Of a stretch of 64,000 bases of DNA, positions 1-64,000 are shown in pieces; position 1 is the stretch's first letter, and each line of letters begins with the position of its first letter. The notes under the pieces are model-generated. The model was not told the DNA's origin. It saw only the letters and a program-made list of their open reading frames with translations, and did not search any database. Made by a program: the position numbers and the translations under genes. Source of the DNA: Pseudoalteromonas sp. N1230-9 (GTDB taxonomy: Bacteria; Pseudomonadota; Gammaproteobacteria; Enterobacterales; Alteromonadaceae); contig NZ_CP090419.1 of the NCBI RefSeq assembly GCF_032716425.1, positions 518,501 through 582,500 of the forward strand, written 5' to 3'.

Positions 1-37
1 ATATATTATATCAATATTGCTTAGGGATGAATGTCTA

Positions 38-925
38 ATGGGATTCGATAAACGGACGTTTTGTATTTATGAGGTGTCTCAAAAAAACTCTCTGCTTGCG
101 GGTGTGTTGACTGAATTTGACTTGTCAGACTTGAATAGCCATGTGTTATTACCTCATGAGTCTGTTAGTGTTTCACATGCGATGAAACTAAAAAAATACG
201 TTACCCAAAAGCAGTTTGTTTTGCCTCCTAGTCTCTTAATTGGCCCGCTTGACATAAATTTATTTGCTTGGCGCACTGCGAGTGAAAAAGTAGCTAGTTG
301 GGAAAATGAGAGCGATAAAAGCGAACACAGTATTTATTTAATTAAATGTGACTCCATAAACCAGCAACTTTATAATTTATTATCTAACAAGCAAGATTGG
401 TTGATTGCAGATGGCCACCATCGGGTATTTGCAGCCAAACAGTTACACTCATCTCAAAGAAAGTTAATGGTTTGGCTTACAGCAAAAGAAGATGTTGTCG
501 TGAAAAGTTTTACGCTTCAAGTCAAAATTTCAACCCCCCTGCACATGCAAACCCTTGTAAAGCATCTAGCGCAATTTGGTATTGTTGAATGTGATAAAAA
601 GCTAGCAGATTACGCGCTTGTGAATAAAGACAAGACGAGGTACTTTTCTTTACACGGAAATAATGCTGACTCTTATCGTATTCAAACTCAGCTGCGTCAG
701 GCTTTGTGCAAGCTACCGCAGTTTGTGAGCCTTGTTCCGTCATCTATTAGTACGACTAGCGAGGACGCATTAACGATCACTGTGTCATGCCGAGATCCAT
801 ACATTGAAGATATATTTGCTGCCGCCAAAGCGGGCAAATACTTTCCTGAAAAGTCGACCTTATTTACGCATAAGGCCGACAGTCGAGTGCTTGATTATTT
901 AAATCAACAGGCAGTTTGTGCTTAA
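38..925 (+). CDS. DUF1015-family-like protein, possible ParB-fold serine kinase (shortened)
   Basis: The 295-residue product resembles the middle and C-terminal parts of DUF1015 proteins. It has the signature ADGHHR near residues 124-129, an upstream LLPHES segment like the family's 'pHE' motif, and a C-terminal KAGKYFPEKST segment like 'G..FP.KST.F.PK'. Family members are usually about 400 residues, so roughly the first 100 (the PPYD segment) appear to be absent. The ATG at 38 is preferred over the TTG at 17 because AGGG precedes it; only 37 bases lie upstream in the window, so a longer gene in another frame cannot be excluded. The DGHHR motif also occurs in ParB/Srx-fold free-serine kinases (SerK, SbnI). 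It converges on an SbnA/SbnB operon whose substrate would be O-phosphoserine, so a serine-kinase role is a reasonable but untested inference. Confidence 0.6.
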   Translation: MGFDKRTFCIYEVSQKNSLLAGVLTEFDLSDLNSHVLLPHESVSVSHAMKLKKYVTQKQFVLPPSLLIGPLDINLFAWRTASEKVASWENESDKSEHSIYLIKCDSINQQLYNLLSNKQDWLIADGHHRVFAAKQLHSSQRKLMVWLTAKEDVVVKSFTLQVKISTPLHMQTLVKHLAQFGIVECDKKLADYALVNKDKTRYFSLHGNNADSYRIQTQLRQALCKLPQFVSLVPSSISTTSEDALTITVSCRDPYIEDIFAAAKAGKYFPEKSTLFTHKADSRVLDYLNQQAVCA

Positions 926-926
926 A

Positions 927-941
927 GCCCTCGCAGAGGGC
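927..941. terminator. Hairpin between convergent genes
   Basis: GCCCTC-GCA-GAGGGC is a perfect 6-bp stem directly after the DUF1015 stop and before the stop of the convergent aminotransferase gene. There is no clear T-run on either side, so termination is only suggested. Confidence 0.4.
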
Positions 942-946
942 GATAC

Positions 947-2059
947 TTATAATTGTTTAAATGCTTCAAGCACTCTAAGGTTTTGCTCTGGAAGCCCGAT
1001 AGTTACTCTGACAAAATGATCAAAACCAGATTCTAGCCAAGGTTTTATCATTATTCCTTGTTGCAGAAACAAAGATGCAACATGCGCAGACGGCTGCTTT
1101 ACATCAATAAATAAAAAGTTGGCTAGACTTGGCGCGACAAAATACCCAAGCTCAGTGAGTGCGGTGCTGAGTTTTTCTCTTTCGCGGTTTGTTTGCGTGA
1201 CTGTGTCTGCCAAATAAGCGGGATCTTGCAGTACAGCAATCGCCGCCAGTTGTGCCAGTCGATTTACATTGTAAGGTGTACGTATGCGATGTAGATAATC
1301 TGCTAATTGTGCATTTGCTATTACGCCGTAACCCACTCTAAGTCCTGCAAGACCATAAGCTTTAGAAAAAGTCCGTAATACCGCATAGGGACGAGGTTGA
1401 ACTTGAAGTAGTGCTAAACTGTCGACAAACTCTTTATGGCCTTGGGCATATTCGCAATATGCTTCATCGATGACGATAACCGTATTGAGTGGACAGGCAT
1501 CGATTATACGCTGTAGGTTTTTGGCATCAAACGTACAACCAACCGGGTTGGACGGATTGGCAAGCATCAGCATTTTTAAGTCTGGATGGTGTGCGATAGT
1601 ATTGAGCCAATCATCAATTCGGTAGGATAGATCGCTTTGCATCGGCACTTCTAGGACCTTTGCCCCCATCATATTGGCGTAAATTCCATGCAGTGCAAAG
1701 GTAGGCTTGGCCACTAACACTTTATCGCCTTGATTAAGAAACGCCTTGCAGAGCATCGAGAGTACATCCTCAGAGCCATTACCGATCACAATTTGTTCTT
1801 TAGCAACGTTAAGTTTTGTAGCTAGGCGCTCGCTTAGCTCTGTGCATTGACTGTCTGGATAGCAGCTAGCGGTATGCAACTGTGCTTTAAATGCATTAAG
1901 TGCTGTTGGGCTCGACCCTAAAGGGTTTTCATTGACCGACAGGTTTATCATATTGGGGTGCAGATTGTGCGCTGTTGCTTGCTCAATGGTTTGCCCTGCC
2001 CCGTAGGGAGGCAGCGCAATCACTTCTTTGCGGGCGGGGTTTAGCATTGTCCTTGTCAT
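947..2059 (-). CDS. HisC-like PLP-dependent aminotransferase
   Basis: This 370-residue fold-type-I aminotransferase resembles histidinol-phosphate aminotransferase. Visible motifs are SVNENPLGSSP near the N-terminus, ANPSNPVG, the VIDEAYCEY segment, and the PLP-lysine region FSKAYGLAGLRVGYG. It is the last gene of the minus-strand operon and its start overlaps the MATE gene stop by 4 bp, so it is translationally coupled. HisC relatives are often reused in secondary metabolism to transaminate amino acids or amino aldehydes. In this context, next to diaminopropionate genes, it more likely modifies an amino-acid building block than serves histidine synthesis. The substrate is unknown. Confidence 0.8.
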   Translation of the reverse strand: MTRTMLNPARKEVIALPPYGAGQTIEQATAHNLHPNMINLSVNENPLGSSPTALNAFKAQLHTASCYPDSQCTELSERLATKLNVAKEQIVIGNGSEDVLSMLCKAFLNQGDKVLVAKPTFALHGIYANMMGAKVLEVPMQSDLSYRIDDWLNTIAHHPDLKMLMLANPSNPVGCTFDAKNLQRIIDACPLNTVIVIDEAYCEYAQGHKEFVDSLALLQVQPRPYAVLRTFSKAYGLAGLRVGYGVIANAQLADYLHRIRTPYNVNRLAQLAAIAVLQDPAYLADTVTQTNREREKLSTALTELGYFVAPSLANFLFIDVKQPSAHVASLFLQQGIMIKPWLESGFDHFVRVTIGLPEQNLRVLEAFKQL

Positions 2060-3432
2060 GCGTTTTGCTCCTTGAGTGATGTGGGATTAAGTAAGCGATT
2101 AACTCTGTGATTAAAAAGCCAAATCTCAGATAGTGCTGTGACCGCAAGCCCTAATGTTATGGCGTACCAAACGCCTAAAATACCCAAACCAAAAAATTGT
2201 TGAAATAACCAGGCACCAGGAAGGCCAATGCACCAATAGCCGATTAAAGACAGCATGAGAGTGCTTTTAACATCGCCAAGTCCGCGCAAAATACCAAGCC
2301 CGATATTTTGCCACGCGTCAAAAAACTGCAAAAAGGCGGCAATAACAAGTAACTCTATGGCGATAACCACTACATCGGAGTTTTGTAATTCTTCAGCACT
2401 TAAAAATGGCAGCAGCACAAGTTCGGGGACAAATAAATAGATTAAGGCGAAGACCGTCATGACTGCTGCACCGCAAACAATGCCCAAATTGCCGATGCGT
2501 TTGGCATGATGAAAGTTTCCCGCAGCATTGGCTTCGCTAATGTAGATAGAGCAAGCGGATGAAATCCCAGCCGACACCATAAATACGATGTACACCATTT
2601 GGCTTACCACGTTATGAGCGGCTAAGGCATTCACTCCGAGTGTTGCTACAAATAACGCAAGCACGGTGAAAAATCCGGCTTCAAGCCCATATGTTGCGCC
2701 AATTGGCACGCCCATTTTCCATGTTTTGCTAAGCGCTTCGCGGTCGGTTTGCCAAAACTTCAAAGTGAGGTAAGGGCTTAGTACGTCATCACGTTTGGCA
2801 AATAGCACAAACAATAAAAATGATAAATACAGCACGATGCATGTTGCAGCCGCAACTCCCACAAAGCCAAGTTGTGGTAGACCAAACTTACCAAAAATAA
2901 GGCCGTAATTGAGCACAACCGTAAGAACAACAGACACACCTGTTATTAACATCAGAGGTCCTGGTCTTTTTAGCCCCACACTAAAGTGGCGTATACTTTG
3001 AAACCAAAAACAGGGTAATAATCCCAACGCGACAACAGCTAAATATTGTGTCGTCAAATTGGCAATAGACTCGGATGTACCAATAAACCTTAAGAAAGGT
3101 CCCATGGCAAACATTATAGCGGCGAATACTAGGCCTAAAAATGTCCCGATAAGCATGCTGGCGTTAAAAAGAGAGGTGATCTGATCTTGCTTATCCTTGC
3201 CGATTGCATCAGACACCAAGTTGCCTGTTGCCGTGACCACGCCCGTCCCCATGGTTCTAAATTGATTAAAAATACCAATGGCGAGACCGCCAGCAGCCAG
3301 CTCTAGTGGGCTCAACATGCCGAGCATGATGAGATCAATCGTTGCAATTGCCACGTAGAGCAGGTTAGTCAGAATAAGCGGCCCTGCGAGTTGGCTTACT
3401 TTAAAAATATCGGCGCGGGCTGAAGCTACCAT
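2056..3432 (-). CDS. MATE-family multidrug/metabolite efflux transporter
   Basis: A 458-residue, highly hydrophobic inner-membrane protein of the length and 12-helix pattern expected for MATE (NorM/DinF-like) cation-coupled antiporters. The N-terminal half has the usual start (LAGPLILTNLLYVAIATIDL) and the second half repeats the architecture. It lies inside the operon, overlapping both neighbours by a few bases. In a locus with a TonB receptor and diaminopropionate genes, the most economical role is export of the made product; MATE and MFS pumps play this role in several siderophore clusters. Specificity cannot be read from the sequence. Confidence 0.85.
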   Translation of the reverse strand: MVASARADIFKVSQLAGPLILTNLLYVAIATIDLIMLGMLSPLELAAGGLAIGIFNQFRTMGTGVVTATGNLVSDAIGKDKQDQITSLFNASMLIGTFLGLVFAAIMFAMGPFLRFIGTSESIANLTTQYLAVVALGLLPCFWFQSIRHFSVGLKRPGPLMLITGVSVVLTVVLNYGLIFGKFGLPQLGFVGVAAATCIVLYLSFLLFVLFAKRDDVLSPYLTLKFWQTDREALSKTWKMGVPIGATYGLEAGFFTVLALFVATLGVNALAAHNVVSQMVYIVFMVSAGISSACSIYISEANAAGNFHHAKRIGNLGIVCGAAVMTVFALIYLFVPELVLLPFLSAEELQNSDVVVIAIELLVIAAFLQFFDAWQNIGLGILRGLGDVKSTLMLSLIGYWCIGLPGAWLFQQFFGLGILGVWYAITLGLAVTALSEIWLFNHRVNRLLNPTSLKEQNA

Positions 3433-4409
3433 AGCGTTACTTCCTCCACGTTTTCTTGTGTGATAGCAAAGTCGGCAACGGCTCGTCCGAGTGCCACGTC
3501 AGTAATAATCATGCCGCTGTTATAGACAAAGATAATTTCATCAGGGTGAGTTCGTGCCGGCTTCTCACCATTGAGTATTTCAGTCAATGTTGCATCAACA
3601 GCGGGTAGTTTACCGTTCTCGTCTAATAAATCGTCTCCGGTGACCTTCATTTGTTCTGCATCTGTTGTGAGCAATCTATCCGCTCGATGTAGCACCGATT
3701 TTTCGATTCCATAGCCAACTAAAATCACCACCGCGCCGGGTTTTAACCATTCATATTTAATGTTCTCTTTGGCGGATAATCCAGTAACGGCAAGGATCAC
3801 GTCGGCTTGTCTTACTGAAGCTTCTAAGTCTTGTGATACCGCAACGTGTCGCTGTGGGTGATGAGCTTTTAGTTTTTGTTGAACTGATTCTAAACCTGCT
3901 TGGTAGCTGCCATGAACGGTTAGGTGTGTGAGTTGTGGTAATGCAGTAACGAGCATAGGTAAAGCGATTTGCCCTTGAACACCTGTGCCCACAACTAATG
4001 CATGCTTAGCATCTGAATGAACGGCATATTTTGCAAACAAGGCGGAGGTGGCTGATGTGCGCATAGGGCCTAGTTCTTTTACATCCATTAAAGCCACAGG
4101 ATGGCCTGTGGCATCATCGCAAAGAAAGATAAAAGAATAGAACTGGTATTGGTTACGGCTTCTATCTGGGTCATATTCGTAGACCACTTTAAATCCTACG
4201 GTATTACTGGCAGCATCGCGACCGGCCATACTATAGGCAATGGAGCGGCCATCTTGTGGTGTCATAATGACTTTAAGTGGGTTGGCAGAGTCGGGATGAT
4301 GCAGTGAGCGAAAGGCGTTTTCCACTACCTCAATAACTTTGCTATAGGGGAAATTAAGTTGCGCTAGTCGGGCTTCATTCAGTATCGGTAGCGTTGTTTG
4401 TTGGGTCAT
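3426..4409 (-). CDS. sbnB: SbnB-like NAD-dependent dehydrogenase (ornithine cyclodeaminase family)
   Basis: 327 residues of the ornithine cyclodeaminase / mu-crystallin family with a central Rossmann segment (VVGTGVQGQIALP). Motifs around the substrate pocket include VMTPQDGRSIAYSMAGRD and the VGFKVVYEYDP strand. In Staphylococcus aureus, SbnB oxidises N-(1-amino-1-carboxyl-2-ethyl)-glutamate with NAD to release L-2,3-diaminopropionate and 2-oxoglutarate. The assignment here rests on the family match plus the immediately adjacent SbnA-like gene (2-bp gap). A plain ornithine cyclodeaminase or other imino-acid reductase role is less likely given that pairing. Confidence 0.8.
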   Translation of the reverse strand: MTQQTTLPILNEARLAQLNFPYSKVIEVVENAFRSLHHPDSANPLKVIMTPQDGRSIAYSMAGRDAASNTVGFKVVYEYDPDRSRNQYQFYSFIFLCDDATGHPVALMDVKELGPMRTSATSALFAKYAVHSDAKHALVVGTGVQGQIALPMLVTALPQLTHLTVHGSYQAGLESVQQKLKAHHPQRHVAVSQDLEASVRQADVILAVTGLSAKENIKYEWLKPGAVVILVGYGIEKSVLHRADRLLTTDAEQMKVTGDDLLDENGKLPAVDATLTEILNGEKPARTHPDEIIFVYNSGMIITDVALGRAVADFAITQENVEEVTLW

Positions 4410-4411
4410 GG

Positions 4412-5470
4412 TTAGGCTCTCGCGGCAGGTTTATATTGCGTTAATAGGTCATCGAGTTCTTGCTCGATGTTAATGTCGATGAGGTCGTGTTTTGCCATCC
4501 AATCATCATTGAAGAGCGTGTCGAGATACTTCTCACCACCATCACAAACGAGCACCACAAATACGCTATCGGCGGGAGCAGTTTTTAATGCTTGTAGTGC
4601 TTCATAAATAACACCACCAGCCGAGCCACCGACCATCAGGGCGTAGTGTTTAGCAAGGTATCTGGCGGTATTAAACGCTTGTTTGTCAGATACCTTTACG
4701 CCTTTGTCGATAAGCTCGTATTCAATGACAGGCCCTATCTCTGCACCTTCTGGCGTACCCGTTCCAGATTGATGATAATTCAGCCCAGGCCCGCCAAAAA
4801 TCACAGAACCCACAGGTTCTACACCAATCGTTGTTAGTTGATGACAACCTAAGTCGCGCAGAGCCCTTGTTGTGCCGCATAGCGAACCACCCGTGCCAAC
4901 TGCACCGACAAGGTGAGTAATGTGCTCACCTAGTTCATGAAACACTTCTTGTGCGAGCCCATTATAGCCGCGGCTATTGGCAAAATTATTGTGTTGTGCT
5001 GTCCAAAAAGCCCCTTGTTCTTTTGCTAGTGTGGCAGCCATTGCGTCGCGAATATCGGTCGATAAGCTGTCATCTCCGGCTTCGCTAACGCAGATCACTT
5101 CTGCGCCAAAGGCTTTCATATTGCTAATTTTTTCTTTTGCCGCATGGTTATCTACAAGCGCGGTGAAGCGATAACCGCGCTCTGCTGCAAGCAGTGCAAG
5201 ACCAACACCGGTATTGCCAGAGGTTGATTCAACAACCCAGCCTCCAGGCTTTAGTTGGCCACTGGCTTCTGCTTCATCTAACATGGATTTCGCCATGCGA
5301 ATTTTAGCACTGCCAGTGGGATTAAATTGCTCAAGCTTAAGGTACAGCTTGCTGCCGTTCGGCAGGCTTAAAAACTGCATTAGCGGCGTGTTACCTATAC
5401 TTTGCGATACCCTTAAATACGGGGTTAAATGCAATGTCGAGGCGAGCGGATGCTGCGCATTTATGTTCAT
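4412..5470 (-). CDS. sbnA: SbnA-like PLP synthase for diaminopropionate precursor
   Basis: 352 residues of the cysteine synthase / CBS fold-type-II family. The PLP lysine lies in FNPTGSAKIRMAK, the substrate loop is VESTSGNTGVGLALLA, and the phosphate-binding glycine run is VGAVGTGGSLCGT. SbnA condenses O-phospho-L-serine with L-glutamate; SbnB then cleaves the product to L-2,3-diaminopropionate. The adjacent SbnB-like gene and the absence of any serine acetyltransferase nearby argue for this role over cysteine synthesis. The region after the lysine reads IRMAK rather than the common KDR. The gap to the upstream decarboxylase gene is 35 bp. Confidence 0.82.
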   Translation of the reverse strand: MNINAQHPLASTLHLTPYLRVSQSIGNTPLMQFLSLPNGSKLYLKLEQFNPTGSAKIRMAKSMLDEAEASGQLKPGGWVVESTSGNTGVGLALLAAERGYRFTALVDNHAAKEKISNMKAFGAEVICVSEAGDDSLSTDIRDAMAATLAKEQGAFWTAQHNNFANSRGYNGLAQEVFHELGEHITHLVGAVGTGGSLCGTTRALRDLGCHQLTTIGVEPVGSVIFGGPGLNYHQSGTGTPEGAEIGPVIEYELIDKGVKVSDKQAFNTARYLAKHYALMVGGSAGGVIYEALQALKTAPADSVFVVLVCDGGEKYLDTLFNDDWMAKHDLIDINIEQELDDLLTQYKPAARA

Positions 5471-5505
5471 AAATAGGCTCCTTTATGTTATGTCGTTGGG
5501 TATTT

Positions 5506-6840
5506 TTAGCTAAGTAGTTGCCAAGAAAGCATATTGCTCTCCCACGTTACGGCGATTTTTCGAGGTAATGGCATAGAGTGAAACTCGGATTCATTCGAGT
5601 CCATTTGATATCCTGCGGTGTTGAGATAAACCATAAGGTCATCGCGCTGTGGTAGTTGCGATAAGGGAATAAACCGCCAACTCAACATGTCACTATCTAG
5701 GCATGTTGCGCCGCCAAAGGCTACCCGATACTCTCCTAGTATGCCGTTTGAGTGTTGTGAGAGTAGTAATGGACTCGGTAAATATTCACTTTCAAACCAT
5801 TGCTCTGACAATGATAAACTTGAGCCTGAAAGTGTCGCGATATAACAGTCGGATGTGCCAAGGTGGGGCTTAATCCCTTGTACTTTAAATAAGCTAATAC
5901 CGGCTTGATCGAGCAGTGCGCGCCCAGGTTCAAGCATCAATGTAAGGTCTTTTAGCTGTAATGCTTCTAATGCACTTTGTCCATGCTCGTTCTTCACCGC
6001 CAAAATAGCGAGCAAGGTATCCTCAAGGCTTTGCTTGGTATAATAGGGGTAAAACCCTGCAAAGGTTTTACCTGCAAAAAAGCATTCAAAGTCCAAGGCG
6101 TGTTGCCAGTGTTCGTCCTCTAAGTAGGAAATTGGGAGGCCGCCACCAATATTAATTTTTGATGGCGAGAGTCCCATTTGCTGGGCCTCATCTATTGCGC
6201 TGACTAAAGTATGAATGCTGTTGCCACGTGCATGTGGGCAATAACCACTTAGATGACAGCTAAATCCTTCTAAGCCCACCCATTCTTTGTATTCTCTGCA
6301 TTGGGTTAATAATGACGAAAGCTGGCACAGTGAACTGCCAAATCGTGAGGTTTTAGTCGATTGTGTTTGCAAACGTAGCAGCACTCGAGCGGGGATTTTT
6401 CGCTGCTTGGCTATGGCAATGACACAGTCTAATTCAGCATATGAATCAATGGCGATAAGCGCTTGATGAACAAGTGCTAAGTTAATAAGTGTATCTGACT
6501 TATGTGGGCCAGATACGCCAATTTTTACACCTTTAATACCCCCGCTTAAGGCAAGTTCAAACTCCTGTACACTCGCAACATCTACTCCAATATCGTATTC
6601 AGACGCAGCTTGGGTAAAGCACTGGGCTTTGTTAGCTTTTTTCGCGAAGTAAACCTCATGCTTGAGTCCCTGCTTAGTTAAAGCATCTTGCAGTGTTTCG
6701 ATATTTTCAGTAAAGCGCTGTGGAAACACTAAGTGTAGCGGCGCGCCCAACGCCGCTATCCATTCAAATAGTTTAGCTTTACTTTCTATTAGTAAGCTTT
6801 GTGTTTGTGAATGAAGTTTTGCAGCGAGGGCGTTATTCAT
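5506..6840 (-). CDS. Fold-type-III PLP decarboxylase-like enzyme (Orn/Lys/DAP decarboxylase 2 family)
   Basis: 444 residues with an N-terminal alanine-racemase-like barrel and a C-terminal beta domain. The PLP-lysine motif is FAKKANK (Lys68), the phosphate-binding glycine segment INIGGGLP, the LMLEPGRALLDQAG strand is typical, and the C-terminal GGATCLDSDML matches the catalytic-cysteine motif of the family. It resembles siderophore-pathway decarboxylases of the SbnH/PvsE kind and possibly the Y4yA group; I cannot separate these by eye. It overlaps the permease stop by 4 bp. It may decarboxylate diaminopropionate or a diaminopropionate adduct. Confidence 0.75.
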   Translation of the reverse strand: MNNALAAKLHSQTQSLLIESKAKLFEWIAALGAPLHLVFPQRFTENIETLQDALTKQGLKHEVYFAKKANKAQCFTQAASEYDIGVDVASVQEFELALSGGIKGVKIGVSGPHKSDTLINLALVHQALIAIDSYAELDCVIAIAKQRKIPARVLLRLQTQSTKTSRFGSSLCQLSSLLTQCREYKEWVGLEGFSCHLSGYCPHARGNSIHTLVSAIDEAQQMGLSPSKINIGGGLPISYLEDEHWQHALDFECFFAGKTFAGFYPYYTKQSLEDTLLAILAVKNEHGQSALEALQLKDLTLMLEPGRALLDQAGISLFKVQGIKPHLGTSDCYIATLSGSSLSLSEQWFESEYLPSPLLLSQHSNGILGEYRVAFGGATCLDSDMLSWRFIPLSQLPQRDDLMVYLNTAGYQMDSNESEFHSMPLPRKIAVTWESNMLSWQLLS

Positions 6841-8306
6841 ACAACTAACACCTCTTTGTTATTCGCACTGTCTAGTTTGTTAACGCGACGTTTTGCTATA
6901 AGGAGAAGGCCAACGGCTAGTAGCAGCAACCAGATTAATGGCGTGTAGCTGTTCACAGGTGTAGCAAATTCGCTGCTAAATTGAGGAATATCCGCAAGAT
7001 TCGTGAGCGTTGGCTTTGCGCTACAACCATCACACGGTGCAAAGTCTCCTCTTTGATTGGCTTTAGCAATCTCGTTGGCAAAGAAACGTTGTAGTGCTTG
7101 ATGATGAGCTTCAACTTCGCTCATAAAAGCGTAGTGACGCGTTAAACCGTTTCCAGCTAAATCAACCAATAGTGTTTGGACAATGAGCGCAGGGGAAAGA
7201 TACTGTAGTTTTTGAGCGCTTTGTTGTTGTGCTTGCTGCGCGTTTAAAAAGCGTGCATCTTGAACTTCCATTGCGCGTTCAACAGAGTTTATTGTCGCAA
7301 TTTTTTTTGTGGCGTAATCACTGGCGCCACTGCCATTTTTTGCAAGCTCTGGGTGGTCTTGAAAATACTGAGCTAAGGTTTTTTCACTCGCTTTTTGAGC
7401 ATCATCGCTGGCTGCTCGAAGACTATCTATATAGTGAATACGTGAAGGCGTTGGGTCGAGTAAAGCAATGCTTGTATTGACCAAAGCTGGAACAACAATC
7501 ACCAAGGCGAGCCAACAGGTAACGAGAGTCGCAGCATTGTTTGCGGCACTTTTGGCCCGACTATTAACCCAAGCTGTTAAAGCAATCCAAAACCCAGAAT
7601 AACACAGTACAATAAGGTTATAGCTAAGTAGTTCAGTAACACCCATCTGGTCTCTTATGATAACCAAAAGCAGGCTACTTATGAGTAAAAATGGCATTAC
7701 AATCAACGCACTTCGTAGTAGTAATTGGTAGGTGAGTAGATGCGTGGCACTGCCACCTTGAAGCATTAGTAGCCTTAATTGCCCGCCTTGGCGCTCACTG
7801 GCCAAGGCATTAAAACAAATGCTAATAATGAGTAGTGGCAGTAAATAGATCACCACAAAGCTTAAGTCGAACTGACCAAGTAACAGTGAAAGCGGGTGGA
7901 CATAATCATATTGATGAACAATATGCTGCTTTTCTTTAATCAGCATTTTAAAGTAATACGGTAATACATCCGCTTGTCCCGTAGCGATAGGAGCCGTTGC
8001 GAGCGGAGTTTTAGTAGCATAATTTTGCATCAAGTAAAAAGCTTGTCCGCGCAGGTCGTACGGGTCTTCCCACCATTTATGATTTTCGGTACTCGCGAGC
8101 CTTTCGGGTAATCCTGCTTTAGCATTTTGAATTGTTTGTTGCTGCATTTGTTGAGCAGCAAGTACTACGTCGCGTTGCTTATTGGCAAAATAATGGGCGT
8201 TAAAGAATGCCACGATTGCGAGCACGCTGGTGGTAAGAAAAAGTGTGAGTACGAGTTTCTCTCGCCATAGGTTTTTAAGCTCAGTGGCTAATATTAGGCG
8301 CTTCAT
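6837..8306 (-). CDS. ABC-2 type permease with large extracytoplasmic domain (DUF3526-like), copy 1
   Basis: 489 residues. One membrane helix near residues 18-36 is followed by about 120 residues of soluble, probably periplasmic sequence, then five or more helices (from about residue 150), a second long soluble stretch and a final helix before a short cytoplasmic tail. This layout matches DUF3526/ABC-2 permeases. Two cysteines in CDGC sit in the last extracytoplasmic stretch. The gene overlaps its neighbours by 4 bp on both sides and is followed upstream by a second permease of similar plan, so the two probably form a heterodimer with the adjacent ATPase. Substrate and direction are unknown. 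Confidence 0.75.
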   Translation of the reverse strand: MKRLILATELKNLWREKLVLTLFLTTSVLAIVAFFNAHYFANKQRDVVLAAQQMQQQTIQNAKAGLPERLASTENHKWWEDPYDLRGQAFYLMQNYATKTPLATAPIATGQADVLPYYFKMLIKEKQHIVHQYDYVHPLSLLLGQFDLSFVVIYLLPLLIISICFNALASERQGGQLRLLMLQGGSATHLLTYQLLLRSALIVMPFLLISSLLLVIIRDQMGVTELLSYNLIVLCYSGFWIALTAWVNSRAKSAANNAATLVTCWLALVIVVPALVNTSIALLDPTPSRIHYIDSLRAASDDAQKASEKTLAQYFQDHPELAKNGSGASDYATKKIATINSVERAMEVQDARFLNAQQAQQQSAQKLQYLSPALIVQTLLVDLAGNGLTRHYAFMSEVEAHHQALQRFFANEIAKANQRGDFAPCDGCSAKPTLTNLADIPQFSSEFATPVNSYTPLIWLLLLAVGLLLIAKRRVNKLDSANNKEVLVV

Positions 8307-9703
8307 CTTTGTTCCTCTAAACGTAGCTTTTTAATTGCAAATAAACTAAGTAGCACCAGTACAATCAGCCAAAAGGCAAAGCTTATAAGGCTAATAACGT
8401 AGTGAGGCAGGTAGTGAGCAAAACGTGGATATTGGTATGAAAACTCAGGGATCTGCTGCCATAACTCTTTTCCAGCGGTGTAATGTCCCTGGGCCTTATG
8501 ACCATGATCTCTTTGATTAAAGTTAAGGACTTCTTGCATTAGGCGACGATGTTGCTCTGCTGCATTTTCAAAAGATTGCTGGTGGCTAAAATCAGTGGCT
8601 GCGGTCGCCATCGAAAGTGTTTGTACTGCGATAAAGGGGGTTAGCAACCCTGCCAACTGGTAGCTTTGTGACTGTGCTTCAAGCTGTTCTAAACGGGCTT
8701 CAAATAAGCGATCAAAGATTTTGTCGGCGTACTGTTCACCAAATTGGAGTTGTGCTCCGGCATAATCGAAGGGTAAGTCTGCTACTTGGCTGACGCCATA
8801 CTGGGCGAGTGTTTGCTGCTTAAATTTTTCAATCGCATCGAGGCGTGCATTGGTATAAACCTCGCTTTCAAGTTTTGCTTGAAACGCTTGACCAGACCCT
8901 TGTGGATGCAAGGTGGTTGCAATATTCATTGCAAGTTTTGGCAGTAATAATGTTGCGAATGCCCAAATAGTAAGTAATGTAATTAATGCGCGTCGTGCCG
9001 TAGGAAGTAGGCTTGAGAGTGTCGTAGTGATTAATGCCCAAAGCAATAGGTAAATTAAATAAGAGAGTAAAAATAGAGCACTTCTTAGCGTATAAGGTGC
9101 CTCGTTCGCAGTTTGGCTATAAAGTAAAAAAAGTGCAACGGGTAGCAAGAACAGGCATGAAAGTGTGAAAAGCACAGCACATTTAGCAAAAAACAACTTT
9201 GCTGGGCTTGCACCTGCTGCAAGTAGTTGTTTTAAAGTGCCTTGCTCGCGTTCCCGTGCAAGTAATGGGTAGCCAATTAAAATGATCAATAAGGGTAATA
9301 ACACTTGCAACACGAAGGCGGGTGATAAGCTCCCAAAGCGCGACAACGGCACGTTATCTTGTGCGCTTCTAAATAAGCTATCGTTACGAATGTGCGCCTC
9401 TAACCTCAATACATTTCCTTGATAGGCTTGTAATCCATCATCGAGTGCTGCCAGCGGCGTGGTGGGCTTAACGACATAAATGCCGTAATGAGCGGCAGAG
9501 TGGGGGCCTTTCTCACCTTGGTTTAGCCAGCGTAATTGCTCTGATTGAGATACCTCGTTTACGGCTTGTTGATAGCTTTGATGGCTTTTAAAACCAGTCA
9601 CACAGGCCAGTAATAATAACAAAATAGCAATGCCACTTAGCCAGAGTGCTTGACCTTGCCGCTTAGTATCGAGCCATTCTTTTTTAAAAGTACTTTGTAA
9701 CAT
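8303..9703 (-). CDS. ABC-2 type permease with large extracytoplasmic domain (DUF3526-like), copy 2
   Basis: 466 residues with the same plan as its neighbour: an N-terminal helix at about residues 20-38, a soluble segment of about 90 residues, a helix bundle beginning near 'PAFVLQVLLPLLIILIGYP', the cytoplasmic loop LLAREREQGTLKQLLAAG typical of ABC-2 permeases, a second soluble segment and a C-terminal helix. It overlaps the ATPase stop by one base and the other permease start by 4 bp. The pair plus ATPase form a complete ABC transporter embedded between the TonB receptor and the biosynthesis genes. Confidence 0.75.
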   Translation of the reverse strand: MLQSTFKKEWLDTKRQGQALWLSGIAILLLLLACVTGFKSHQSYQQAVNEVSQSEQLRWLNQGEKGPHSAAHYGIYVVKPTTPLAALDDGLQAYQGNVLRLEAHIRNDSLFRSAQDNVPLSRFGSLSPAFVLQVLLPLLIILIGYPLLAREREQGTLKQLLAAGASPAKLFFAKCAVLFTLSCLFLLPVALFLLYSQTANEAPYTLRSALFLLSYLIYLLLWALITTTLSSLLPTARRALITLLTIWAFATLLLPKLAMNIATTLHPQGSGQAFQAKLESEVYTNARLDAIEKFKQQTLAQYGVSQVADLPFDYAGAQLQFGEQYADKIFDRLFEARLEQLEAQSQSYQLAGLLTPFIAVQTLSMATAATDFSHQQSFENAAEQHRRLMQEVLNFNQRDHGHKAQGHYTAGKELWQQIPEFSYQYPRFAHYLPHYVISLISFAFWLIVLVLLSLFAIKKLRLEEQR

Positions 9704-10422
9704 TAGGCGCCCACCTTGATATGCTTAAGGTATACAGATTCAAGTTGGACTTCTTTTAATTGTTCGAAAAGTAACGTGTCGACTAGTTGCCCTTGATTAA
9801 TAATTGCAACACGATGCGCATCCTCTTGAGCACGGTATAAGTCGTGGGTCGCCATTAAGATTGCGACCCCTTGTTTCGCTAGCGATTGTATGAGTTGACT
9901 AAACTCATGGCTAGCTGATGGATCAAGGCCTGAAGTTGGTTCATCTAAAATCAATGCTTTAGCTTGTTTTGCAAGCGCTATAGCAATTCCTACTTTTTGT
10001 CTCATCCCTTTTGAATAGGTTGCAACGGGTTTATCTACAGCATGGCTTGGTAGTTTTACTTCAGCGAGTAGGGCACGAAATTCGTCATCGCTTTTGTCGA
10101 TACTTGCCACTTTGCTGAAATAGGCGAGATTTTCAAGTCCAGTTAGACGAGGATAGAGAGCCACTTGCTCGGGAATATACGCTAAATGCTGCCTCGCTGT
10201 TACAACATTGAGTTGTGGGTTTACCCCTGCAATAGTGATTTCACCTGCATCAGGTTGTAAAAAACCTAACAGGCAATTAATGGTGGTTGTTTTTCCTGCG
10301 CCGTTAGGACCAAGCAGCGCTAAAATCTCTCCTTGATGTACGGCCAAGCTTAAACCTTGAAGGGCTTGATATTCGCCAAAGCGCTTTTGTAAGTTATTAA
10401 TTTGAATAATGGGTGTGGTCAT
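9703..10422 (-). CDS. ABC transporter ATP-binding protein
   Basis: 239 residues with Walker A GPNGAGKTTT, Q-loop YIPEQV, the signature region YSKGMRQKVGIA (a degenerate LSGGQ as in ABC-2 drug and NosF-type ATPases), Walker B ALILDEPTSGLD and the switch histidine in MATHD. It starts 9 bp after the TonB receptor stop with the ribosome site AAGGAT and overlaps the first permease gene, so it powers the two DUF3526-like permeases. Confidence 0.92.
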   Translation of the reverse strand: MTTPIIQINNLQKRFGEYQALQGLSLAVHQGEILALLGPNGAGKTTTINCLLGFLQPDAGEITIAGVNPQLNVVTARQHLAYIPEQVALYPRLTGLENLAYFSKVASIDKSDDEFRALLAEVKLPSHAVDKPVATYSKGMRQKVGIAIALAKQAKALILDEPTSGLDPSASHEFSQLIQSLAKQGVAILMATHDLYRAQEDAHRVAIINQGQLVDTLLFEQLKEVQLESVYLKHIKVGA

Positions 10423-10431
10423 GATTTATCC

Positions 10432-12537
10432 TTAAAAGCTGACGCTTAATGATGCAATAAGTGTCCGGCCGCGACCTGGCGCGACGCCCCAATCTATGCC
10501 TTTAGCACCGCCAGACAGCCAGTACTCTTTATCAAATAGGTTTTCGGCCTTAATTCGCAGTGTGGTGTTAAAATCACTAAAGTGATATTTGGCACCTAAA
10601 TCAAAGCGTGTATAAGACGGAAGGTTCAAATTGTTATTAACATTTTGCTCCCGTTCACCCACATGAAACATGCCTGCATTTACACTTAGGTTTTCTAAGA
10701 AAGGGAGTTGATAATCTAAAAATAAATTTGCTTGGAATTTAGGAACATTTGCAGGGCGGTTACCATTGAGTGCAGGTTCACCATCAAGCTCATCCAAACT
10801 AGGGTCCATAAATGTTATCGAAGCAACAGTTGATAGGCCCTCAATAAACGAGCCGCTGGCATTAAGTTCGATGCCTTTATGAGATTGGGTCCCGTCTTGT
10901 ACAAAGTAATTGGTGATGTGGTTATGGTATTCCAGCATTTTTTCAATTTCGAATACGGCAACGGAATAGTTCATTGAGTCAGTTTGGTATTTTATACCGG
11001 CTTCTATTTGTTCACTTTCTTGTGGCCCTAACGATTCGCCCTCGTTAATTGCTCCACTGCCAATTACTGCTACGCCACCTTCTCCAGCACCTTCAGAGTA
11101 ACTGGCATAAAAAGCGAGTTGATCGTTTGGGTTATAATTTAAGCCAATAATAGGTGTGTTGAAGGTGCGATCATCTAATGTTGATTTAGCTTGGTTTGGT
11201 GCGGTTTGATCTTTTTTATATTGAATATGACGCAGCCCTAGAGTCGCATAAAATACATCATTAAAATGCAGGGTATCGGTAATGAAAAATGAGCTTTCGG
11301 TTGTGTCGGTTGTTGTTGGGTCGGGGTATTCTGGGAAGACAGGTTTACTTACATGTATAGGGTCAAATATGTTACCAACAGGATTGTCTAACTCAAACCA
11401 GCGACCATCTTTAGATTGGTAGTCACGAATACTTGCGCCAACAACGAGTTCATGTTCAATACCTGCAGTAACAAGTTGCCCTGTAAAGAAGCTGTGTGCA
11501 GAAACCGTATCATAGGTTTCATCTGGCGTTACTTGAATACTTGCTGATAGAACACTTCCTTCTAAATCAACTGAATATATATCAGGAAAAATAGTGAACC
11601 GGTCATTCCCAGAAAGTGCGACTTGGTTAACCCACTGCCAGTTATCATTGAGCCAAAAATCCACTCGCGCCGCTATATTGAAGGACTCGGTTTTATATTT
11701 TGCCCAAGGTTGGCCAAGTAGTACTTCACTGGTATCTACATAAGGTGGGAGCACGGAACGGCTATCATCATTTGGGTCACGCGCTAAGCCAATAAGAGGT
11801 TGTGATACAGTACTTTTGTCTTGATAGTCGCCATCTAAGCGAATAAAAATACGGTCAGACAGTTGCCAGTCTAGAGCTGCGCTGAAAAAGTACCTTTCTA
11901 GGTCGTCACCACCAGTAAAGTCGCCATTTTTTTCTGCTGCGGCGTTGATACGATAACCAAACGTTTGCTCACTATCTAAAGGACCACCAAAATCTACATG
12001 AATATAACGGCCCGCACGACTACGAAATTCTGTCGTGATATCTAAAAAGGAGTCCATTGTTGGGCGCTTCGTTACATAGTTAATCGTGCCGCCAGGGTTG
12101 TTAAAACCCGAGACTAAGCTTGATGGACCTTTAATAATATCGATTCGTTGAATATTCTCCAGTGGAACATCCTGATAAGGAGCAAGAGCAAGGCCATCTC
12201 GTCTTAGACCGTTTGTCCAATCGAGTTGAAAGCCCCTCAGGCTGACAAAATCAAATACTGTGCCGATAGCCGTATTTTGTACAGATGCATCATTGGCAAG
12301 CACTTCGCTCAACGTTTTTACTCTTTGATTTGTTATTAACTCTTCAGAAAAAGATTGAATAGAAATAGGTAAAAACTGAGGATCTTTAATTCCTAGTGCC
12401 GAGGCATTTACATCTCGGGTACTATAAAGTGGTGTACGCGTACCTTGAACTTCAAGTTTTTCAATAGATTGAGTTGCAAATGATTGCATTGAAAATAAAC
12501 CAGTAAGAGCACTTACTGTTAGAACAGACCTTTTCAT
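10432..12537 (-). CDS. TonB-dependent siderophore receptor
   Basis: 701 residues: signal peptide (about 1-21, ending SFA), plug domain (about 45-150, with SFSEELITNQRVKTLSEVL and DIIKGPSSLVSGFNNPGGTINYVTKR-type sequence), and a 22-strand barrel ending in the aromatic terminus SLSVSF. The plug resembles hydroxamate/citrate siderophore receptors of the FhuE/FpvA class. It is the first gene of the operon and a Fur-type palindrome lies about 96 bp upstream of the ATG, so induction under iron limitation is expected. Its position at the head of a diaminopropionate operon suggests uptake of the ferric form of the locus product. Confidence 0.92.
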   Translation of the reverse strand: MKRSVLTVSALTGLFSMQSFATQSIEKLEVQGTRTPLYSTRDVNASALGIKDPQFLPISIQSFSEELITNQRVKTLSEVLANDASVQNTAIGTVFDFVSLRGFQLDWTNGLRRDGLALAPYQDVPLENIQRIDIIKGPSSLVSGFNNPGGTINYVTKRPTMDSFLDITTEFRSRAGRYIHVDFGGPLDSEQTFGYRINAAAEKNGDFTGGDDLERYFFSAALDWQLSDRIFIRLDGDYQDKSTVSQPLIGLARDPNDDSRSVLPPYVDTSEVLLGQPWAKYKTESFNIAARVDFWLNDNWQWVNQVALSGNDRFTIFPDIYSVDLEGSVLSASIQVTPDETYDTVSAHSFFTGQLVTAGIEHELVVGASIRDYQSKDGRWFELDNPVGNIFDPIHVSKPVFPEYPDPTTTDTTESSFFITDTLHFNDVFYATLGLRHIQYKKDQTAPNQAKSTLDDRTFNTPIIGLNYNPNDQLAFYASYSEGAGEGGVAVIGSGAINEGESLGPQESEQIEAGIKYQTDSMNYSVAVFEIEKMLEYHNHITNYFVQDGTQSHKGIELNASGSFIEGLSTVASITFMDPSLDELDGEPALNGNRPANVPKFQANLFLDYQLPFLENLSVNAGMFHVGEREQNVNNNLNLPSYTRFDLGAKYHFSDFNTTLRIKAENLFDKEYWLSGGAKGIDWGVAPGRGRTLIASLSVSF

Positions 12538-12632
12538 TTTTTTCCAACCAGAATTTAAGTAGTGTAAGTAATTATTGTTTTGTTAAATGTTATAACGTAG
12601 CTAATAAAGCATGTTTAAATTTTAATTGGAAG

Positions 12633-12647
12633 TGATAATAGTTATCA
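12633..12647. promoter_or_regulatory. Fur box
   Basis: TGATAATAGTTATCA is a perfect 6-3-6 palindrome within GTGATAATAGTTATCATT, very close to the Fur consensus GATAATGATAATCATTATC. It lies 96 bp upstream of the TonB receptor start and so should control the whole minus-strand operon. Confidence 0.85.
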
Positions 12648-12810
12648 TTTTATTGTGTTTGTTTTTTTGTTTTGGGAATGGGGATAATAAAAAATGAGCG
12701 CTTATTGTGGCCCGTGGAGATCACCTTTACTAGCAAGTATTAAGTGAACAAAGGCATATTATTAGCCAGCTTATGCGTTGTTATATTATTACGTTTTTAG
12801 ATATAAAGTT

Positions 12811-12850
12811 ATTGTAAATGACTGTAAATGACTGTAAATGACTGTAAATG
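12811..12850. repeat. Four tandem copies of a 10-bp unit
   Basis: ACTGTAAATG occurs three times in a row, preceded by one copy with a single change (ATTGTAAATG). The period of 10 bp places each copy on the same helical face. No function is known. Confidence 0.9.
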
Positions 12851-13075
12851 AATTTGTGATATAGCAAAGCAATTGTCTTTGTTTAAATTACTCGTATTGC
12901 TTCTAACATGAACTGAGCTTGTGTTTAGAGGTTGTGATGAAGTACCTTTTTTTAGAAAAAGCCCAACACATGCTACAGATTCTCTCATTTTATAACTAAC
13001 TGATGTTGTTAAAAATATATTTTAATTACAAAAATAATTACCTTTTATGAATATTAATTGACGTTTTTATTTCAA

Positions 13076-13093
13076 CTGTCATCTTTCTGTCAT
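13076..13093 (+). promoter_or_regulatory. Pho box (PhoB site)
   Basis: CTGTCAT-CTTT-CTGTCAT consists of two perfect direct heptamers 11 bp apart, exactly the PhoB box design. It is 70 bp upstream of the porin start codon. A -10 element downstream is not obvious. Confidence 0.85.
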
Positions 13094-13163
13094 TTTTTGC
13101 TGGCACACTGCGCTCAATCAAACACGAGTATGTGTTTTTTGTTGCGATTATTGAGGAAACGAC

Positions 13164-14096
13164 ATGAAATTTGCAAAGTCTAGCTTATTCCTAGCTTTAT
13201 TTGGTGGTTTATCTTTTTCTGCATTAGCTGATGTAGATTTATATGGTAAAGCCAACGTGACTGTTCAATCATCAGATGATGGCGAAGGGTCTTTTACTGA
13301 AATTAAAAGCAATAACTCACGTTTTGGCTTAAAAGGTTCTGAGAAGCTAACTGAAGGCTTAGAAGCTGTATACAAATTTGAGTTTGGTGTTGATGTCTCT
13401 GATGCTGATTCGAAAGGCGATAACGATGACAACATTACTGCACGTAACCAATATGTAGGTGTTAAAGGTGGCTTTGGTCAAGTTGTAATTGGTCGTAATG
13501 ACACTGCAATGAAGCAATCTCAAGGTAAAATTGATTTATTTAATGACCTTGAAGGTGATATTAAAAACGTATTCAAAGGTGAGAATCGTTTAGGTGATTC
13601 TATCTCTTATGCATCAAACGATTTTAGCGGTTTCAAAGTATTAGCGACTTACATCGCGGAAGATGATGTAGATGCTGATGATGGTTACTCAGTAGCACTG
13701 ACGTATGGTGACGCTAAACTTAAAGAAAGCAAAATATACGCTTCTGTTGCAGCAGACAGCGAAGTGAAAGGCTACGATATTGTTCGTGCGACAGTGCAAG
13801 GTAAAGTTGGCGACTTCAAACTAGGCGCAATGTACCAAACACAAGAAAAAGTAGATGGCAGTGCAGAGGCTGACGGCTATTTAGTGAATGCGGCTTATCA
13901 AATGAATAGCAATACATTTAAAGTTCAATATCAAGTAATTGACTTTGATGAAGGCGACAAGAAAACAGCTATTTCAGCAGGTGTTGATCACAAGCTAAGC
14001 AAAAACACCAAGGTATTTGGTTTCTACTCAACATTTGATACTGACAACCAAGTTGATCAAGACTACTTAGGTGTTGGTATTGAGTACAAGTTTTAA
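13164..14096 (+). CDS. Outer-membrane porin, probably phosphate-starvation induced
   Basis: 310 residues with a signal peptide of about 22 residues (MKFAKSSLFLALFGG...SALA), a mature start DVDLYGKANVTVQ typical of Gram-negative trimeric porins of Vibrio/Shewanella type, and a C-terminal phenylalanine (GIEYKF). The L3-like loop region and many acidic residues are visible. The start follows GAGGAAACGAC. A Pho box upstream implies control by PhoB, as for PhoE and vibrio phosphate-starvation porins; anion preference is an inference from that control only. The gene is monocistronic with a strong terminator. Confidence 0.88.
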   Translation: MKFAKSSLFLALFGGLSFSALADVDLYGKANVTVQSSDDGEGSFTEIKSNNSRFGLKGSEKLTEGLEAVYKFEFGVDVSDADSKGDNDDNITARNQYVGVKGGFGQVVIGRNDTAMKQSQGKIDLFNDLEGDIKNVFKGENRLGDSISYASNDFSGFKVLATYIAEDDVDADDGYSVALTYGDAKLKESKIYASVAADSEVKGYDIVRATVQGKVGDFKLGAMYQTQEKVDGSAEADGYLVNAAYQMNSNTFKVQYQVIDFDEGDKKTAISAGVDHKLSKNTKVFGFYSTFDTDNQVDQDYLGVGIEYKF

Positions 14097-14126
14097 TCCT
14101 CTAAAGGAATAACTCCCTTACTTGTT

Positions 14127-14151
14127 AGCCCAGCATCTGCTGGGCTTTTTT
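14127..14151. terminator. Rho-independent terminator
   Basis: AGCCCAGCA-TC-TGCTGGGCT, a 9-bp stem followed by TTTTTG, follows the porin gene and faces the 3' end of recG, so it may work for both convergent genes. Confidence 0.85.
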
Positions 14152-14163
14152 GTATGATCTGTC

Positions 14164-16245
14164 TTACGCTAAGGCGTAGTCGGACTTGCCAGCAAGCCAA
14201 CGTTGAATAAGCTTTTCACTTTGTGTGGGGAATTGCTCAAGCATTTTAAATGCGATTGGGCGTACTTGTGTTAAGGTTTGTTTATCACGGCTCAAGTCAG
14301 CGATTTTAAAATCAGCTAAGCCTGTTTGTTTTGTTCCAAGTACTTCACCTGGACCGCGAATTTCGAGGTCTCTTTCGGCGATAACAAAGCCGTCATTGCT
14401 TTCTCGTAGCACTCCTAAACGTTTTTGAGCAGTTGCAGAGAGCGGAGCATGATAAAGTAATACACAGTGTGATGCAGTTGCACCACGACCAACACGGCCA
14501 CGTAATTGGTGTAACTGAGCAAGCCCTAATCGTTCTGGATTTTCAATTATAATCAGGCTCGCATTGGGCACATCAACCCCCACTTCAATTACTGTTGTTG
14601 CAACTAATACGTGAATATTTCCCGCCTTAAACTCGCTCATAATGGCTTGTTTTTCAGCGGCTTTCATACGGCCATGTACTAAGCCCACCTGCAATTCAGG
14701 AAGTGCATTTTTTAATTGTTCGGCGCTATCTTCAGCTGCTTGGCATTGCAGTACTTCCGATTCATCGATTAAGGTGCAAACCCAATATACTTGACGGCCC
14801 TGCTCTTGGCAGGCTGTTTTGACCCGTTGAATAATTTCATCACGGCGAGTATCGGGGATTGCGACTGTCGTAATAGGCGTTCGGCCAGGGGGAAGTTCGT
14901 CTATGATAGAAGTTTCTAAGTCTGCATAAGCTGTCATCGCTAAAGTGCGGGGAATAGGTGTTGCGGTCATAACGAGTTGATGTGGGTAGCAATCACCAAA
15001 ACGCCCTTTTTCACGCAGCGATAAGCGCTGATGCACACCAAAGCGGTGTTGCTCATCAATAATAATTAAAACAAGGTTATTAAACTCAACCTGATCTTGA
15101 AATAGCGCGTGCGTACCCACAATCATTTGTGCTTCGCCAGAGGCTATTTTTTCGAGTGTGACGGTGCGCTCTTTACCTTTGCTTTTACCTCCAAGCCATG
15201 CGACTTCAATACCGAGTTCTTTAAACCATTGGCTAAAATTGATGCCATGTTGTTCTGACAAAATTTCGGTAGGTGCCATAAGTGCCACTTGGTAACCTTC
15301 ACTAATCGCTGTTAAAGCGCTCAATGCTGCGACTAACGTTTTACCTGAACCAACATCTCCTTGTACTAACCTCATCATTGGGAAGGGATGTTGTAAGTCT
15401 CCTTTGATTTCTGCAACCACCCGACTCTGCGCATTAGTTGGGCTAAAAGGGAGTTGTGTTAAAAACTGTTGTTCAAGTTGATTATGCGGTGTTAAAGCGA
15501 CCGCTTTGACACTTTGACCTTTTTGACGAAGTTTTAATAAGCTGATGTTTTGTGCCAGTAACTCTTCAAATACAAGCCGTTGCTGTGCAGGGTGAAAGCC
15601 TTGCTCCAGTGCCGTTAAATCAACATCATTTTGTGGGCGGTGCAGAGTTAAAAGTGCATCACTTAAACGCATGCCAGTTGGTTGAAATCGTTCTGGCAAT
15701 AATTCTTCTACAGGGTATTTTGCAAGTAAGTTGAGCGCCTGATCACTTAAAGCACGAATAGATAGCTGCTTCAGCCCTTCTGTGACAGGATAAACCGGTG
15801 TTAGGGTTGTGTTTGTTGGTTGCTCTGACGGAGTATCTGACAAACTATATTCAGGGTGAGTCATTTCAAAGCCAACCCGCCCACGGCGTATTTCGCCAAA
15901 GCAGCGTATGATTTTACCTGTACTCAGTGCATTTTTTTGTGCCGCATTAAAGTTAAAAAAACGCAGCGTTAAGCGACCCGTGCCATCATTCACTTGGCAT
16001 ACCAACATACGGCGCTTGCCAAATGTGATTTGGCTTGTTTCGACAGTGGCTTCAATGCTGACATGACTGTGAGGTTGTAAGTCACATATGGCATGTATAC
16101 GAGTGCGGTCTTCGTAGCGATGAGGCAAATGAAACAGCATATCTTGCACTGTGTTTATTCCCAGCTTAGCAAGACGCTCGGCCATTTTAGGGCCAACGCC
16201 TTTTAATTCAGTAATGGGATAGTGTGCTAAGCTAGGGTGACTCAA
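14164..16245 (-). CDS. recG: ATP-dependent DNA helicase RecG
   Basis: 693 residues, the usual length. The N-terminal wedge/OB domain (about 1-170) is followed by a DEAD-like core with Walker A GDVGSGKT, the DEQHRFG box II, the MTATPIPRT box III, and the C-terminal helicase half with ATTVIEVGVDVPNA and QLRGRVGRG. It remodels stalled replication forks and branch-migrates Holliday junctions. It is followed upstream by trmH in the same direction (38-bp gap), the arrangement also seen in E. coli next to spoT. Confidence 0.97.
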   Translation of the reverse strand: MSHPSLAHYPITELKGVGPKMAERLAKLGINTVQDMLFHLPHRYEDRTRIHAICDLQPHSHVSIEATVETSQITFGKRRMLVCQVNDGTGRLTLRFFNFNAAQKNALSTGKIIRCFGEIRRGRVGFEMTHPEYSLSDTPSEQPTNTTLTPVYPVTEGLKQLSIRALSDQALNLLAKYPVEELLPERFQPTGMRLSDALLTLHRPQNDVDLTALEQGFHPAQQRLVFEELLAQNISLLKLRQKGQSVKAVALTPHNQLEQQFLTQLPFSPTNAQSRVVAEIKGDLQHPFPMMRLVQGDVGSGKTLVAALSALTAISEGYQVALMAPTEILSEQHGINFSQWFKELGIEVAWLGGKSKGKERTVTLEKIASGEAQMIVGTHALFQDQVEFNNLVLIIIDEQHRFGVHQRLSLREKGRFGDCYPHQLVMTATPIPRTLAMTAYADLETSIIDELPPGRTPITTVAIPDTRRDEIIQRVKTACQEQGRQVYWVCTLIDESEVLQCQAAEDSAEQLKNALPELQVGLVHGRMKAAEKQAIMSEFKAGNIHVLVATTVIEVGVDVPNASLIIIENPERLGLAQLHQLRGRVGRGATASHCVLLYHAPLSATAQKRLGVLRESNDGFVIAERDLEIRGPGEVLGTKQTGLADFKIADLSRDKQTLTQVRPIAFKMLEQFPTQSEKLIQRWLAGKSDYALA

Positions 16246-16283
16246 AGGTGACTCAAATTATTAATTAGTAGACTTTTTTCAGT

Positions 16284-17000
16284 TTACTTGCACTCGTCAG
16301 TGGCTTCAAGCGTTTGCGTGTGCTTTAACGTGTGCCAAAAGATGTCATCAGCAACGATTTCGCCATTTTCATCAAGGGCAGGGTAGGGAAGCGCTTTTTC
16401 GCGGCATTGCTCAGCAATAATGGGATGGCAACCTTCAAACAAAATACGGTGCTTCACTTTTTCATCGAGCATATTACGGTTATACAAGCCAGCTTCTTCG
16501 CGTTGGCGTTGTGCTTCAAACAAAATAAGTGCCGCTGCGACAGAAACATTCAGCGATTGCACCATACCTTGCATAGGGATGATGATGTTCTTATCTGCAT
16601 GTTCAAGCGCACGAGGTGAAATGCCATCACGTTCTTGCCCAACAATCACAGCGGTTGGTTTGGTGTAATCTATTTCACGAAAATCAACGGCATCATCAGT
16701 TAAATTGGTTGCCAAAATTTGCACATCGGGGTTGTGGGCTCTCATCATAGCAACAGCATCATCAATATTGCGGTGTAAGTGAGTTTCGAGCCAATTCTTA
16801 CTCCCACCAGAGGTATTATTGGTGAGCCACTTTTGATTATCAGGCCACACAGCATGTACGTGATGACAGCCAGTGGCGTCTGCTGTGCGGGCAATGGCCG
16901 ACAAATTATGATGCTTGTGTACTTCTTCTAAGCAAACGGTTAGGTCTGTTTGACGGCGATCTAACACGCGCTTCACACGCTCAAAGCGAGTTGTATCCAT
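16284..17000 (-). CDS. trmH: tRNA (guanosine-18-2'-O)-methyltransferase TrmH
   Basis: 238 residues of the SpoU/TrmH class (SPOUT knot fold). Motifs are the N-terminal NLSAIARTADATG (motif 1), IVGQERDGISP (motif 2) and IPMQGMVQSLNVSVAAAL (motif 3), which form the knotted S-adenosylmethionine site. It methylates the 2'-OH of G18 in tRNA. The long C-terminal tail (about 60 residues) is typical of the E. coli-type enzyme. It lies upstream of recG in a likely two-gene unit. Confidence 0.95.
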   Translation of the reverse strand: MDTTRFERVKRVLDRRQTDLTVCLEEVHKHHNLSAIARTADATGCHHVHAVWPDNQKWLTNNTSGGSKNWLETHLHRNIDDAVAMMRAHNPDVQILATNLTDDAVDFREIDYTKPTAVIVGQERDGISPRALEHADKNIIIPMQGMVQSLNVSVAAALILFEAQRQREEAGLYNRNMLDEKVKHRILFEGCHPIIAEQCREKALPYPALDENGEIVADDIFWHTLKHTQTLEATDECK

Positions 17001-17054
17001 AGTTATGTGCTCGTTGGCAGATTCTAATTGGTGCTGATTATACGCAGTATAGTG

Positions 17055-17513
17055 CTAAGGCACTACCGCTCTACTAATTGGATTTTGTAAGGAGATCAGT
17101 GTCTCGGTGGATTGAATAGCCTCGATTGCTTGAATCTTATTAATTAACACATCTTGTAGATGATCAATAGAGCGTGCCATCACTTTGATAAATATACTGT
17201 AGTTGCCTGTGGTGTAGTAGGCTTCAACCACTTCTTCTAACTCTTTTAAATGTAATAAAGTTTGCGGGTAATCGCGGGCATTATTCAAGTTAATACCTAT
17301 AAAACAGCATACATCGTAACCGAGTTGCTTTGCATTAATGCTTACCTGAGTGCCCGTAATGATGCCAGCTTGTTTCATCTTTTCGACTCTGACATGAATC
17401 GTGCCAGCACTTACAGCAAAGCGTTTAGCTAATTCTGCATACGCTGTGCGCGCATTTTCCATTAAGGCATTAAGGATGTTTTTATCGAGATTGTCGATTT
17501 GATAATTTTCCAT
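17055..17513 (-). CDS. asnC: AsnC transcriptional regulator (Lrp/AsnC family)
   Basis: 152 residues, matching E. coli AsnC closely in sequence and length when started at MENYQIDNLDKNIL; an in-frame start 30 bp upstream is less likely. An N-terminal winged helix-turn-helix (about 8-60, NARTAYAELAKRFAVSAGTIHVRVEKMKQAGI) is followed by the RAM effector domain. AsnC activates asnA and is modulated by asparagine. It is divergent from asnA across 188 bp, the classic arrangement, so autoregulation and control of asnA from the shared region are expected. Confidence 0.95.
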   Translation of the reverse strand: MENYQIDNLDKNILNALMENARTAYAELAKRFAVSAGTIHVRVEKMKQAGIITGTQVSINAKQLGYDVCCFIGINLNNARDYPQTLLHLKELEEVVEAYYTTGNYSIFIKVMARSIDHLQDVLINKIQAIEAIQSTETLISLQNPISRAVVP

Positions 17514-17701
17514 CGTATTTCTTAGTGTTAATTGTTGAATCAATAAATTTTATAGCATTATTTTTATGAAAATTTCAATGTTAAGTTCTTTTTATTAACG
17601 GTTATTGAAAATAACCTTTATTTAGTTGAGGATTGTTTTAACGAAGAGATTTCAGTTCTCTATTAAGCAAGTAACAATAACTGGGAATGAGGCCAATTAT
17701 T

Positions 17702-18697
17702 ATGAGTTCACACTACCTAAAGCAACAGCAGCAAATAAGCAAAGTAAAACAGTTCTTTTCAAGCCAACTAGAACAACAATTAGGGCTTGTTGAAGTGCAA
17801 GCGCCAATTTTGGCTAAAGTCGGTGATGGTATACAAGATAACTTAAGCGGTACTGAAAATGCTGTGTCGGTAGCGGTGAAAACGATTCCTAGCAGTCAAT
17901 TTGAAGTGGTGCACTCACTTGCGAAGTGGAAAAGAAAAACACTTGCAGATCATGGCTTCTCTGTAGGTGAAGGCCTTTATACGCATATGAAAGCACTTCG
18001 TCCTGATGAAGAATCATTAAGCCCAATTCATTCAGTGTATGTAGATCAGTGGGATTGGGAGAAAGTTATCTGTGAGAGCACTGAGCGCACTTTAGATAAG
18101 CTCAAAGAAACCGTCACATCGATTTATCAAGCAATAAAATCAACAGAGCGCTTTGTTGCCAGTGAGTTTGGTTTAACGCCGTTCTTACCAGAGCAAATTA
18201 CTTTTGTGCACAGTGAACAATTACGACAAATGTATCCCGATTTCACCGCAAAACAGCGTGAAAAGGCCGTCGCTCAAGAATATGGTGCAGTCTTTCTAAT
18301 TGGTATCGGTGGCGCACTTGCCGATGGGAAAATTCATGATGTGCGTGCCCCTGATTATGACGACTGGTCTACTAAAACCTGTAGTAAATTTGCCGGTTTA
18401 AATGGCGACATTCTAGTTTGGAACCCAGTGCTTGAAGATGCATTTGAAATATCATCAATGGGTATTCGTGTAAGCCCTGATGCACTTGCCACACAGTTGG
18501 CAATTACAGGTGACCAAGCACGCCTTGAGTTTGATTGGCATAAAGCATTGTTAGCGAAAAAATTTCCACAAACAATTGGTGGTGGGATTGGTCAATCACG
18601 TTTAGCGATGTTGTTGTTACAAAAACAGCATATTGGTCAGGTGCAAGTGGGTGTATGGCCAGAGCAATTGAAGCAGCAGGTTGACGGTATTCTTTAA
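17702..18697 (+). CDS. asnA: Aspartate-ammonia ligase (asparagine synthetase A)
   Basis: 331 residues, a class II aminoacyl-tRNA-synthetase-like fold. Motifs nearly identical to E. coli AsnA include [61 protein letters not shown] and the C-terminal [16 protein letters not shown]. It makes asparagine from aspartate, ammonia and ATP. The ATG at 17702 is preferred over one at 17687 because it gives the family's standard N-terminus and follows GGGAATGAGG. Confidence 0.96.
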
Positions 18698-18710
18698 GTT
18701 AACGCTTTTA

Positions 18711-18741
18711 GTTAAAAAGAGGCTTTAAACCTCTTTTTAAC
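18711..18741. terminator. Bidirectional terminator between asnA and DUF342 gene
   Basis: GTTAAAAAGAGG-CTTTAAA-CCTCTTTTTAAC is a perfect 12-bp inverted repeat with A/T flanks. It overlaps the stop codon of the convergent DUF342 gene. Confidence 0.85.
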
Positions 18742-20341
18742 TTGTTTTGAACTCAACTTCGATTTTATTTTCTTCCAGCTTCACTTTACAAGGCGGGTAT
18801 TGGCGATTAGTTCGTAATACTTTGTCAAAAATATGAATTTCGACTCCTGAGTGAAGCGCTTTATTCACGACCAATTCGGCATCTTCGAGTAAGTCATGCA
18901 GATGGTGTTCTAAGCTTGATAGCTTTTTCTCTAATTGTTCGGCTTGTTGACAATAATGGTTTTGTGTCGCGCCTATTTTTGCGAGTAAAAGCTTTTTCTT
19001 TTCAGCATCTTTGACTTGATCTGCTTTTTCAATGGCTTCTTGCAATGTATCAAGCTGAGAGTCTGTTTGTGCGAGGTCTTTTAAACATTGGTCGGTTTCT
19101 GCTGTCACATCGGCGCCTGATGCGGCAAGGTTTACAACCATTTTAGCCCCTGATTCGTTGCCAATTTCACCAGCAAGAATTATTTGCGCATCGAGGATTT
19201 CTCCGCCAAATAACTTACCTTGCGGGTTATCTTCTTGGCCAACTTGCAACAGCTTTTTGGCTTTCATGATACAGTGGCTCGATTGGCGCTCTATAATAAT
19301 ATTATTGGCTTCTAAGTAACTATATTGGCCGTGTGATAGGTGAATATCACCTTGGCTAATAATATTACATGATAGCGTTTTATCATCGAGCTGATGACCA
19401 ATCACACCTTGCTTAATGGTTATATCGCCAATAGCTGATAGATGACCAGATTCAACTGTTCCCATCACTGTAATATCACCTTTGGCATTTATACGCATGC
19501 CAGGTTCGACATTGTGAGTGACAATAACACTTCCTTCAAAATCAACATGACCACTTTTAACGTTTACGTCAGCAATAGTGAAAATATCATCGACACGCAT
19601 GCCATTAGCAATATCCACTGGCACGCCTGAAATTGCCGAAACTAATTCTAGTGGGTTATTTTTTGAAATCTCTGTGCCTTCGCCTGCAACAAGTGCGCTG
19701 CTTTCACCTGCTTTTGCGGGTAGCACATCGCCAGTGACGGTAAATCCCTCTTTACCAGGGGTCGCGGGAATTTGTTTTACCAATAATACACCCGGTTCAA
19801 CACTGGCTAATTTACCAAAGTCGCGCATATCAACGGTGCCATCTTCGCGCAGTGTTGGCTTTTTCAATCGGTCTTTTAATGTTTCAACTTGTGGTACTAG
19901 CTTAGATGGCTGCCCATCAACAGGTAAACGGCCTTTTGCTACGACACCTTTTACCTTTTCTCCCGCAGGAAGCTCAAGTTGTTGTTGCAATAGCTTTTCT
20001 AAGTAGGCTTGTTTATAACCACGTGCGACACCTGCTTTGATTAGCTCTTTTTTGGCGTTTTCTAGGCTCATGATTGTGCCACCTTCGGCAAGGGTTAACT
20101 CGCCTGTAGCCAGCATTTTGTCATCACTGAGTGTTATTTCGAGGCTTGCATCATGCTTTGAAGCAACAACAAGCGTACGCTCTTTCATATCGGTTTTGAA
20201 AAAGTTGTTGATGGCATCATGATCCACTCTGCATTCACAGAAAGATGACTTCTCTAGTGCCTCAATGATAAAGGCAGCACTAGGTGGTGAGTGTTCATGA
20301 ACATCCAATAAGATGTTTCCGTTATGAGCCAGCTTAAACAC
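18737..20341 (-). CDS. FapA/DUF342 domain protein
   Basis: 534 residues of the DUF342 / flagellar-assembly-protein-A family. An N-terminal unique domain (about 1-95) is followed by the FapA N-terminal region, a right-handed beta-helix core with repeated turns (about 215-375; VNVKSGHVDFEGSVIV, GDITVMGTVESGHL, GDITIKQGVIGH) and a coiled-coil-rich tail (about 400-480). The start is GTG with AAAAGGA 7 bp upstream. FapA proteins are membrane-associated regulators or scaffolds (FapA in Vibrio vulnificus binds glucose-IIA and affects flagellation). No flagellar genes are nearby, so the role here is unassigned. Confidence 0.85.
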   Translation of the reverse strand: MFKLAHNGNILLDVHEHSPPSAAFIIEALEKSSFCECRVDHDAINNFFKTDMKERTLVVASKHDASLEITLSDDKMLATGELTLAEGGTIMSLENAKKELIKAGVARGYKQAYLEKLLQQQLELPAGEKVKGVVAKGRLPVDGQPSKLVPQVETLKDRLKKPTLREDGTVDMRDFGKLASVEPGVLLVKQIPATPGKEGFTVTGDVLPAKAGESSALVAGEGTEISKNNPLELVSAISGVPVDIANGMRVDDIFTIADVNVKSGHVDFEGSVIVTHNVEPGMRINAKGDITVMGTVESGHLSAIGDITIKQGVIGHQLDDKTLSCNIISQGDIHLSHGQYSYLEANNIIIERQSSHCIMKAKKLLQVGQEDNPQGKLFGGEILDAQIILAGEIGNESGAKMVVNLAASGADVTAETDQCLKDLAQTDSQLDTLQEAIEKADQVKDAEKKKLLLAKIGATQNHYCQQAEQLEKKLSSLEHHLHDLLEDAELVVNKALHSGVEIHIFDKVLRTNRQYPPCKVKLEENKIEVEFKTS

Positions 20342-20476
20342 GTGGAGATCCTTTTATACTACGATAGCTAAAGGTATATATTTCTGATTAAAACTAGAGT
20401 TATTAACACAGATTGCTAGAGAATTGCTTTTGAGTCAAGAGTTTCGGCTGAGAGATATGGGGATTTTTATAATAAA

Positions 20477-20502
20477 GTGCCAGCTATAAAAATAGCTGGC
20501 AC
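20477..20502 (-). terminator. Terminator after ridA
   Basis: GTGCCAGCTAT-AAAA-ATAGCTGGCAC, a perfect 11-bp stem 20 bp beyond the ridA stop. On the minus strand it is followed by a T/A-rich run. Confidence 0.75.
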
Positions 20503-20521
20503 GACAGATCAAAAGTGGCGA

Positions 20522-20914
20522 TTAGTTTGTAGAAGGTAGCTCCATAATGCCATCAATCTCGACTTGTACACCTTTTGGTAATGCACGAACACCAATTGCT
20601 GCACGTGCTGGGTAAGGTTGTTTGAAGTATTGGCTCATCACGTCGTTAACAATCGCGAAATTAGATAGGTCAGTTAAGAAGATATTAACCTTAACCATGT
20701 CTTGAATTTGGCCGCCGGCAGCTTGACATACAGCCGTTAAATTTTTAAATACTTGATGAGTTTGCTCAGTAAAGTCTTCTGAAATCACTTCCATTGTTTC
20801 TGGTACAAGTGGAATTTGGCCTGATAAATAAACGGCCGTGCCTACTTTAACAGCTTGGCTGTAAGTGCCAATTGCAGCAGGTGCATTATCAGTAGAAATA
20901 AAAGATTTGTTCAT
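20522..20914 (-). CDS. ridA: RidA family reactive imine/enamine deaminase
   Basis: 130 residues of the YjgF/YER057c/UK114 family. Visible signatures are [24 protein letters not shown] and the catalytic arginine segment [22 protein letters not shown]. It hydrolyses 2-aminoacrylate and related imines made by PLP dehydratases. It lies 11 bp downstream of spoT in the same direction, the order also known from Pseudomonas (spoT-ridA). Ribosome site AAGGAT precedes the ATG. Confidence 0.95.
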
Positions 20915-20925
20915 GATTATCCTTG

Positions 20926-23031
20926 TTACTTTTTACGATAGACTCGCTGTACATCAGGCATCACACGAATGCGACGCATGATATTGGCAACGTGAACACG
21001 ATTTTTCACTGTAATGCCTAAGTCTATCATGTATAAATTACTTTCTTTTTCGTCGGTTGCTATCTCGACAATGTTTGCTTGGGTTGAAGCCACAACATTG
21101 GTAAGTTTAGCGAGTGCACCCTGATGATTAATTATCTCAATCCGAAGGGCTGCAATGTATTCTTTTTCTGGGTTGTCATCCCATTTCACAACCAAGTATT
21201 TAGAGCGTTCTTTCTCCCAACCGCGAATGTTTTTACATTCTTGGCGGTGAACGGTAAGGCCCTTACCTTGACTGATATGAGCAGTGATAGCATCTCCTGG
21301 TACAGGGCGACAGCATTTAGAGTAGTTAACTAACATGCCTTCGGTACCGATGATGGTTGCTTTGGCTTTCTTAGCGATATCGTTTAAGTCGTCGGTTTCT
21401 TCTTGTACTAGACGTTTTGCGATAAGTACACTCATTAGATTGCCAGAACCAATTTCAACAAGTAACTCTAGAACAGTATTTAGCTCATGCTCTGTTAGGA
21501 CGCGTTGAATGTTCTCGTCTGGAATATCATCCAGTTTATGTTCGCCAAGGGCTGAATCCAGTAATCGACGGCCAAGTAACATTGCTTCTTCGTGTTGCTG
21601 GCTCTTCAGGTAATTACGAATACCAAGGCGCGCTTTTCCAGTGACGACAAAGTTTAGCCATGTCGCATTAGGATGTGCGCCTGAGCTGGTTATCACTTCC
21701 ACGGTTTGACCCGTATCAAGCGCTTTGCTCAGTGGGTGAGGCTTACGGTTTACGCGAGCTCCAACACAAGTATTACCAACATCAGTATGAACCGCATAGG
21801 CAAAGTCAACAGCCGTTGCGCCCATAGGCAGCTCTACAATTCGGCCATCAGGGGTAAATACATAAATTTCTTCAGGGAATAGCTCTGTTTTAACGTTTTC
21901 AACAAACTCAAAAGACGAGCCTGCACTTTGCTGAAGCTCCAGTAAGCTTTGCATCCATTGGCGTGCACGTTGCTGTGCGGTATGGCCTGCGCTATCACCG
22001 GCTTTTTTATACATCCAATGAGCGGCAACCCCTTTGTCGGCCATATGATCCATGTCGTGGGTACGAATTTGAATCTCAACAGGAATACCATGTGGGCCAA
22101 CTAATGAAGTATGAAGTGATTGATAACCATTGGTTTTTGGCACCGCAATGTAATCTTTAAAGCGGGTTTCGATTGGCTTGTAAAGGTTATGAGCAACACC
22201 TAACACGCGATAACAGGTATCCATGCTATCTACGTTAATGCGAAACGCATAAATATCCATCACTTCATTAAACGACAGCTCTTTATTAAGCATCTTTTTG
22301 TAAATGCTGTAGAGGTGTTTTTCGCGACCTGAAATAGTGGCGTCGATACCTGCTTCTTCTAAGCGTGCTTCAATTTCACTTTTAATGTTACTGATGACTT
22401 CTTTTCGATTACCGCGAGCTTTTACCACTTCAGATTTTAAAGCACGATGACGCATTGGGTAGAGTGCCTGAAAGCCTAAATCTTCCAGTTCATTTTTAAT
22501 ATCATGAATACCTAAACGGTTAGCGATTGGCGCATAAATTTCGAGTGTTTCGCGGGCAATACGACGGCGTTTGTCGGGACGAAGTGCGCCTAAAGTGCGC
22601 ATATTATGTGTTCGGTCAGCAAGCTTGATCAAGATAACACGAATATCTTGAGTCATGGCCATAATCATTTTGCGATAATTTTCAGCTTGGAATTCTTTTT
22701 TATCTTTAAAGCTGAGCTTATCGAGCTTACTTACCCCTTCTACTAGTTCGGCGACAGTATCACCAAATATTTCGGCTAAATCTTGTTGACTAAAATCGGT
22801 ATCTTCAATCACATCATGCATCAGGGCTGCCATGAGTGTTTCGTGATCTAAATGCATACCAGCAAGAATTTGTGTCACTTCGACGGGGTGGGTAATGTAG
22901 GGCTCGCCGCTTGAGCGAGTTTGCCCTTCGTGGGCTTCACGAGCTACCACGTAGGCTTTTTGTACCAGCTCTATATCAGCAGGCGACAAATATTCGGAAA
23001 TTTTCTTTTTCAGACCTTCAAAAAGATACAA
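20926..23031 (-). CDS. spoT: Bifunctional (p)ppGpp synthetase/hydrolase SpoT
   Basis: 701 residues from a TTG start giving the standard N-terminus (M)[13 protein letters not shown] lies 7 nt upstream. Extending upstream to 23109 adds 26 residues that relatives lack. Domains: HD hydrolase (about 45-150, with [16 protein letters not shown]), RelA/SpoT synthetase (about 230-340, with [19 protein letters not shown]), TGS (about 385-445), zinc/helical region with CCRPVPGD, and a C-terminal ACT domain. It controls the stringent response alarmone. It sits in the rpoZ-spoT-ridA unit. Confidence 0.97.
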
Positions 23032-23161
23032 AGTCACACTCCAATGCGCTAATGAAGTAAATCGGTAACGGTATGAATAGAATATACGATGAAAAGAAGG
23101 GCTTGCCAACGGCTAGTGCAGAAATACTAGCCGTATAGCGAAATCAAAGCGGGGAGCTTGA

Positions 23162-23437
23162 TTATTGGTTACCACCAACGATAGCAGCAACAGCAGCCAT
23201 TTCAGCGGCTTCTTGGTGTTGTTGTTCTTCACGGTCAATTAAGTCCATTGAAGAGCTGTCAACTAACCCTTTTTCAATTTCACGTAAAGCAATGACTGTC
23301 GGTTTGTCATTTTCAGCATCAACAAGTGGATCTTTACCACCTACTGCGATTTGGCGGGCACGACGAGCCGCAACTAAAATTAAGTCAAAACGATTACCAA
23401 TTGCATCTACTGCATCTTCAACAGTTACGCGAGCCAT
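23162..23437 (-). CDS. rpoZ: RNA polymerase omega subunit
   Basis: 91 residues, E. coli-like: [28 protein letters not shown] N-terminus, [15 protein letters not shown], and [15 protein letters not shown]. Omega assists beta-prime folding and forms part of the ppGpp site of RNA polymerase. It is followed by spoT and preceded by gmk, the conserved gammaproteobacterial order. Confidence 0.97.
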
Positions 23438-23542
23438 CTTAGCACTCCAAATAAATTTTTAAGCAAAGGCGTAGTTTACTGTACCAAGTTACATTCGCCA
23501 ATAGCTTGTGGTTAATTTTTATCTTTATTACCTAAAATTGTA

Positions 23543-24163
23543 TTATTTAAGTAAGGCGTTCAATAATTCTTGATGGCGAATAGTTTGGCTTTTGAGTGAC
23601 AAACGTTTTGCCATTACAATTGTTTCGATTTCAGCAAGCGCAGTATCAAAGTCATCATTCACAACCACATAATCATATTCATTATAGTGGGATGTTTCAG
23701 ATTGTGCCTTTGCCATTCTGCCAGCGATTACCTCAGCAGAGTCTTGACCACGGTTATTTAAACGTGATTCAAGCTCTTCTTTAGACGGCGGAAGAATGAA
23801 GATGGTTTCAACATCATCCACTAATTTGCGGATTTGCTGAGCACCTTGCCAATCGATATCTAAAAATACATCAATGCCAGCGTCGAGCTGAGTTTCAATC
23901 GCTTTTTTAGAGGTGCCGTAATAATTATCGAAAACTTGCGCCCATTCAAAGAAATCATTCTTGTCAATCAGTGCTTTAAACTCCTCAACCGACACAAAAT
24001 GATAATGCACACCGTTTTCTTCGCCAGGGCGAGGTGAACGCGTTGTGTGTGAAACCGATACCTTCATATCGCTGTGTTTGTTTAGTAATGCACTAATTAA
24101 GCTTGATTTACCTGCACCTGAAGGGGCCGATAAGATAAATAAATTTCCGCGAGTTTGCGCCAT
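23543..24163 (-). CDS. gmk: Guanylate kinase
   Basis: 206 residues with the P-loop [13 protein letters not shown]-binding residues in [19 protein letters not shown], and the lid/LID-end [14 protein letters not shown]. It converts GMP to GDP with ATP. It marks the left border of the nitrate island: the next gene leftward is core rpoZ, while rightward lies the tail of the nar operon. Confidence 0.97.
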
Positions 24164-24188
24164 GATCTGTCTCTATTGAAAATAAATA

Positions 24189-24214
24189 GGCTCGGACTAT
24201 CGCTAATCCAAGCC
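24189..24214 (-). terminator. Possible terminator at the end of the nar operon
   Basis: On the minus strand GGCTTGGA pairs with TCCGAGCC (8 bp with one G-U) around a 10-nt loop, followed by TATTTATTTTC. It lies between the 46-residue gene and gmk. Confidence 0.5.
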
Positions 24215-24266
24215 TTTAATTTATCTATTGTACTTTATTTCGTTAAAAGTGCTCAAGTTTCAGGAA

Positions 24267-24407
24267 TTACTCGTCTTCATTTTCAGGGACTGCCTGCTCC
24301 TCACCTTTGTGCTTTGTGGTATCAGATGTAGCTTGCTCACTCGGGGTGTTGGTTTGTTCCGTTGGTTTAGTCGTGTCTTGCCCACCACAGGCTCCGCAAC
24401 AACTCAT
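24267..24407 (-). CDS. Small cysteine-rich acidic protein at the end of the nar operon
   Basis: 46 residues starting MSCCGACGGQDTTKP, with four cysteines within the first eight residues region (CC-x2-C) and an acidic, Thr/Glu-rich, probably disordered tail ending ENEDE. The start is backed by AAGGAG 6 bp upstream. It follows the parvulin gene by 16 bp in the same direction, so it is the last gene of the narGHJI transcript. The Cys cluster could bind zinc, copper or an iron-sulfur centre. I do not recognise a characterised family. Confidence 0.7.
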   Translation of the reverse strand: MSCCGACGGQDTTKPTEQTNTPSEQATSDTTKHKGEEQAVPENEDE

Positions 24408-24423
24408 ATGTTTCTCCTTTATT

Positions 24424-25200
24424 TTATTGTACAAGCGGACTGCTGCTGACATTAAAGTCGAAGCCTTCAATATCGGCGTCAGCAATTAATAGTTGGATAT
24501 ATTGCGCTATGGCTTTGCGCTCTACTTTCTTATTCAGGTAGTCCTCAATACGTGACTTCACGGCTTCAAAAGGCAGCTGTAGCCCAGGCTCTTTATGGTC
24601 AACATAAACAAGGTGATAACCAAAGCGGGTTTCAATAGGGTGAGCAATTAAGCCAACCTCAGCACTGAATACTTGGCGTTCAAACTCACTGACGGTCTGC
24701 CCTTTTGTTATTTGACCAAGTTGGCCACCTAATTGAGCTGAATCACATTTTGAATTTTGCTGTGCAAGCTCACTAAAAGAAGCGCCTTCAGAAAGTGCAC
24801 TTAGTAGGCTTTCAGCTTGATTAAGCGCATTGCTGCGCGCCTTTTCATCACTACTTGGTGCTGCAAGTAAAATATGTTTTGCTGCAATCAGTGGGGGAGT
24901 GGTGAATTTTGTTTTATTTTGTTGATAATAATGTTCGCACTCAGTCGCACTAGCACGGGGTAATTGCACTTCTGCTACGATGAGTTTTTCGAGCAATTTA
25001 TTTTGGCGTTGCTCGTCGGTGTCTGAAGCGTGCGTATCTAGATTGATATTTAGCGCTTGTGCGCGTTGTTGTAACAATTCGCCAATGATCAAACTCTGTG
25101 CTGCTTCTACCATTGCAGCGCGATGATCGTCGGCTGGGTGATACTGCATTTCATTAAGAATTTGTGTTTCGCTAATAGTATGTTGATTAACGTTAATCAT
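24424..25200 (-). CDS. Parvulin-type peptidyl-prolyl isomerase of the nar operon
   Basis: 258 residues, no signal peptide, so probably cytoplasmic. An N-terminal helical region (about 1-100) precedes a parvulin domain (about 110-205) with AAKHILLAAPSSDEKA, LAQQNSKCDSAQLGGQLG and the RFGYHLVYVDHKEPG end. NifM/PpiC-like proteins follow narI in Pseudomonas and other nitrate reducers and are thought to aid assembly of the cytoplasmic NarGH complex. The ATG follows CGAGGTCG; 45 bp separate it from narI. Confidence 0.88.
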   Translation of the reverse strand: MINVNQHTISETQILNEMQYHPADDHRAAMVEAAQSLIIGELLQQRAQALNINLDTHASDTDEQRQNKLLEKLIVAEVQLPRASATECEHYYQQNKTKFTTPPLIAAKHILLAAPSSDEKARSNALNQAESLLSALSEGASFSELAQQNSKCDSAQLGGQLGQITKGQTVSEFERQVFSAEVGLIAHPIETRFGYHLVYVDHKEPGLQLPFEAVKSRIEDYLNKKVERKAIAQYIQLLIADADIEGFDFNVSSSPLVQ

Positions 25201-25245
25201 ATCGACCTCGCGGGGGATGCCCTGTCGAAACAGGGCATGATCTGG

Positions 25246-25929
25246 TTAAGATTTGCTACGAACCACTTGGTAGTTACGGCTTAAGTATTGTACTGGTACG
25301 CTGGCAATATGAACTAAGCGACTAAATGGGAATACCACAAATAATGTCATGCCGAGTGCAACATGCAGTTTATAAATCCAATGAACTTGTGTAATTGCTG
25401 CAGTGGCTTCGGTTAAATCAAAGGTCACAATGTTTTGTGCCCAGCTCATTAGTAGCAGCATTTCTGTACCGTCTAAATGGTTTGCTGAGACAAAAATTGA
25501 TAATAAACCTAAAATTAATTGCACGTATAACAGCAGTAAAATTGCAATATCCATATTGCTGCTTGTGGCTCTAATACGCGGTTCAAATAGACGGCGTTTG
25601 ATTAAAATGGTTAGGCCGTAAAAACAAATCAAACCAAACACACCGCCGAGTGTCATGGCAATGAGTTGCTTGTGACCTGCTTCAATACCAAACACATGCC
25701 AGATTTCTGCAGGTGTCAGTAAGCCAACAAAGTGACCAAGCAATACCATAATGATACCAATATGGAATGCGCGGCTGCCTTGTTTGAGCTTTTTACTTTC
25801 AAGTAGTTGGCTTGAGCCTGTTTTCCATGTGTACTGTTCTCGGTCGTAACGTATTACCGAGCCAATAACAAACACGGCTAAGGCGATGTAGGGATAAATC
25901 CCAAAGAAAAAGGTGTTTAAATAACTCAT
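25246..25929 (-). CDS. narI: Respiratory nitrate reductase gamma subunit NarI
   Basis: 227 residues, five membrane helices, diheme cytochrome b subunit. The histidine-containing segments GIIMVLLGHFVGLL (helix 2) and WIYKLHVALGMTLFVVFPFSRLVHI (helix 5) carry the haem ligands. It takes electrons from quinol at the periplasmic side. The start MSYLNTFFFGIYPYIAL with AAGGAG upstream is the family start; a longer in-frame reading overlapping narJ is not used. Confidence 0.97.
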   Translation of the reverse strand: MSYLNTFFFGIYPYIALAVFVIGSVIRYDREQYTWKTGSSQLLESKKLKQGSRAFHIGIIMVLLGHFVGLLTPAEIWHVFGIEAGHKQLIAMTLGGVFGLICFYGLTILIKRRLFEPRIRATSSNMDIAILLLLYVQLILGLLSIFVSANHLDGTEMLLLMSWAQNIVTFDLTEATAAITQVHWIYKLHVALGMTLFVVFPFSRLVHIASVPVQYLSRNYQVVRSKS

Positions 25930-25939
25930 GATGAACTCC

Positions 25940-26653
25940 TTAACTGGCTTCTTGATTAAAGTCAGTCCAGCTAACTGGAACATATTGATCTTTGCGCTGA
26001 GATTCGTCAGGGCGATTGACTGAGCTTGGGCAGTTGGTTGCATCTTGTGCACCAAAAGTTATGGCTTCTTCTTCCCACTCTTTATCAATGGCTTGTTTCG
26101 TATCATCGCGTTTTTCACCGTTGATTTGCTTGCGTAATGCATCGAGATCTAAATCACTCTGGGCAAGCTCTAACAGGCTTGAAAAGAGTAATGAGTAGTC
26201 ACTTTCTCGTTTTTCAAGACGGCATAGTAGCAGGCCAAAAATATGGTCTACTTCGACCAGCCAAGACTGAGCATTTGCTTCGCCTTGGGTTGCTAAGAAT
26301 TCTAAAAACAGGGGGATGTAGTCAGGTAGTTCATTTTGACTTAACTCTAAACCAGCCTGTTTGTATTGCTCTACTAAGTCGACCATGGCTTGACCACGGT
26401 CACGGCTTTCGCCGTGAACATGTTCAAAAAGCCACAGACCAAGCGCGCGTCCACGTTCAAATAATCCGTCATACTCGGCTTGCCAGTCGAGTATGTCTTT
26501 TTCACATTGTGAAGTGATAAAAGCACAGACAGCACGTTGATTTTGTTCTGTTAGTGAACTTTGTTTAAGGGTACTGATTAGCTCATCTTTCGCTTGTATA
26601 AGCTCAGGAGTTGGATAATCAAGTAAATGAGAAAATACACTTAAAACTTGCAT
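25940..26653 (-). CDS. narJ: Nitrate reductase molybdenum cofactor assembly chaperone NarJ
   Basis: 237 residues, all helical TorD/NarJ family. Motifs include SHLLDYPTPEL at the N-terminus, the DYIPLFLEFLA signature near residue 110, and an acidic C-terminal tail. NarJ binds the NarG N-terminus and delays membrane anchoring until Moco and iron-sulfur centres are inserted. It starts 3 bp after narH with GGAGTAAG. Confidence 0.96.
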   Translation of the reverse strand: MQVLSVFSHLLDYPTPELIQAKDELISTLKQSSLTEQNQRAVCAFITSQCEKDILDWQAEYDGLFERGRALGLWLFEHVHGESRDRGQAMVDLVEQYKQAGLELSQNELPDYIPLFLEFLATQGEANAQSWLVEVDHIFGLLLCRLEKRESDYSLLFSSLLELAQSDLDLDALRKQINGEKRDDTKQAIDKEWEEEAITFGAQDATNCPSSVNRPDESQRKDQYVPVSWTDFNQEAS

Positions 26654-26656
26654 AAC

Positions 26657-28192
26657 TTACTCCTTGATCTCAACAGGGATGATCTGTTTCACAGTTGCTT
26701 TTTTCGCGCCAAATAAGTTCACCCCATTGTTACCATCGCTACAGCCATTACCAAAGCTAAAACCACAGCCATTTTTCATATCATAGGCATTCTCAGCATA
26801 TGACTTATGACTGGTTGGTATCACAAAGCGGTCTTCGTAATTGGCAATCGCCATATAACGATACATTTGCTCAACTTGGTCAGCGCTTAGTCCAACTTGC
26901 TGAAGTACGCCGAGATCTTCAACACCATCGACTTGTTGTGAGCGTTTGAAAGCGCGCATTGCAATCATACGTTCAAGTGCTCGAACAACCGGTTTCTCAT
27001 CACCTGCAGTTAGCAAGTTGGCGAGGTAGCGCATCGGGATACGTAATGATTTCAAGTCAGGAATAACGCCATTCATACCAACATGGCCGGCCTCTGTTGC
27101 TGATTGAATCGGTGACAATGGTGGGATATACCAAACCATTGGCAAGGTTCTGTATTCAGGGTGCAGAGGCAGCGCTACTTTCCAGTCCATTGCCATTTTA
27201 TAGACAGGAGATTGACGTGCTGACTCTAACCAATTTTCAGGGATCCCTTCTTTGCGTGCTGCTTCAATGACCTCTGGATCGTTCGGATCTAAGAACATAC
27301 TGAGCTGTGCAGGGTATAGGTCTTGCTCATTCGCTACACTGGCAACTTCTTCTATGCGGTCTGCATCGTAGAGTAGGACGCCTAAGTAACGAATTCGACC
27401 TACACAGGTTTCAGCACACACTGTCGGTTGACCCGCTTCGATTCGAGGAAAACAGAAAATACATTTTTCTGATTTACCCGATTTCCAGTTGTAGTAAATT
27501 TTCTTATACGGACAACCTGATACACACATCCGCCAGCCACGGCATTTGTCTTGGTCAATTAACACAATGCCATCTTCTTCGCGTTTATAAATTGCACCAG
27601 AAGGGCAGCTAGCAACACAGGCAGGATTGATGCAGTGCTCACACAGTCGTGGCAAATACATCATGAAGGTTTTTTCAAACTGCCCATAAATGTCTTTTTG
27701 TACTACGTCATCAAAGTTTTTATCTTTTTTACGCTCTGAGAACTCAGTACCGAGAATTTCTTCCCAGTTAGGTCCCCAATTGATTTTCTCCATACGCTGA
27801 CCCGTAATTAACGAGCGAGGACGAGCAACCGGTTGGTGCTTGCTATCAGGTGCGTTATGCAGGTGTTGATAATCAAAATCAAACGGTTCGTAGTAATCAT
27901 CAATTTCGGGCAAATCTGGATTAGCAAAAATATTGGCTAATAAACGACGCTTATTACCCTGTTTGGGCTCTAATACGCCTTTGCTATTGCGTTTCCAGCC
28001 ACCATTCCATTTGCTTTGATTTTCCCACTCTTTTGGATAACCAATACCTGGTTTAGTCTCTACGTTATTAAACCAAGCGTATTCAACTCCTTCTCGGCTA
28101 GTCCATACATTCTTACAAGTGATTGAACAGGTATGGCAACCGATGCATTTATCTAAATTTAGGACCATGCCAATTTGTGCACGTACTTTCAT
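26657..28192 (-). CDS. narH: Respiratory nitrate reductase beta subunit NarH
   Basis: 511 residues, the usual length. Four Cys groups are present: CIGCHTCSITCKNVW (residues 16-30), CEHCINPACVASCP, CRGWRMCVSGCP and CIFCFPRIEAGQP. The tryptophan replacing one cysteine in the third group is the normal [3Fe-4S] signature of NarH. It passes electrons from NarI haems to NarG. GAGGAT precedes the ATG; 14 bp separate it from narG. Confidence 0.98.
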   Translation of the reverse strand: MKVRAQIGMVLNLDKCIGCHTCSITCKNVWTSREGVEYAWFNNVETKPGIGYPKEWENQSKWNGGWKRNSKGVLEPKQGNKRRLLANIFANPDLPEIDDYYEPFDFDYQHLHNAPDSKHQPVARPRSLITGQRMEKINWGPNWEEILGTEFSERKKDKNFDDVVQKDIYGQFEKTFMMYLPRLCEHCINPACVASCPSGAIYKREEDGIVLIDQDKCRGWRMCVSGCPYKKIYYNWKSGKSEKCIFCFPRIEAGQPTVCAETCVGRIRYLGVLLYDADRIEEVASVANEQDLYPAQLSMFLDPNDPEVIEAARKEGIPENWLESARQSPVYKMAMDWKVALPLHPEYRTLPMVWYIPPLSPIQSATEAGHVGMNGVIPDLKSLRIPMRYLANLLTAGDEKPVVRALERMIAMRAFKRSQQVDGVEDLGVLQQVGLSADQVEQMYRYMAIANYEDRFVIPTSHKSYAENAYDMKNGCGFSFGNGCSDGNNGVNLFGAKKATVKQIIPVEIKE

Positions 28193-28206
28193 AATTTTAT
28201 CCTCGG

Positions 28207-31200
28207 TTACTCATTATCTAGCCAATCAACCTTGTCCATTTTTCGGACAATTACAAACTCATCACGATTACAGCCCACAGTACCGTAGTAGTTAAAGCCG
28301 TATGACTGCTGTGCATAACCCCCAATCATATGGGTTGGTTTCATGATGGCGCGGGTAACTGAGTTATGAATACCGCCTCGGGTTCCTGATACCTCAGAGC
28401 CTGGTGTGTTTACAATGCGCTCCTGTGCGTGGTACATCATGCTCATACCTTGTGGTACACGCTGTGATACGACGGCACGTGCGGCAATGGCACCATTAAC
28501 ATTGAAGATTTCGATCCAATCGTTATCTTTGATATCAGCCTCTTTTGCATCCGTTTCACTGATCCAAACAATTGGACCACCACGACTTAATGTCAGCATA
28601 AGTAGGTTGTCTGAATAGGTTGAGTGAATGCCCCATTTTTGGTGTGGCGTAATCCAGTTTAAAACTAACTCTTTATTACCATTCGGTTTTTTATCCAATA
28701 ATGGTTGAGTCGTTTTTAAGTTTACAGGCGGTTTGTACGACACCATAGTTTCACCGAAGTCACGCATCCACTGGTGATCTTGGTAAAATTGTTGACGGCC
28801 GGTAACGGTACGCCAAGGGATCAGTTCATGCACATTGGTATAGCCTGCGTTATATGACACATGCTCATCTTCAAGACCTGACCATGTTGGCGAACTAATG
28901 ATCTTACGTGGCTGTGCTTGAATATCTCTAAAGCGAATTTTTTCCTCTTCTTTAGGGGTTGCTAAATGCGTGTGATCGCGACCCGTGAACTCTCCCAGTG
29001 CTTGCCATGCTTTAACAGCAACATGCCCATTGGTTTCAGGGGCAAGGCTCAAAATGACTTCAGCGGCATCAATTGCGGTGTCTATTTTTGGACGACCTTT
29101 GTGTGGGCCTTCGCCGGTGTGTGTGTAATTCAACTCACCTAAAAACTTTACTTCTTGGTCAGTGTTCCAATTAATGCCTTTACCACCATTACCGAGTTTT
29201 TCGAGCAACGGTCCAAGTGAGGTAAAGCGGTTGTAGGTATTTGGATAGTCACGCTCAACTTCAATCATATTGGGTGCGGTGACACCTGGGATCAGGTCGC
29301 ATTCATTCTTCCACCACATGTTTATGCCATCGGGTTGAGCTAATTCGTTTGGCGTGTCGTGCATGAGTGGCAATGTCACTAAGTCTTTTTCAACACCCAA
29401 GTGACCTTCGCATAACGCTGAGAATTTTTTCGCAATACCTTTAAAAATATCCCAATCCGAACGTGATTCCCACACTGGATCAACCGCTTTTGAAAGTGGA
29501 TGAATGAATGGGTGCATGTCGGATGTGTTCATATCATCTTTTTCATACCAAGTTGCGGTTGGTAACACGATATCGGAATACAAACAGGTCGTTGACATAC
29601 GAAAATCCAAGGTGACCCATAAATCAACTTTGCCCTCTGGTGCATCATCATGCCAGACAACGTCTTCAGGTTTTTTATCTCCGCTTTCGCCAAGATCTTT
29701 ACCTTGCAAGCCATGTTTGGTACCAAGGAAATGGCGTAGCATATATTCATGGCCTTTACCTGATGAACCCAGTAAATTAGAGCGCCAAATAAACATGTTA
29801 CGTGGGAAGTTTTTAGGGTTATCAGGGTCTTCACAGGCAAAGTCTAAATCGCCAGATTTAAGTTGTTGCACCGCATAATCTTTCGCTGACAATCCTGCTT
29901 TTTCTGCATCTTTACACAGTTGCAGTGGGTTCATGCCAAGTTGAGGGGCAGAAGGTAACCAGCCCATGCGTTCTGCACGTGTATTGTAATCAATGATTGA
30001 GCCAGTCCAATTCTCTTTATTTGCTAAAGGAGACAGTACTTCGGTCATTTCAAGTTTTTCGTAGCGCCATTGATCAGAATGGTTATAAAAGAAAGACGTA
30101 CCGTTCATTTGGCGGGGTGGGCGTTGCCAATCTAAACCAAATGCAAGCGGTAACCAACCACATTGTGGACGTAACTTTTCTTGTCCAACATAGTGAGCCC
30201 AGCCACCACCAGATTGACCTACACAGCCACACATCATCAACATGTTGATTAAACCACGGTAGTTCATATCCATGTTGTACCAGTGGTTAAGCCCTGCACC
30301 GACAATGACCATACTACGGCCACGGGTTTTGTCTGCGTTATCAGCAAACTCACGAGCCACTTGAATGACATGATCAGCTTTTACACCTGTGATTTGTTCT
30401 TGCCATGCTGGGGTATAAGGCACATTGTCATAAAGCGATGTTGCAACTGCAGGGTCGTTCAAGCCATTATCTACACCGTAATGCGCAACCATTAAATCAA
30501 ATACGGTGGCAACCAGTGCTTCGCTACCATCTTTGAGGGTAATTGTTTTAACAGGGACTTTACGAACTTGAATATCGTCATGTTCAGTATGTTGGAAGTA
30601 TCCCAGTTCATGGGCTTGGCTACCGAAGTAAGGGAATAAGACTGATTCAACTTTATCTGAGTGATCTTTTAAGCTGAGCGCTAACTTAATATCGCAGCCA
30701 TTTTTACCATCACGCTGTTCAATATTCCATTTGCCTTTTTCACCCCAGCGATAACCAATTGCACCGGTCGGTGAAACAAGTTCATTGCTGGTTTCATCAA
30801 GACCAATGGTCTTCCATTTCGGGTTGTTGTCTTGGCCTAAGTTATCAGCCAAGTCAGCAGCACGTAAGAATGCCCCTTGTGTGTAGCCTTTGTCGGTTTT
30901 ATCCAACACGACAAGCATAGGCATATCGGTGTAGCGGCGAACGTAGTCGGTAAAATAACTACTTGGTTTATCAATATGGAATTCTTTTAGAATGACATGT
31001 CCAAACGCCATTGCCAGAGCCGCATCGGTCCCTTGTTTTGGCGACAACCATATATCTGATAATTTAGAGCACTCAGAGTAGTCAGAAGTAATAACAACCG
31101 TTTTGGTGCCTTTGTAGCGTACTTCTGTGAAAAAGTGAGCGTCAGGAGTACGTGTTTGTGGAACATTGGAGCCCCAAGCAATAATATAATTTGAGTTATA

Positions 31201-31932
31201 CCAATCAGCTGATTCTGGAACGTCTGTTTGTTCACCCCAGATTTGTGGCGATGCTGGTGGTAAATCACAATACCAGTCATAGAAGCTTAAGCAGTTACCA
31301 CCAATCAATGATAAATAACGCGAACCTGCCGCGTAACTAACCATACTCATTGCCGGAATAGGTGAGAATCCCATGATACGGTCTGGACCGTAGGTTTTTG
31401 CGGTGTAAACATTAGACGCTGCGATGATCTCGTTTACTTCATCCCATTTAGCGCGGATCAAGCCCCCTAACCCGCGTTTTGATTTATAGCTCTTTGTTTT
31501 AGCAGGGTCGGTGACGATTGATTCCCATGCTTTAACAGGATCACTATGGACTTGCTTAGCTTCGCGCCATAGTTTCAATAACGCCTGACGAACCTTAGGG
31601 TATTTTAATCGATTAGCACTGTATATATACCAGGAATAGCTGGCACCGCGAGGACAGCCACGAGGTTCATGATTTGGTAAATCAGGACGAGTTCGAGGGT
31701 AGTCTGTTTGTTGAGTTTCCCAGGTAACGAGTCCGTCTTTTACATAAATTTTCCAACTGCATGAACCTGTACAGTTTACACCATGTGTAGAGCGTACAAT
31801 TTTGTCATGCTGCCAGCGACGACGATAGCCGTCTTCCCAATCGCGATTTTCATCAGTTGTTACACCGTGACCACCCGCAAAGCTTTGCTTGTTAGTCTTG
31901 AAAAAGCGCATTTTATTCAACAAATGGCTCAT
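28207..31932 (-). CDS. narG: Respiratory nitrate reductase alpha subunit NarG
   Basis: 1241 residues, the Moco-bis-MGD catalytic subunit that reduces nitrate to nitrite in the cytoplasm. The FS0 cluster motif is HGVNCTGSCSW near residue 49 (His plus three Cys), followed by RGCPRGASYSWYIYSA. The aspartate-ligand region GGNCLSFYDWYCDLPPASP is present, as is the C-terminal MGD-binding segment. The N-terminus has the NarG remnant Tat-like start (RFFKTNKQSFAGG). GGAGA lies 8 bp upstream of the ATG. Upstream are an FNR box and a NarL site, so the operon narGHJI-parvulin-small protein should be induced without oxygen and with nitrate. Confidence 0.98.
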   Translation of the reverse strand: MSHLLNKMRFFKTNKQSFAGGHGVTTDENRDWEDGYRRRWQHDKIVRSTHGVNCTGSCSWKIYVKDGLVTWETQQTDYPRTRPDLPNHEPRGCPRGASYSWYIYSANRLKYPKVRQALLKLWREAKQVHSDPVKAWESIVTDPAKTKSYKSKRGLGGLIRAKWDEVNEIIAASNVYTAKTYGPDRIMGFSPIPAMSMVSYAAGSRYLSLIGGNCLSFYDWYCDLPPASPQIWGEQTDVPESADWYNSNYIIAWGSNVPQTRTPDAHFFTEVRYKGTKTVVITSDYSECSKLSDIWLSPKQGTDAALAMAFGHVILKEFHIDKPSSYFTDYVRRYTDMPMLVVLDKTDKGYTQGAFLRAADLADNLGQDNNPKWKTIGLDETSNELVSPTGAIGYRWGEKGKWNIEQRDGKNGCDIKLALSLKDHSDKVESVLFPYFGSQAHELGYFQHTEHDDIQVRKVPVKTITLKDGSEALVATVFDLMVAHYGVDNGLNDPAVATSLYDNVPYTPAWQEQITGVKADHVIQVAREFADNADKTRGRSMVIVGAGLNHWYNMDMNYRGLINMLMMCGCVGQSGGGWAHYVGQEKLRPQCGWLPLAFGLDWQRPPRQMNGTSFFYNHSDQWRYEKLEMTEVLSPLANKENWTGSIIDYNTRAERMGWLPSAPQLGMNPLQLCKDAEKAGLSAKDYAVQQLKSGDLDFACEDPDNPKNFPRNMFIWRSNLLGSSGKGHEYMLRHFLGTKHGLQGKDLGESGDKKPEDVVWHDDAPEGKVDLWVTLDFRMSTTCLYSDIVLPTATWYEKDDMNTSDMHPFIHPLSKAVDPVWESRSDWDIFKGIAKKFSALCEGHLGVEKDLVTLPLMHDTPNELAQPDGINMWWKNECDLIPGVTAPNMIEVERDYPNTYNRFTSLGPLLEKLGNGGKGINWNTDQEVKFLGELNYTHTGEGPHKGRPKIDTAIDAAEVILSLAPETNGHVAVKAWQALGEFTGRDHTHLATPKEEEKIRFRDIQAQPRKIISSPTWSGLEDEHVSYNAGYTNVHELIPWRTVTGRQQFYQDHQWMRDFGETMVSYKPPVNLKTTQPLLDKKPNGNKELVLNWITPHQKWGIHSTYSDNLLMLTLSRGGPIVWISETDAKEADIKDNDWIEIFNVNGAIAARAVVSQRVPQGMSMMYHAQERIVNTPGSEVSGTRGGIHNSVTRAIMKPTHMIGGYAQQSYGFNYYGTVGCNRDEFVIVRKMDKVDWLDNE

Positions 31933-32040
31933 TTACTTATTCTCCTATCCTGCTCAACTTTAGCGCTCAATCACTAGGCACCTTGAAGCGGCAGAAAGCT
32001 ACATTGCAAATCAAATATAGTGTTTCAGCGTTACAGTAAC

Positions 32041-32054
32041 TTGATGAGGATCAA
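32041..32054. promoter_or_regulatory. FNR box, narG promoter
   Basis: TTGAT-GAGG-ATCAA matches the FNR consensus TTGATNNNNATCAA perfectly. Its centre is about 115 bp upstream of the narG ATG, between narG and the divergent sensor gene. Confidence 0.88.
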
Positions 32055-32092
32055 TATCTCAATGGTGTTTAAGTTGATGAAAAAGAAGGGAA

Positions 32093-32108
32093 TACCCACA
32101 AGTAGGTA
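32093..32108. promoter_or_regulatory. NarL 7-2-7 site, narG/narX region
   Basis: TACCCAC-AA-GTAGGTA is an inverted pair of NarL-type heptamers (TACYYMT) with the 2-bp spacing bound by NarL/NarP. It lies 53 bp (centre to centre) upstream of the FNR box of narG and also precedes the sensor gene. Confidence 0.82.
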
Positions 32109-32199
32109 GTGTAATTTGACGTCTGTTTAGGTGAAAATACTGGTGTTGATAACATACAAGCGTTATGGTTTTGTAATTGATAAAAGGCAGGTAATCATT

Positions 32200-34023
32200 G
32201 TGGGTATTCGGCTAAATGAACTAAAAAATCGCTTTAATGGCTCTGTGATGGTGTACATCAAAGGGTCATTGGTTGGGATTATTAGTCTTGCTATTACGAC
32301 CTTATTTGCATCGTATTGGATTACAGAATTAGCCGACTTAGATGCAAAAGCAATTAATTTAAGTGGCTCTTTACGAATGGAATCGTATCAGTTGGGTATG
32401 TTTGGTCTTGAGGGGAATAAGCAGGAAGTTGATAAACGTATTGCGATATTTGAAGAAAAACTCAGAGATCCCATTTTTCAAAAGCTGCAAAATGATGAAC
32501 AGTTAAATAAATTGTGGTTGCAAACCATTGAACAGTGGCAAACATTTCTAAAACCCGCCTTAGTTAATTTACCTATCGAAAACAAAACACAGTTTAATTT
32601 ATACGTTAAAGCTTTGGCTGAGAGCGCAGATGATTTTGTCTATGCAGTACAAATAGATGCTGAAAGCAAAATTAGATTACTGCGCACTATTCAAGTCGGC
32701 GCCTTGTTTATCACGTTACTGGTGGGTATGTTTACGTTGCATTTAATCAGTTTGAGGGTTGAAAAGCCTTTGGCTGAGCTGACGCATGCAGCTTATGCTA
32801 TCGGCAAAGGTAACTTCACTCATCATGTCGATTTACAAGGGGATGATGAACTTGCCTTAATGGGAGCGACCTTAAACCATACGTGTGAGGCAATAGCATC
32901 GATGTATGGACAACTTGAATTACGCGTAAAGCAGCAAACTGAAAAGTTAGAACTTAATAATCAAACACTCGCCTTTTTATTTAAGACAGCACGCGTTCTT
33001 TTGGAGACAAGAGAAAAAAAGCATGATTTACAACAAACCTTTGATGAGCTTGCACAGCTAATAGGTGTACCAGACATTGAACTTTGTTTGATGACCGCAA
33101 GCGGTGATAGACCTTATATGCAAATAAAACCCAGCCAAGATCAAATCGGTTTATGTGCTGCGAAAAATTGTGAAAGGTGTGAAGGGAGTGCGGCTTTTGT
33201 GTCGGTGGATGAACCAAGGGTTACACGCTTTCCATTAGTTTATGGAAGTGAGCATTATGGTGTTGTTGTCGTTCGAGGCGGGAGTGATTTTAACGAACAG
33301 TCTTGGCAGCTTCAGCTTGTCCAATCCGTAACCGATCAGGTGGCATTATCGCTTAACTTAGATGACCAGCAAAATAAAGACCGCCGAATAACGTTATTGC
33401 ATGAGCGTACTGTGATTGCTAGAGAGTTACATGATTCATTAGCACAAGCACTTTCTTATTTAAAAATACAAGTTACCAGATTATCTAAAGCTCAAGAGAA
33501 GCAGCAATATGAACTACAGCAGCCGATTATTGACGAACTTAAAATGGGGTTAGAGTCAGCCTATCGACAACTGCGAGAGCTACTGACCACGTTTCGTTTA
33601 AAAATGGTAGAAGATGGGCTTGAAGCGTCTCTTAAAAAAACCATAGAGCAGCTAGCAGAGCAGAGTACTATTTCGTTTCATTTAGAGTTTGCAGTAAAAC
33701 AAGTGCCTTTATCACCCATGGAGGAGATTCACCTATTACAGATCACACGTGAAGCAAGCCAAAACACCGTTCATCATTCGCATGCGCAAAACGTGTGGAT
33801 TAGTCTGCAGCAATTAACCGACGGTCAAATTGAGTTATCAGTGTCTGATGATGGAGTAGGGATTAACCAAAGTTCTGAAAAGCTTAATCACTATGGGATG
33901 GCGATTATGCAAGAGCGTGCTAAGCAGTTAAGTGGTGAGTTAACCGTACAACCAAGAGAAAAGGGTGGCACACACGTTAAACTTACTTTTCACCCTGAAG
34001 GAGGCGAAGACACATATCAATAA
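32200..34023 (+). CDS. narX: NarX/NarQ-type nitrate sensor histidine kinase
   Basis: 607 residues from GTG at 32200 (CAGG 8 bp upstream); a GTG at 32131 is an alternative. Domains: TM1 (about 19-39), periplasmic four-helix sensor with the P-box-like SGSLRMESYQLG, TM2 (about 163-185), HAMP (about 187-240), a cysteine-containing central region with CAAKNCERCEG, the HisKA_3 box ARELHDSLAQALSYLKIQ (phospho-accepting His), and a C-terminal ATPase with DDGVGI. The four-Cys-like cluster favours NarX over NarQ. It detects nitrate/nitrite and signals to the NarL-like regulator encoded about 7.7 kb away, beyond the molybdenum genes. Confidence 0.9.
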   Translation: MGIRLNELKNRFNGSVMVYIKGSLVGIISLAITTLFASYWITELADLDAKAINLSGSLRMESYQLGMFGLEGNKQEVDKRIAIFEEKLRDPIFQKLQNDEQLNKLWLQTIEQWQTFLKPALVNLPIENKTQFNLYVKALAESADDFVYAVQIDAESKIRLLRTIQVGALFITLLVGMFTLHLISLRVEKPLAELTHAAYAIGKGNFTHHVDLQGDDELALMGATLNHTCEAIASMYGQLELRVKQQTEKLELNNQTLAFLFKTARVLLETREKKHDLQQTFDELAQLIGVPDIELCLMTASGDRPYMQIKPSQDQIGLCAAKNCERCEGSAAFVSVDEPRVTRFPLVYGSEHYGVVVVRGGSDFNEQSWQLQLVQSVTDQVALSLNLDDQQNKDRRITLLHERTVIARELHDSLAQALSYLKIQVTRLSKAQEKQQYELQQPIIDELKMGLESAYRQLRELLTTFRLKMVEDGLEASLKKTIEQLAEQSTISFHLEFAVKQVPLSPMEEIHLLQITREASQNTVHHSHAQNVWISLQQLTDGQIELSVSDDGVGINQSSEKLNHYGMAIMQERAKQLSGELTVQPREKGGTHVKLTFHPEGGEDTYQ

Positions 34024-34075
34024 TTAGAAAGGCCCAAGAATAAGGTTAATTAATCGCTTCTTTACAGTTGATATT

Positions 34076-34091
34076 TACTTATTTGTGGGTA
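34076..34091. promoter_or_regulatory. NarL 7-2-7 site upstream of moaA
   Basis: TACTTAT-TT-GTGGGTA fits two inverted TACYYMT-type heptamers with 2-bp spacing. It lies between the sensor gene and the leader of the moa-mod operon, suggesting nitrate control of molybdenum cofactor supply. Confidence 0.7.
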
Positions 34092-34160
34092 GCTTGCCTG
34101 CCTACTCTTTTGTATGGTGATACATATGCAAACTCTCTAAGCTGTATCCAAGATGCTGAA

Positions 34161-34257
34161 GTACATCGACCTAAACTAGTTTTTAGCATGGTTAATGTAC
34201 CGTGGGTGACCACCGGGTAAATAAAGAAATTTGTTTGCCTCCCGACTTGGAAAGGCT
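34161..34257 (+). promoter_or_regulatory. Probable Moco riboswitch in the moaA leader
   Basis: The moaA leader contains paired GTACAT/ATGTAC and GACC/GGTT segments, a GGTGACCACC element, and the 3' block TTTGCCTCCCGACTTGGAAA followed by GGCTG. This resembles my recollection of the conserved 3' part of Moco riboswitches (GCCTCC...GGAAAGG), as upstream of E. coli moaA. The AAAGG that should act as ribosome binding site lies within the last stem (GCCT/AGGC), consistent with control of translation by cofactor. The full secondary structure was not computed. Confidence 0.65.
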
Positions 34258-34260
34258 GTG

Positions 34261-35232
34261 ATGTTGCAAGATAATTTTGATAGAAAATATAATTACTTAC
34301 GCTTGTCAGTAACGGAAGTCTGTAATTTTAAATGTAATTACTGCTTACCGGATGGCTACGTGTGTGATGCTCGTCCGAAATCCCTCGGTGTTGATAAAAT
34401 TAGCACCTTGGTAAACGCCTTTGCGATGGCGGGTACTAAAAAAATACGCCTAACTGGCGGCGAGCCTACTTTGCGCAAAGATCTTGCTGATATCGTAGCA
34501 GCATGCAGTGAAACTCAAGGTATTGATACCGTTGCAATGACCACTAATGGCTATCGCTTACTTGAAAAACTCCCTCGTTTAGTGGCCAGTGGTTTAACAA
34601 ACCTAAATCTGAGCGCCGATAGCTTGAATCCTTATACATTTTCGCAAATCACCGGCAGTGACTCATTACATGAAGTGCTAGCGTGTGTTGATAAAGCCTT
34701 AGAGCTGGGTGTTAAAAAAGTTAAATTAAACGCGGTCTTACTCAAGCAATACAATGCCAACCAATTACAGCAATTTCTTGATTATATTAAAGATAAGCCT
34801 GTCACATTTCGTTTCATTGAACTGATGCAAACCGGTGATAATCAGGCTTATTTCAATGCCCAACATGTAAAAGGTCTGCAACTTAAACAACAGCTTTTAC
34901 AGTCGGGTTGGCGAGCAGCCCCCAAAGCGGTGGATGCGGGCCCAGCTGAAGAGTTTTTTCACCCTCACTATGCGGGTCAAATTGGCTTGATCATGCCTTA
35001 CAGCAAGGCGTTTTGTGTAAGCTGCAACCGCCTACGTGTTTCTGCAGAAGGCAAATTGCATTTGTGCTTATTTGGTGAAGCAAATGATGATTTAACGCCT
35101 TGGTTAGATAATCAGGATGTTCAAGGCTTAGCAACTCACCTTTTATGTAGTGTTCAATATAAATGGCAAGGCCATCAATTACAAATGGGACGAACAGGGC
35201 TGACCAAACAACTGGCTATGTTAGGGGGTTAG
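34261..35232 (+). CDS. moaA: GTP 3',8-cyclase MoaA
   Basis: 323 residues, radical SAM enzyme for the first step of molybdopterin synthesis. The N-terminal cluster motif is CNFKCNYC near residue 20, and the second cluster appears as CVSCNRLRVSAEGKLHLCLFG near the C-terminus. The family-typical end GRTGLTKQ... replaces the usual GG terminus; the last residues are LGG. The ATG at 34261 follows GGAAAGG; an upstream TTG would add ten untypical residues. It heads the nine-gene operon moaA-mobA-moaB-moaC-moaD-moaE-modA-modB-modC. Confidence 0.96.
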   Translation: MLQDNFDRKYNYLRLSVTEVCNFKCNYCLPDGYVCDARPKSLGVDKISTLVNAFAMAGTKKIRLTGGEPTLRKDLADIVAACSETQGIDTVAMTTNGYRLLEKLPRLVASGLTNLNLSADSLNPYTFSQITGSDSLHEVLACVDKALELGVKKVKLNAVLLKQYNANQLQQFLDYIKDKPVTFRFIELMQTGDNQAYFNAQHVKGLQLKQQLLQSGWRAAPKAVDAGPAEEFFHPHYAGQIGLIMPYSKAFCVSCNRLRVSAEGKLHLCLFGEANDDLTPWLDNQDVQGLATHLLCSVQYKWQGHQLQMGRTGLTKQLAMLGG

Positions 35233-35233
35233 T

Positions 35234-35806
35234 ATGTTAGTGGGTATTGTTCTGGCTGGGGGCCTTTCTTGTCGCATGGGGCAAGATAAGGCGCTGCTTG
35301 AAATTAATGGTCAAACGCAATTAATACGTGCGACTAATTGCCTTAAAGACGCGGGCTGCGATGAGATCATTGTAAGTCGAAATAGCACCGGTTTTATCGT
35401 TGATAAATTTATACAGCAAGGACCTGTTGCCGGTATTCATGCCTGTTTGAATCATGCCGATTATGATGATGCGCTTGTTATTCCTATCGATATGCCGCTG
35501 CTATCTGAAACAAGTTTACGCGCCCTTATCAATCAAGGGCGCAGACGAGATTGTGCCTGTTACTTTGCACACAGTGTATTGCCTTGTTACCTCAATCGGC
35601 TTGAACGCGTGAGTTTAATTGCCCAGCAACGTTTAGAGCATGGGCAGCGTTCTGTCAGGGGGTTACTTGAAGAGCTTGGAGCGGCCGTTATTGAATTGTT
35701 TGAGTCACATGGCGAGAGTCGTGAACTATATAACGTTAATACACCACAACAATGGGCGCATGCTTGTTGTTTGATTGATCAAAAGGATTACGCATGGCGC
35801 GAGTAA
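35234..35806 (+). CDS. mobA: Molybdenum cofactor guanylyltransferase MobA
   Basis: 190 residues with the nucleotidyltransferase signature IVLAGGLSCRMGQDKALLEI, GPVAGIHACL and the metal-site aspartate in IPIDMPLL. It attaches GMP to molybdopterin to give MGD, required by NarG. It starts one base after the moaA stop and overlaps moaB by 13 bp. Confidence 0.95.
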   Translation: MLVGIVLAGGLSCRMGQDKALLEINGQTQLIRATNCLKDAGCDEIIVSRNSTGFIVDKFIQQGPVAGIHACLNHADYDDALVIPIDMPLLSETSLRALINQGRRRDCACYFAHSVLPCYLNRLERVSLIAQQRLEHGQRSVRGLLEELGAAVIELFESHGESRELYNVNTPQQWAHACCLIDQKDYAWRE

Positions 35807-36345
35807 AAAGCAGCTGCTTTGTAGCATTAAACATAGCGATTTTAACGGTAAGTAATAGTCGAGGCCCAGCGCAAGACACTGCGGGTGATTTGTTGCAGCA
35901 AAAAGTCATAGACAGTGGTCACCATGTACTTAATCGGCAATTGCATAAAGCCAATATTTATAAAGTGCGCGCAGAAGTCGCTGCTTGGATAGCCAGTGAC
36001 AATATTGATGTAGTACTGATTTCTGGGGGCACAGGTCTTACACCTGACGATATTACGCCCTCGGCAATCGATGTGTTATTTGACATGCCCGTGACTGGTT
36101 TTGGTGAGCTGTTCAGGCATTTGTCATATTCACAAATAGGCACGTCATCACTGCAATCAAGAGCTTTAGCAGGGCTTGCCAATAGAACTTTAGTTGTAGC
36201 TATGCCAGGCAGCCCAAATGCGTGCGCGACTGCTTGGGATGAGATTTTATGCCAGCAACTCGATTCGCGCTGTGGGGCGTGCAATTTTGTAGCCCAGCTT
36301 AAATCACATCGTGTTGAACAGTGCCACTCTCGGGAGATGAATTAA
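35794..36345 (+). CDS. moaB: Molybdenum cofactor biosynthesis protein B
   Basis: 183 residues, closely similar to E. coli Moa[62 protein letters not shown], and [15 protein letters not shown]. It belongs to the MoaB/MogA fold that adenylylates molybdopterin; E. coli MoaB itself is dispensable. A second paralogue of MogA type is encoded at 56276-56803. Its stop overlaps the moaC start (TAATG). Confidence 0.93.
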
Positions 36346-36815
36346 TGCAGTTAACGCACATAGATAAAAGAGGCCAAGCAAGCATGGTTGATGTTGCAGA
36401 TAAATCAGCAACGGTACGAGAAGCGCGTGCTTGCGCAACCGTTGTAATGCAACCAGAAACGTTGGCTCTTATTGAGCAAAATCAATTAAACAAAGGGGAT
36501 GTATTGGCTGTGTCGCGTATTGCAGGTATTCAGGCTGCCAAAAAAACAGCTGATTTGATCCCTCTTTGTCATCCGTTGGCATTAAGTAAGGTGGCGGTCG
36601 AATTTTTTATTAACAGCCAAGACAGTGCCGTTGATATCCAAAGTTATTGTAAGTTAGTTGGGCAAACAGGAGTTGAAATGGAAGCGTTGGCTGCAGTATC
36701 AATTGCAGCACTTACCATAATTGATATGTGTAAAGCGGTTGATCAAGGCATGACAGTGCAGAACATGCGTGTCACTTATAAAAGTGGTGGCAGACGCGGC
36801 ACCTATACCGGTTAA
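36345..36815 (+). CDS. moaC: Cyclic pyranopterin monophosphate synthase MoaC
   Basis: 156 residues starting [20 protein letters not shown], the family start. Active-site motifs [13 protein letters not shown] and the C-terminal [10 protein letters not shown] and KSGGRRG are present. It converts the MoaA product to cPMP. The start at 36345 is preferred over an ATG 24 bp upstream within moaB, with CGGGAG upstream. Confidence 0.96.
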
Positions 36816-36830
36816 TTGAGGGGAGCATAT

Positions 36831-37076
36831 ATGAATAAGGTACTTTTTTTTGCACAGTTACGTGAACGTTTAGGTTGTGACACGGTACAACTCGATGCAC
36901 AAGGTATGTCGGTTAGGGAGTTACGCCAAGTATTAGCTAAACGAGATGAACGTTGGCGCACTTGGTTACTCGATAAGGATGTGTTAGTAGCGGTAAATCA
37001 AACCTTAGTTGATGAAAATGCAGCGCTCAGCACTGGTGATGAGATTGCTATGTTTCCACCCGTTACTGGAGGTTAG
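36831..37076 (+). CDS. moaD: Molybdopterin synthase small subunit MoaD
   Basis: 81 residues, ubiquitin-like sulfur carrier. It starts MNKVLFFAQLRERLG with GAGGGGAG upstream and ends in the required Gly-Gly (FPPVTGG), the site adenylylated by MoeB and thiocarboxylated before sulfur transfer. Its stop overlaps a GTG just before the moaE start. Confidence 0.95.
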   Translation: MNKVLFFAQLRERLGCDTVQLDAQGMSVRELRQVLAKRDERWRTWLLDKDVLVAVNQTLVDENAALSTGDEIAMFPPVTGG

Positions 37077-37078
37077 TG

Positions 37079-37528
37079 ATGATCCGTGTACAAGAGCATG
37101 ATTTCGATATGAATGAAGAGTATCAATCTATGTTGGCTGACGACTCGGTGTCGGGCGCGGTGGTTATGTTTGTGGGCCGTGTTCGTGACATTAATCAAGG
37201 CCACCAAGTTGATAGTTTATATCTAGAGCATTACCCAGCGATGACAGAGAAATACCTCACCCAGTTAGAGCAGCAAGCATTGTCATTATGGCCCTTGGAA
37301 AAAGTTACCCTAATTCACCGTGTTGGCAAATTAAGCTTAACAGACCAAATTGTGTTGGTGGCAGTGTCGAGTGTCCATCGCGAAGCAGCATTTGAAGCTG
37401 CACAGTATTTAATTGATTTACTTAAAGCCCGTGCGCCATTTTGGAAAAAAGAGCACGTTGCAGGAGAGCAGACACGTTGGGTGAGTGCCAATCATAAAGA
37501 TCAAATAGCCGCAGCCCAGTGGCTATAG
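37079..37528 (+). CDS. moaE: Molybdopterin synthase catalytic subunit MoaE
   Basis: 149 residues. It shows GAVVMFVGRVRD, the LEHYPAMTEKYL helix, HRVGKL, and the active-site lysine region APFWKKEH. With MoaD it converts cPMP to molybdopterin. Translation probably starts at ATG 37079, one codon after an in-frame GTG and directly after the moaD stop. Confidence 0.95.
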   Translation: MIRVQEHDFDMNEEYQSMLADDSVSGAVVMFVGRVRDINQGHQVDSLYLEHYPAMTEKYLTQLEQQALSLWPLEKVTLIHRVGKLSLTDQIVLVAVSSVHREAAFEAAQYLIDLLKARAPFWKKEHVAGEQTRWVSANHKDQIAAAQWL

Positions 37529-37538
37529 GGTTGAAACG

Positions 37539-38291
37539 ATGCAGAGGCTAACAAATAAACTAATCATATACACGATAGCGACTGTGCTGATTTTATTGTG
37601 TTGTGTATTGCCAGCAAGCGCCAATGATAAAGACACATCCTCTTCGCTAACGATCGCTTGCTCGGCTAACTTTGTCGCTGTTATGGATAAGTTGCTGCCA
37701 GTATTCAAGGCACAGGTTAAAACTGATTTACGGGTTAAAGTTGTGACAGGCTCGTCAGGCACACTCGCGACACAGCTTCGTTATGGAGCGCCTTATGACG
37801 TATTCTTTTCAGCAGATGCACGATTACCTACACAACTAAAAACCGATGGTTTTGGCATTGAAAGCACGGTGTATGCGCTTGGCGAATTGGTGTTTTATTC
37901 GTCCGAGGGCTATGACAGTTTGGAAGGCGTTATGACACGTTTGCCCCATATCACTTTGGCTATTGCGAACCCTCGTTATGCACCTTATGGACAGGCTGCG
38001 GTTGAGGTATTGGCTCATTTAAAAATCAAGCCGAAAAAAATAGTCACAGGAGGATCAATTTTGCATACTTTTCAATATGTTGAAAGTAAAAATGCACAGT
38101 TGGGCTTAATTGCAAAAAGTCTAATGCAACAGCTACATAATGGCACAGCCATCGCTATCCCCAGTGAGTGGTATCAGCCAATTGAGCAGCATGCTTTATT
38201 GGTGAATGACTCAGTATTTGCGCGTCAGTTTTATCATTTTGTTCAAACTGAAAAGGCACAACAGTTAATAAAATCAATGGGCTATAGGTAA
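37539..38291 (+). CDS. modA: Molybdate-binding periplasmic protein ModA
   Basis: 250 residues with a signal peptide (about 1-28, LLCCVLPASA) and the mature protein beginning NDKDTSSSLTIACSANF. The oxyanion pocket motifs include ACSANF, VTGSSGTLATQL and YGAPYDVFFSADA. It captures molybdate for ModBC. It lies 10 bp after moaE, so uptake and cofactor assembly are cotranscribed. Confidence 0.94.
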   Translation: MQRLTNKLIIYTIATVLILLCCVLPASANDKDTSSSLTIACSANFVAVMDKLLPVFKAQVKTDLRVKVVTGSSGTLATQLRYGAPYDVFFSADARLPTQLKTDGFGIESTVYALGELVFYSSEGYDSLEGVMTRLPHITLAIANPRYAPYGQAAVEVLAHLKIKPKKIVTGGSILHTFQYVESKNAQLGLIAKSLMQQLHNGTAIAIPSEWYQPIEQHALLVNDSVFARQFYHFVQTEKAQQLIKSMGYR

Positions 38292-38295
38292 TGCT

Positions 38296-38988
38296 ATGAA
38301 CGAGGGGGACCTGCAAGCCATCTTTATTACGTTAAAACTCGCCGTGCTAACTACGCTGGCGTTGTTAGTTATAACGATTCCCTGCGCATATTGGCTTGCG
38401 CGAAGTAAACGAGCCATAAAACCTTTTCTCGAAACCTTAATTACCTTGCCTTTAGTTTTGCCTCCTACGGTACTTGGGTATTACTTTTTGGTGCTATTTT
38501 CGCCGCAGCAAGGTATTGGCTTATGGCTGCAACAGACAGTGGGGGTGCAGTTGGTTTTTAGCTTTTCGGGAATTTTAGTGGCGTCGATGATCTATAGTTT
38601 ACCCTTTACTTTTCGACCTGTACAAAGTGCCTTTGAGCAACTGCCAGATGACTTATACAGCAGTGCAGCTTTGCTAGGTTTTAAGCCTTGGAGGCAGTTT
38701 TTATGGCTCGTTTTACCTATGATTAAACCTGCTATTTATACTGCTGCAACGCTAAGTTTTGCCCATACAGTGGGTGAGTTTGGTGTTATTTTAATGATTG
38801 GTGGCAATATTCCAGGAGAAACTCAAGTTGTGTCACTGGCGTTATTTGATCATGTTGAGAGTTTTAATCTTCAGGCTGCAAATACGCTTGCAGGGCTGAT
38901 GTTGGTATTCTCATTTGCCGTTGTGTTTGCATGTCAATGGTGGCAAAGGCAAACGCAGCGTGTAAGTACACCAACTCGCTTGTTTTAA
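38296..38988 (+). CDS. modB: Molybdate ABC transporter permease ModB
   Basis: 230 residues, five or six membrane helices. The EAA loop (AALLGFKPWRQFLWLVLPMIKPAI) couples to the ATPase, and TLPLVLPPTVLGYYFLV and AHTVGEFGVILMIGGNIPGET are typical of ModB. It is 4 bp after modA. Confidence 0.95.
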   Translation: MNEGDLQAIFITLKLAVLTTLALLVITIPCAYWLARSKRAIKPFLETLITLPLVLPPTVLGYYFLVLFSPQQGIGLWLQQTVGVQLVFSFSGILVASMIYSLPFTFRPVQSAFEQLPDDLYSSAALLGFKPWRQFLWLVLPMIKPAIYTAATLSFAHTVGEFGVILMIGGNIPGETQVVSLALFDHVESFNLQAANTLAGLMLVFSFAVVFACQWWQRQTQRVSTPTRLF

Positions 38989-39005
38989 ACAAGGTTAGAC
39001 AGGTG

Positions 39006-40175
39006 ATGGCATTAAATAGCGACTGCATTGGTATTTCAGACCTACAGAGTGTGTCTAAGTCTGTGGTTGCGCATATTGAACTAAATTGTACGAAGCCTGT
39101 TTCTCAGCAACTTTATTGTCAGCTTAAGACCTTGCAAATAACGGTGTTGTTAGCCCCAAGTGGCGCAGGCAAAAGCAGTTTGTTTAATGCAATTGCGGGT
39201 GTTGCTCCAGCTTCAGGCGGGTTAAAAGTAACAGGGCAACAGCAGTTAGGTATGCCAGCACATAAGCGCCGAATCGCCTACGTAACACAGTCTCCTTTGT
39301 TATTTGACCACCTAACCATTGCCGCTTTATTAAAGTTGGTTGCCAAGCAACAAGCACAGCCATTTGATATAAGTTGGGCGATAGACCCCTTAGGGCTGAC
39401 CGACAAACTATCGTGTCGAGCTCATCAATTAAGTGGCGGGCAGCGACAACGAGTAGCGCTTTTACTCGCGATGATCAAAGGAGCGCCTTTATTATTATTA
39501 GATGAAGCCCTTACAGGGCTGGATCAATTTAATAAGCAAGCTTGTATAGGGGTTATAAAAGACTACCTTTGTAAAGTACAAGGTGCTGCTTTGTTAGCAT
39601 GCCACCAGCTTGATGATGTATTAGCATTGGCTGATAGTTGCTTATTGCAGCATACGAGAAACGATAGTACACATTGGCAAATGCTCCCTGTGGATGAAGG
39701 TATTGAGCACTATCAGCAGCAGTTACTAAAGGGTCAATCAAGTGAAAACATTCAGGGGAGTCAATTTACTTCTCTGTTTTACGGACAGGTTCATGCTCAC
39801 TTTCCTGCACTGGGCTTAACAGAGTATCACGTTGGCGGACAGCGCTGTTTTGCTGCGCATAATTCAGATCATCAAATAGGGCGTGTGCAGCCATTAATAC
39901 TGAAAGCGAACCGCCTGGGTTTATCAAAAACAGCACTATCAGAGAGTAGTTTTGTGAACCAATTAAAAGTGCAGATCACTGCGTTTAACCCTGTTAATAT
40001 GGGGCAAGAGCAAGGTATGTTGGTGAAAGTAAGGCTCGTGAATAGCGAACAAGAAGGTATGTATAAACTCGCATCATTGCATGTGTGGATCACGCGCTTA
40101 TCATTTAATCAACTACAGCCCAAGCCAAATGAAACGTGGTTTTTAATTGGTAAAGCAGACGCATTACACAGTTAA
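39006..40175 (+). CDS. modC: Molybdate ABC transporter ATPase ModC
   Basis: 389 residues with Walker [11 protein letters not shown]-loop YVTQSP, signature LSGGQRQRVAL, Walker B LLLLDEALTGLD and the H-loop ACHQLDDV. The C-terminal part (about 280-389) has the Mop/TOBE-like regulatory region, here longer than in E. coli ModC (352 residues). The ATG at 39006 with AGG upstream is preferred over an earlier start overlapping modB by 58 bp. Its stop overlaps the stop of the convergent small gene. Confidence 0.9.
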   Translation: MALNSDCIGISDLQSVSKSVVAHIELNCTKPVSQQLYCQLKTLQITVLLAPSGAGKSSLFNAIAGVAPASGGLKVTGQQQLGMPAHKRRIAYVTQSPLLFDHLTIAALLKLVAKQQAQPFDISWAIDPLGLTDKLSCRAHQLSGGQRQRVALLLAMIKGAPLLLLDEALTGLDQFNKQACIGVIKDYLCKVQGAALLACHQLDDVLALADSCLLQHTRNDSTHWQMLPVDEGIEHYQQQLLKGQSSENIQGSQFTSLFYGQVHAHFPALGLTEYHVGGQRCFAAHNSDHQIGRVQPLILKANRLGLSKTALSESSFVNQLKVQITAFNPVNMGQEQGMLVKVRLVNSEQEGMYKLASLHVWITRLSFNQLQPKPNETWFLIGKADALHS

Positions 40176-40456
40176 TTATCAACTAAGTTATTTCGTACTA
40201 AACCGCGTTTTACATTTTTGCAGAGCTTCGCGAATCGAGAAATATCGTCAAAATTAGGAATTGTGCCTATTTGCAGCTGATGTTCCCAGTAGCATAGTTC
40301 GGTATCAACTAATTCCATTAGTTTTTTAGGGCAGCCGATACATGAGTTATCGGTGCCACAAAAAAAGGTATCTGGTTCGTATAAGGGAAGCTCAACTTTT
40401 ACCTGTTCAATTAATTGCTGCATTGCACTAACGCGATCAGGTTTACATGTTTGCAT
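40172..40456 (-). CDS. Cysteine-rich small protein cotranscribed with moeA and narL
   Basis: 94 residues, no signal or membrane segment. The central CGTDNSCIGCPKKL with a further Cys about 13 residues on (C33, C39, C42, C55) suggests a metal or iron-sulfur site. It lies 15 bp downstream of moeA in the same direction (narL-moeA-this gene), so it is probably part of that transcript. I do not recognise a characterised family; similar small proteins seem to occur near moe/nar genes of related bacteria, from memory only. Confidence 0.7.
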   Translation of the reverse strand: MQTCKPDRVSAMQQLIEQVKVELPLYEPDTFFCGTDNSCIGCPKKLMELVDTELCYWEHQLQIGTIPNFDDISRFAKLCKNVKRGLVRNNLVDN

Positions 40457-40471
40457 AGTAAGGCTTTGTTT

Positions 40472-41713
40472 CTAATTTAATACAGAATCAAACGGAATAA
40501 AAGGCACTAAATCACCCCTTTGCCACTGCGTTTTTTCAGCATCAAGCAAAAGGTAACCTTGGCTTTTTGCAAAAGTACTGAGTATGCCTGAACCTTGTCC
40601 TTTTAAAGGCTCAACATAGGTTCCTGTGTTATTGACAATTAGTGTGGCTCGAATAAATTCATCGCGACCTTGTTTTTTACTGATGCCACACGCTAAAGGC
40701 AATTGCATAGGGGGCTGTGTACACACTGTTTCACCAGCCATCTTACGAAGTGCAGGAATAGCGAGTTGGTGCAATGTCACAACACTTGAAACAGGGTTGC
40801 CCGGTAATCCCATAAAACGCTTGTTGTGGCCGTCTTGTGTTAAATACTTAAAATGACCATATGCGAAGGGTTTACCTGGCTTTATTGCGACTTTCCAAAA
40901 CTGCATTTGGCCAAGTTCTGTGAGTACTGTTTTTGTGTGATCAGCATCACCGACCGAAACGCCCCCTGAGGTAATAATGACATCGGTATTTGAAAGTGCC
41001 TCCTCGAAAGCCGATTTTAGCGCGTCAGGATCGTCAGCAATAATGCCAAAATCCTGCACCGTAAAGCCTAAATTATTTAAAATAGCCTGAATCGTGTAAC
41101 GATTAGTATCGTAAATTCCCCCTTGTGGAAGTGGTGTGCCAGGCTCAAAAAGTTCATCTCCCGTAGAAATAACCCCTACTTTAAGCGGTTTATAAACGCT
41201 AACAGAGGCAATGCCTAGCGAGGCAAGCATACCGATATCGGTGGCTGTTAAACGTTGTCCTGACGCAAATAATTGGCTGCCGATACTGATATCTTCACCT
41301 TGTTTACGTACATTTTGTGTAAAGATAGGCGTTGTATTTAACGTGATAGTTTGATCAGAAGATACTGTGACGTGCTCTTGCATTATCACTGTATCAAAGC
41401 CTGCAGGAATGTGCGCACCGGTCATTATGCGTATGCAACAACCGGAGTGCCATTCGCCGTTGAATGGGTGCCCAGCATAGGCAGTGCCAATAATAGTTAA
41501 ATGTGTGTGTTCATTTAAATCACTAAAACGAAATGCAAAACCATCCATAGCAGAGTTATCTGCAATAGGTACGTTAACGCCGGCGATAATTGGTTTGGCA
41601 AGAATGCGACGGTGCGCAGAAGATAGGGGTAATGTTTCAATTCCAACCAATAAAGGACTATCTGATAAGAGTGTATCGCCTGCTTGCTGAAAAGAAAAGA
41701 CGGCATTCATCAT
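40472..41713 (-). CDS. moeA: Molybdopterin molybdenumtransferase MoeA
   Basis: 413 residues starting MMNAVFSFQQAG; the ATG overlaps the narL stop (TAATG), so it is translationally coupled to narL. Motifs: VPIADNSAMDGFA, RIMTGAHIPAGFDTVIMQEH, ISTGDELFEPGTPL, ITSGGVSVGDADHTK and FMGLPGNPVSS. It inserts molybdate into adenylylated molybdopterin. Upstream in-frame extension into narL is not used. Confidence 0.95.
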   Translation of the reverse strand: MMNAVFSFQQAGDTLLSDSPLLVGIETLPLSSAHRRILAKPIIAGVNVPIADNSAMDGFAFRFSDLNEHTHLTIIGTAYAGHPFNGEWHSGCCIRIMTGAHIPAGFDTVIMQEHVTVSSDQTITLNTTPIFTQNVRKQGEDISIGSQLFASGQRLTATDIGMLASLGIASVSVYKPLKVGVISTGDELFEPGTPLPQGGIYDTNRYTIQAILNNLGFTVQDFGIIADDPDALKSAFEEALSNTDVIITSGGVSVGDADHTKTVLTELGQMQFWKVAIKPGKPFAYGHFKYLTQDGHNKRFMGLPGNPVSSVVTLHQLAIPALRKMAGETVCTQPPMQLPLACGISKKQGRDEFIRATLIVNNTGTYVEPLKGQGSGILSTFAKSQGYLLLDAEKTQWQRGDLVPFIPFDSVLN

Positions 41714-42366
41714 TACGATCCTTTTTGTTGGTTGATCATCCAAACTGCAGCCTCAACACGAGAGCGTAAGCTTAATTTTTTTAGTAAATGTTTAACATGA
41801 ACTTTCACAGTACCATCAGAGATATCTAACTCACGGGCGATCAGTTTATTTGATAAACCTTTGGCAATTAACTTTAAAATTTCAAATTCACGGCTGGTTA
41901 ACGAGTTTAGAATATTCGCTTTTTGTGATACATCAGGTTTACGAATAGCTTGTGCTAAAACACCTGTGAGCTTTTCGCTTAATACCATTTTACCTATGGC
42001 TGCTTGTTTTATTTTTTCAAGAATATCTTCAGGATCCATATCCTTGAGCAGGTACCCATCAGCGCCATAGCTAATTGCGGTGAGCACGTCTTCGTCGTTG
42101 TCAGATACTGTTAGCATAATAATACGAGAAGTGATGTCATTTGCTCTCATCGCTTTGAGGGTTTCAAGACCATCCATACCTTGCATATTGAGATCGAGAA
42201 TAATTAAATCGGGGTCATGTTCAATCGCTAAGCGAAGTCCTTCTTTACCACTTGCGGCTTCACCTATCACGCTAAGTTCATCTTCTAAATCAATTAGCTG
42301 CTTTAAACCTTTGCGTAATAACGGATGATCATCCACTAATAATATTGAGTTGGTTAATGCATTCAT
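41713..42366 (-). CDS. narL: NarL-type response regulator
   Basis: 217 residues. The receiver domain (about 8-125) has LVDDHPLL, the phospho-Asp segment LIILDLNMQGMDG and the conserved Lys in GYLLKDMDP; the LuxR-type C-terminal domain has SREFEILKLIAKGLSNKLIA and TVKVHVKHLLKKLSLRSRVEAAVWM, closer to E. coli NarL than NarP. It should bind the TACYYMT heptamers found throughout this island. It is divergent from narK and encoded apart from its presumed sensor. Confidence 0.93.
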   Translation of the reverse strand: MNALTNSILLVDDHPLLRKGLKQLIDLEDELSVIGEAASGKEGLRLAIEHDPDLIILDLNMQGMDGLETLKAMRANDITSRIIMLTVSDNDEDVLTAISYGADGYLLKDMDPEDILEKIKQAAIGKMVLSEKLTGVLAQAIRKPDVSQKANILNSLTSREFEILKLIAKGLSNKLIARELDISDGTVKVHVKHLLKKLSLRSRVEAAVWMINQQKGS

Positions 42367-42519
42367 ACTCTGACTCTTTTACTGAAGCCTATCGGCTGAC
42401 GGGATAATTTATATTAGCGTGGATCAATTTTTGATTCATCTAAAAGGCAGTGTGTTACTCCCAATAACCTATAAGTTAAGATGATTTGTCTAGTATAAAC
42501 AATATGTTATTTACCTAGC

Positions 42520-42535
42520 TACCTATAAGTGGGTA
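42520..42535. promoter_or_regulatory. NarL 7-2-7 site, narL/narK region
   Basis: TACCTAT-AA-GTGGGTA is an inverted heptamer pair with 2-bp spacing in the divergent region between narL and narK. Further single heptamers TACCTAG (42512) and TACCCAT (42566) flank it. Confidence 0.85.
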
Positions 42536-42639
42536 GTTACTTTTTATTTTTAACGAGTTTTGGCTTACCCATCAATGTGAATTGTTGAGTTTAGTTTATG
42601 TGCGCATAGTGAATGTAATTCGATTGAGAGGAGCAGCAC

Positions 42640-44253
42640 ATGGCTGAACTACACAAATGGGAACCGGAAAATGAAGCTTTTTGGAATTCCCAAGGTAAAA
42701 AAATAGCACAACGGAACTTATGGATTTCAATCCCAAGTTTACTTTGTGGCTTCGCTGTTTGGCTCTACTGGGGAATTTTAACCGTGCAGATGATGAATGC
42801 AGGGTTTAACTTTAGCGCAGAAGAGCTATTCACATTAACAGCGATAGCGGGCTTGTCGGGAGCTACTTTACGTATCCCTAGTAGTTTCTTTATTCGATTT
42901 TGTGGTGGACGAAATACAATATTCTTCACTACTTCGTTGCTGATTATCCCAGCGATTTTTACAGGCCTTGCTTTACAAGACCCAACGACCCCGCTTTGGC
43001 AGTATCAGTTACTGGCGCTTCTTTCAGGTTTTGGTGGAGGAAACTTTGCTTCTTCCATGTCGAATATCAGCTTCTTTTTTCCTAAAAAACAACAGGGCTT
43101 AGCATTAGGTCTAAATGCAGGGTTAGGGAACTTTGGTGTAACTACCATGCAGATTTTAATTCCTCTTTTTATGACATATGGGGTCTTTGGCGCATTAGGT
43201 GGCGATCCTGTCACCTTGGTCAGTACATCGGGTAGCTTGATTGGTAAAATTCCAGCTGGTTCTGAGACATGGCCGCAAAATGGTGGCTTTTTATGGTTAT
43301 TACTCTTGGTGCCATTATTTTTTGCAACTTGGTTTGGTATGAATAACATCCGCACACCAGAGGTTTCACCTAATGTAGGTAGCCCATTGAGTGCATTTAT
43401 GATGATTTCAATCATGTTAATGATTGGTCTTGCTACTGCCGCTGCAGGGTTGTGGTTAATGTTGCCTGAGTCAGCAAATGGCTCAGGGTTTGGTGTGCCT
43501 AAAGAACTCGTGCTGGTGTTAGTTGTTGCCATCACTGTCTTTTTATTAAAAATGTTGCCAGGTGCAATTGGTGAAAGTCTGACTAAGCAGTATCAAATCT
43601 TCAATAATAAACACACTTGGGTGATGAGTACTATTTATACTATGACATTTGGGTCATTCATTGGTTTTGCTGCAGCATTTCCTTTGGCTATTAAGGTTAT
43701 ATTTGGTTTTCAACATATTATGGTTGATGGGGTGATGACGCATAACACGCTTAATCCAAACGGCCCAAGCGCACTTATGTATGCATGGATGGCACCCTTT
43801 ATCGGCGCCTTAATCCGTCCTTTAGGTGGTTGGATAGCAGATAAATGGGGTGGAGCGCTTGTAACGCAAATATGCTCAGTTGTAATGGTTGGTTCTTCAT
43901 TAGGGGCAGCATATTATATGAAAGCAGCTTATCAGTCTGCGACACCTGAAGAGTTCTTTATGCCGTTCTTTGTACTGTTTTTATTACTTTTTGCAGCAAC
44001 AGGTATTGGTAATGGCTCAACCTTTAGAACCATTGCTATGGTTTTTCCAAAGGAACAAGCAGGGCCTGTATTAGGTTGGACATCAGCTGTAGCAGCTTAT
44101 GGGGCATTTTATATTCCTATGGTTTTTGGTCAGCAAATTAAGGCTACAACACCTGAAGTGGCACTTATCGGCTTTGCTGTTTTTTATGCACTATGTTTGA
44201 TCATTAACTGGTGGTTTTATTTAAGAAAAGACGGCGAGTTTTACAATCCGTAA
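42640..44253 (+). CDS. narK: NarK-type nitrate/nitrite antiporter
   Basis: 537 residues, 12 membrane helices, MFS nitrate/nitrite porter family, closest in pattern to E. coli NarK/NarU. Signatures: IPSSFFIRFCGGRN, the first nitrate motif GLNAGLGNFGVTTMQ, and the second GNGSTFRTIAMVFPKEQAG with downstream Gly-rich helix. Such antiporters exchange external nitrate for internal nitrite. A longer cytoplasmic-loop insert (around residues 265-300) adds length over E. coli NarK (463). GAGGAGCAGCAC precedes the ATG; a 7-2-7 NarL site lies 105 bp upstream. Confidence 0.95.
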   Translation: MAELHKWEPENEAFWNSQGKKIAQRNLWISIPSLLCGFAVWLYWGILTVQMMNAGFNFSAEELFTLTAIAGLSGATLRIPSSFFIRFCGGRNTIFFTTSLLIIPAIFTGLALQDPTTPLWQYQLLALLSGFGGGNFASSMSNISFFFPKKQQGLALGLNAGLGNFGVTTMQILIPLFMTYGVFGALGGDPVTLVSTSGSLIGKIPAGSETWPQNGGFLWLLLLVPLFFATWFGMNNIRTPEVSPNVGSPLSAFMMISIMLMIGLATAAAGLWLMLPESANGSGFGVPKELVLVLVVAITVFLLKMLPGAIGESLTKQYQIFNNKHTWVMSTIYTMTFGSFIGFAAAFPLAIKVIFGFQHIMVDGVMTHNTLNPNGPSALMYAWMAPFIGALIRPLGGWIADKWGGALVTQICSVVMVGSSLGAAYYMKAAYQSATPEEFFMPFFVLFLLLFAATGIGNGSTFRTIAMVFPKEQAGPVLGWTSAVAAYGAFYIPMVFGQQIKATTPEVALIGFAVFYALCLIINWWFYLRKDGEFYNP

Positions 44254-44269
44254 CGATCTCCACTTGTCT

Positions 44270-44305
44270 AGAGCCATTAACTTCGGTTTTTGGCTCTTTT
44301 TTATT
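44270..44305 (+). terminator. Terminator after narK
   Basis: AGAGCCATTAAC-TTCG-GTTTTTGGCTCT forms a stem closed by a UUCG tetraloop, followed by a long T-run. The next gene begins 20 bp after, so expression of that gene may depend on read-through. Confidence 0.85.
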
Positions 44306-44324
44306 TTTACAGGAAAGAACAGAT

Positions 44325-44696
44325 ATGAGTAAGTTTCAAGAATTATTGTCTATGGCTCGTTACCAAGCGGAACCCGTTAAGCTATTACTATTATTTACCA
44401 AGGCGAATATTGAAAGTTCGAAGAATGAAGTTAACAAGGGCATTATTGAGCCTGTTATGTGTGTCGATAAATTACCCGCTGAATTAAACGACTATTCAAC
44501 CTTATGCCTAGAAGCCGATAGTATTAACCATCAATGGGATTTATTATTTGTGACAAGTATCAGTGCGGATGTTGATAAAAGCGTGATTGAAAGCAGTATG
44601 AAGTCAATGATAAATGATGTTCAAAGTGGCAAAAACACGGCAATGTATATCGTCCTAGATAGAGAAGATAACCTAGTTGAAATGGTCGGCAGTTAA
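44325..44696 (+). CDS. Conserved small soluble protein downstream of narK
   Basis: 123 residues starting MSKFQELLSMARYQAEPVKLLLLF with AGGAAAG upstream. The pattern (LL..A..Q.EP..LLFVF, a central MCVDKLPAEL, and a C-terminal 'LDREDNLVEMVG') resembles short proteins in Pseudomonas and relatives that databases often label 'ribonucleotide reductase subunit alpha', a label not supported by any reductase motif here. Role unknown; narK proximity suggests a link to nitrate physiology. Confidence 0.75.
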   Translation: MSKFQELLSMARYQAEPVKLLLLFTKANIESSKNEVNKGIIEPVMCVDKLPAELNDYSTLCLEADSINHQWDLLFVTSISADVDKSVIESSMKSMINDVQSGKNTAMYIVLDREDNLVEMVGS

Positions 44697-44714
44697 AAGG
44701 TTTCAATGTGTAGG

Positions 44715-44737
44715 GGCAGCAATTTGCTGCCTTTTTT
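44715..44737. terminator. Terminator between convergent genes
   Basis: GGCAGCAA-T-TTGCTGCC, an 8-bp stem followed by TTTTTT on the plus strand. It lies just after the 123-residue gene and touches the stop of ubiT. Confidence 0.85.
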
Positions 44738-45254
44738 ATGGAAGCGTTTCGATATAGTGTGTTAGTTCGTTAAAAAGCCAAGTTGGTAAACTATTATGTG
44801 GCTCTTGAGTATCTAGCCAGTTTTTAACGGTAAGGCACAATTCAGTATCGCCTTGAATGGTTAACTTACGAGAAAAGAACAGTGTATCGGGATCATGCTT
44901 ACCACTTATTAAGCATAAAAATGTGTCGCTACTACCAGTTAGTTTTCCATCGTACTTTATGCTTTTTACTGGGAGTTGATCCTGCTTTATCGTGTACACT
45001 TGCAATTTTTTGCTCGTCGGCTCTAAAGAAATCAATAAGGTTAGTGGGAGGTTACTTACCTCTATGCATAACTGTTTATCCGCTAAAAAGTCCAATTCTC
45101 CTTCTGCAATGTGTGCTTCAAACACCTTATTTAAATGCTGAGTTACTAACCAATTTATACTTGTAGCAGGTGCTATATGAGTAACACGTGTTAGCCATTT
45201 AGGGGTAAAAAACAGCTGCGCTTTATGCTTCAAAATATCATGTAGACTAATCAT
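44736..45254 (-). CDS. ubiT: UbiT, SCP2-domain accessory factor for anaerobic ubiquinone synthesis
   Basis: 172 residues with an SCP2-like lipid-binding domain (about 35-140), matching YhbT/UbiT: LNKVFEAHIAEGELDFLADKQ-type start and the DTLFFSRKLTIQGDTELCL strand pair, which is the family hallmark. UbiT binds isoprenoid quinone intermediates and is required with UbiU and UbiV for oxygen-independent hydroxylations. It is divergent from ubiUV across 80 bp. Confidence 0.9.
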   Translation of the reverse strand: MISLHDILKHKAQLFFTPKWLTRVTHIAPATSINWLVTQHLNKVFEAHIAEGELDFLADKQLCIEVSNLPLTLLISLEPTSKKLQVYTIKQDQLPVKSIKYDGKLTGSSDTFLCLISGKHDPDTLFFSRKLTIQGDTELCLTVKNWLDTQEPHNSLPTWLFNELTHYIETLP

Positions 45255-45334
45255 ATTAGTAGATTACCTTGTAAGGTTGGTTCACTTACCATTATTGATA
45301 ATTTATTCACTAGTTTAAATAATCAGGAGTGGGT

Positions 45335-46327
45335 ATGGAGCTGCTTTGCCCCGCAGGTAATTTACACTCATTAAAAAAAGCCATTAATAGTGGTGCTGAT
45401 GCTGTTTATATTGGCTTAAATGATGATACAAATGCACGTCATTTTGCTGGCCTTAATTTTAATGAGCAGCAACTCAGGACTGCCGCTGAATATTGTCATC
45501 AACATCACAAAAAATTACATGTCGCAATTAATACCTTTGCCCATCCAAATCAATTTAATCGTTGGCAATATGCTATAGAGCAGGCTGTTGCTGTTGGCGT
45601 TGATGCCTTAATTGTTGCTGATATTGCTGCGCTTGATTTCATTGCGAATTACCATCCTAAGCAAGAGGTTCATGTTAGTGTTCAAGCGTCTGTAACAAAT
45701 GCACTAGCGATTGATTTTTATAAACAGTTTGGTGTTAAGCGTGTTGTTTTACCTCGAGTATTGAGTATTCAGCAAGTGAGACAGCTTGCGACAACCACAG
45801 ATATTGAGCTTGAGTTATTTGCGTTTGGTAGTTTATGTATTATGGCTGAAGGGCGCTGTTATTTATCATCTTATTTAACAGGAGAGTCACCTAATACGAC
45901 GGGGGCTTGTTCACCCGCTAAGTTTGTGCGTTGGCAGCAAGAAGGTGAGCGAATGCAGTCTCGCTTAAATGGGGTGCTAATCGATCAATTTTCTGAGCAC
46001 GAACAAGCAGGCTATCCAACTTTATGCAAAGGGCGCTTTGTTGTGAATAACGAGATGTACCATGCGTTGGAAGAGCCGACTAGTTTAAATACGTTGTCGT
46101 TATTACCAGAGCTGTTAGCGATGAATATCGCGTCAGTAAAAATAGAAGGAAGACAGCGTAGCCCTGCCTATGTAGAACAAGTTACTCAAGTATGGCGAGC
46201 GGCGATTGATCAAGCAAAAAAAGACAGTCAGCTTTTTTCTATTGAGCCGCAATGGCAGGCAACATTAGGTCATTTATCTGAGGGGCAACAAACAACATTA
46301 GGTGCTTACCACCGTAAGTGGAAGTAG
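45335..46327 (+). CDS. ubiU: UbiU, U32 peptidase-family O2-independent ubiquinone hydroxylase subunit
   Basis: 330 residues (start MELLCPAGNLHSLK with AGGAG 6 bp upstream). U32-type barrel. The four cysteines expected to hold a [4Fe-4S] cluster are visible in GSLCIMAEGRCYLSSYLTG, TTGACSPAK and YPTLCKGR. With UbiV it hydroxylates ubiquinone precursors using prephenate rather than O2. Its 3' end is 8 bp from the ubiV start. Confidence 0.93.
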   Translation: MELLCPAGNLHSLKKAINSGADAVYIGLNDDTNARHFAGLNFNEQQLRTAAEYCHQHHKKLHVAINTFAHPNQFNRWQYAIEQAVAVGVDALIVADIAALDFIANYHPKQEVHVSVQASVTNALAIDFYKQFGVKRVVLPRVLSIQQVRQLATTTDIELELFAFGSLCIMAEGRCYLSSYLTGESPNTTGACSPAKFVRWQQEGERMQSRLNGVLIDQFSEHEQAGYPTLCKGRFVVNNEMYHALEEPTSLNTLSLLPELLAMNIASVKIEGRQRSPAYVEQVTQVWRAAIDQAKKDSQLFSIEPQWQATLGHLSEGQQTTLGAYHRKWK

Positions 46328-46335
46328 AGGTCGCT

Positions 46336-47205
46336 ATGAGTAAATTAAAAGTAGCCGTTGGGCCTGTATTATTTTTATGGCAAAAAACGTATCTAGAGCA
46401 GTTTTATAATAAGGTAATGCTCTCGGAAGCAGAGTGTGTGTACTTGGGTGAAACGGTGTGTGGAAAACGTCGCTTGTCTCGCTTAAATGATTATCTGGTA
46501 TGGGCAGAGAAATTAGCGAAAGCGGGAAAAGAAGTCGTGCTTTCAAGTTTAACCCTGCTGGAGTCAAGTGCACAGTTGCAAGATCTCAAACGATTAAGCA
46601 AGCATAAGCAGTACTTATTTGAAGCGAATGACTTGTCTGCAGTGCAGCTGCTTTATCAATTAGGGCTCCCTTTTGTGATTGGCCCTGCTATCAATGTTTA
46701 TAATGGCTATACACTGGCTAAGTTTGCAAAAATGGGGGCTGTTCGTTGGGTTATGCCTGTCGAGCTATCAAAAGATTGGCTATTAGCACTTCAGCAAGAA
46801 TATGCGCAACTATGTGATTTACCCATGCAGTATGAAGTGTTTAGTTATGGATATTTGCCATTGGCATATAGTGCACGTTGTTTTACAGCTCGTTATTACA
46901 ACCTAGCAAAAGATCAGTGTGAACTTATTTGCCAAAAACACCCTTCAGGATTAATAACTCAAAGCCAAGAAGGACAAGCTCTATTTAATTTAAATGGTAT
47001 TCAAACCATGTCAGGACAAATTTATAATTTATGTGAAGATAAAGCTTCACTGAGTGATATGGCGCATGTTGCTAGGCTAAGTTTTCATAATATGGATGAG
47101 CTCAGTTGGATAGAACACTTTGTATCTGATGAGGTCTATCAGCGACCAAGCGAACATATAAATGGTTTTTGGCATCAAATTGCTGGGATTCAATGCCAAC
47201 TTTAA
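46336..47205 (+). CDS. ubiV: UbiV, U32 peptidase-family O2-independent ubiquinone hydroxylase subunit
   Basis: 289 residues (start MSKLKVAVGPVLFLW). Cluster cysteines occur at VYLGETVCGKRR near residue 39 and YSARCFTARYYNLAKDQCELICQKHP near 180-200, the UbiV pattern. UbiUV heterodimer allows ubiquinone synthesis without oxygen, so the NarGHI enzyme has a quinol pool in anaerobiosis. Convergent with the kinase-phosphatase gene: the stop codons overlap. Confidence 0.93.
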   Translation: MSKLKVAVGPVLFLWQKTYLEQFYNKVMLSEAECVYLGETVCGKRRLSRLNDYLVWAEKLAKAGKEVVLSSLTLLESSAQLQDLKRLSKHKQYLFEANDLSAVQLLYQLGLPFVIGPAINVYNGYTLAKFAKMGAVRWVMPVELSKDWLLALQQEYAQLCDLPMQYEVFSYGYLPLAYSARCFTARYYNLAKDQCELICQKHPSGLITQSQEGQALFNLNGIQTMSGQIYNLCEDKASLSDMAHVARLSFHNMDELSWIEHFVSDEVYQRPSEHINGFWHQIAGIQCQL

Positions 47206-47212
47206 TGTTGGC
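47195..47212. terminator. Weak hairpin across overlapping stop codons
   Basis: GCCAAC-TTTAAT-GTTGGC, a 6-bp stem spanning the stops of ubiV and the convergent kinase-phosphatase gene, followed by TAAATAAATA on the plus strand. Confidence 0.4.
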
Positions 47213-48920
47213 TAAATAAATACAAAATAAGTGCAAGGGTAATAAACCAAAAGCCACTGACCATTTTCCAAAATAATAGACTACTGGCTTCTTTTGGTTC
47301 AGGTGTTGGTTTTAAAAATGCTGGGTTAGGTGTCGTTAAATCTTGTAGCAGTGCCTCAACGGTTTGATAGCGCTCAGTTAAGTCAAAGCTGACTCCTTTT
47401 TGAAGTGCCTTATCAAACCAAACAGGGATAATAGGGTTGTATTTACTCGCACTTTGATAACGTAATTTATCGTAGTCGGCCATTGTAGTGCATTGCTCAA
47501 TTTTATCTGTGTAGGGAAGTTGCTGAGTAAATAGTTCATAGCAAATAGTTGCTAAGCTATATACATCCCCTTGTATGGCTGCATTATGCCCGCGCAAATA
47601 GTTAGGATCTGAATAACTTGCTGTGCCCAATGCCCCTTGATGCTCTATTGGCTGATAAAGCTCTGCGACACCTGCAACGAAAACAGAGCCAAAATCGACG
47701 AGTTTTATCGTATCATCATTTAAGACCATGACATTACCAGGTTTTAAATCTTGATGAATAGCATCGTTTTGGTGAAATGCCTCTAATGCTTTAGCTATTT
47801 GCCTTACAATGGCAATTGCGCGCTTAGGTTTCAATGGATAGTGTTGATTAAGCCAGTCATCTAAGCTGATGCCATCAAGCCACTCCATTAAGTAATAAAG
47901 TGCGCTGCGAGGGCGTAAGTGCTGATAAACCTTAACAACATAGGGTGAATCTATTCGACTACCTATCCATTGCTCTTTTATGAAACGATCAATGTAGTGA
48001 GTGTCATCATCAAAGTTTGCTGATGGTGTTTTCATGGCATAACGCTGAGCAGTTAATTCATCTTCCACTAAATAGAGTTGGCTTCGAGAAGAGGCAAAGA
48101 GCTCTTCAATAATTAAGTAACCATCTAACTTCATACCTGCTTTGAGTGGTGGCGGAAAAGGCAGTTTGGTTAGTTCAGCGTTTAACTCATCTTCATTTTG
48201 ATGAGCTAAACTTTTTATTTTAACCACAACACAACTTATATTGTCATCACTGCCTTGCTTCAGGGCTTCTTCGCATAGCTGCTCGGCAATGTGTGCTGCT
48301 GATTGATTGCTGTGTAAAGCCTGTATCAGAAAGTGTGTAGGTAGAAAGTCATGCACACCATCAGTTGTGAGTAAGTAAACATCGTCCTCTTGCAAATCAC
48401 TACAGCTATAATCTATGTGTAAATTATTATCCATGCCCACCGCACGGGACAAGAAAGACTTGCCTTGTCCTAAATTGGTCGTGTGATCAGCGGTTAGTTG
48501 CTCAAAACAGGCTTTTCTTAAACGAAAAATACGACTATCGCCAATATGGAAAATATGCCCATGATTTCCTTTTAAAATCATACTGCTTAGTGTTGTTAAA
48601 TAGCCTTTGTTATCGTGAGAAAATTCATGACTTTTACGAAAAAGTCGTAAATTAATGGCTGAGAGAACTTGTTTACCACTGTGGCTAACAGACCACGTGT
48701 CGGGTGTTTTAAAGTACTCGCTAAAAAAGCGTGTAATGGCTGTTTCACTTGCCTCTTTTCCTGCTTCGGCTGAACTTACACCGTCAGCTACACAAAACGC
48801 ACTTCCTTTCACATCCCTTAGGTATTGGTCATCGGGAATTAATACGCCTGCGTAATCTTCGTTAACTTCCTTAATACCCGATAAGCTTTGAAAGCCTGCG
48901 TCGACATGCGTGCTATACAT
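47202..48920 (-). CDS. PP2C phosphatase-Ser/Thr kinase fusion protein with C-terminal membrane anchor
   Basis: 572 residues from ATG 48920 (weak ribosome site; a TTG 30 bp upstream is possible). N-terminal PP2C (about 5-235): KEVNEDYAG, CVADGVSSAEAGKEAS, HIGDSRIF, LTTDGVHDFL and SDDNISCVVV hold the metal aspartates. C-terminal Hanks kinase (about 265-535): ATP lysine in YAMKTP, catalytic loop IHQDLKPGNVMV (HQD instead of HRD), and LVDFGSVFV. A single helix ends the protein (SGFWFITLALILYLFSQ). Homologous fusions sit beside nitrate transporter genes (PA1782 next to nasA in Pseudomonas aeruginosa). Targets are unknown. Confidence 0.9.
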   Translation of the reverse strand: MYSTHVDAGFQSLSGIKEVNEDYAGVLIPDDQYLRDVKGSAFCVADGVSSAEAGKEASETAITRFFSEYFKTPDTWSVSHSGKQVLSAINLRLFRKSHEFSHDNKGYLTTLSSMILKGNHGHIFHIGDSRIFRLRKACFEQLTADHTTNLGQGKSFLSRAVGMDNNLHIDYSCSDLQEDDVYLLTTDGVHDFLPTHFLIQALHSNQSAAHIAEQLCEEALKQGSDDNISCVVVKIKSLAHQNEDELNAELTKLPFPPPLKAGMKLDGYLIIEELFASSRSQLYLVEDELTAQRYAMKTPSANFDDDTHYIDRFIKEQWIGSRIDSPYVVKVYQHLRPRSALYYLMEWLDGISLDDWLNQHYPLKPKRAIAIVRQIAKALEAFHQNDAIHQDLKPGNVMVLNDDTIKLVDFGSVFVAGVAELYQPIEHQGALGTASYSDPNYLRGHNAAIQGDVYSLATICYELFTQQLPYTDKIEQCTTMADYDKLRYQSASKYNPIIPVWFDKALQKGVSFDLTERYQTVEALLQDLTTPNPAFLKPTPEPKEASSLLFWKMVSGFWFITLALILYLFSQH

Positions 48921-49244
48921 AGTGTGTTTTAAATTTGTGAACAGTAACAAAATAGTGCAAGAAAAATAGCGAAGTGTTCAACCTGTTTTCAATTTAAGAT
49001 GCTAGGAATAGGGCCAATATTCGCAATGCTTGATTTATTAATACCACTTTTTAGGTAGCTGAGTTTTTACATAAGTTTTTGAAAATTAGGATTATATTTT
49101 TATTATTTTGAGCAAATAATAAAAAGCTAATTAAATTTATGGCATTGTAGGTAGTTTGGCTTAATTGCAGCTCTGTTTAGGTAGAATGGCAACATATACT
49201 AATCTAAATGATTTTCTATTAATAATCATAAATAGAGGAATCGC
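48921..49244. other. 324-bp divergent region between kinase-phosphatase gene and narK2
   Basis: Very AT-rich. It contains a NarL 7-2-7 site at 49042-49057 and two further heptamers, GTAGGTA (49147-49153) and TTAGGTA (49177-49183), about 30 bp apart on the same face. No good FNR palindrome was seen. Confidence 0.75.
49042..49057. promoter_or_regulatory. NarL 7-2-7 site upstream of narK2 and the kinase-phosphatase gene
   Basis: TACCACT-TT-TTAGGTA fits inverted NarL-type heptamers with 2-bp spacing (the right half is the complement of TACCTAA). It is 121 bp from the kinase-phosphatase ATG. Confidence 0.7.
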
Positions 49245-50513
49245 ATGCCAACGCCAGATGCTAACCGTGGGTTATTATGTGCCACTTTTGCTTTTGCCGC
49301 TAATTTTTCAGTTTGGACTTTATATGCGGTGATTGTATTACCCTTATCATCGTTGTGGCAGTTAACAGTGACGGAGCTTGGTGCTTTACTGGCAGCTCCA
49401 ATGTTAACTGGGGCGTTATCACGTATTCCCTTTGGTTCTTTAGTCGATCGCTACGCAGCTAAAAAGCTTTTTGTTATACAAATGCTAAGCTGTGTGCCCG
49501 CATTACTTTGCTTGTATATCGCAACAAATTATTACCAATTACTGTTTTTGGGCTTGTGGATTGGTGTAAGTGGGGCTTCCTTTACTATAGGTATTCGCTA
49601 CGTGTGTGACTTCTTTCCACGTGGCCAACAAGGTACGGCTATGGGAGTATTTGGGGTTGGCAATGCAGGAGCTGCCATAACCTTAGTATTTGCACCTTGG
49701 ATTATTGATAATTTTGGCTGGCACTGGGTGGGGCCTGTTTACGCGGTTGGGCTCGTTTTTGTTGCTCTCTTATTTTGGTTTTTTGCACCTTCCCAGCCAG
49801 TTCATGCCATGCAATTGGATACACAGCAAAGAACTTGGTATCAGTTATTGCATGATTCACAAATTTGGCGCTTGGGGCTTTATTATTATTTTGTTTTTGG
49901 TTCGTTCTTAGCGCTGCTTTTATGGCTTCCATACTATTATATTCAGGCTTATCAATTATCAATAACACAAGCGATGGCTTTTACCTTGTTTTTCGTTGCA
50001 ACCTCATCTGTTGTTCGCGCGTTAGGAGGATGGTTTGCTGACAAATATGGCGGTCGAAGTGTGAATTGGAGTGTATTTTGGGTGTGTTTGGTTTGTTTAT
50101 TTTTTCTAAGTTATCCACCTACAACAATGACTATTCACGGTATTAAGCAAGATGTTTACGTGTCTTTTTCAATAAATGTGTGGGTGTTCACATTTCTTTT
50201 GTTTGTGATTGGTTTAGCGCAGGGGTTTGGTCGGGCGAGCGTTTTTAAAATGCTCCATGAAAATTATCCTAATGAGATGGGGCATGCTGGAGGTTTCGTT
50301 GCCGCAATCGGTGCCTTAGGTGGGTTCACGTTACCTTTATTATTTGGTGCTGTTGTGGATGTTTTTGGTTTTTACAGTGCCACGTTTATGTTGCTTTATG
50401 CGGTATTAGCTGTGTGTATGATGCTGATGTATTTTGCTATTAAGGCTGAAAAATTTCGCCGCCGATTAAGTGAAGCTGCCCAATATAATTTTCTGGAAGA
50501 TGAAAGCTTATGA
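49245..50513 (+). CDS. narK2: NarK1-type nitrate transporter (MFS)
   Basis: 422 residues, 12 helices. Nitrate signatures are GVFGVGNAGAAITL and GRASVFKMLHENYPNEMG, with LGALLAAPMLTGALSRIPFG at the N-terminal side. This pattern is of the NarK1 type (proton-nitrate symport) rather than the E. coli NarK antiporter. It overlaps nnrS by 4 bp (ATGA), so the two are translationally coupled. GAGGAATCGC precedes the ATG. The symbol only marks it as the second narK homologue here. Confidence 0.9.
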   Translation: MPTPDANRGLLCATFAFAANFSVWTLYAVIVLPLSSLWQLTVTELGALLAAPMLTGALSRIPFGSLVDRYAAKKLFVIQMLSCVPALLCLYIATNYYQLLFLGLWIGVSGASFTIGIRYVCDFFPRGQQGTAMGVFGVGNAGAAITLVFAPWIIDNFGWHWVGPVYAVGLVFVALLFWFFAPSQPVHAMQLDTQQRTWYQLLHDSQIWRLGLYYYFVFGSFLALLLWLPYYYIQAYQLSITQAMAFTLFFVATSSVVRALGGWFADKYGGRSVNWSVFWVCLVCLFFLSYPPTTMTIHGIKQDVYVSFSINVWVFTFLLFVIGLAQGFGRASVFKMLHENYPNEMGHAGGFVAAIGALGGFTLPLLFGAVVDVFGFYSATFMLLYAVLAVCMMLMYFAIKAEKFRRRLSEAAQYNFLEDESL

Positions 50514-51712
50514 GGAATCACGCTAATAAAGAACAGGTAAAAACAGAGTCCGTATTTTTTCAGCTTGCATTTCGGCCTTTATTTTTCGCTGGTGGCCTAT
50601 TTAGTTGTATTGCATTAGTTGTATGGGGGCTTGTTTTACATGGGAAGTTGTTATTTTCTCCTTATGGTGGCGTACTGTTTTGGCATAGCCATGAAATGTT
50701 ATTTGGTTTTGTGTGCGCTGTTATTGTGGGGTTCTTATTAACCGCCGTGCAAAATTGGACTGGAGTTCGTTCTATTCATGGAAAAAAGTTATTACTGTTA
50801 ACAAGTCTTTGGCTTTTGGCGCGAATTGCAATGGTATTGCCTTTTGTACCGAAGTGGTGTGTATTTGTGATAGATATGTCTTTTTTACCTTTGGCCGGTT
50901 ATTGGTTAGCCCAACCAATTATACTCAAAGGGCAAATGCGTAACCTCTTTTTTGTGCCTATTCTTTTAATGCTTAGTGCAACCAATTTGTTGATGCACTT
51001 AGGTGTCGTTTTAGGTGTATTTGAACTGTATCAACATGGTTATATGTCTGCAATTTTATTAATAACATTACTAATGAGTGTACTCGGCGGACGGGTTATT
51101 CCGTTTTTCACTGCAAATGCAACACAGACTAAAAAGGTGGTGGGAAAGGCTTGGTTAGAAATTGCTGCGCTAGGTAGTACATGGGGAATGTTCTTTTTAT
51201 ATTTTTGTGGACTCATTTATTACATTGCAGATGAAGTCGTGGGCGTACTGTTTGTTATTTGTGCTCTATTGCATTGTTTACGAGCTGCACGTTGGCATTT
51301 CTTTAAAACATTATCTATTCCTTTACTTTGGAGTTTGCATTTAGCGTATTGGTTTATCCCGTTAGGTATTCTGTTAATGGGGACTGCTTATTTATTTGAG
51401 TTGTTATCAATTTCAACCGCTTTTCATGCTCTTACAGTTGGGGCTATGGGAAATATGATCTTAAGTATGATGTCGCGGGTGAGTTTAGGTCATACGGGTA
51501 GAAAATTAATTGTTAAACATGCCATTATTTTTGCATTTGGCGCCGTATTAGTTGCTGCATTACTGCGTGTTTTTGGAGTGCTAATTGATGCTGAGTTAAC
51601 TTTATACTTCATTTCACTTTCAGTGATCACTTGGTGTATTGCTTATGGTCTATTTAGTTTGGTCTATTTTCCTGTCTTAACTCAACCAAGAGTTGATGAG
51701 CAGAGTAAGTAA
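50510..51712 (+). CDS. nnrS: NnrS family haem-copper membrane protein
   Basis: 400 residues with about 12 membrane helices. Family features are the start FQLAFRPLFFAGGLFS, the FWHSHEMLFGFVCAVIVGFLLTA-type helix with paired histidines, VLGGRVIPFFTANAT, and FHALTVGAMGNMILSMMSRVSLGHTGR near the end. NnrS protects against nitrosative stress by limiting NO-derived iron complexes (shown in Vibrio cholerae). It is coupled to the nitrate transporter gene. Confidence 0.95.
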   Translation: MRNHANKEQVKTESVFFQLAFRPLFFAGGLFSCIALVVWGLVLHGKLLFSPYGGVLFWHSHEMLFGFVCAVIVGFLLTAVQNWTGVRSIHGKKLLLLTSLWLLARIAMVLPFVPKWCVFVIDMSFLPLAGYWLAQPIILKGQMRNLFFVPILLMLSATNLLMHLGVVLGVFELYQHGYMSAILLITLLMSVLGGRVIPFFTANATQTKKVVGKAWLEIAALGSTWGMFFLYFCGLIYYIADEVVGVLFVICALLHCLRAARWHFFKTLSIPLLWSLHLAYWFIPLGILLMGTAYLFELLSISTAFHALTVGAMGNMILSMMSRVSLGHTGRKLIVKHAIIFAFGAVLVAALLRVFGVLIDAELTLYFISLSVITWCIAYGLFSLVYFPVLTQPRVDEQSK

Positions 51713-51741
51713 TGACTTTTACACAGTTGATTTAACGCTTT

Positions 51742-51763
51742 ATAGGTAGCGTTCTATACCTCT
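51742..51763. promoter_or_regulatory. Two NarL-type heptamers upstream of the DGC gene
   Basis: ATAGGTA (51742-51748) and TACCTCT (51757-51763) face outward with 8 bp between them. They lie 37 bp upstream of an FNR box. Neither forms a 7-2-7 pair. Confidence 0.5.
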
Positions 51764-51790
51764 TTTATGATGATGTGTTTTTTGCCCACA

Positions 51791-51804
51791 TTGATGTGGA
51801 TCAA
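51791..51804. promoter_or_regulatory. FNR box, DGC-protein promoter
   Basis: TTGAT-GTGG-ATCAA, a perfect match, 61 bp upstream of the ATG at 51866; this suits a class II FNR promoter. Confidence 0.88.
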
Positions 51805-51865
51805 GTTTACTTTGTGACGTTATTACTAAGCTGCTCTTTCCCGTTTCAATTGAGTAAGGAAAACG

Positions 51866-52306
51866 ATGAAGCAGCAATTACCTGTTTTATTAACGTGTGC
51901 TGGTATGTGCCACGAAGCTGAGTTAGCAGAAGATATTGCACAGAGTTTATATCAGCAAGGAAAGGTCGATAAAGTGTCCGTTGTAGCAATTACTGCAGGC
52001 TCGTTTATACATCAGCAAAAAGTAAAAGAAGCATCCAGTATTGTGGTGTTTGATGGTTGCGCTCTTAATTGCGCGAAGTTAAGTTTAGACAAGTTAGCGA
52101 TTAGTGATGTGTATCATTTCGATATCTCAAAGCTCTTGCAAAAAGTATCATGTGTTGGAGAAAAGCCATCACTGCTTGAATCCTTACAAGTTACACAAAT
52201 GATTAACCACACGCTTTTCTCTGTGTTACCTAAACAATATTCATTAGGTAAAGGCAAAGGTGCATCTGAAGATATTATTGCTATTTTCCCATGTGCAGAC
52301 CGTTAA
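51866..52306 (+). CDS. DGC-domain putative metal-binding protein
   Basis: 146 residues, AAGGAAAACG upstream. It contains the family's Cys positions: LLTCAGMCHEAELAEDIA at residues 9-26 and FDGCALNCAKLSL, the Asp-Gly-Cys motif that names the DGC family (putative zinc-binding, PF08859 from memory). The C-terminus is FPCADR, encoded within the terminator hairpin. Function is unknown; control by a perfect FNR box and location beside nnrS suggests a role in anaerobic nitrogen-oxide metabolism or metal/NO sensing. Confidence 0.85.
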   Translation: MKQQLPVLLTCAGMCHEAELAEDIAQSLYQQGKVDKVSVVAITAGSFIHQQKVKEASSIVVFDGCALNCAKLSLDKLAISDVYHFDISKLLQKVSCVGEKPSLLESLQVTQMINHTLFSVLPKQYSLGKGKGASEDIIAIFPCADR

Positions 52307-52338
52307 AGTTAATTCGTTTACTTTAACGGTCTGCACAT
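52291..52338. terminator. 19-bp perfect inverted repeat between convergent genes
   Basis: The left arm (52291-52309, ATGTGCAGACCGTTAAAGT) and right arm (52320-52338) are exact reverse complements around a 10-nt loop. Both genes end inside the arms: the last codons and stop of each are read from them, so both proteins end in CADR. It probably terminates both transcripts, although no long T-run follows. Confidence 0.8.
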
Positions 52339-53066
52339 ACGTTGCACTGCGGATTTTTCTTAATTTTAAACGTTTGAAAAGCGAGTTGATGGGCATCATA
52401 AAGAAGCAGTGAAAGCGAGCTGGGCTCTATATTTAGTAAGCTTTTAATTGCTTCAGTTGCTTGCAATGAACCTATTGTTCCGACAACGGGTGAAAGTACG
52501 CCAGCTTCCATGCAGCTTAGTGAAGGCTCTTTAAAGAAGCTCGCCACACAGGCATAGCAAGGGTCATCGTCGCGCATAGGAAAATGAATAACCTGTCCTT
52601 CCATTCTAATCGCTGAGCCTGAAATTAGCGGTATTTTCTTTGACCAGCATAATGTGTTTAGTAAAAGTCGGGTTTGAAGGTTATCGCTACAATCAATGAC
52701 AACATTAACTGAATTTAAAGTGGGCTCATCTGAGTGATCAAACTGCTTATTGAAGGTATTGATCTCTACTTGGCTATTTAATTTGGCTAATTGCTGTTTT
52801 GCGGTTTCTACTTTTGAATGACCCACGCTTAATTCGGGGTAGAGTATTTGTCTCTGAAGATTGGTTATATCAACGGTATCATGATCAAAAATAGTGATCT
52901 TACCTATTCCTGCGGCGACTAAATACTGCAAAACAGCACATCCTAAACCACCCGCTCCAACAATTAGGGCATGGCTATTCATTAAGGTTTCCTGACCTTC
53001 TTCCTGAACTTCTGGCAGTAAAATATGGCGGCAGTAACGCATCGTATTCGAGCTATCAAGTTGCAT
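52323..53066 (-). CDS. moeB: MoeB/ThiF-family E1-like adenylyltransferase
   Basis: 247 residues. ATP-binding GAGGLGCAVLQYLVAAGIG, the DHDTVDITNLQRQILY segment, and two zinc CxxC pairs, CYAC and the terminal CNVC. MoeB adenylylates the C-terminal Gly-Gly of MoaD. A ThiF role for thiamin cannot be excluded, but no thi genes are nearby and every other Moco gene is in this island, which favours MoeB. Confidence 0.9.
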   Translation of the reverse strand: MQLDSSNTMRYCRHILLPEVQEEGQETLMNSHALIVGAGGLGCAVLQYLVAAGIGKITIFDHDTVDITNLQRQILYPELSVGHSKVETAKQQLAKLNSQVEINTFNKQFDHSDEPTLNSVNVVIDCSDNLQTRLLLNTLCWSKKIPLISGSAIRMEGQVIHFPMRDDDPCYACVASFFKEPSLSCMEAGVLSPVVGTIGSLQATEAIKSLLNIEPSSLSLLLYDAHQLAFQTFKIKKNPQCNVCADR

Positions 53067-53126
53067 GTTTTCATCCTTCTTCTCAACGGTAGTACAAGCC
53101 TACATTAAACAGAGGAGGAGCTGTTA

Positions 53127-53142
53127 TACCTCTTTGTGGGTG
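53127..53142. promoter_or_regulatory. NarL 7-2-7 site, moeB/porin region
   Basis: TACCTCT-TT-GTGGGTG forms an inverted heptamer pair with 2-bp spacing and one change from consensus at the last base. It lies 48 bp (centre to centre) from the FNR box. Confidence 0.75.
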
Positions 53143-53175
53143 GTCATGGTTATGGTGGGTAAGGTTATGAAATTA

Positions 53176-53189
53176 TTGATTTAAATCAA
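53176..53189. promoter_or_regulatory. FNR box, moeB/porin region
   Basis: TTGAT-TTAA-ATCAA, a perfect FNR palindrome between divergent moeB and the porin gene, 60 bp upstream of the porin ATG. Confidence 0.88.
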
Positions 53190-53249
53190 AATTTGCTAGA
53201 GGGGCAGATGTAAGCTAAGCGCAACTTAAATGCATAGCAAGGTAATGAC

Positions 53250-54440
53250 ATGAAAACACAATTATCAATTTTAGCATCGTTAGTAACAGTCGGTTTAAGT
53301 ACGCACGTAAACGCCGTTGAGAGTGATGGTATTCAGAGCATGTTAAAGAATGGCCAAGTGCAGGGGATGTTGCGTTATAGATACGAAAATGTTGAGCAAG
53401 ATGGATTAGCTGAACGAGCTCATGCTTCAACATTATTAACGCGCTTTAATTATAAAACAGCCACCTTAAAAGGGGTTTCAGCTCTGTTAGAGTTTGATAA
53501 TGTCACGCAGCTAGGTAACGACAACTACAATAGCACTGTGAACGGAAAATTAGATCACCCTGTTGTGGCTGATCCAAAAGGAACCGAAGTAAATCAAGCA
53601 AGCTTACAATTTAAAAATGAACAGTGGCAAATTACTGCTGGCAGACAACGTATTAACTTAGATGACCAGCGATTTGTAGGGGGAGTTGCTTGGCGTCAAA
53701 ACGAGCAAACATTTGATGGGTATCGAGTCATTTATAAGCCGACATCTTCAATAAAGTTTGATTATAGCTATATATATAATGTTAATCGTATTTTTGGTGA
53801 AGACAGTCCAAACAGTGATTTACATGGAAAGCTACATTTTGGTAATGCGTTATTTCAAGTCAGGCCAGAATTTAATATGAGTGTTTTTGCATATCTTTAT
53901 GATTTTGATAATGCACTCACTATTTCAACACAAACAATTGGCTTACGCGCTACGGGACAGTTTTCAGAGTCACTTTCTTACACTTTGAGTTATGCCATGC
54001 AGCAAGACTATGCTGACAACCCTCAGTCATTTGATGCAGACTACTTTTTAGCTGAGTTTAAAGGCAAGGTTAATCAGGTAGGTTGGAAGTTGGGTTATGA
54101 ATTGCTGGGCTCTGATAATGGCATCAGTTTTACCACACCTTTGGCAACAGGGCATAAGTTTCAGGGTTTTGCAGATAAGTTCCTGAATACGCCTAATGTC
54201 GGTATTGCAGATCTTTATTTTGGGATTAATGGTGAATTAGCCAAAGTGAAACTATCAGCGACGTATCACCGTTTTGAAAGTGACGAACAAAATACTGACT
54301 TTGGTGATGAGCTTGATGTAACAGCACTGTACCCAGTATCGAAGGACTGCAATCTATTGTTTAAGTATGCGCACTACAATGCGGATGAGTTTGCAACAGA
54401 TACTGATAAGTTATGGGTTATGTTAACTCATAAGTTCTAG
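53250..54440 (+). CDS. Outer-membrane beta-barrel porin under FNR/NarL-type control
   Basis: 396 residues. Signal peptide about 1-22 (ending THVNA), then a barrel with repeated amphipathic strands (GMLRYRYENVEQDG, GVSALLEFDNVTQLG, QASLQFKNEQWQITAGRQRI) ending in LWVMLTHKF with the terminal Phe. The NLDDQRFVGGVAWRQNEQTFDGYRV-type region resembles the alginate-export/OprD-like porin group of marine bacteria; I cannot assign a subfamily. AAGGTAATG precedes the ATG. An FNR box 60 bp upstream and a NarL site before it suggest an outer-membrane channel for nitrate or nitrite. Confidence 0.8.
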   Translation: MKTQLSILASLVTVGLSTHVNAVESDGIQSMLKNGQVQGMLRYRYENVEQDGLAERAHASTLLTRFNYKTATLKGVSALLEFDNVTQLGNDNYNSTVNGKLDHPVVADPKGTEVNQASLQFKNEQWQITAGRQRINLDDQRFVGGVAWRQNEQTFDGYRVIYKPTSSIKFDYSYIYNVNRIFGEDSPNSDLHGKLHFGNALFQVRPEFNMSVFAYLYDFDNALTISTQTIGLRATGQFSESLSYTLSYAMQQDYADNPQSFDADYFLAEFKGKVNQVGWKLGYELLGSDNGISFTTPLATGHKFQGFADKFLNTPNVGIADLYFGINGELAKVKLSATYHRFESDEQNTDFGDELDVTALYPVSKDCNLLFKYAHYNADEFATDTDKLWVMLTHKF

Positions 54441-54476
54441 CCTTTATTTTTAACTGACTACTGTACCCTGCAATTC

Positions 54477-54501
54477 AAAAGCCTCTTCGGAGGCTTTTTT
54501 T
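54477..54501 (+). terminator. Terminator after the porin gene
   Basis: AAAAGCCTC-TTCG-GAGGCTTTT with a UUCG loop and a T-run. Confidence 0.9.
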
Positions 54502-54558
54502 GATGATTAATAAAACCTATCTACTTTTATTCAGTTTTTTGCGCTGTAGGTATAAAGC

Positions 54559-54574
54559 TCCTCCTAAATGGGTA
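54559..54574. promoter_or_regulatory. NarL-type 7-2-7 site upstream of narK3
   Basis: TCCTCCT-AA-ATGGGTA: the right heptamer is a good NarL half, the left one has C instead of A at position 2. Another half, GTGGGTA-like, follows at about 54585. The pair recurs almost identically upstream of nrdG. Confidence 0.6.
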
Positions 54575-54666
54575 GTGAGTATAGGTGGGTAAAGAGATCG
54601 TGCTTCAAGGCAGAAAAAATAAGGGAGTAGGTCTGTTTTTGTTCACCTTAAAGTAACTGTTATTCA

Positions 54667-54680
54667 TTGATTTGCATCAA
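54667..54680. promoter_or_regulatory. FNR box, narK3 promoter
   Basis: TTGAT-TTGC-ATCAA, a perfect match, 58 bp upstream of the ATG at 54739. Confidence 0.88.
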
Positions 54681-54738
54681 TTCTTTTTAATCTTGCCAAC
54701 CGAAAATGATGTCAGTAACCCTATCTTTGGAGAAGACA

Positions 54739-56211
54739 ATGGCAAGTGAAAAATTTAATATTTTTTCTTTTCGCGGAAAAATGAAAGTATTACATCTAAG
54801 CTGGCTCGCATTTTTTATTACCTTTTTTGTTTGGTTTAATTTTGCCCCCTTATTGCAAGCGGTAAAAACAACATTAGGTCTAACAACCGAACAAGTTAAA
54901 ACCTTACTTATTTTGAATGTGGCGTTAACGATCCCTGCTCGGGTGATCATTGGCATGCTAACAGATAAATATGGTCCACGATTAGTTTATTCATGCTTGT
55001 TGGTTATCAGCTCGATACCTTGTTTTATGTTTGCTTTTGCAGATAGCTTTTTACAAGCTGCTATTGCACGCTTTCTACTTGGTTTTATTGGTGCTGGTTT
55101 TGTTATTGGCATTCGTATGGTATCTGAATGGTTCCCACATCATGAGTTAGGTACCGCAGAAGGCATTTATGGGGGATGGGGGAATTTTGGGTCAGCGGCT
55201 GCGGCTTTTTCACTTCCTACCCTTGCATTAATTTTTGGTGGTGATGATGGCTGGCGTTATGCAATAGGTGTGACGGGGCTTCTTAGCCTTATATTTGGAT
55301 TTATTTATTATGCTAACGTGACTAATACACCTAAAGGCTCAACCTACTTTAGGCCAAAAAACTTGGGGGCAATGGAAGTCACATCAAAAGGTGATTTTTT
55401 TCTACTTTTAATCATGAAAATTCCAATGTATGCAGCGCTGGCTTTGTTAACTTGGAAGCTCTCACCGAGCGGTGTCGGTATGCTAGATGCAAACATTGTT
55501 AACTTTATTTATGGTGCATTGGTTGTACTCTATTTATTTGAAGTTAAAAAAGTATGGGCAGTGAATAAAAACGTATTCGAGCAAGAAGTGCCAGAGCTAC
55601 ATCGTTATAGTTTTAAGCAGGTGGCCGTGTTAGATATTCTTTACTTTACTAATTTTGGTTCAGAATTAGCGGTTGTTTCAATGTTGCCACTCTTCTTTGC
55701 TGATACTTTTTCGCTGGACCCTGTTATGGCAGGGATGGTTGCTGGTGCTTACGCATTTATGAACTTAATGTCTCGCCCTGCGGGTGGTTTTATTTCTGAT
55801 AAATTTGGTCGAAGAACAACATTGTTGATCTTAACAGCGGGCCTTGCTGCTGGTTATTTTCTAATGGGGATGGTTAATGCACAGTGGCCGTTATGGCTTG
55901 CCGTTGTTACAGCTATGGCATGCTCGTTCTTTGTTCAGTCGGGTGAAGGAGCTGTCTTTGCTGTTGTTCCCTTAATAAAACGTCGCTTAACGGGACAAAT
56001 AGCAGGTATGACAGGAGCGTATGGTAATGTAGGAGCCGTAACGTTTTTAACCGTTTTATCATTAGTCGATTACGCAACCTTTTTCTATGTCATTGCAGGG
56101 ACAGCTATGATTGGTTTTGTCACTTTGTTCTTTATGGATGAACCAAGAGGGCAAATAGCTGAAGTAAGAGAAGATGGCACCGTTGAATTAATTGATGTCT
56201 CACATAAATAA
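54739..56211 (+). CDS. NarK/NasA-type nitrate transporter (MFS), third copy
   Basis: 490 residues starting MASEKFNIFSFRGKMK with GGAGAAGAC upstream; 12 helices. Nitrate signatures are GIYGGWGNFGSAAAAFSLP and SGEGAVFAVVPLIKRR with GMTGAYGNVGAVTF. The LNVALTIPARVIIGMLTDKYGPR segment is typical. The signature is of the NasA/NrtP-like group and differs from the other two transporters in the window, so uptake kinetics or substrate (nitrate versus nitrite) probably differ. The gene is monocistronic with its own FNR box and terminator. Confidence 0.9.
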   Translation: MASEKFNIFSFRGKMKVLHLSWLAFFITFFVWFNFAPLLQAVKTTLGLTTEQVKTLLILNVALTIPARVIIGMLTDKYGPRLVYSCLLVISSIPCFMFAFADSFLQAAIARFLLGFIGAGFVIGIRMVSEWFPHHELGTAEGIYGGWGNFGSAAAAFSLPTLALIFGGDDGWRYAIGVTGLLSLIFGFIYYANVTNTPKGSTYFRPKNLGAMEVTSKGDFFLLLIMKIPMYAALALLTWKLSPSGVGMLDANIVNFIYGALVVLYLFEVKKVWAVNKNVFEQEVPELHRYSFKQVAVLDILYFTNFGSELAVVSMLPLFFADTFSLDPVMAGMVAGAYAFMNLMSRPAGGFISDKFGRRTTLLILTAGLAAGYFLMGMVNAQWPLWLAVVTAMACSFFVQSGEGAVFAVVPLIKRRLTGQIAGMTGAYGNVGAVTFLTVLSLVDYATFFYVIAGTAMIGFVTLFFMDEPRGQIAEVREDGTVELIDVSHK

Positions 56212-56225
56212 ACATTAATGTATTT

Positions 56226-56255
56226 AAAAGCCAGCATAACATTATGCTGGCTTTT
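56226..56255. terminator. Bidirectional terminator between narK3 and mogA
   Basis: AAAAGCCAGCATAA-CA-TTATGCTGGCTTTT, a perfect 14-bp inverted repeat with A- and T-runs on both sides. Confidence 0.92.
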
Positions 56256-56275
56256 CTCATTTATATAGTGTGGTT

Positions 56276-56803
56276 TTAGCCCTTAGGTCTAAAAACCTGA
56301 ATGACAGAGTCATCACATTCCAAATAAGGCCCCTCAAGTAAATCAATACAATAGGGAATAGCTGGGAAAACGGCATCAAGGCATTGACGAATTGCTTTTG
56401 GCTTACCCGGTAAATTGATAATCAACGAACTGTCTCTGATCCCCGCTGTTTGTCGAGAGAGTATCGCTGTTGGCACGTATTTTAAGCTTTCTAGACGCAT
56501 TAACTCACCAAAACCTGGCATCATTTTGTCACATACAGCTTCTGTCGCTTCTGGGGTCACATCACGTTTTGCCGGACCTGTTCCACCTGTTGTAATGATC
56601 AGAGCGCATTTTTCGTTATCTGCAAGGTTACATAATGCATTTTCTATTAAAGGTTGCTCATCTTCTACAAGTTGATAGCAAGCTTGCCACGGCGAGCTTA
56701 GATAGCTATCTAATGCTTCAACAATACTTGGCCCTGATAAATCATCATATTGCCCGCGGCTAGCGCGATCACTCACGGTTAAAATACCAATTTTTGTTGT
56801 CAT
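56276..56803 (-). CDS. mogA: Molybdopterin adenylyltransferase MogA
   Basis: 175 residues starting MTTKIGILTVSDRASRGQYDD with GAGACAGG upstream; an ATG 18 bp upstream has no ribosome site. Motifs: IITTGGTGPAKRDVTPEAT, PGFGELMRLESLKYVPTAILSRQTAG and LIINLPGKPKAIRQCL. It activates molybdopterin with ATP for metal insertion by MoeA. It is the MogA-type paralogue of moaB at 35794 and is divergent from nrdG. Confidence 0.92.
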   Translation of the reverse strand: MTTKIGILTVSDRASRGQYDDLSGPSIVEALDSYLSSPWQACYQLVEDEQPLIENALCNLADNEKCALIITTGGTGPAKRDVTPEATEAVCDKMMPGFGELMRLESLKYVPTAILSRQTAGIRDSSLIINLPGKPKAIRQCLDAVFPAIPYCIDLLEGPYLECDDSVIQVFRPKG

Positions 56804-56862
56804 ACCTGTCTCACTGTTCATTTATTTATGGGCACTTTAACAAAGCCATAGCTAAAGATAAC

Positions 56863-56878
56863 TCCTCCTTAGTAGGTA
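56863..56878. promoter_or_regulatory. NarL-type 7-2-7 site, mogA/nrdG region
   Basis: TCCTCCT-TA-GTAGGTA, with a perfect right heptamer and a left heptamer off by one base. A single TACCTAT follows at 56922-56928. Confidence 0.65.
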
Positions 56879-56956
56879 GTTCTTGCTCGAGTTAAACCAA
56901 GGCTTAGTAATGAATTATAACTACCTATTTTGTGCGTAAATTGACCGTGTGATTTA

Positions 56957-56970
56957 TTGATTTAGATCAA
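56957..56970. promoter_or_regulatory. FNR box, nrdG promoter
   Basis: TTGAT-TTAG-ATCAA, a perfect match, 77 bp upstream of nrdG. Confidence 0.88.
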
Positions 56971-57047
56971 TAAACGAATTGGCATTAAATACCTCAAATA
57001 CTATATATTGATTCAAGTTTAATTTTTAACACAATATATGGTGTTTT

Positions 57048-57500
57048 ATGTTTAAGGTGCTAAAGCCACAGATTTGTTTTCAAGAAGTGCCTAATGAGGT
57101 GGCTCTTGGTTTTATCTGTACGGGCTGTCCTCTTAAATGCCGTGGTTGCCACAGTGTTGATACATGGGATCCAAAACAAGGAGAAGACTTAACTAAGGCA
57201 CGTTTTGAGGCTTGGATCGCACGCTATAGACAATTAATAACATGCATTGTTTTCTTCGGTGGTGAGTGGCAAGAGCGTTGTTTAATTAGTTACTTAAAAA
57301 TAGCTAAACAACAGAGGCTAGCAACCTGCTTGTATACGGGGCTAGACGACGTATCTCATAGCTTGAAAGCCGAGCTTACTTACTTAAAAACAGGCCCTTA
57401 TATTCCCGAGTATGGTGGGCTTGCAAGTCGTACTACTAACCAAAAGTATATTGAAGTTGCTAGCGGAAGATTACTTAACTCATTATTTTTAAAAGGATAA
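57048..57500 (+). CDS. nrdG: Anaerobic ribonucleotide reductase activating protein NrdG
   Basis: 150 residues, radical SAM activase. Cluster motif CPLKCRGC at residues 27-34 (Cx3Cx2C), and FFGGEWQE for SAM binding. It generates the glycyl radical on NrdD. nrdG precedes nrdD by 4 bp, opposite to the E. coli order. Controlled by an FNR box. Confidence 0.95.
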   Translation: MFKVLKPQICFQEVPNEVALGFICTGCPLKCRGCHSVDTWDPKQGEDLTKARFEAWIARYRQLITCIVFFGGEWQERCLISYLKIAKQQRLATCLYTGLDDVSHSLKAELTYLKTGPYIPEYGGLASRTTNQKYIEVASGRLLNSLFLKG

Positions 57501-57504
57501 CAAG

Positions 57505-59310
57505 ATGTCTTTACTTACCTTAGAACAGTTAAAAGAAAAAATGCATTTCATACAAAACTATACGCAGGCAACAAATGCTGCTGATGGCTCTACAGTGGAT
57601 GCAAACGCCAATGTGACATTAAAGAATGTAGCAACACTGGAGTCTGAAATTATGAAAGACTACTTTATTCAAGTTAATCGTTCACAAGTTGCTGGCAAAA
57701 TAAAAGAGCTTTATGGCGAACAGTTGAGCCAAGAGTACATTAGGCAAATAGAAAACCATGAAATCTATGTTCACGATGAAACCAGCTTAAAGCCATATTG
57801 CACATCAATTACTATGTATCCTTTTTTGCTGGATGGCTTAACTAAACTAGGTGGAGAGTCAAAAGCTCCTAAGCATTTAGAATCATTCTGCGGTAGCTTT
57901 GTTAATTTGGTTTTTGCTATTAGCGCACAATTTGCAGGGGCAGTTGCCACGGTCGAGTTCTTAATGTATTTCGATTATTTTGCCCGAAAGGATTATGGCG
58001 ATAATTATTTAACGACTCACCCACACGCTATTAAAAATCATCTTCAACATGTGGTTTATGCACTAAACCAACCTGCTGCAGCAAGAGGTTATCAAAGTGT
58101 GTTTTGGAACATCTCTTTGTACGATGTTGAGTACTTTAATGCAATGTTTGGTCATTTTGTCTTTCCAGATGCAACGCCTGCTAACTGGCCGACCGTAAAA
58201 GGCTTACAACAGTTCTTCTTGGACTGGTTTAATGATGAGCGCAGTAAAGCTATTTTAACATTTCCCGTTGTTACAGCTGCAATGCTTGTAGAAAATGAAG
58301 CACCTAAAGATAAAGAGTTTGCGTTAATGTGTGCAAAAAATCTGAGTGAAGGTGGGTCGTTCTTTATATATCAATCTGAAAACCCTGACTCTTTAGCATC
58401 TTGCTGCAGACTCAGAAATGAAATTAATGATCACAGTTTTTCATATAGCCTTGGAGCGGGTGGGGTTGCTACAGGCTCAATCAATGTCATCACTTTAAAT
58501 ATGAATCGTTTAGTTCAGGATAATCGTGACTTAAAAGCAGAAGTCGAGAAAATTCATAAGTATCAAATAGCTTATAGAGCTTTAATGGAAGAGTATTTTC
58601 AAGCAGGGATGTTGCCAGTTTATGATGCAGGATTTATCTCGTTCAAAAAACAGTTTTTAACAGTGGGCATTAATGGTTTAGTTGAAGCAGCCCAATATTT
58701 AGGATTACAAATAAATACAGGCGATGCATATAAAAGCTGGGTTAAGGAGCAACTTAAAATTATTTATCAAGCTAATCGAGCTGCAACAAAGGAAACCGGA
58801 TACTTATTTAATACAGAGTTTGTTCCTGCTGAGAACTTAGGTGTTAAAAATGCGAAGTGGGATTTAAAAGAGGGTTATGAAGTTCCACGTGATTGTTATA
58901 ACAGCTATTTTTATATTGTAGAAGATGAAACGATTAATCATCTCGATAAGTTTATTCTACATGGTAGTGAAATGGTGGAGTATCTGGACGGTGGCTCAGC
59001 ACTGCATTTAAACTTAGATGAGCACTTAGATGTGCATCAATACTTAAAGTTATTGAATATTGCCGCTAAAACGGGGGGTAATTATTTCTGCATTAACGTA
59101 CGCATCACAATTTGTAATGACTGTGAACACATAGATAAGCGCTCGAATCAACGTTGTTCAAACTGTGGATCAATCGATATTGATTATGGGACACGAGTGA
59201 TTGGTTATTTAAAAAGAGTATCGGCCTTTAGCCAAGGACGCCGTAAGGAGCATACTTTAAGGCATTATCATCGAACTAAAAATAGCGTCGCAAACAGAAA
59301 GTTGGCATAA
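57505..59310 (+). CDS. nrdD: Anaerobic (class III) ribonucleoside-triphosphate reductase
   Basis: 601 residues, about 110 shorter than E. coli NrdD because the N-terminal ATP-cone regulatory domain is absent; the protein starts directly in the catalytic barrel. The four-Cys zinc motif is CNDCEHIDKRSNQRCSNC near the C-terminus and the glycyl-radical segment is GTRVIGYLKRVS (Gly about 567). It makes dNTPs without oxygen. Lack of an ATP cone implies no ATP/dATP activity switch at that site. The ATG follows AAAAGGATAACAAG. Confidence 0.94.
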   Translation: MSLLTLEQLKEKMHFIQNYTQATNAADGSTVDANANVTLKNVATLESEIMKDYFIQVNRSQVAGKIKELYGEQLSQEYIRQIENHEIYVHDETSLKPYCTSITMYPFLLDGLTKLGGESKAPKHLESFCGSFVNLVFAISAQFAGAVATVEFLMYFDYFARKDYGDNYLTTHPHAIKNHLQHVVYALNQPAAARGYQSVFWNISLYDVEYFNAMFGHFVFPDATPANWPTVKGLQQFFLDWFNDERSKAILTFPVVTAAMLVENEAPKDKEFALMCAKNLSEGGSFFIYQSENPDSLASCCRLRNEINDHSFSYSLGAGGVATGSINVITLNMNRLVQDNRDLKAEVEKIHKYQIAYRALMEEYFQAGMLPVYDAGFISFKKQFLTVGINGLVEAAQYLGLQINTGDAYKSWVKEQLKIIYQANRAATKETGYLFNTEFVPAENLGVKNAKWDLKEGYEVPRDCYNSYFYIVEDETINHLDKFILHGSEMVEYLDGGSALHLNLDEHLDVHQYLKLLNIAAKTGGNYFCINVRITICNDCEHIDKRSNQRCSNCGSIDIDYGTRVIGYLKRVSAFSQGRRKEHTLRHYHRTKNSVANRKLA

Positions 59311-59315
59311 ATTAA

Positions 59316-59337
59316 AAGCGCTTCAATTGAAGCGCTT
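59316..59337. terminator. Terminator between nrdD and ytfE
   Basis: AAGCGCTTCAA-TTGAAGCGCTT, a perfect palindrome of 22 bp lying between convergent genes, with A/T flanks. Confidence 0.75.
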
Positions 59338-59351
59338 ATTGCTGAGGAGCT

Positions 59352-60005
59352 TTATTGTTCGATAAATAAAATATTGTTTTCTAAGTGTATATGCTCTTTT
59401 AAGTCATAATAAAGTTGCTCTACACCAACATACAACGCTTGCCACGAGCTACATACCCCATCAGGCGGTGTGAACTGATGTGTAATATCAGCGAGTTTCT
59501 CTAATGCTTTAGCATGCTCTAAATGTTCAGCCTCCATAACTGAAATAGGCCCCGCAGGATAAAAGCCGTTCATAAGCAGTGGGAATAGAATTTCTTCTTC
59601 TTTCATCATATGTTCTTGAAGCTCAAACTCCATCGAAACAAGGTGTGATTCCAGTTCTTTTGGAAGTTCTGGGTGATCAGAATGATTGAGCGTAATCTTC
59701 TTTATGAGCTGAATTAACTCTGGAAACTGTTGCCTATGTTTTTCGTGAAAATTGTCAATAATGTGCGTAATAAGTGAAGCTGTAGGTTGAGCACCCCACA
59801 TTAAATGATTAGCCAACTCTTTTTGCAGATCTAATGCATCAAGCTGTGATAAAAATGAGTCATGGTCAAAGTTGATACTCTTTAAAGTCTGCCTTAGAGT
59901 TTGTTGCCCGTTAAAGCAATAATCTAGCTTATTTTCATCAAATAAACGCGTGGCACCAGGAATAGTCGCTGCAAGTTCACCAATTGGTTTGTCTAAAAGT
60001 GACAT
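59352..60005 (-). CDS. ytfE: Iron-sulfur cluster repair di-iron protein YtfE (RIC)
   Basis: 217 residues. An N-terminal ScdA-like domain with LDYCFNGQQTL (about 27-37) precedes a haemerythrin-like four-helix domain with ligands in THIIDNFHEKHR, EFELQEHMMKEEEILFPLL, EAEHLEHAKALE and LKEHIHLENNILF. YtfE repairs Fe-S clusters damaged by NO or oxidants. It sits at the right end of the nitrate island; no clear NsrR or FNR site was found upstream. Confidence 0.95.
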   Translation of the reverse strand: MSLLDKPIGELAATIPGATRLFDENKLDYCFNGQQTLRQTLKSINFDHDSFLSQLDALDLQKELANHLMWGAQPTASLITHIIDNFHEKHRQQFPELIQLIKKITLNHSDHPELPKELESHLVSMEFELQEHMMKEEEILFPLLMNGFYPAGPISVMEAEHLEHAKALEKLADITHQFTPPDGVCSSWQALYVGVEQLYYDLKEHIHLENNILFIEQ

Positions 60006-60186
60006 AGTTAAAAGCCTTGAACCGTAAAATGGGTGCTTCTAATCTAAATAAGCAAACTTTGAAATGAAATTACCCTAAATGGATAGAAGTAGATAAGAAA
60101 GTGAGTATTTGGTAATCGTTTTTGAGGTGACTATCAAATACTCGCGACTGTAAGCTTTATAAATTTAAAAGAAAGTTGCCAGTGAG

Positions 60187-60534
60187 CTAACCCCAGAAGC
60201 AGCCATATTGGTCACTCATTACAACCTGTATAGCTGACTCTATATTTTTAGCTACTGGGGTAGGGCCGTAGCCGTGCCATTTTAAGTCGCGCTTCATCCA
60301 AAAAATTTTCCACTGCTTTTGAGTCTTTACCCACGTCAACTTGGCATTCTCAGTGTCGATATATTGAGTTTTATCACGCCAGTTTTGGTGACGTTCATAG
60401 ATATACACCGACTGATTGTCGATGCGAAAACCAATGTCAAATTCATTACGAACATTCACAGGTGGGCGGTGTTTCTCGAATGCTTCGCCTACTACCTTCT
60501 CAATGTGTTTAATTTCAAATTCACTGATTGCCAT
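60187..60534 (-). CDS. DUF3024 family protein
   Basis: 115 residues, soluble. The pattern FRIDNQSVYIYERHQNWRD, TWVKTQKQWKIFWMKRDLKWHGYGP and the terminal DQYGCFWG is that of DUF3024, small proteins of marine gammaproteobacteria with no known role. It is monocistronic between the nitrate island and the Fic gene. Confidence 0.8.
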   Translation of the reverse strand: MAISEFEIKHIEKVVGEAFEKHRPPVNVRNEFDIGFRIDNQSVYIYERHQNWRDKTQYIDTENAKLTWVKTQKQWKIFWMKRDLKWHGYGPTPVAKNIESAIQVVMSDQYGCFWG

Positions 60535-60768
60535 TGTTATTTACCTGTTTTATTACCGCCACCCTAAATATAAGGTAGTTGGTTTTTTAGTTCTGTGTCT
60601 AAGACAAAAACTAAGTATCACCATAGTAAGTGCCTACTTTTACGACTTTACTATTTAACTTTTTTAGTTCGTGTTTTTTCTTTGTTTTTATTTCTCGCTC
60701 AGTATTGAACTTTGCTAATGTACGATGTTGTTATTAGGCATGATGCTCTCAAAATTAGTAATAGAGGC

Positions 60769-61848
60769 CTAACCGTGTGCGATTAGTAAGGTGCACAAGG
60801 GCTCGTTAATGTAGTAATTAGCACGGCCTACTTTTTGTTTGGTCAAAAAGCCATGATCTACCAACTGTTCTAAATACTTGGTGGCGGTAATACGAGTTAC
60901 ACCGAGTTCTTCAACAATAAAGTCTATTTTGGTGTAGGGGTGGTTAAATAGGTTGTTGAGTAAATCTTGGCTGTAAATTTTAGGAAGCTGCTCTCTAATA
61001 CCGTGTTTTACTTCTGCCATAAGGGTTTTCATGGCGGTGATAAGTGAAATAGTGTTTTGTGCAGTATCAATGACACCATCAAGCATAAACTCTAACCAAG
61101 GCTCCCAATTGCCAGTGTCGCGCACGGCCTGTAAGTTAGCGTAGTAATCAGCCTTGTTCTGAATTACAAATCGGCTTAAGTAAAGCACGGGTAAATTCAG
61201 TAAATCTTTGGTGACTAAATATAAAATATTTAAAATACGCCCCGTACGGCCGTTGCCATCGTAAAACGGGTGAATGCTCTCAAACTGGTGATGAATAATG
61301 GCCATTTTCACCAATGGGTCAGCATCGCATAGTTCATCGTTATTGATAAACTGCACAAGGTTATCCATCAGCTTTGTAATTTCATCGGCGTGTTGTGGGG
61401 GGGTGTAAACCACTTCACCAGTACGTGCATTTTTTAGGTCAGTACCAGGTAGCTTTCGTAGACCCGCATTGTTATGTTCTAGGTTTTTTTGTATTGCGAG
61501 TATATCATCAAGACGAATAAGTTTGCTTTTACGCGCGGTTTCGAACCCTTGCTTTAAAGCGACGGCATAATCTTGTACTTCTTTTGTAGCGGGGTTAGTC
61601 ACCGCTTCTTCAAAAAGGTTTGCTTTATAGAGTTCATCGTGTGTAGTTACGATGTTTTCTACTTCAGAGCTGTCTTTTGCTTCTTGTAAAGAGAGCGTAT
61701 TAATCAATATAGCTTCGTTAGGTATGCTAGCTGCGATGCCTTTCAATTCAGCTAGATGTCGATGGGCGGTGGCGGCTTTTTTTAAAACAGCACGGGTTTC
61801 CCATTGCTCAATATTTACAAGCGGTAAAAGCTTAATATTAGTAGACAT
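60769..61848 (-). CDS. Fic family AMP-transferase-like protein (class II)
   Basis: 359 residues. The inhibitory helix motif SSEVEN (residues 60-65; S-x3-E-N) lies N-terminal to the Fic domain, the class II layout, and the active-site loop HPFYDGNGRTGR spans residues 193-204. A C-terminal winged helix-turn-helix (about 300-350, FIVEELGVTRITATKYLEQLVDHGFL) suggests DNA binding. Fic proteins of this type AMPylate targets and can be toxins or self-regulated enzymes. No separate antitoxin gene is adjacent, as expected for self-inhibited class II. Its promoter has clustered inverted repeats. Confidence 0.92.
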   Translation of the reverse strand: MSTNIKLLPLVNIEQWETRAVLKKAATAHRHLAELKGIAASIPNEAILINTLSLQEAKDSSEVENIVTTHDELYKANLFEEAVTNPATKEVQDYAVALKQGFETARKSKLIRLDDILAIQKNLEHNNAGLRKLPGTDLKNARTGEVVYTPPQHADEITKLMDNLVQFINNDELCDADPLVKMAIIHHQFESIHPFYDGNGRTGRILNILYLVTKDLLNLPVLYLSRFVIQNKADYYANLQAVRDTGNWEPWLEFMLDGVIDTAQNTISLITAMKTLMAEVKHGIREQLPKIYSQDLLNNLFNHPYTKIDFIVEELGVTRITATKYLEQLVDHGFLTKQKVGRANYYINEPLCTLLIAHG

Positions 61849-61884
61849 AGATAATTTTTATCCTTTTTTATACATGCCAGTGTT

Positions 61885-61972
61885 GTTATGTATAAATTAT
61901 TCAGAAAATTATACATAACCTACATAACATGTATAGTAATTCCATTTATTTATATACGTTATCTTATGTATA
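61885..61972. promoter_or_regulatory. Cluster of inverted repeats upstream of fic
   Basis: GTTATGTATAA (61885-61895) is the exact complement of TTATACATAAC (61909-61919). TACAT-AAC-ATGTA (61921-61933) and TATAC...GTATA (61953-61972) follow. The shared core TATACATAAC suggests repeated operator sites; the Fic protein's own helix-turn-helix is the obvious candidate binder. Confidence 0.6.
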
Positions 61973-62230
61973 GCTTCCCAAATATCTCTAGCTCTCGTTG
62001 AATAAAACAATGCCATTTTACATTTGTTTTTACTGGCTTTAGCTTTCAGTACATCTGATAATGCGATGAATCGACGACGATTACTTAGTATAAAGCGAAG
62101 TTTTCAAGAACTTTCTTTTCCTTAACGGTTCATATACCCATATTTTAAAGCTTAATAAGATGGTTTTGGTGAGCACTCAGATCTACACTTGAATCGATGT
62201 AAACGGGTAATTGTTATGAAGGTTAAAAGC

Positions 62231-62256
62231 AAAAACCTAGCAAAAACTAGGTTTTT
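62231..62256 (-). terminator. Terminator after yicC
   Basis: AAAAACCTAG-CAAAAA-CTAGGTTTTT, a 10-bp stem 35 bp beyond the yicC stop, with T-runs on the minus strand. Confidence 0.85.
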
Positions 62257-62290
62257 AAACTATTAAAACGGGTTGCACCAAGCGGAAACT

Positions 62291-63151
62291 CTACTCAATA
62301 TTCTGAATTTGCTCGCGCATTTGCTCGATTAACACTTTTAGCTCTACCGCAGCGTTAGTGATGTCACTGTTGATAGACTTTGATGCTAAGGTGTTTGCTT
62401 CACGGTTAAACTCTTGCATCATGAAATCTAGGCGTCGACCACATGCGCCGCCTTTAGTTAGGATTTTTTTGGTTTCTTTAACATGCGACTTTAAGCGGTC
62501 GAGTTCTTCGGCTACATCTTGTTTTTGTGCTAGGTAAATTAGCTCTTGTTCAAGGCGAGATTCGTCGATGTCGGTTTTTAACTCTTCTAGCTTTTGGTTT
62601 AATTTTTCGCGCTGCCATTTAGCGATTTCTGGTAAGTGGCTTTCCACAATGGCTACTTGTTCTAAAATTGCATCAAGGCGAGTAGCTATCATTTCTTGCA
62701 AGTTTGTGCCTTCATCGCCGCGAGCTTGTTTGAAATCTTCAATTACATCATCGAACCCCGCAATTAAATCTTTATTTACGCTATCCATGTCGAGCTCTTC
62801 AGCTTCCATTACACCTGGCCAACGTAAAATATCAACAGGGTTGATGTCACCATTGCTTTGTTGCTGCACCCATTGTGCGCTTTTTATTAGCTGCTCAGCG
62901 AGTGATTCATTAATACTAAGCTCACCAACATGGGCAGGGTTTGCTGCAAATTTTAAGAAAACTTCAACTTTACCGCGTTGTAAGTTTTTGCGTAAACGCT
63001 CACGAATAACAGGCTCCATGCCACGGAATTGCTCAGGTGCGCGGATAAAAGTTTCAAGGTAACGTTGGTTTACTGAACGAATTTCCCAAGTGCCAGTGCC
63101 CCATTCGCCTTTAATTTCGCGGCGCGCATAAGCTGTCATGCTGTGGATCAT
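62291..63151 (-). CDS. yicC: YicC family endoribonuclease
   Basis: 286 residues. N-terminal MIHSMTAYARRE with the SVNQRYLE region, then a helical centre, and the C-terminal signature RRLDFMMQEFNREANTLASKSIN. YicC was shown in E. coli to act in RNA decay (RyhB degradation with PNPase). It is divergent from rph as in E. coli, the right border of the inserted island. Confidence 0.95.
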   Translation of the reverse strand: MIHSMTAYARREIKGEWGTGTWEIRSVNQRYLETFIRAPEQFRGMEPVIRERLRKNLQRGKVEVFLKFAANPAHVGELSINESLAEQLIKSAQWVQQQSNGDINPVDILRWPGVMEAEELDMDSVNKDLIAGFDDVIEDFKQARGDEGTNLQEMIATRLDAILEQVAIVESHLPEIAKWQREKLNQKLEELKTDIDESRLEQELIYLAQKQDVAEELDRLKSHVKETKKILTKGGACGRRLDFMMQEFNREANTLASKSINSDITNAAVELKVLIEQMREQIQNIE

Positions 63152-63331
63152 GGATGATTTCCTAGTGTTATTTGTTTACAAAGTTGACTGATTATACCGC
63201 ATCAGTTTTTAACCTCTAGCGTAAATTTTCTGAAATGTTCTTTTCTGTTGCAGTTAATCGTGTAAATCAACATGGCATCTGTTCGTATATATACTTATAA
63301 TGTGGCAAATTCTGAATTAAGGGGATCGTTA

Positions 63332-64000
63332 ATGCGTCCAAGCGAAAGAACACCTAACCAAATTAGACCAGTTACATTTACACGCAATTACACTATGCAT
63401 GCTGAAGGCTCAGTGTTAGTAGAGTTTGGAAATACTAAAGTTTTGTGTACAGCGACTGTTGAAGCTGGTGTACCGCGCTTTATGAAAGGCCAAGGTAAAG
63501 GTTGGGTTACGGCTGAGTACGGTATGTTACCTCGTTCAACACATACTCGTAATGGTCGTGAAGCATCGCGCGGTAAGCAGGGCGGTCGTACTATGGAAAT
63601 TCAACGTTTAATCGCACGTGCACTCCGTGCCGCGGTTGACTTAAAAGCGTTAGGCGAAAACACCATTACTATCGATTGTGATGTTATTCAAGCTGATGGC
63701 GGTACGCGTACAGCATCAATCAGTGGTGCATGTGTTGCTTTAGTTGATGCGCTTACTTATATGCGTAGTAAAGGTATGATCAATTCAAACCCGCTTAAGC
63801 ATATGATTGCGGCAATCTCAGTAGGTGTATATAAAGGTCAACCAATTAGTGACCTTGAGTACCTCGAAGATTCTGAAGCAGAAACAGACATGAACGTGAT
63901 CTTGACTGAAACAGGCAAAATTATCGAAATTCAAGGTACAGCTGAAGGCGAGCCTTTCTCATTTGACGAACTTGATGAGCTACTTACATTAGCTAAGCAC
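63332..64000 (+). CDS. rph: Ribonuclease PH (cut by window end)
   Basis: 223 codons are present without a stop; full-length enzymes have about 238, so some 15 residues are beyond the window. The N-terminus reads [19 protein letters not shown], with the phosphate-binding [16 protein letters not shown] region, [20 protein letters not shown], and [19 protein letters not shown]. It trims tRNA 3' ends by phosphorolysis. The ATG at 63332 follows AGGGGATCG. Confidence 0.95.

Follow-up and report, generated by a model that had tools for sequence, protein, structure and literature searches.

What does an operon make that joins a siderophore-type receptor to enzymes of diaminopropionate chemistry and carries no recognisable ligase? 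This question is raised by a locus of Pseudoalteromonas sp. N1230-9 lying in a 64-kb stretch of DNA, referred to below as the window. Our comparison of gene content, related loci, promoters, and one modelled protein fold indicated that the operon probably encodes a ligase-free pathway to a small, EDDS/EDHA-like aminopolycarboxylate metallophore and belongs to a subtype that bears a HisC-like transaminase and is predicted to be controlled by both Zur and Fur.

Organization of the operon

Nine open reading frames on the minus strand (12537-947) make up the operon; all were confirmed in the window, and five of the eight gene junctions overlap, in agreement with the nine-gene, mostly overlapping operon proposed in an earlier, sequence-only reading. 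Position 38, taken there as the left end, falls in a DUF1015 gene that runs convergently on the plus strand (38..925; PF06245), outside the operon. The first gene encodes a TonB-dependent siderophore-type receptor (10432..12537; TIGR01783, 331.7 bits, above the cut-off), followed by an ABC ATPase (9703..10422; PF00005) and two ABC-2 permeases with DUF3526 domains (8303..9703 and 6837..8306; PF12040 and PF12679 in each). The remaining genes, likewise on the minus strand, encode a type III PLP decarboxylase of the Y4yA type (5506..6840; PF02784; certain relatives are named Y4yA family), an SbnA-like type II PLP synthase (4412..5470; PF00291), an SbnB-like dehydrogenase of the ornithine cyclodeaminase family (3426..4409; PF02423), a MATE exporter (2056..3432; PF01554), and the HisC-like type I PLP transaminase (947..2059; TIGR01141). 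The earlier SbnA/SbnB-like assignment holds at the family level; the curated NCBIfam cut-offs for SbnA and SbnB were missed by both proteins (TIGR03945, 235.8 versus 349.95 bits; TIGR03944, 108.3 versus 326.9 bits). The closest solved structure to the SbnB-like protein is 4m54, named a putative ornithine cyclodeaminase.

Absence of an NIS or NRPS ligase

The sole IucA/IucC (NIS) gene of the genome sits inside its own complete-looking desferrioxamine-like cluster, no NRPS condensation domain was found in the genome, and searches of the operon, the 10 kb flanking the window on its left, and the genome gave no IucA/IucC synthetase associated with the operon. Inspection by eye of the ORFs in the 10 kb adjoining the left edge of the window revealed neither an NIS nor an NRPS ligase; an unrecognised ligase nearby was rejected on this basis. 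No ligase was annotated in four related loci viewed gene by gene, and none was recognised by eye in nine loci. The neighborhood of a second Fur box, suggested earlier as a place to look for a ligase, held something else: the pattern TGATAATNNTTATCA occurs at two exact places in the genome, the second of which precedes a small ORF followed by what looks, on inspection, like a class II fumarase gene. The earlier statement that the operon has no NIS or NRPS ligase was thus borne out, and none is free elsewhere in the genome either. These results support the assignment of a putative metallophore operon without a free NIS or NRPS ligase.

SbnA and SbnB make L-2,3-diaminopropionate for staphyloferrin B, and the present operon could likewise supply the free amino acid to a ligase encoded at another site. 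The top NCBIfam matches do include the SbnA and SbnB models, and a kinase with an SbnI-like modelled fold adjoins the operon. However, the missed cut-offs, the commitment of the only NIS gene to another cluster, the lack of condensation domains, and the lack of an annotated or recognised ligase in the related loci inspected make this explanation very unlikely.

Recurrence of the core and probable kinship to EDHA and EDDS

The relatives examined comprised 84 loci, 230 of the 310 relatives from the relative search being left out. A core of SbnA-like, SbnB-like, Y4yA-type decarboxylase, and MATE genes was present as a whole in 76 of these loci; 48 of the 76 also carried a VioC-like dioxygenase, 20 a HisC-like transaminase, none both, and 8 neither. 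Locus L026, which is not cut by a contig end, has genes for the decarboxylase and the SbnB-like protein, whereas neither an SbnA-like nor a MATE match was found there. The loci with the core include that of B. anthina (L028) and that of Streptomyces scabiei 87.22 (L075), the latter being the single close copy in that genome. We take L075 to lie at the EDHA locus scab_5231-5311, a placement estimated solely by interpolation between tag numbers.

The EDHA cluster of S. scabiei has been published under those tags, and an AesA-D operon has been published for the species B. anthina. EDHA (ethylenediaminesuccinic acid hydroxyarginine; AesA-D; MIBiG BGC0002567) is described as an aminopolycarboxylate siderophore of Streptomyces. 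The likeness of our operon to the EDHA cluster lies in the joint occurrence of the four core genes at the S. scabiei locus with no ligase seen, and is one of locus and gene count rather than of AesA-D protein identities. In contrast to our operon, EDHA-type loci carry the VioC-like dioxygenase without HisC, and EDHA is described as iron-responsive. [S,S]-EDDS of Amycolatopsis japonicum, described as made by neither NRPS nor NIS, is a further aminopolycarboxylate likened to our system by description rather than by gene comparison; its reported Zur control is paralleled here by Zur-like boxes. The operon unites SbnA-like, SbnB-like, type III PLP decarboxylase, and MATE genes and lacks an NRPS or NIS ligase, as expected of an aminopolycarboxylate cluster. 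The pathway, which the sequence-only reading had called undescribed, is therefore not of an unknown kind, because the same core stands at the published EDHA locus and the class is already described as neither NRPS nor NIS. For the HisC-bearing branch alone, the literature searched describes no product.

The HisC-like transaminase as a subtype marker

The HisC-type loci formed one clade together with L033 (support, 0.998); of the 21 members of this clade, 20 retain HisC. The operon HisC proteins likewise formed a single clade (support, 0.996), apart from 15 genome paralogs from six genomes, and another HisC-like protein, with 28% identity to the operon copy, is encoded on contig 2 of the genome. 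That the operon gene is the ordinary HisC of the cell was rejected on account of this paralog and the separate clade. The operon protein does pass the ordinary HisC model (309.3 versus 276.55 bits), which counts against our preferred explanation. The dioxygenase sampled from the relatives is VioC-like (219.6 bits, under the cut-off); a tblastn search with this arginine beta-hydroxylase type gave no match in L011, a locus of the same species, or in the 19 other HisC loci, and our operon thus lacks the hydroxylase that marks the EDHA subtype. The HisC-like transaminase marks this cluster subtype, standing where the known hydroxylase would be, and perhaps supplies a 2-oxo acid. It is seemingly dispensable for the core chemistry, because eight core loci have neither HisC nor the dioxygenase.

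A product identical to EDDS, or a very near analogue of it, with HisC just recycling the amino donor or making oxaloacetate, would mean that no new compound is made. It would agree with the Zur control of EDDS in A. japonicum and with the Zur-like boxes of the HisC subtype. Against it stand the same eight core loci and the retention of HisC across its clade, and we consider it unlikely.

A candidate serine kinase and the proposed pathway

The modelled fold of the DUF1015 protein best matched SbnI and the free serine kinase SerK, with a common fold over most of the protein. By sequence, neither a solved relative nor an NCBIfam match was found, so the tie to SbnI/SerK is drawn from the fold model. 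Residue E41, a candidate counterpart of the catalytic Glu of SerK (E30), is invariant in seven sequences. The gene is predicted to encode an SbnI/SerK-type free serine kinase giving O-phosphoserine.

Computation shows the gene set, its recurrence, the lack of a free NIS/NRPS ligase, the mutual exclusion of HisC and dioxygenase across the examined loci, the promoter motifs, and the kinase fold, whereas all reactions, the product, and the metal are inferred. Serine would be phosphorylated by the DUF1015 protein, and the SbnA-like enzyme would catalyze a beta-replacement on O-phosphoserine in which the amine of an amino acid displaces the phosphate, joining both. A second amino acid may be converted to its 2-oxo acid by the HisC-like transaminase, a step that, taken alone, we propose only tentatively. 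The SbnB-like dehydrogenase would couple the free amine and the 2-oxo acid by reductive amination, and the Y4yA decarboxylase would strip the serine-derived carboxylate from the conjugated diaminopropionate unit, so that two amino-acid halves would remain joined by an ethylenediamine bridge. Export would proceed through MATE, perhaps with the ABC-2 transporter, and the metal complex would be re-imported by the TonB receptor. Aspergillomarasmine A synthase, which adds O-phosphoserine to Asp, offers a precedent.

Predicted zinc and iron control

The Fur-type palindrome reported earlier in front of the operon was confirmed at 12633..12647 (TGATAATAGTTATCA), 96 bases before the receptor start; it matches a Fur consensus at 14/14 positions and is the sole site in the 64 kb with at least 13/14 matches. 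The promoter thus carries a Fur box, kept in L011 and missing from six related promoters (L012-L017). The claim of iron regulation stands as far as the palindrome is concerned but covers half of the picture, Zur-like boxes being the shared element in L012-L017, although most Pseudomonas members have Fur-like sites as well.

These Zur-like sites had been overlooked in the first reading. A search for ZnuA, meant to reveal Zur targets, found none (its control was detected in 11 of 14 genomes), so receptor promoters were used instead, and a Zur motif was built from four training promoters of the ZnuD-like/ZrgA region. Beyond these it has four exact genome sites, two of which precede zinc genes, namely ZigA (691.7 bits) and a ZnuD-like receptor. 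The two highest scores among 127,964 window positions both lie upstream of the operon. The best (18.3 bits; 12778..12796, plus strand; 241 bases before the receptor start) is present, among L011-L017, in L011 only, and could serve a divergent porin gene as well. The second (13.2 bits; 12585..12603, minus strand; 48 bases before the receptor start) is weak, its score being reached by 8 of 500 shuffles of the region, and lies in a block that aligns across L011-L017. A third box precedes the DUF1015 gene (1..14; 20.1 bits; 9996-10014 of L002), its first five bases falling left of the window, and is found ahead of this gene in L011-L016 (18.3-20.4 bits). The L012-L016 promoters scored 15.8-17.9 bits with the host Zur matrix; general consensus tests mostly failed there (p<=0.025 in L014 only; p<=0.02 in L013 only), so the case for these promoters draws on the aligned block and the host-matrix scores.

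A siderophore for iron only, with the Zur-like boxes as chance matches in AT-rich DNA, would suit the unique Fur palindrome, the Fur-like sites (p<=0.02) in 11 of 20 HisC-type promoters, including 8 of 9 in Pseudomonas, and the general Zur tests failed by most L012-L016 promoters. It is nevertheless quite unlikely, given Zur-like sites (p<=0.02) in 13/20 HisC-type versus 0/13 proteobacterial dioxygenase-type and 0/7 neither-type loci, the boxes ahead of the kinase gene, and the zinc genes behind two of the four exact sites. Iron control as the whole story was rejected after the promoter comparison, and predicted control by both zinc (Zur) and iron (Fur) is the best reading of these motifs. The same metal-regulator boxes, together with the TonB receptor that opens the operon, argue against a secreted antimetabolite or toxin-like amino acid; the MATE and ABC-2 genes, and the use of diaminopropionate chemistry for antibiotics too, speak for such a product, which we regard as extremely improbable.

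Relation to known systems and significance

The staphyloferrin B system (sbnA, sbnB, sbnH, sbnI) resembles our locus in its SbnA- and SbnB-like enzymes, type III PLP decarboxylase, and SbnI-like kinase fold, whereas our operon has no NIS synthetase and falls short of the SbnA/SbnB cut-offs. The opine-like metallophores staphylopine and pseudopaline are similarly small and ligase-free but are made by other enzyme families. Staphylopine is under dual Zur/Fur control. Zur control has been reported for pseudopaline. Aspergillomarasmine A synthase, likened here by its described reaction rather than by sequence, adds O-phosphoserine units to the aspartate amine, although a single fungal enzyme performs everything.

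Ligase-free chelators of the EDDS/EDHA kind are easily overlooked: the S. scabiei EDHA cluster went undetected by antiSMASH in a 2022 study, though antiSMASH 7 now includes an aminopolycarboxylic-acid type. With about even confidence, we propose that the HisC-bearing clusters represent a third class of ligase-free aminopolycarboxylate metallophores, so far undescribed and directed at both zinc and iron, in which a 2-oxo acid formed by the transaminase would be coupled reductively to a phosphoserine-derived diamine, and which spans Pseudoalteromonas, Thalassomonas, Cellvibrio, Microbulbifer, Acinetobacter, Pseudomonas, and, across phyla, Actinoplanes. If true, this transaminase-bearing, zinc-controlled class would add a new chelator, and the choice of dioxygenase or transaminase, never both in the loci examined, would provide a genetic rule for the chemistry. 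It would also give a zinc-scavenging route to a bacterium in which the ZnuA search found none.

Results

The operon comprises nine minus-strand genes, from a TonB receptor gene (12537) to a HisC-like transaminase gene (947), with overlaps at five of its eight junctions; the DUF1015 gene (38-925, plus strand), predicted to encode an SbnI/SerK-type serine kinase, points toward it. The families assigned in the sequence-only reading agreed with ours except on two points: the transporter belongs to the ABC-2 type and has DUF3526 permeases, and the SbnA-like and SbnB-like proteins both missed the NCBIfam cut-offs for those names. Upstream of the operon, three head-to-tail copies of GACTGTAAAT lie in the intergenic stretch 12820-12849. 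The decarboxylase was found at E <= 1e-40 in 11 of the 108 Pseudoalteromonas genomes searched, the window's own counted, and that of Pseudoalteromonas sp. CO133X (L011) is 100% identical.

Across 84,980 species genomes, the scan gave 310 encoded relatives of the decarboxylase; the best 80 of these 310 were combined with four plasmid loci, chosen among 243 plasmid records that matched the SbnB-like protein, to give 84 loci. With presence called from tblastn matches at E <= 1e-6 that covered no less than 45% of the query, anywhere in the stretch, the complete core of decarboxylase, SbnA-like, SbnB-like, and MATE genes was present in 76 of the 84. Seven incomplete cores (L035, L051, L061, L077, L084, L087, and L088) have a contig end nearby; the Pseudomonas nabeulensis locus (L026) does not end at a contig end, yet lacks SbnA-like and MATE matches. 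Its 21-kb stretch holds the decarboxylase, SbnB-like, receptor, and DUF3526 genes with HisC also unmatched, and is, from its gene content, apparently a broken or rearranged cluster. Streptomyces scabiei 87.22 (L075) is among the full-core loci, as the sole close copy in that genome; by interpolation of the tag numbering, its position (0.59-0.61 Mb) fits the range scab_5231-5311. This range is published as the EDHA cluster of that strain (PMC8914351).

Across the 76 full-core loci, a TauD-family gene occurred in 48 and a HisC-like gene in 20; none had both, and 8 had neither. The Rhodococcus representative of these TauD-family genes is VioC-like (219.6 bits, and 246 bits against the GntD model, both under the cut-off), which is what hydroxyarginine would require. 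A tree of three core proteins was built from 76 loci; L026, L035, L051, L061, L077, L087, L088, and L094 were left out, either deliberately or because segments were missing. In this tree, L033 grouped with the 20 HisC loci in one clade (support, 0.998). L033, from Xylophilus ampelinus, has no HisC-like gene, and no TonB receptor match was obtained in its flank. The operon HisC proteins likewise formed one clade (20/20; support, 0.996), separate from 15 paralogs of six genomes. The HisC subtype thus looks like a single lineage with a shared history; the exclusivity of HisC and dioxygenase counts more nearly as a single evolutionary event than as 20 separate ones. DUF3526 permeases also occurred in 10 of the 20 HisC loci and in L026. 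The actinomycete HisC-type cluster of Actinoplanes sandaracinus (L062) is nested within Gammaproteobacteria in the core tree, likely reflecting transfer between phyla.

The genome (4.63 Mb in two contigs, window included) holds one IucA/IucC gene, on contig 2, in a cluster encoding a decarboxylase, a monooxygenase, an acyltransferase, the synthetase, and a TonB receptor; by eye, the cluster reads as a desferrioxamine/bisucaberin-type set with its own receptor (~245-253 kb; L004, L005). Fur-like sites in the two stretches scanned there reached 12/14 at best, and no Zur-like box exceeded 9.0 bits. No NRPS condensation domain was found in the genome, nor was a ligase seen among ORFs read by eye in the 10 kb adjoining the window's left edge; a free NIS or NRPS ligase for the operon was not found in this genome. 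Gene-by-gene maps of nine loci (seven of the HisC clade and the neither-type L028 and L039) revealed no ligase recognizable by eye adjoining the core.

Only one window site, the Fur palindrome at 12633, has at least 13/14 matches to the consensus; it recurs in L011, of the same species, and is missing in the related promoters L012-L017. In the alignment of L011-L017, a TACGTTATAACATTT block stands out 48 bases upstream of the receptor start in the window, conserved with small changes in L012-L016 and represented by GTGATATTATCAC in Thalassomonas (L017).

A Zur-like matrix was built from five promoter sites of three receptor genes; three of these five sites adjoin a FUR-family gene and a ZrgA gene. 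Two of these receptors, read in part, scored 127.5 and 236 bits against the ZnuD model, whose cut-off of 950 applies to the whole protein. GATAYANTATAAC, drawn from the five training sites, matched the genome exactly at eight positions, compared with three for the reversed pattern; four of the eight are in training promoters. Among the other four, one precedes ZigA (691.7 bits, over the cut-off), another precedes a further receptor that matches ZnuD in part (109.1 bits), and two have no clear zinc link. Zur is likely present, judging from a candidate at 164.7 bits (cut-off, 167); ZnuA had no match in the genome. A second, divergent FUR-family gene adjoins ZrgA and a ZnuD-like receptor (L104, C1:3630374-3633736), and a better Zur match than this gene lies at C1:3241116.

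Over 127,964 window positions, the two top matrix hits fell upstream of the operon, at 12778 (18.3 bits) and 12585 (13.2 bits); in 500 shuffles of this region, these scores were reached by 0 and 8, respectively. The aligned position scored 15.8-17.9 bits in L012-L016 and 12.4 bits in L017. In the stretch left of the window (L002), the best site (20.1 bits) is directly upstream of the DUF1015 gene. In L011-L016, this gene is preceded by a box scoring 18.3-20.4 bits; in L017 it has a GTGATATTATCAC palindrome, which scores 9.5 bits with the same matrix.

A wider promoter test relied on consensus motifs together with dinucleotide shuffles, leaving L094 out of the neither-type and excluding actinobacterial dioxygenase loci because other regulators act there. 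At p<=0.02, Zur-like sites occurred in 13/20 HisC, 0/13 proteobacterial dioxygenase, and 0/7 neither-type loci, and Fur-like sites in 11/20, 4/13, and 0/7, all counts from related, non-independent species. Nine of the 20 HisC loci had both, and eight of nine Pseudomonas HisC loci had a Fur-like site. A longer-consensus version gave, at p<=0.025, Zur in 15/20 HisC loci and Fur in 1/20 (19-base form) or 6/20 (7-1-7 form). Against the zinc reading, L013 alone among L012-L016 passed the Zur test, and L014 alone its longer version; the passing site of L011 is the species' own 12778 site. Judging from these promoter sites, both zinc and iron are likely in play in operon control.

Discussion

The core of this operon appears to be of a known kind, comparable with the EDHA locus. 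A four-gene AesA-D operon is published for a clade of Burkholderia anthina (PMC10702961); L028 matches it at the species level. The putative link of the core to AesA-D is based on locus and gene count. EDDS biosynthesis is described as distinct from NRPS and NIS pathways (PMC4993170), and a Nocardia aminopolycarboxylate cluster with MATE as iron-controlled (PMC10920908). EDDS is also described as under zinc control and is the nearest precedent for zinc control of the operon. In the literature searched, which lacks most subscription papers, we found no account of HisC-bearing clusters like this one.

In the proposed route, the SbnA-like enzyme would join O-phosphoserine to an amino acid, and the SbnB-like enzyme would couple a 2-oxo acid, perhaps supplied by HisC, to the free amine of the conjugate; the decarboxylase would act next, leaving an ethylenediamine bridge. 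We infer the step order, the partner in each of the two halves, and the metal. A precedent for the SbnA-like step is the fungal AMA synthase, which adds O-phosphoserine units to aspartate (PMC8319579).

ORFs with a DGHHR motif were observed in the core stretches of L092, L093, L039, L046, L068, and L020-L025, that of L092 matching SerK weakly (39 bits); the core may thus commonly be accompanied by a serine kinase. Two Burkholderia loci (L027, Burkholderia sp. MS389; L028) carry the core with no arginine hydroxylase detected within 10 kb. An "EDHA" label drawn from AesA-D alone may fail to separate EDHA from an EDDS-like product.
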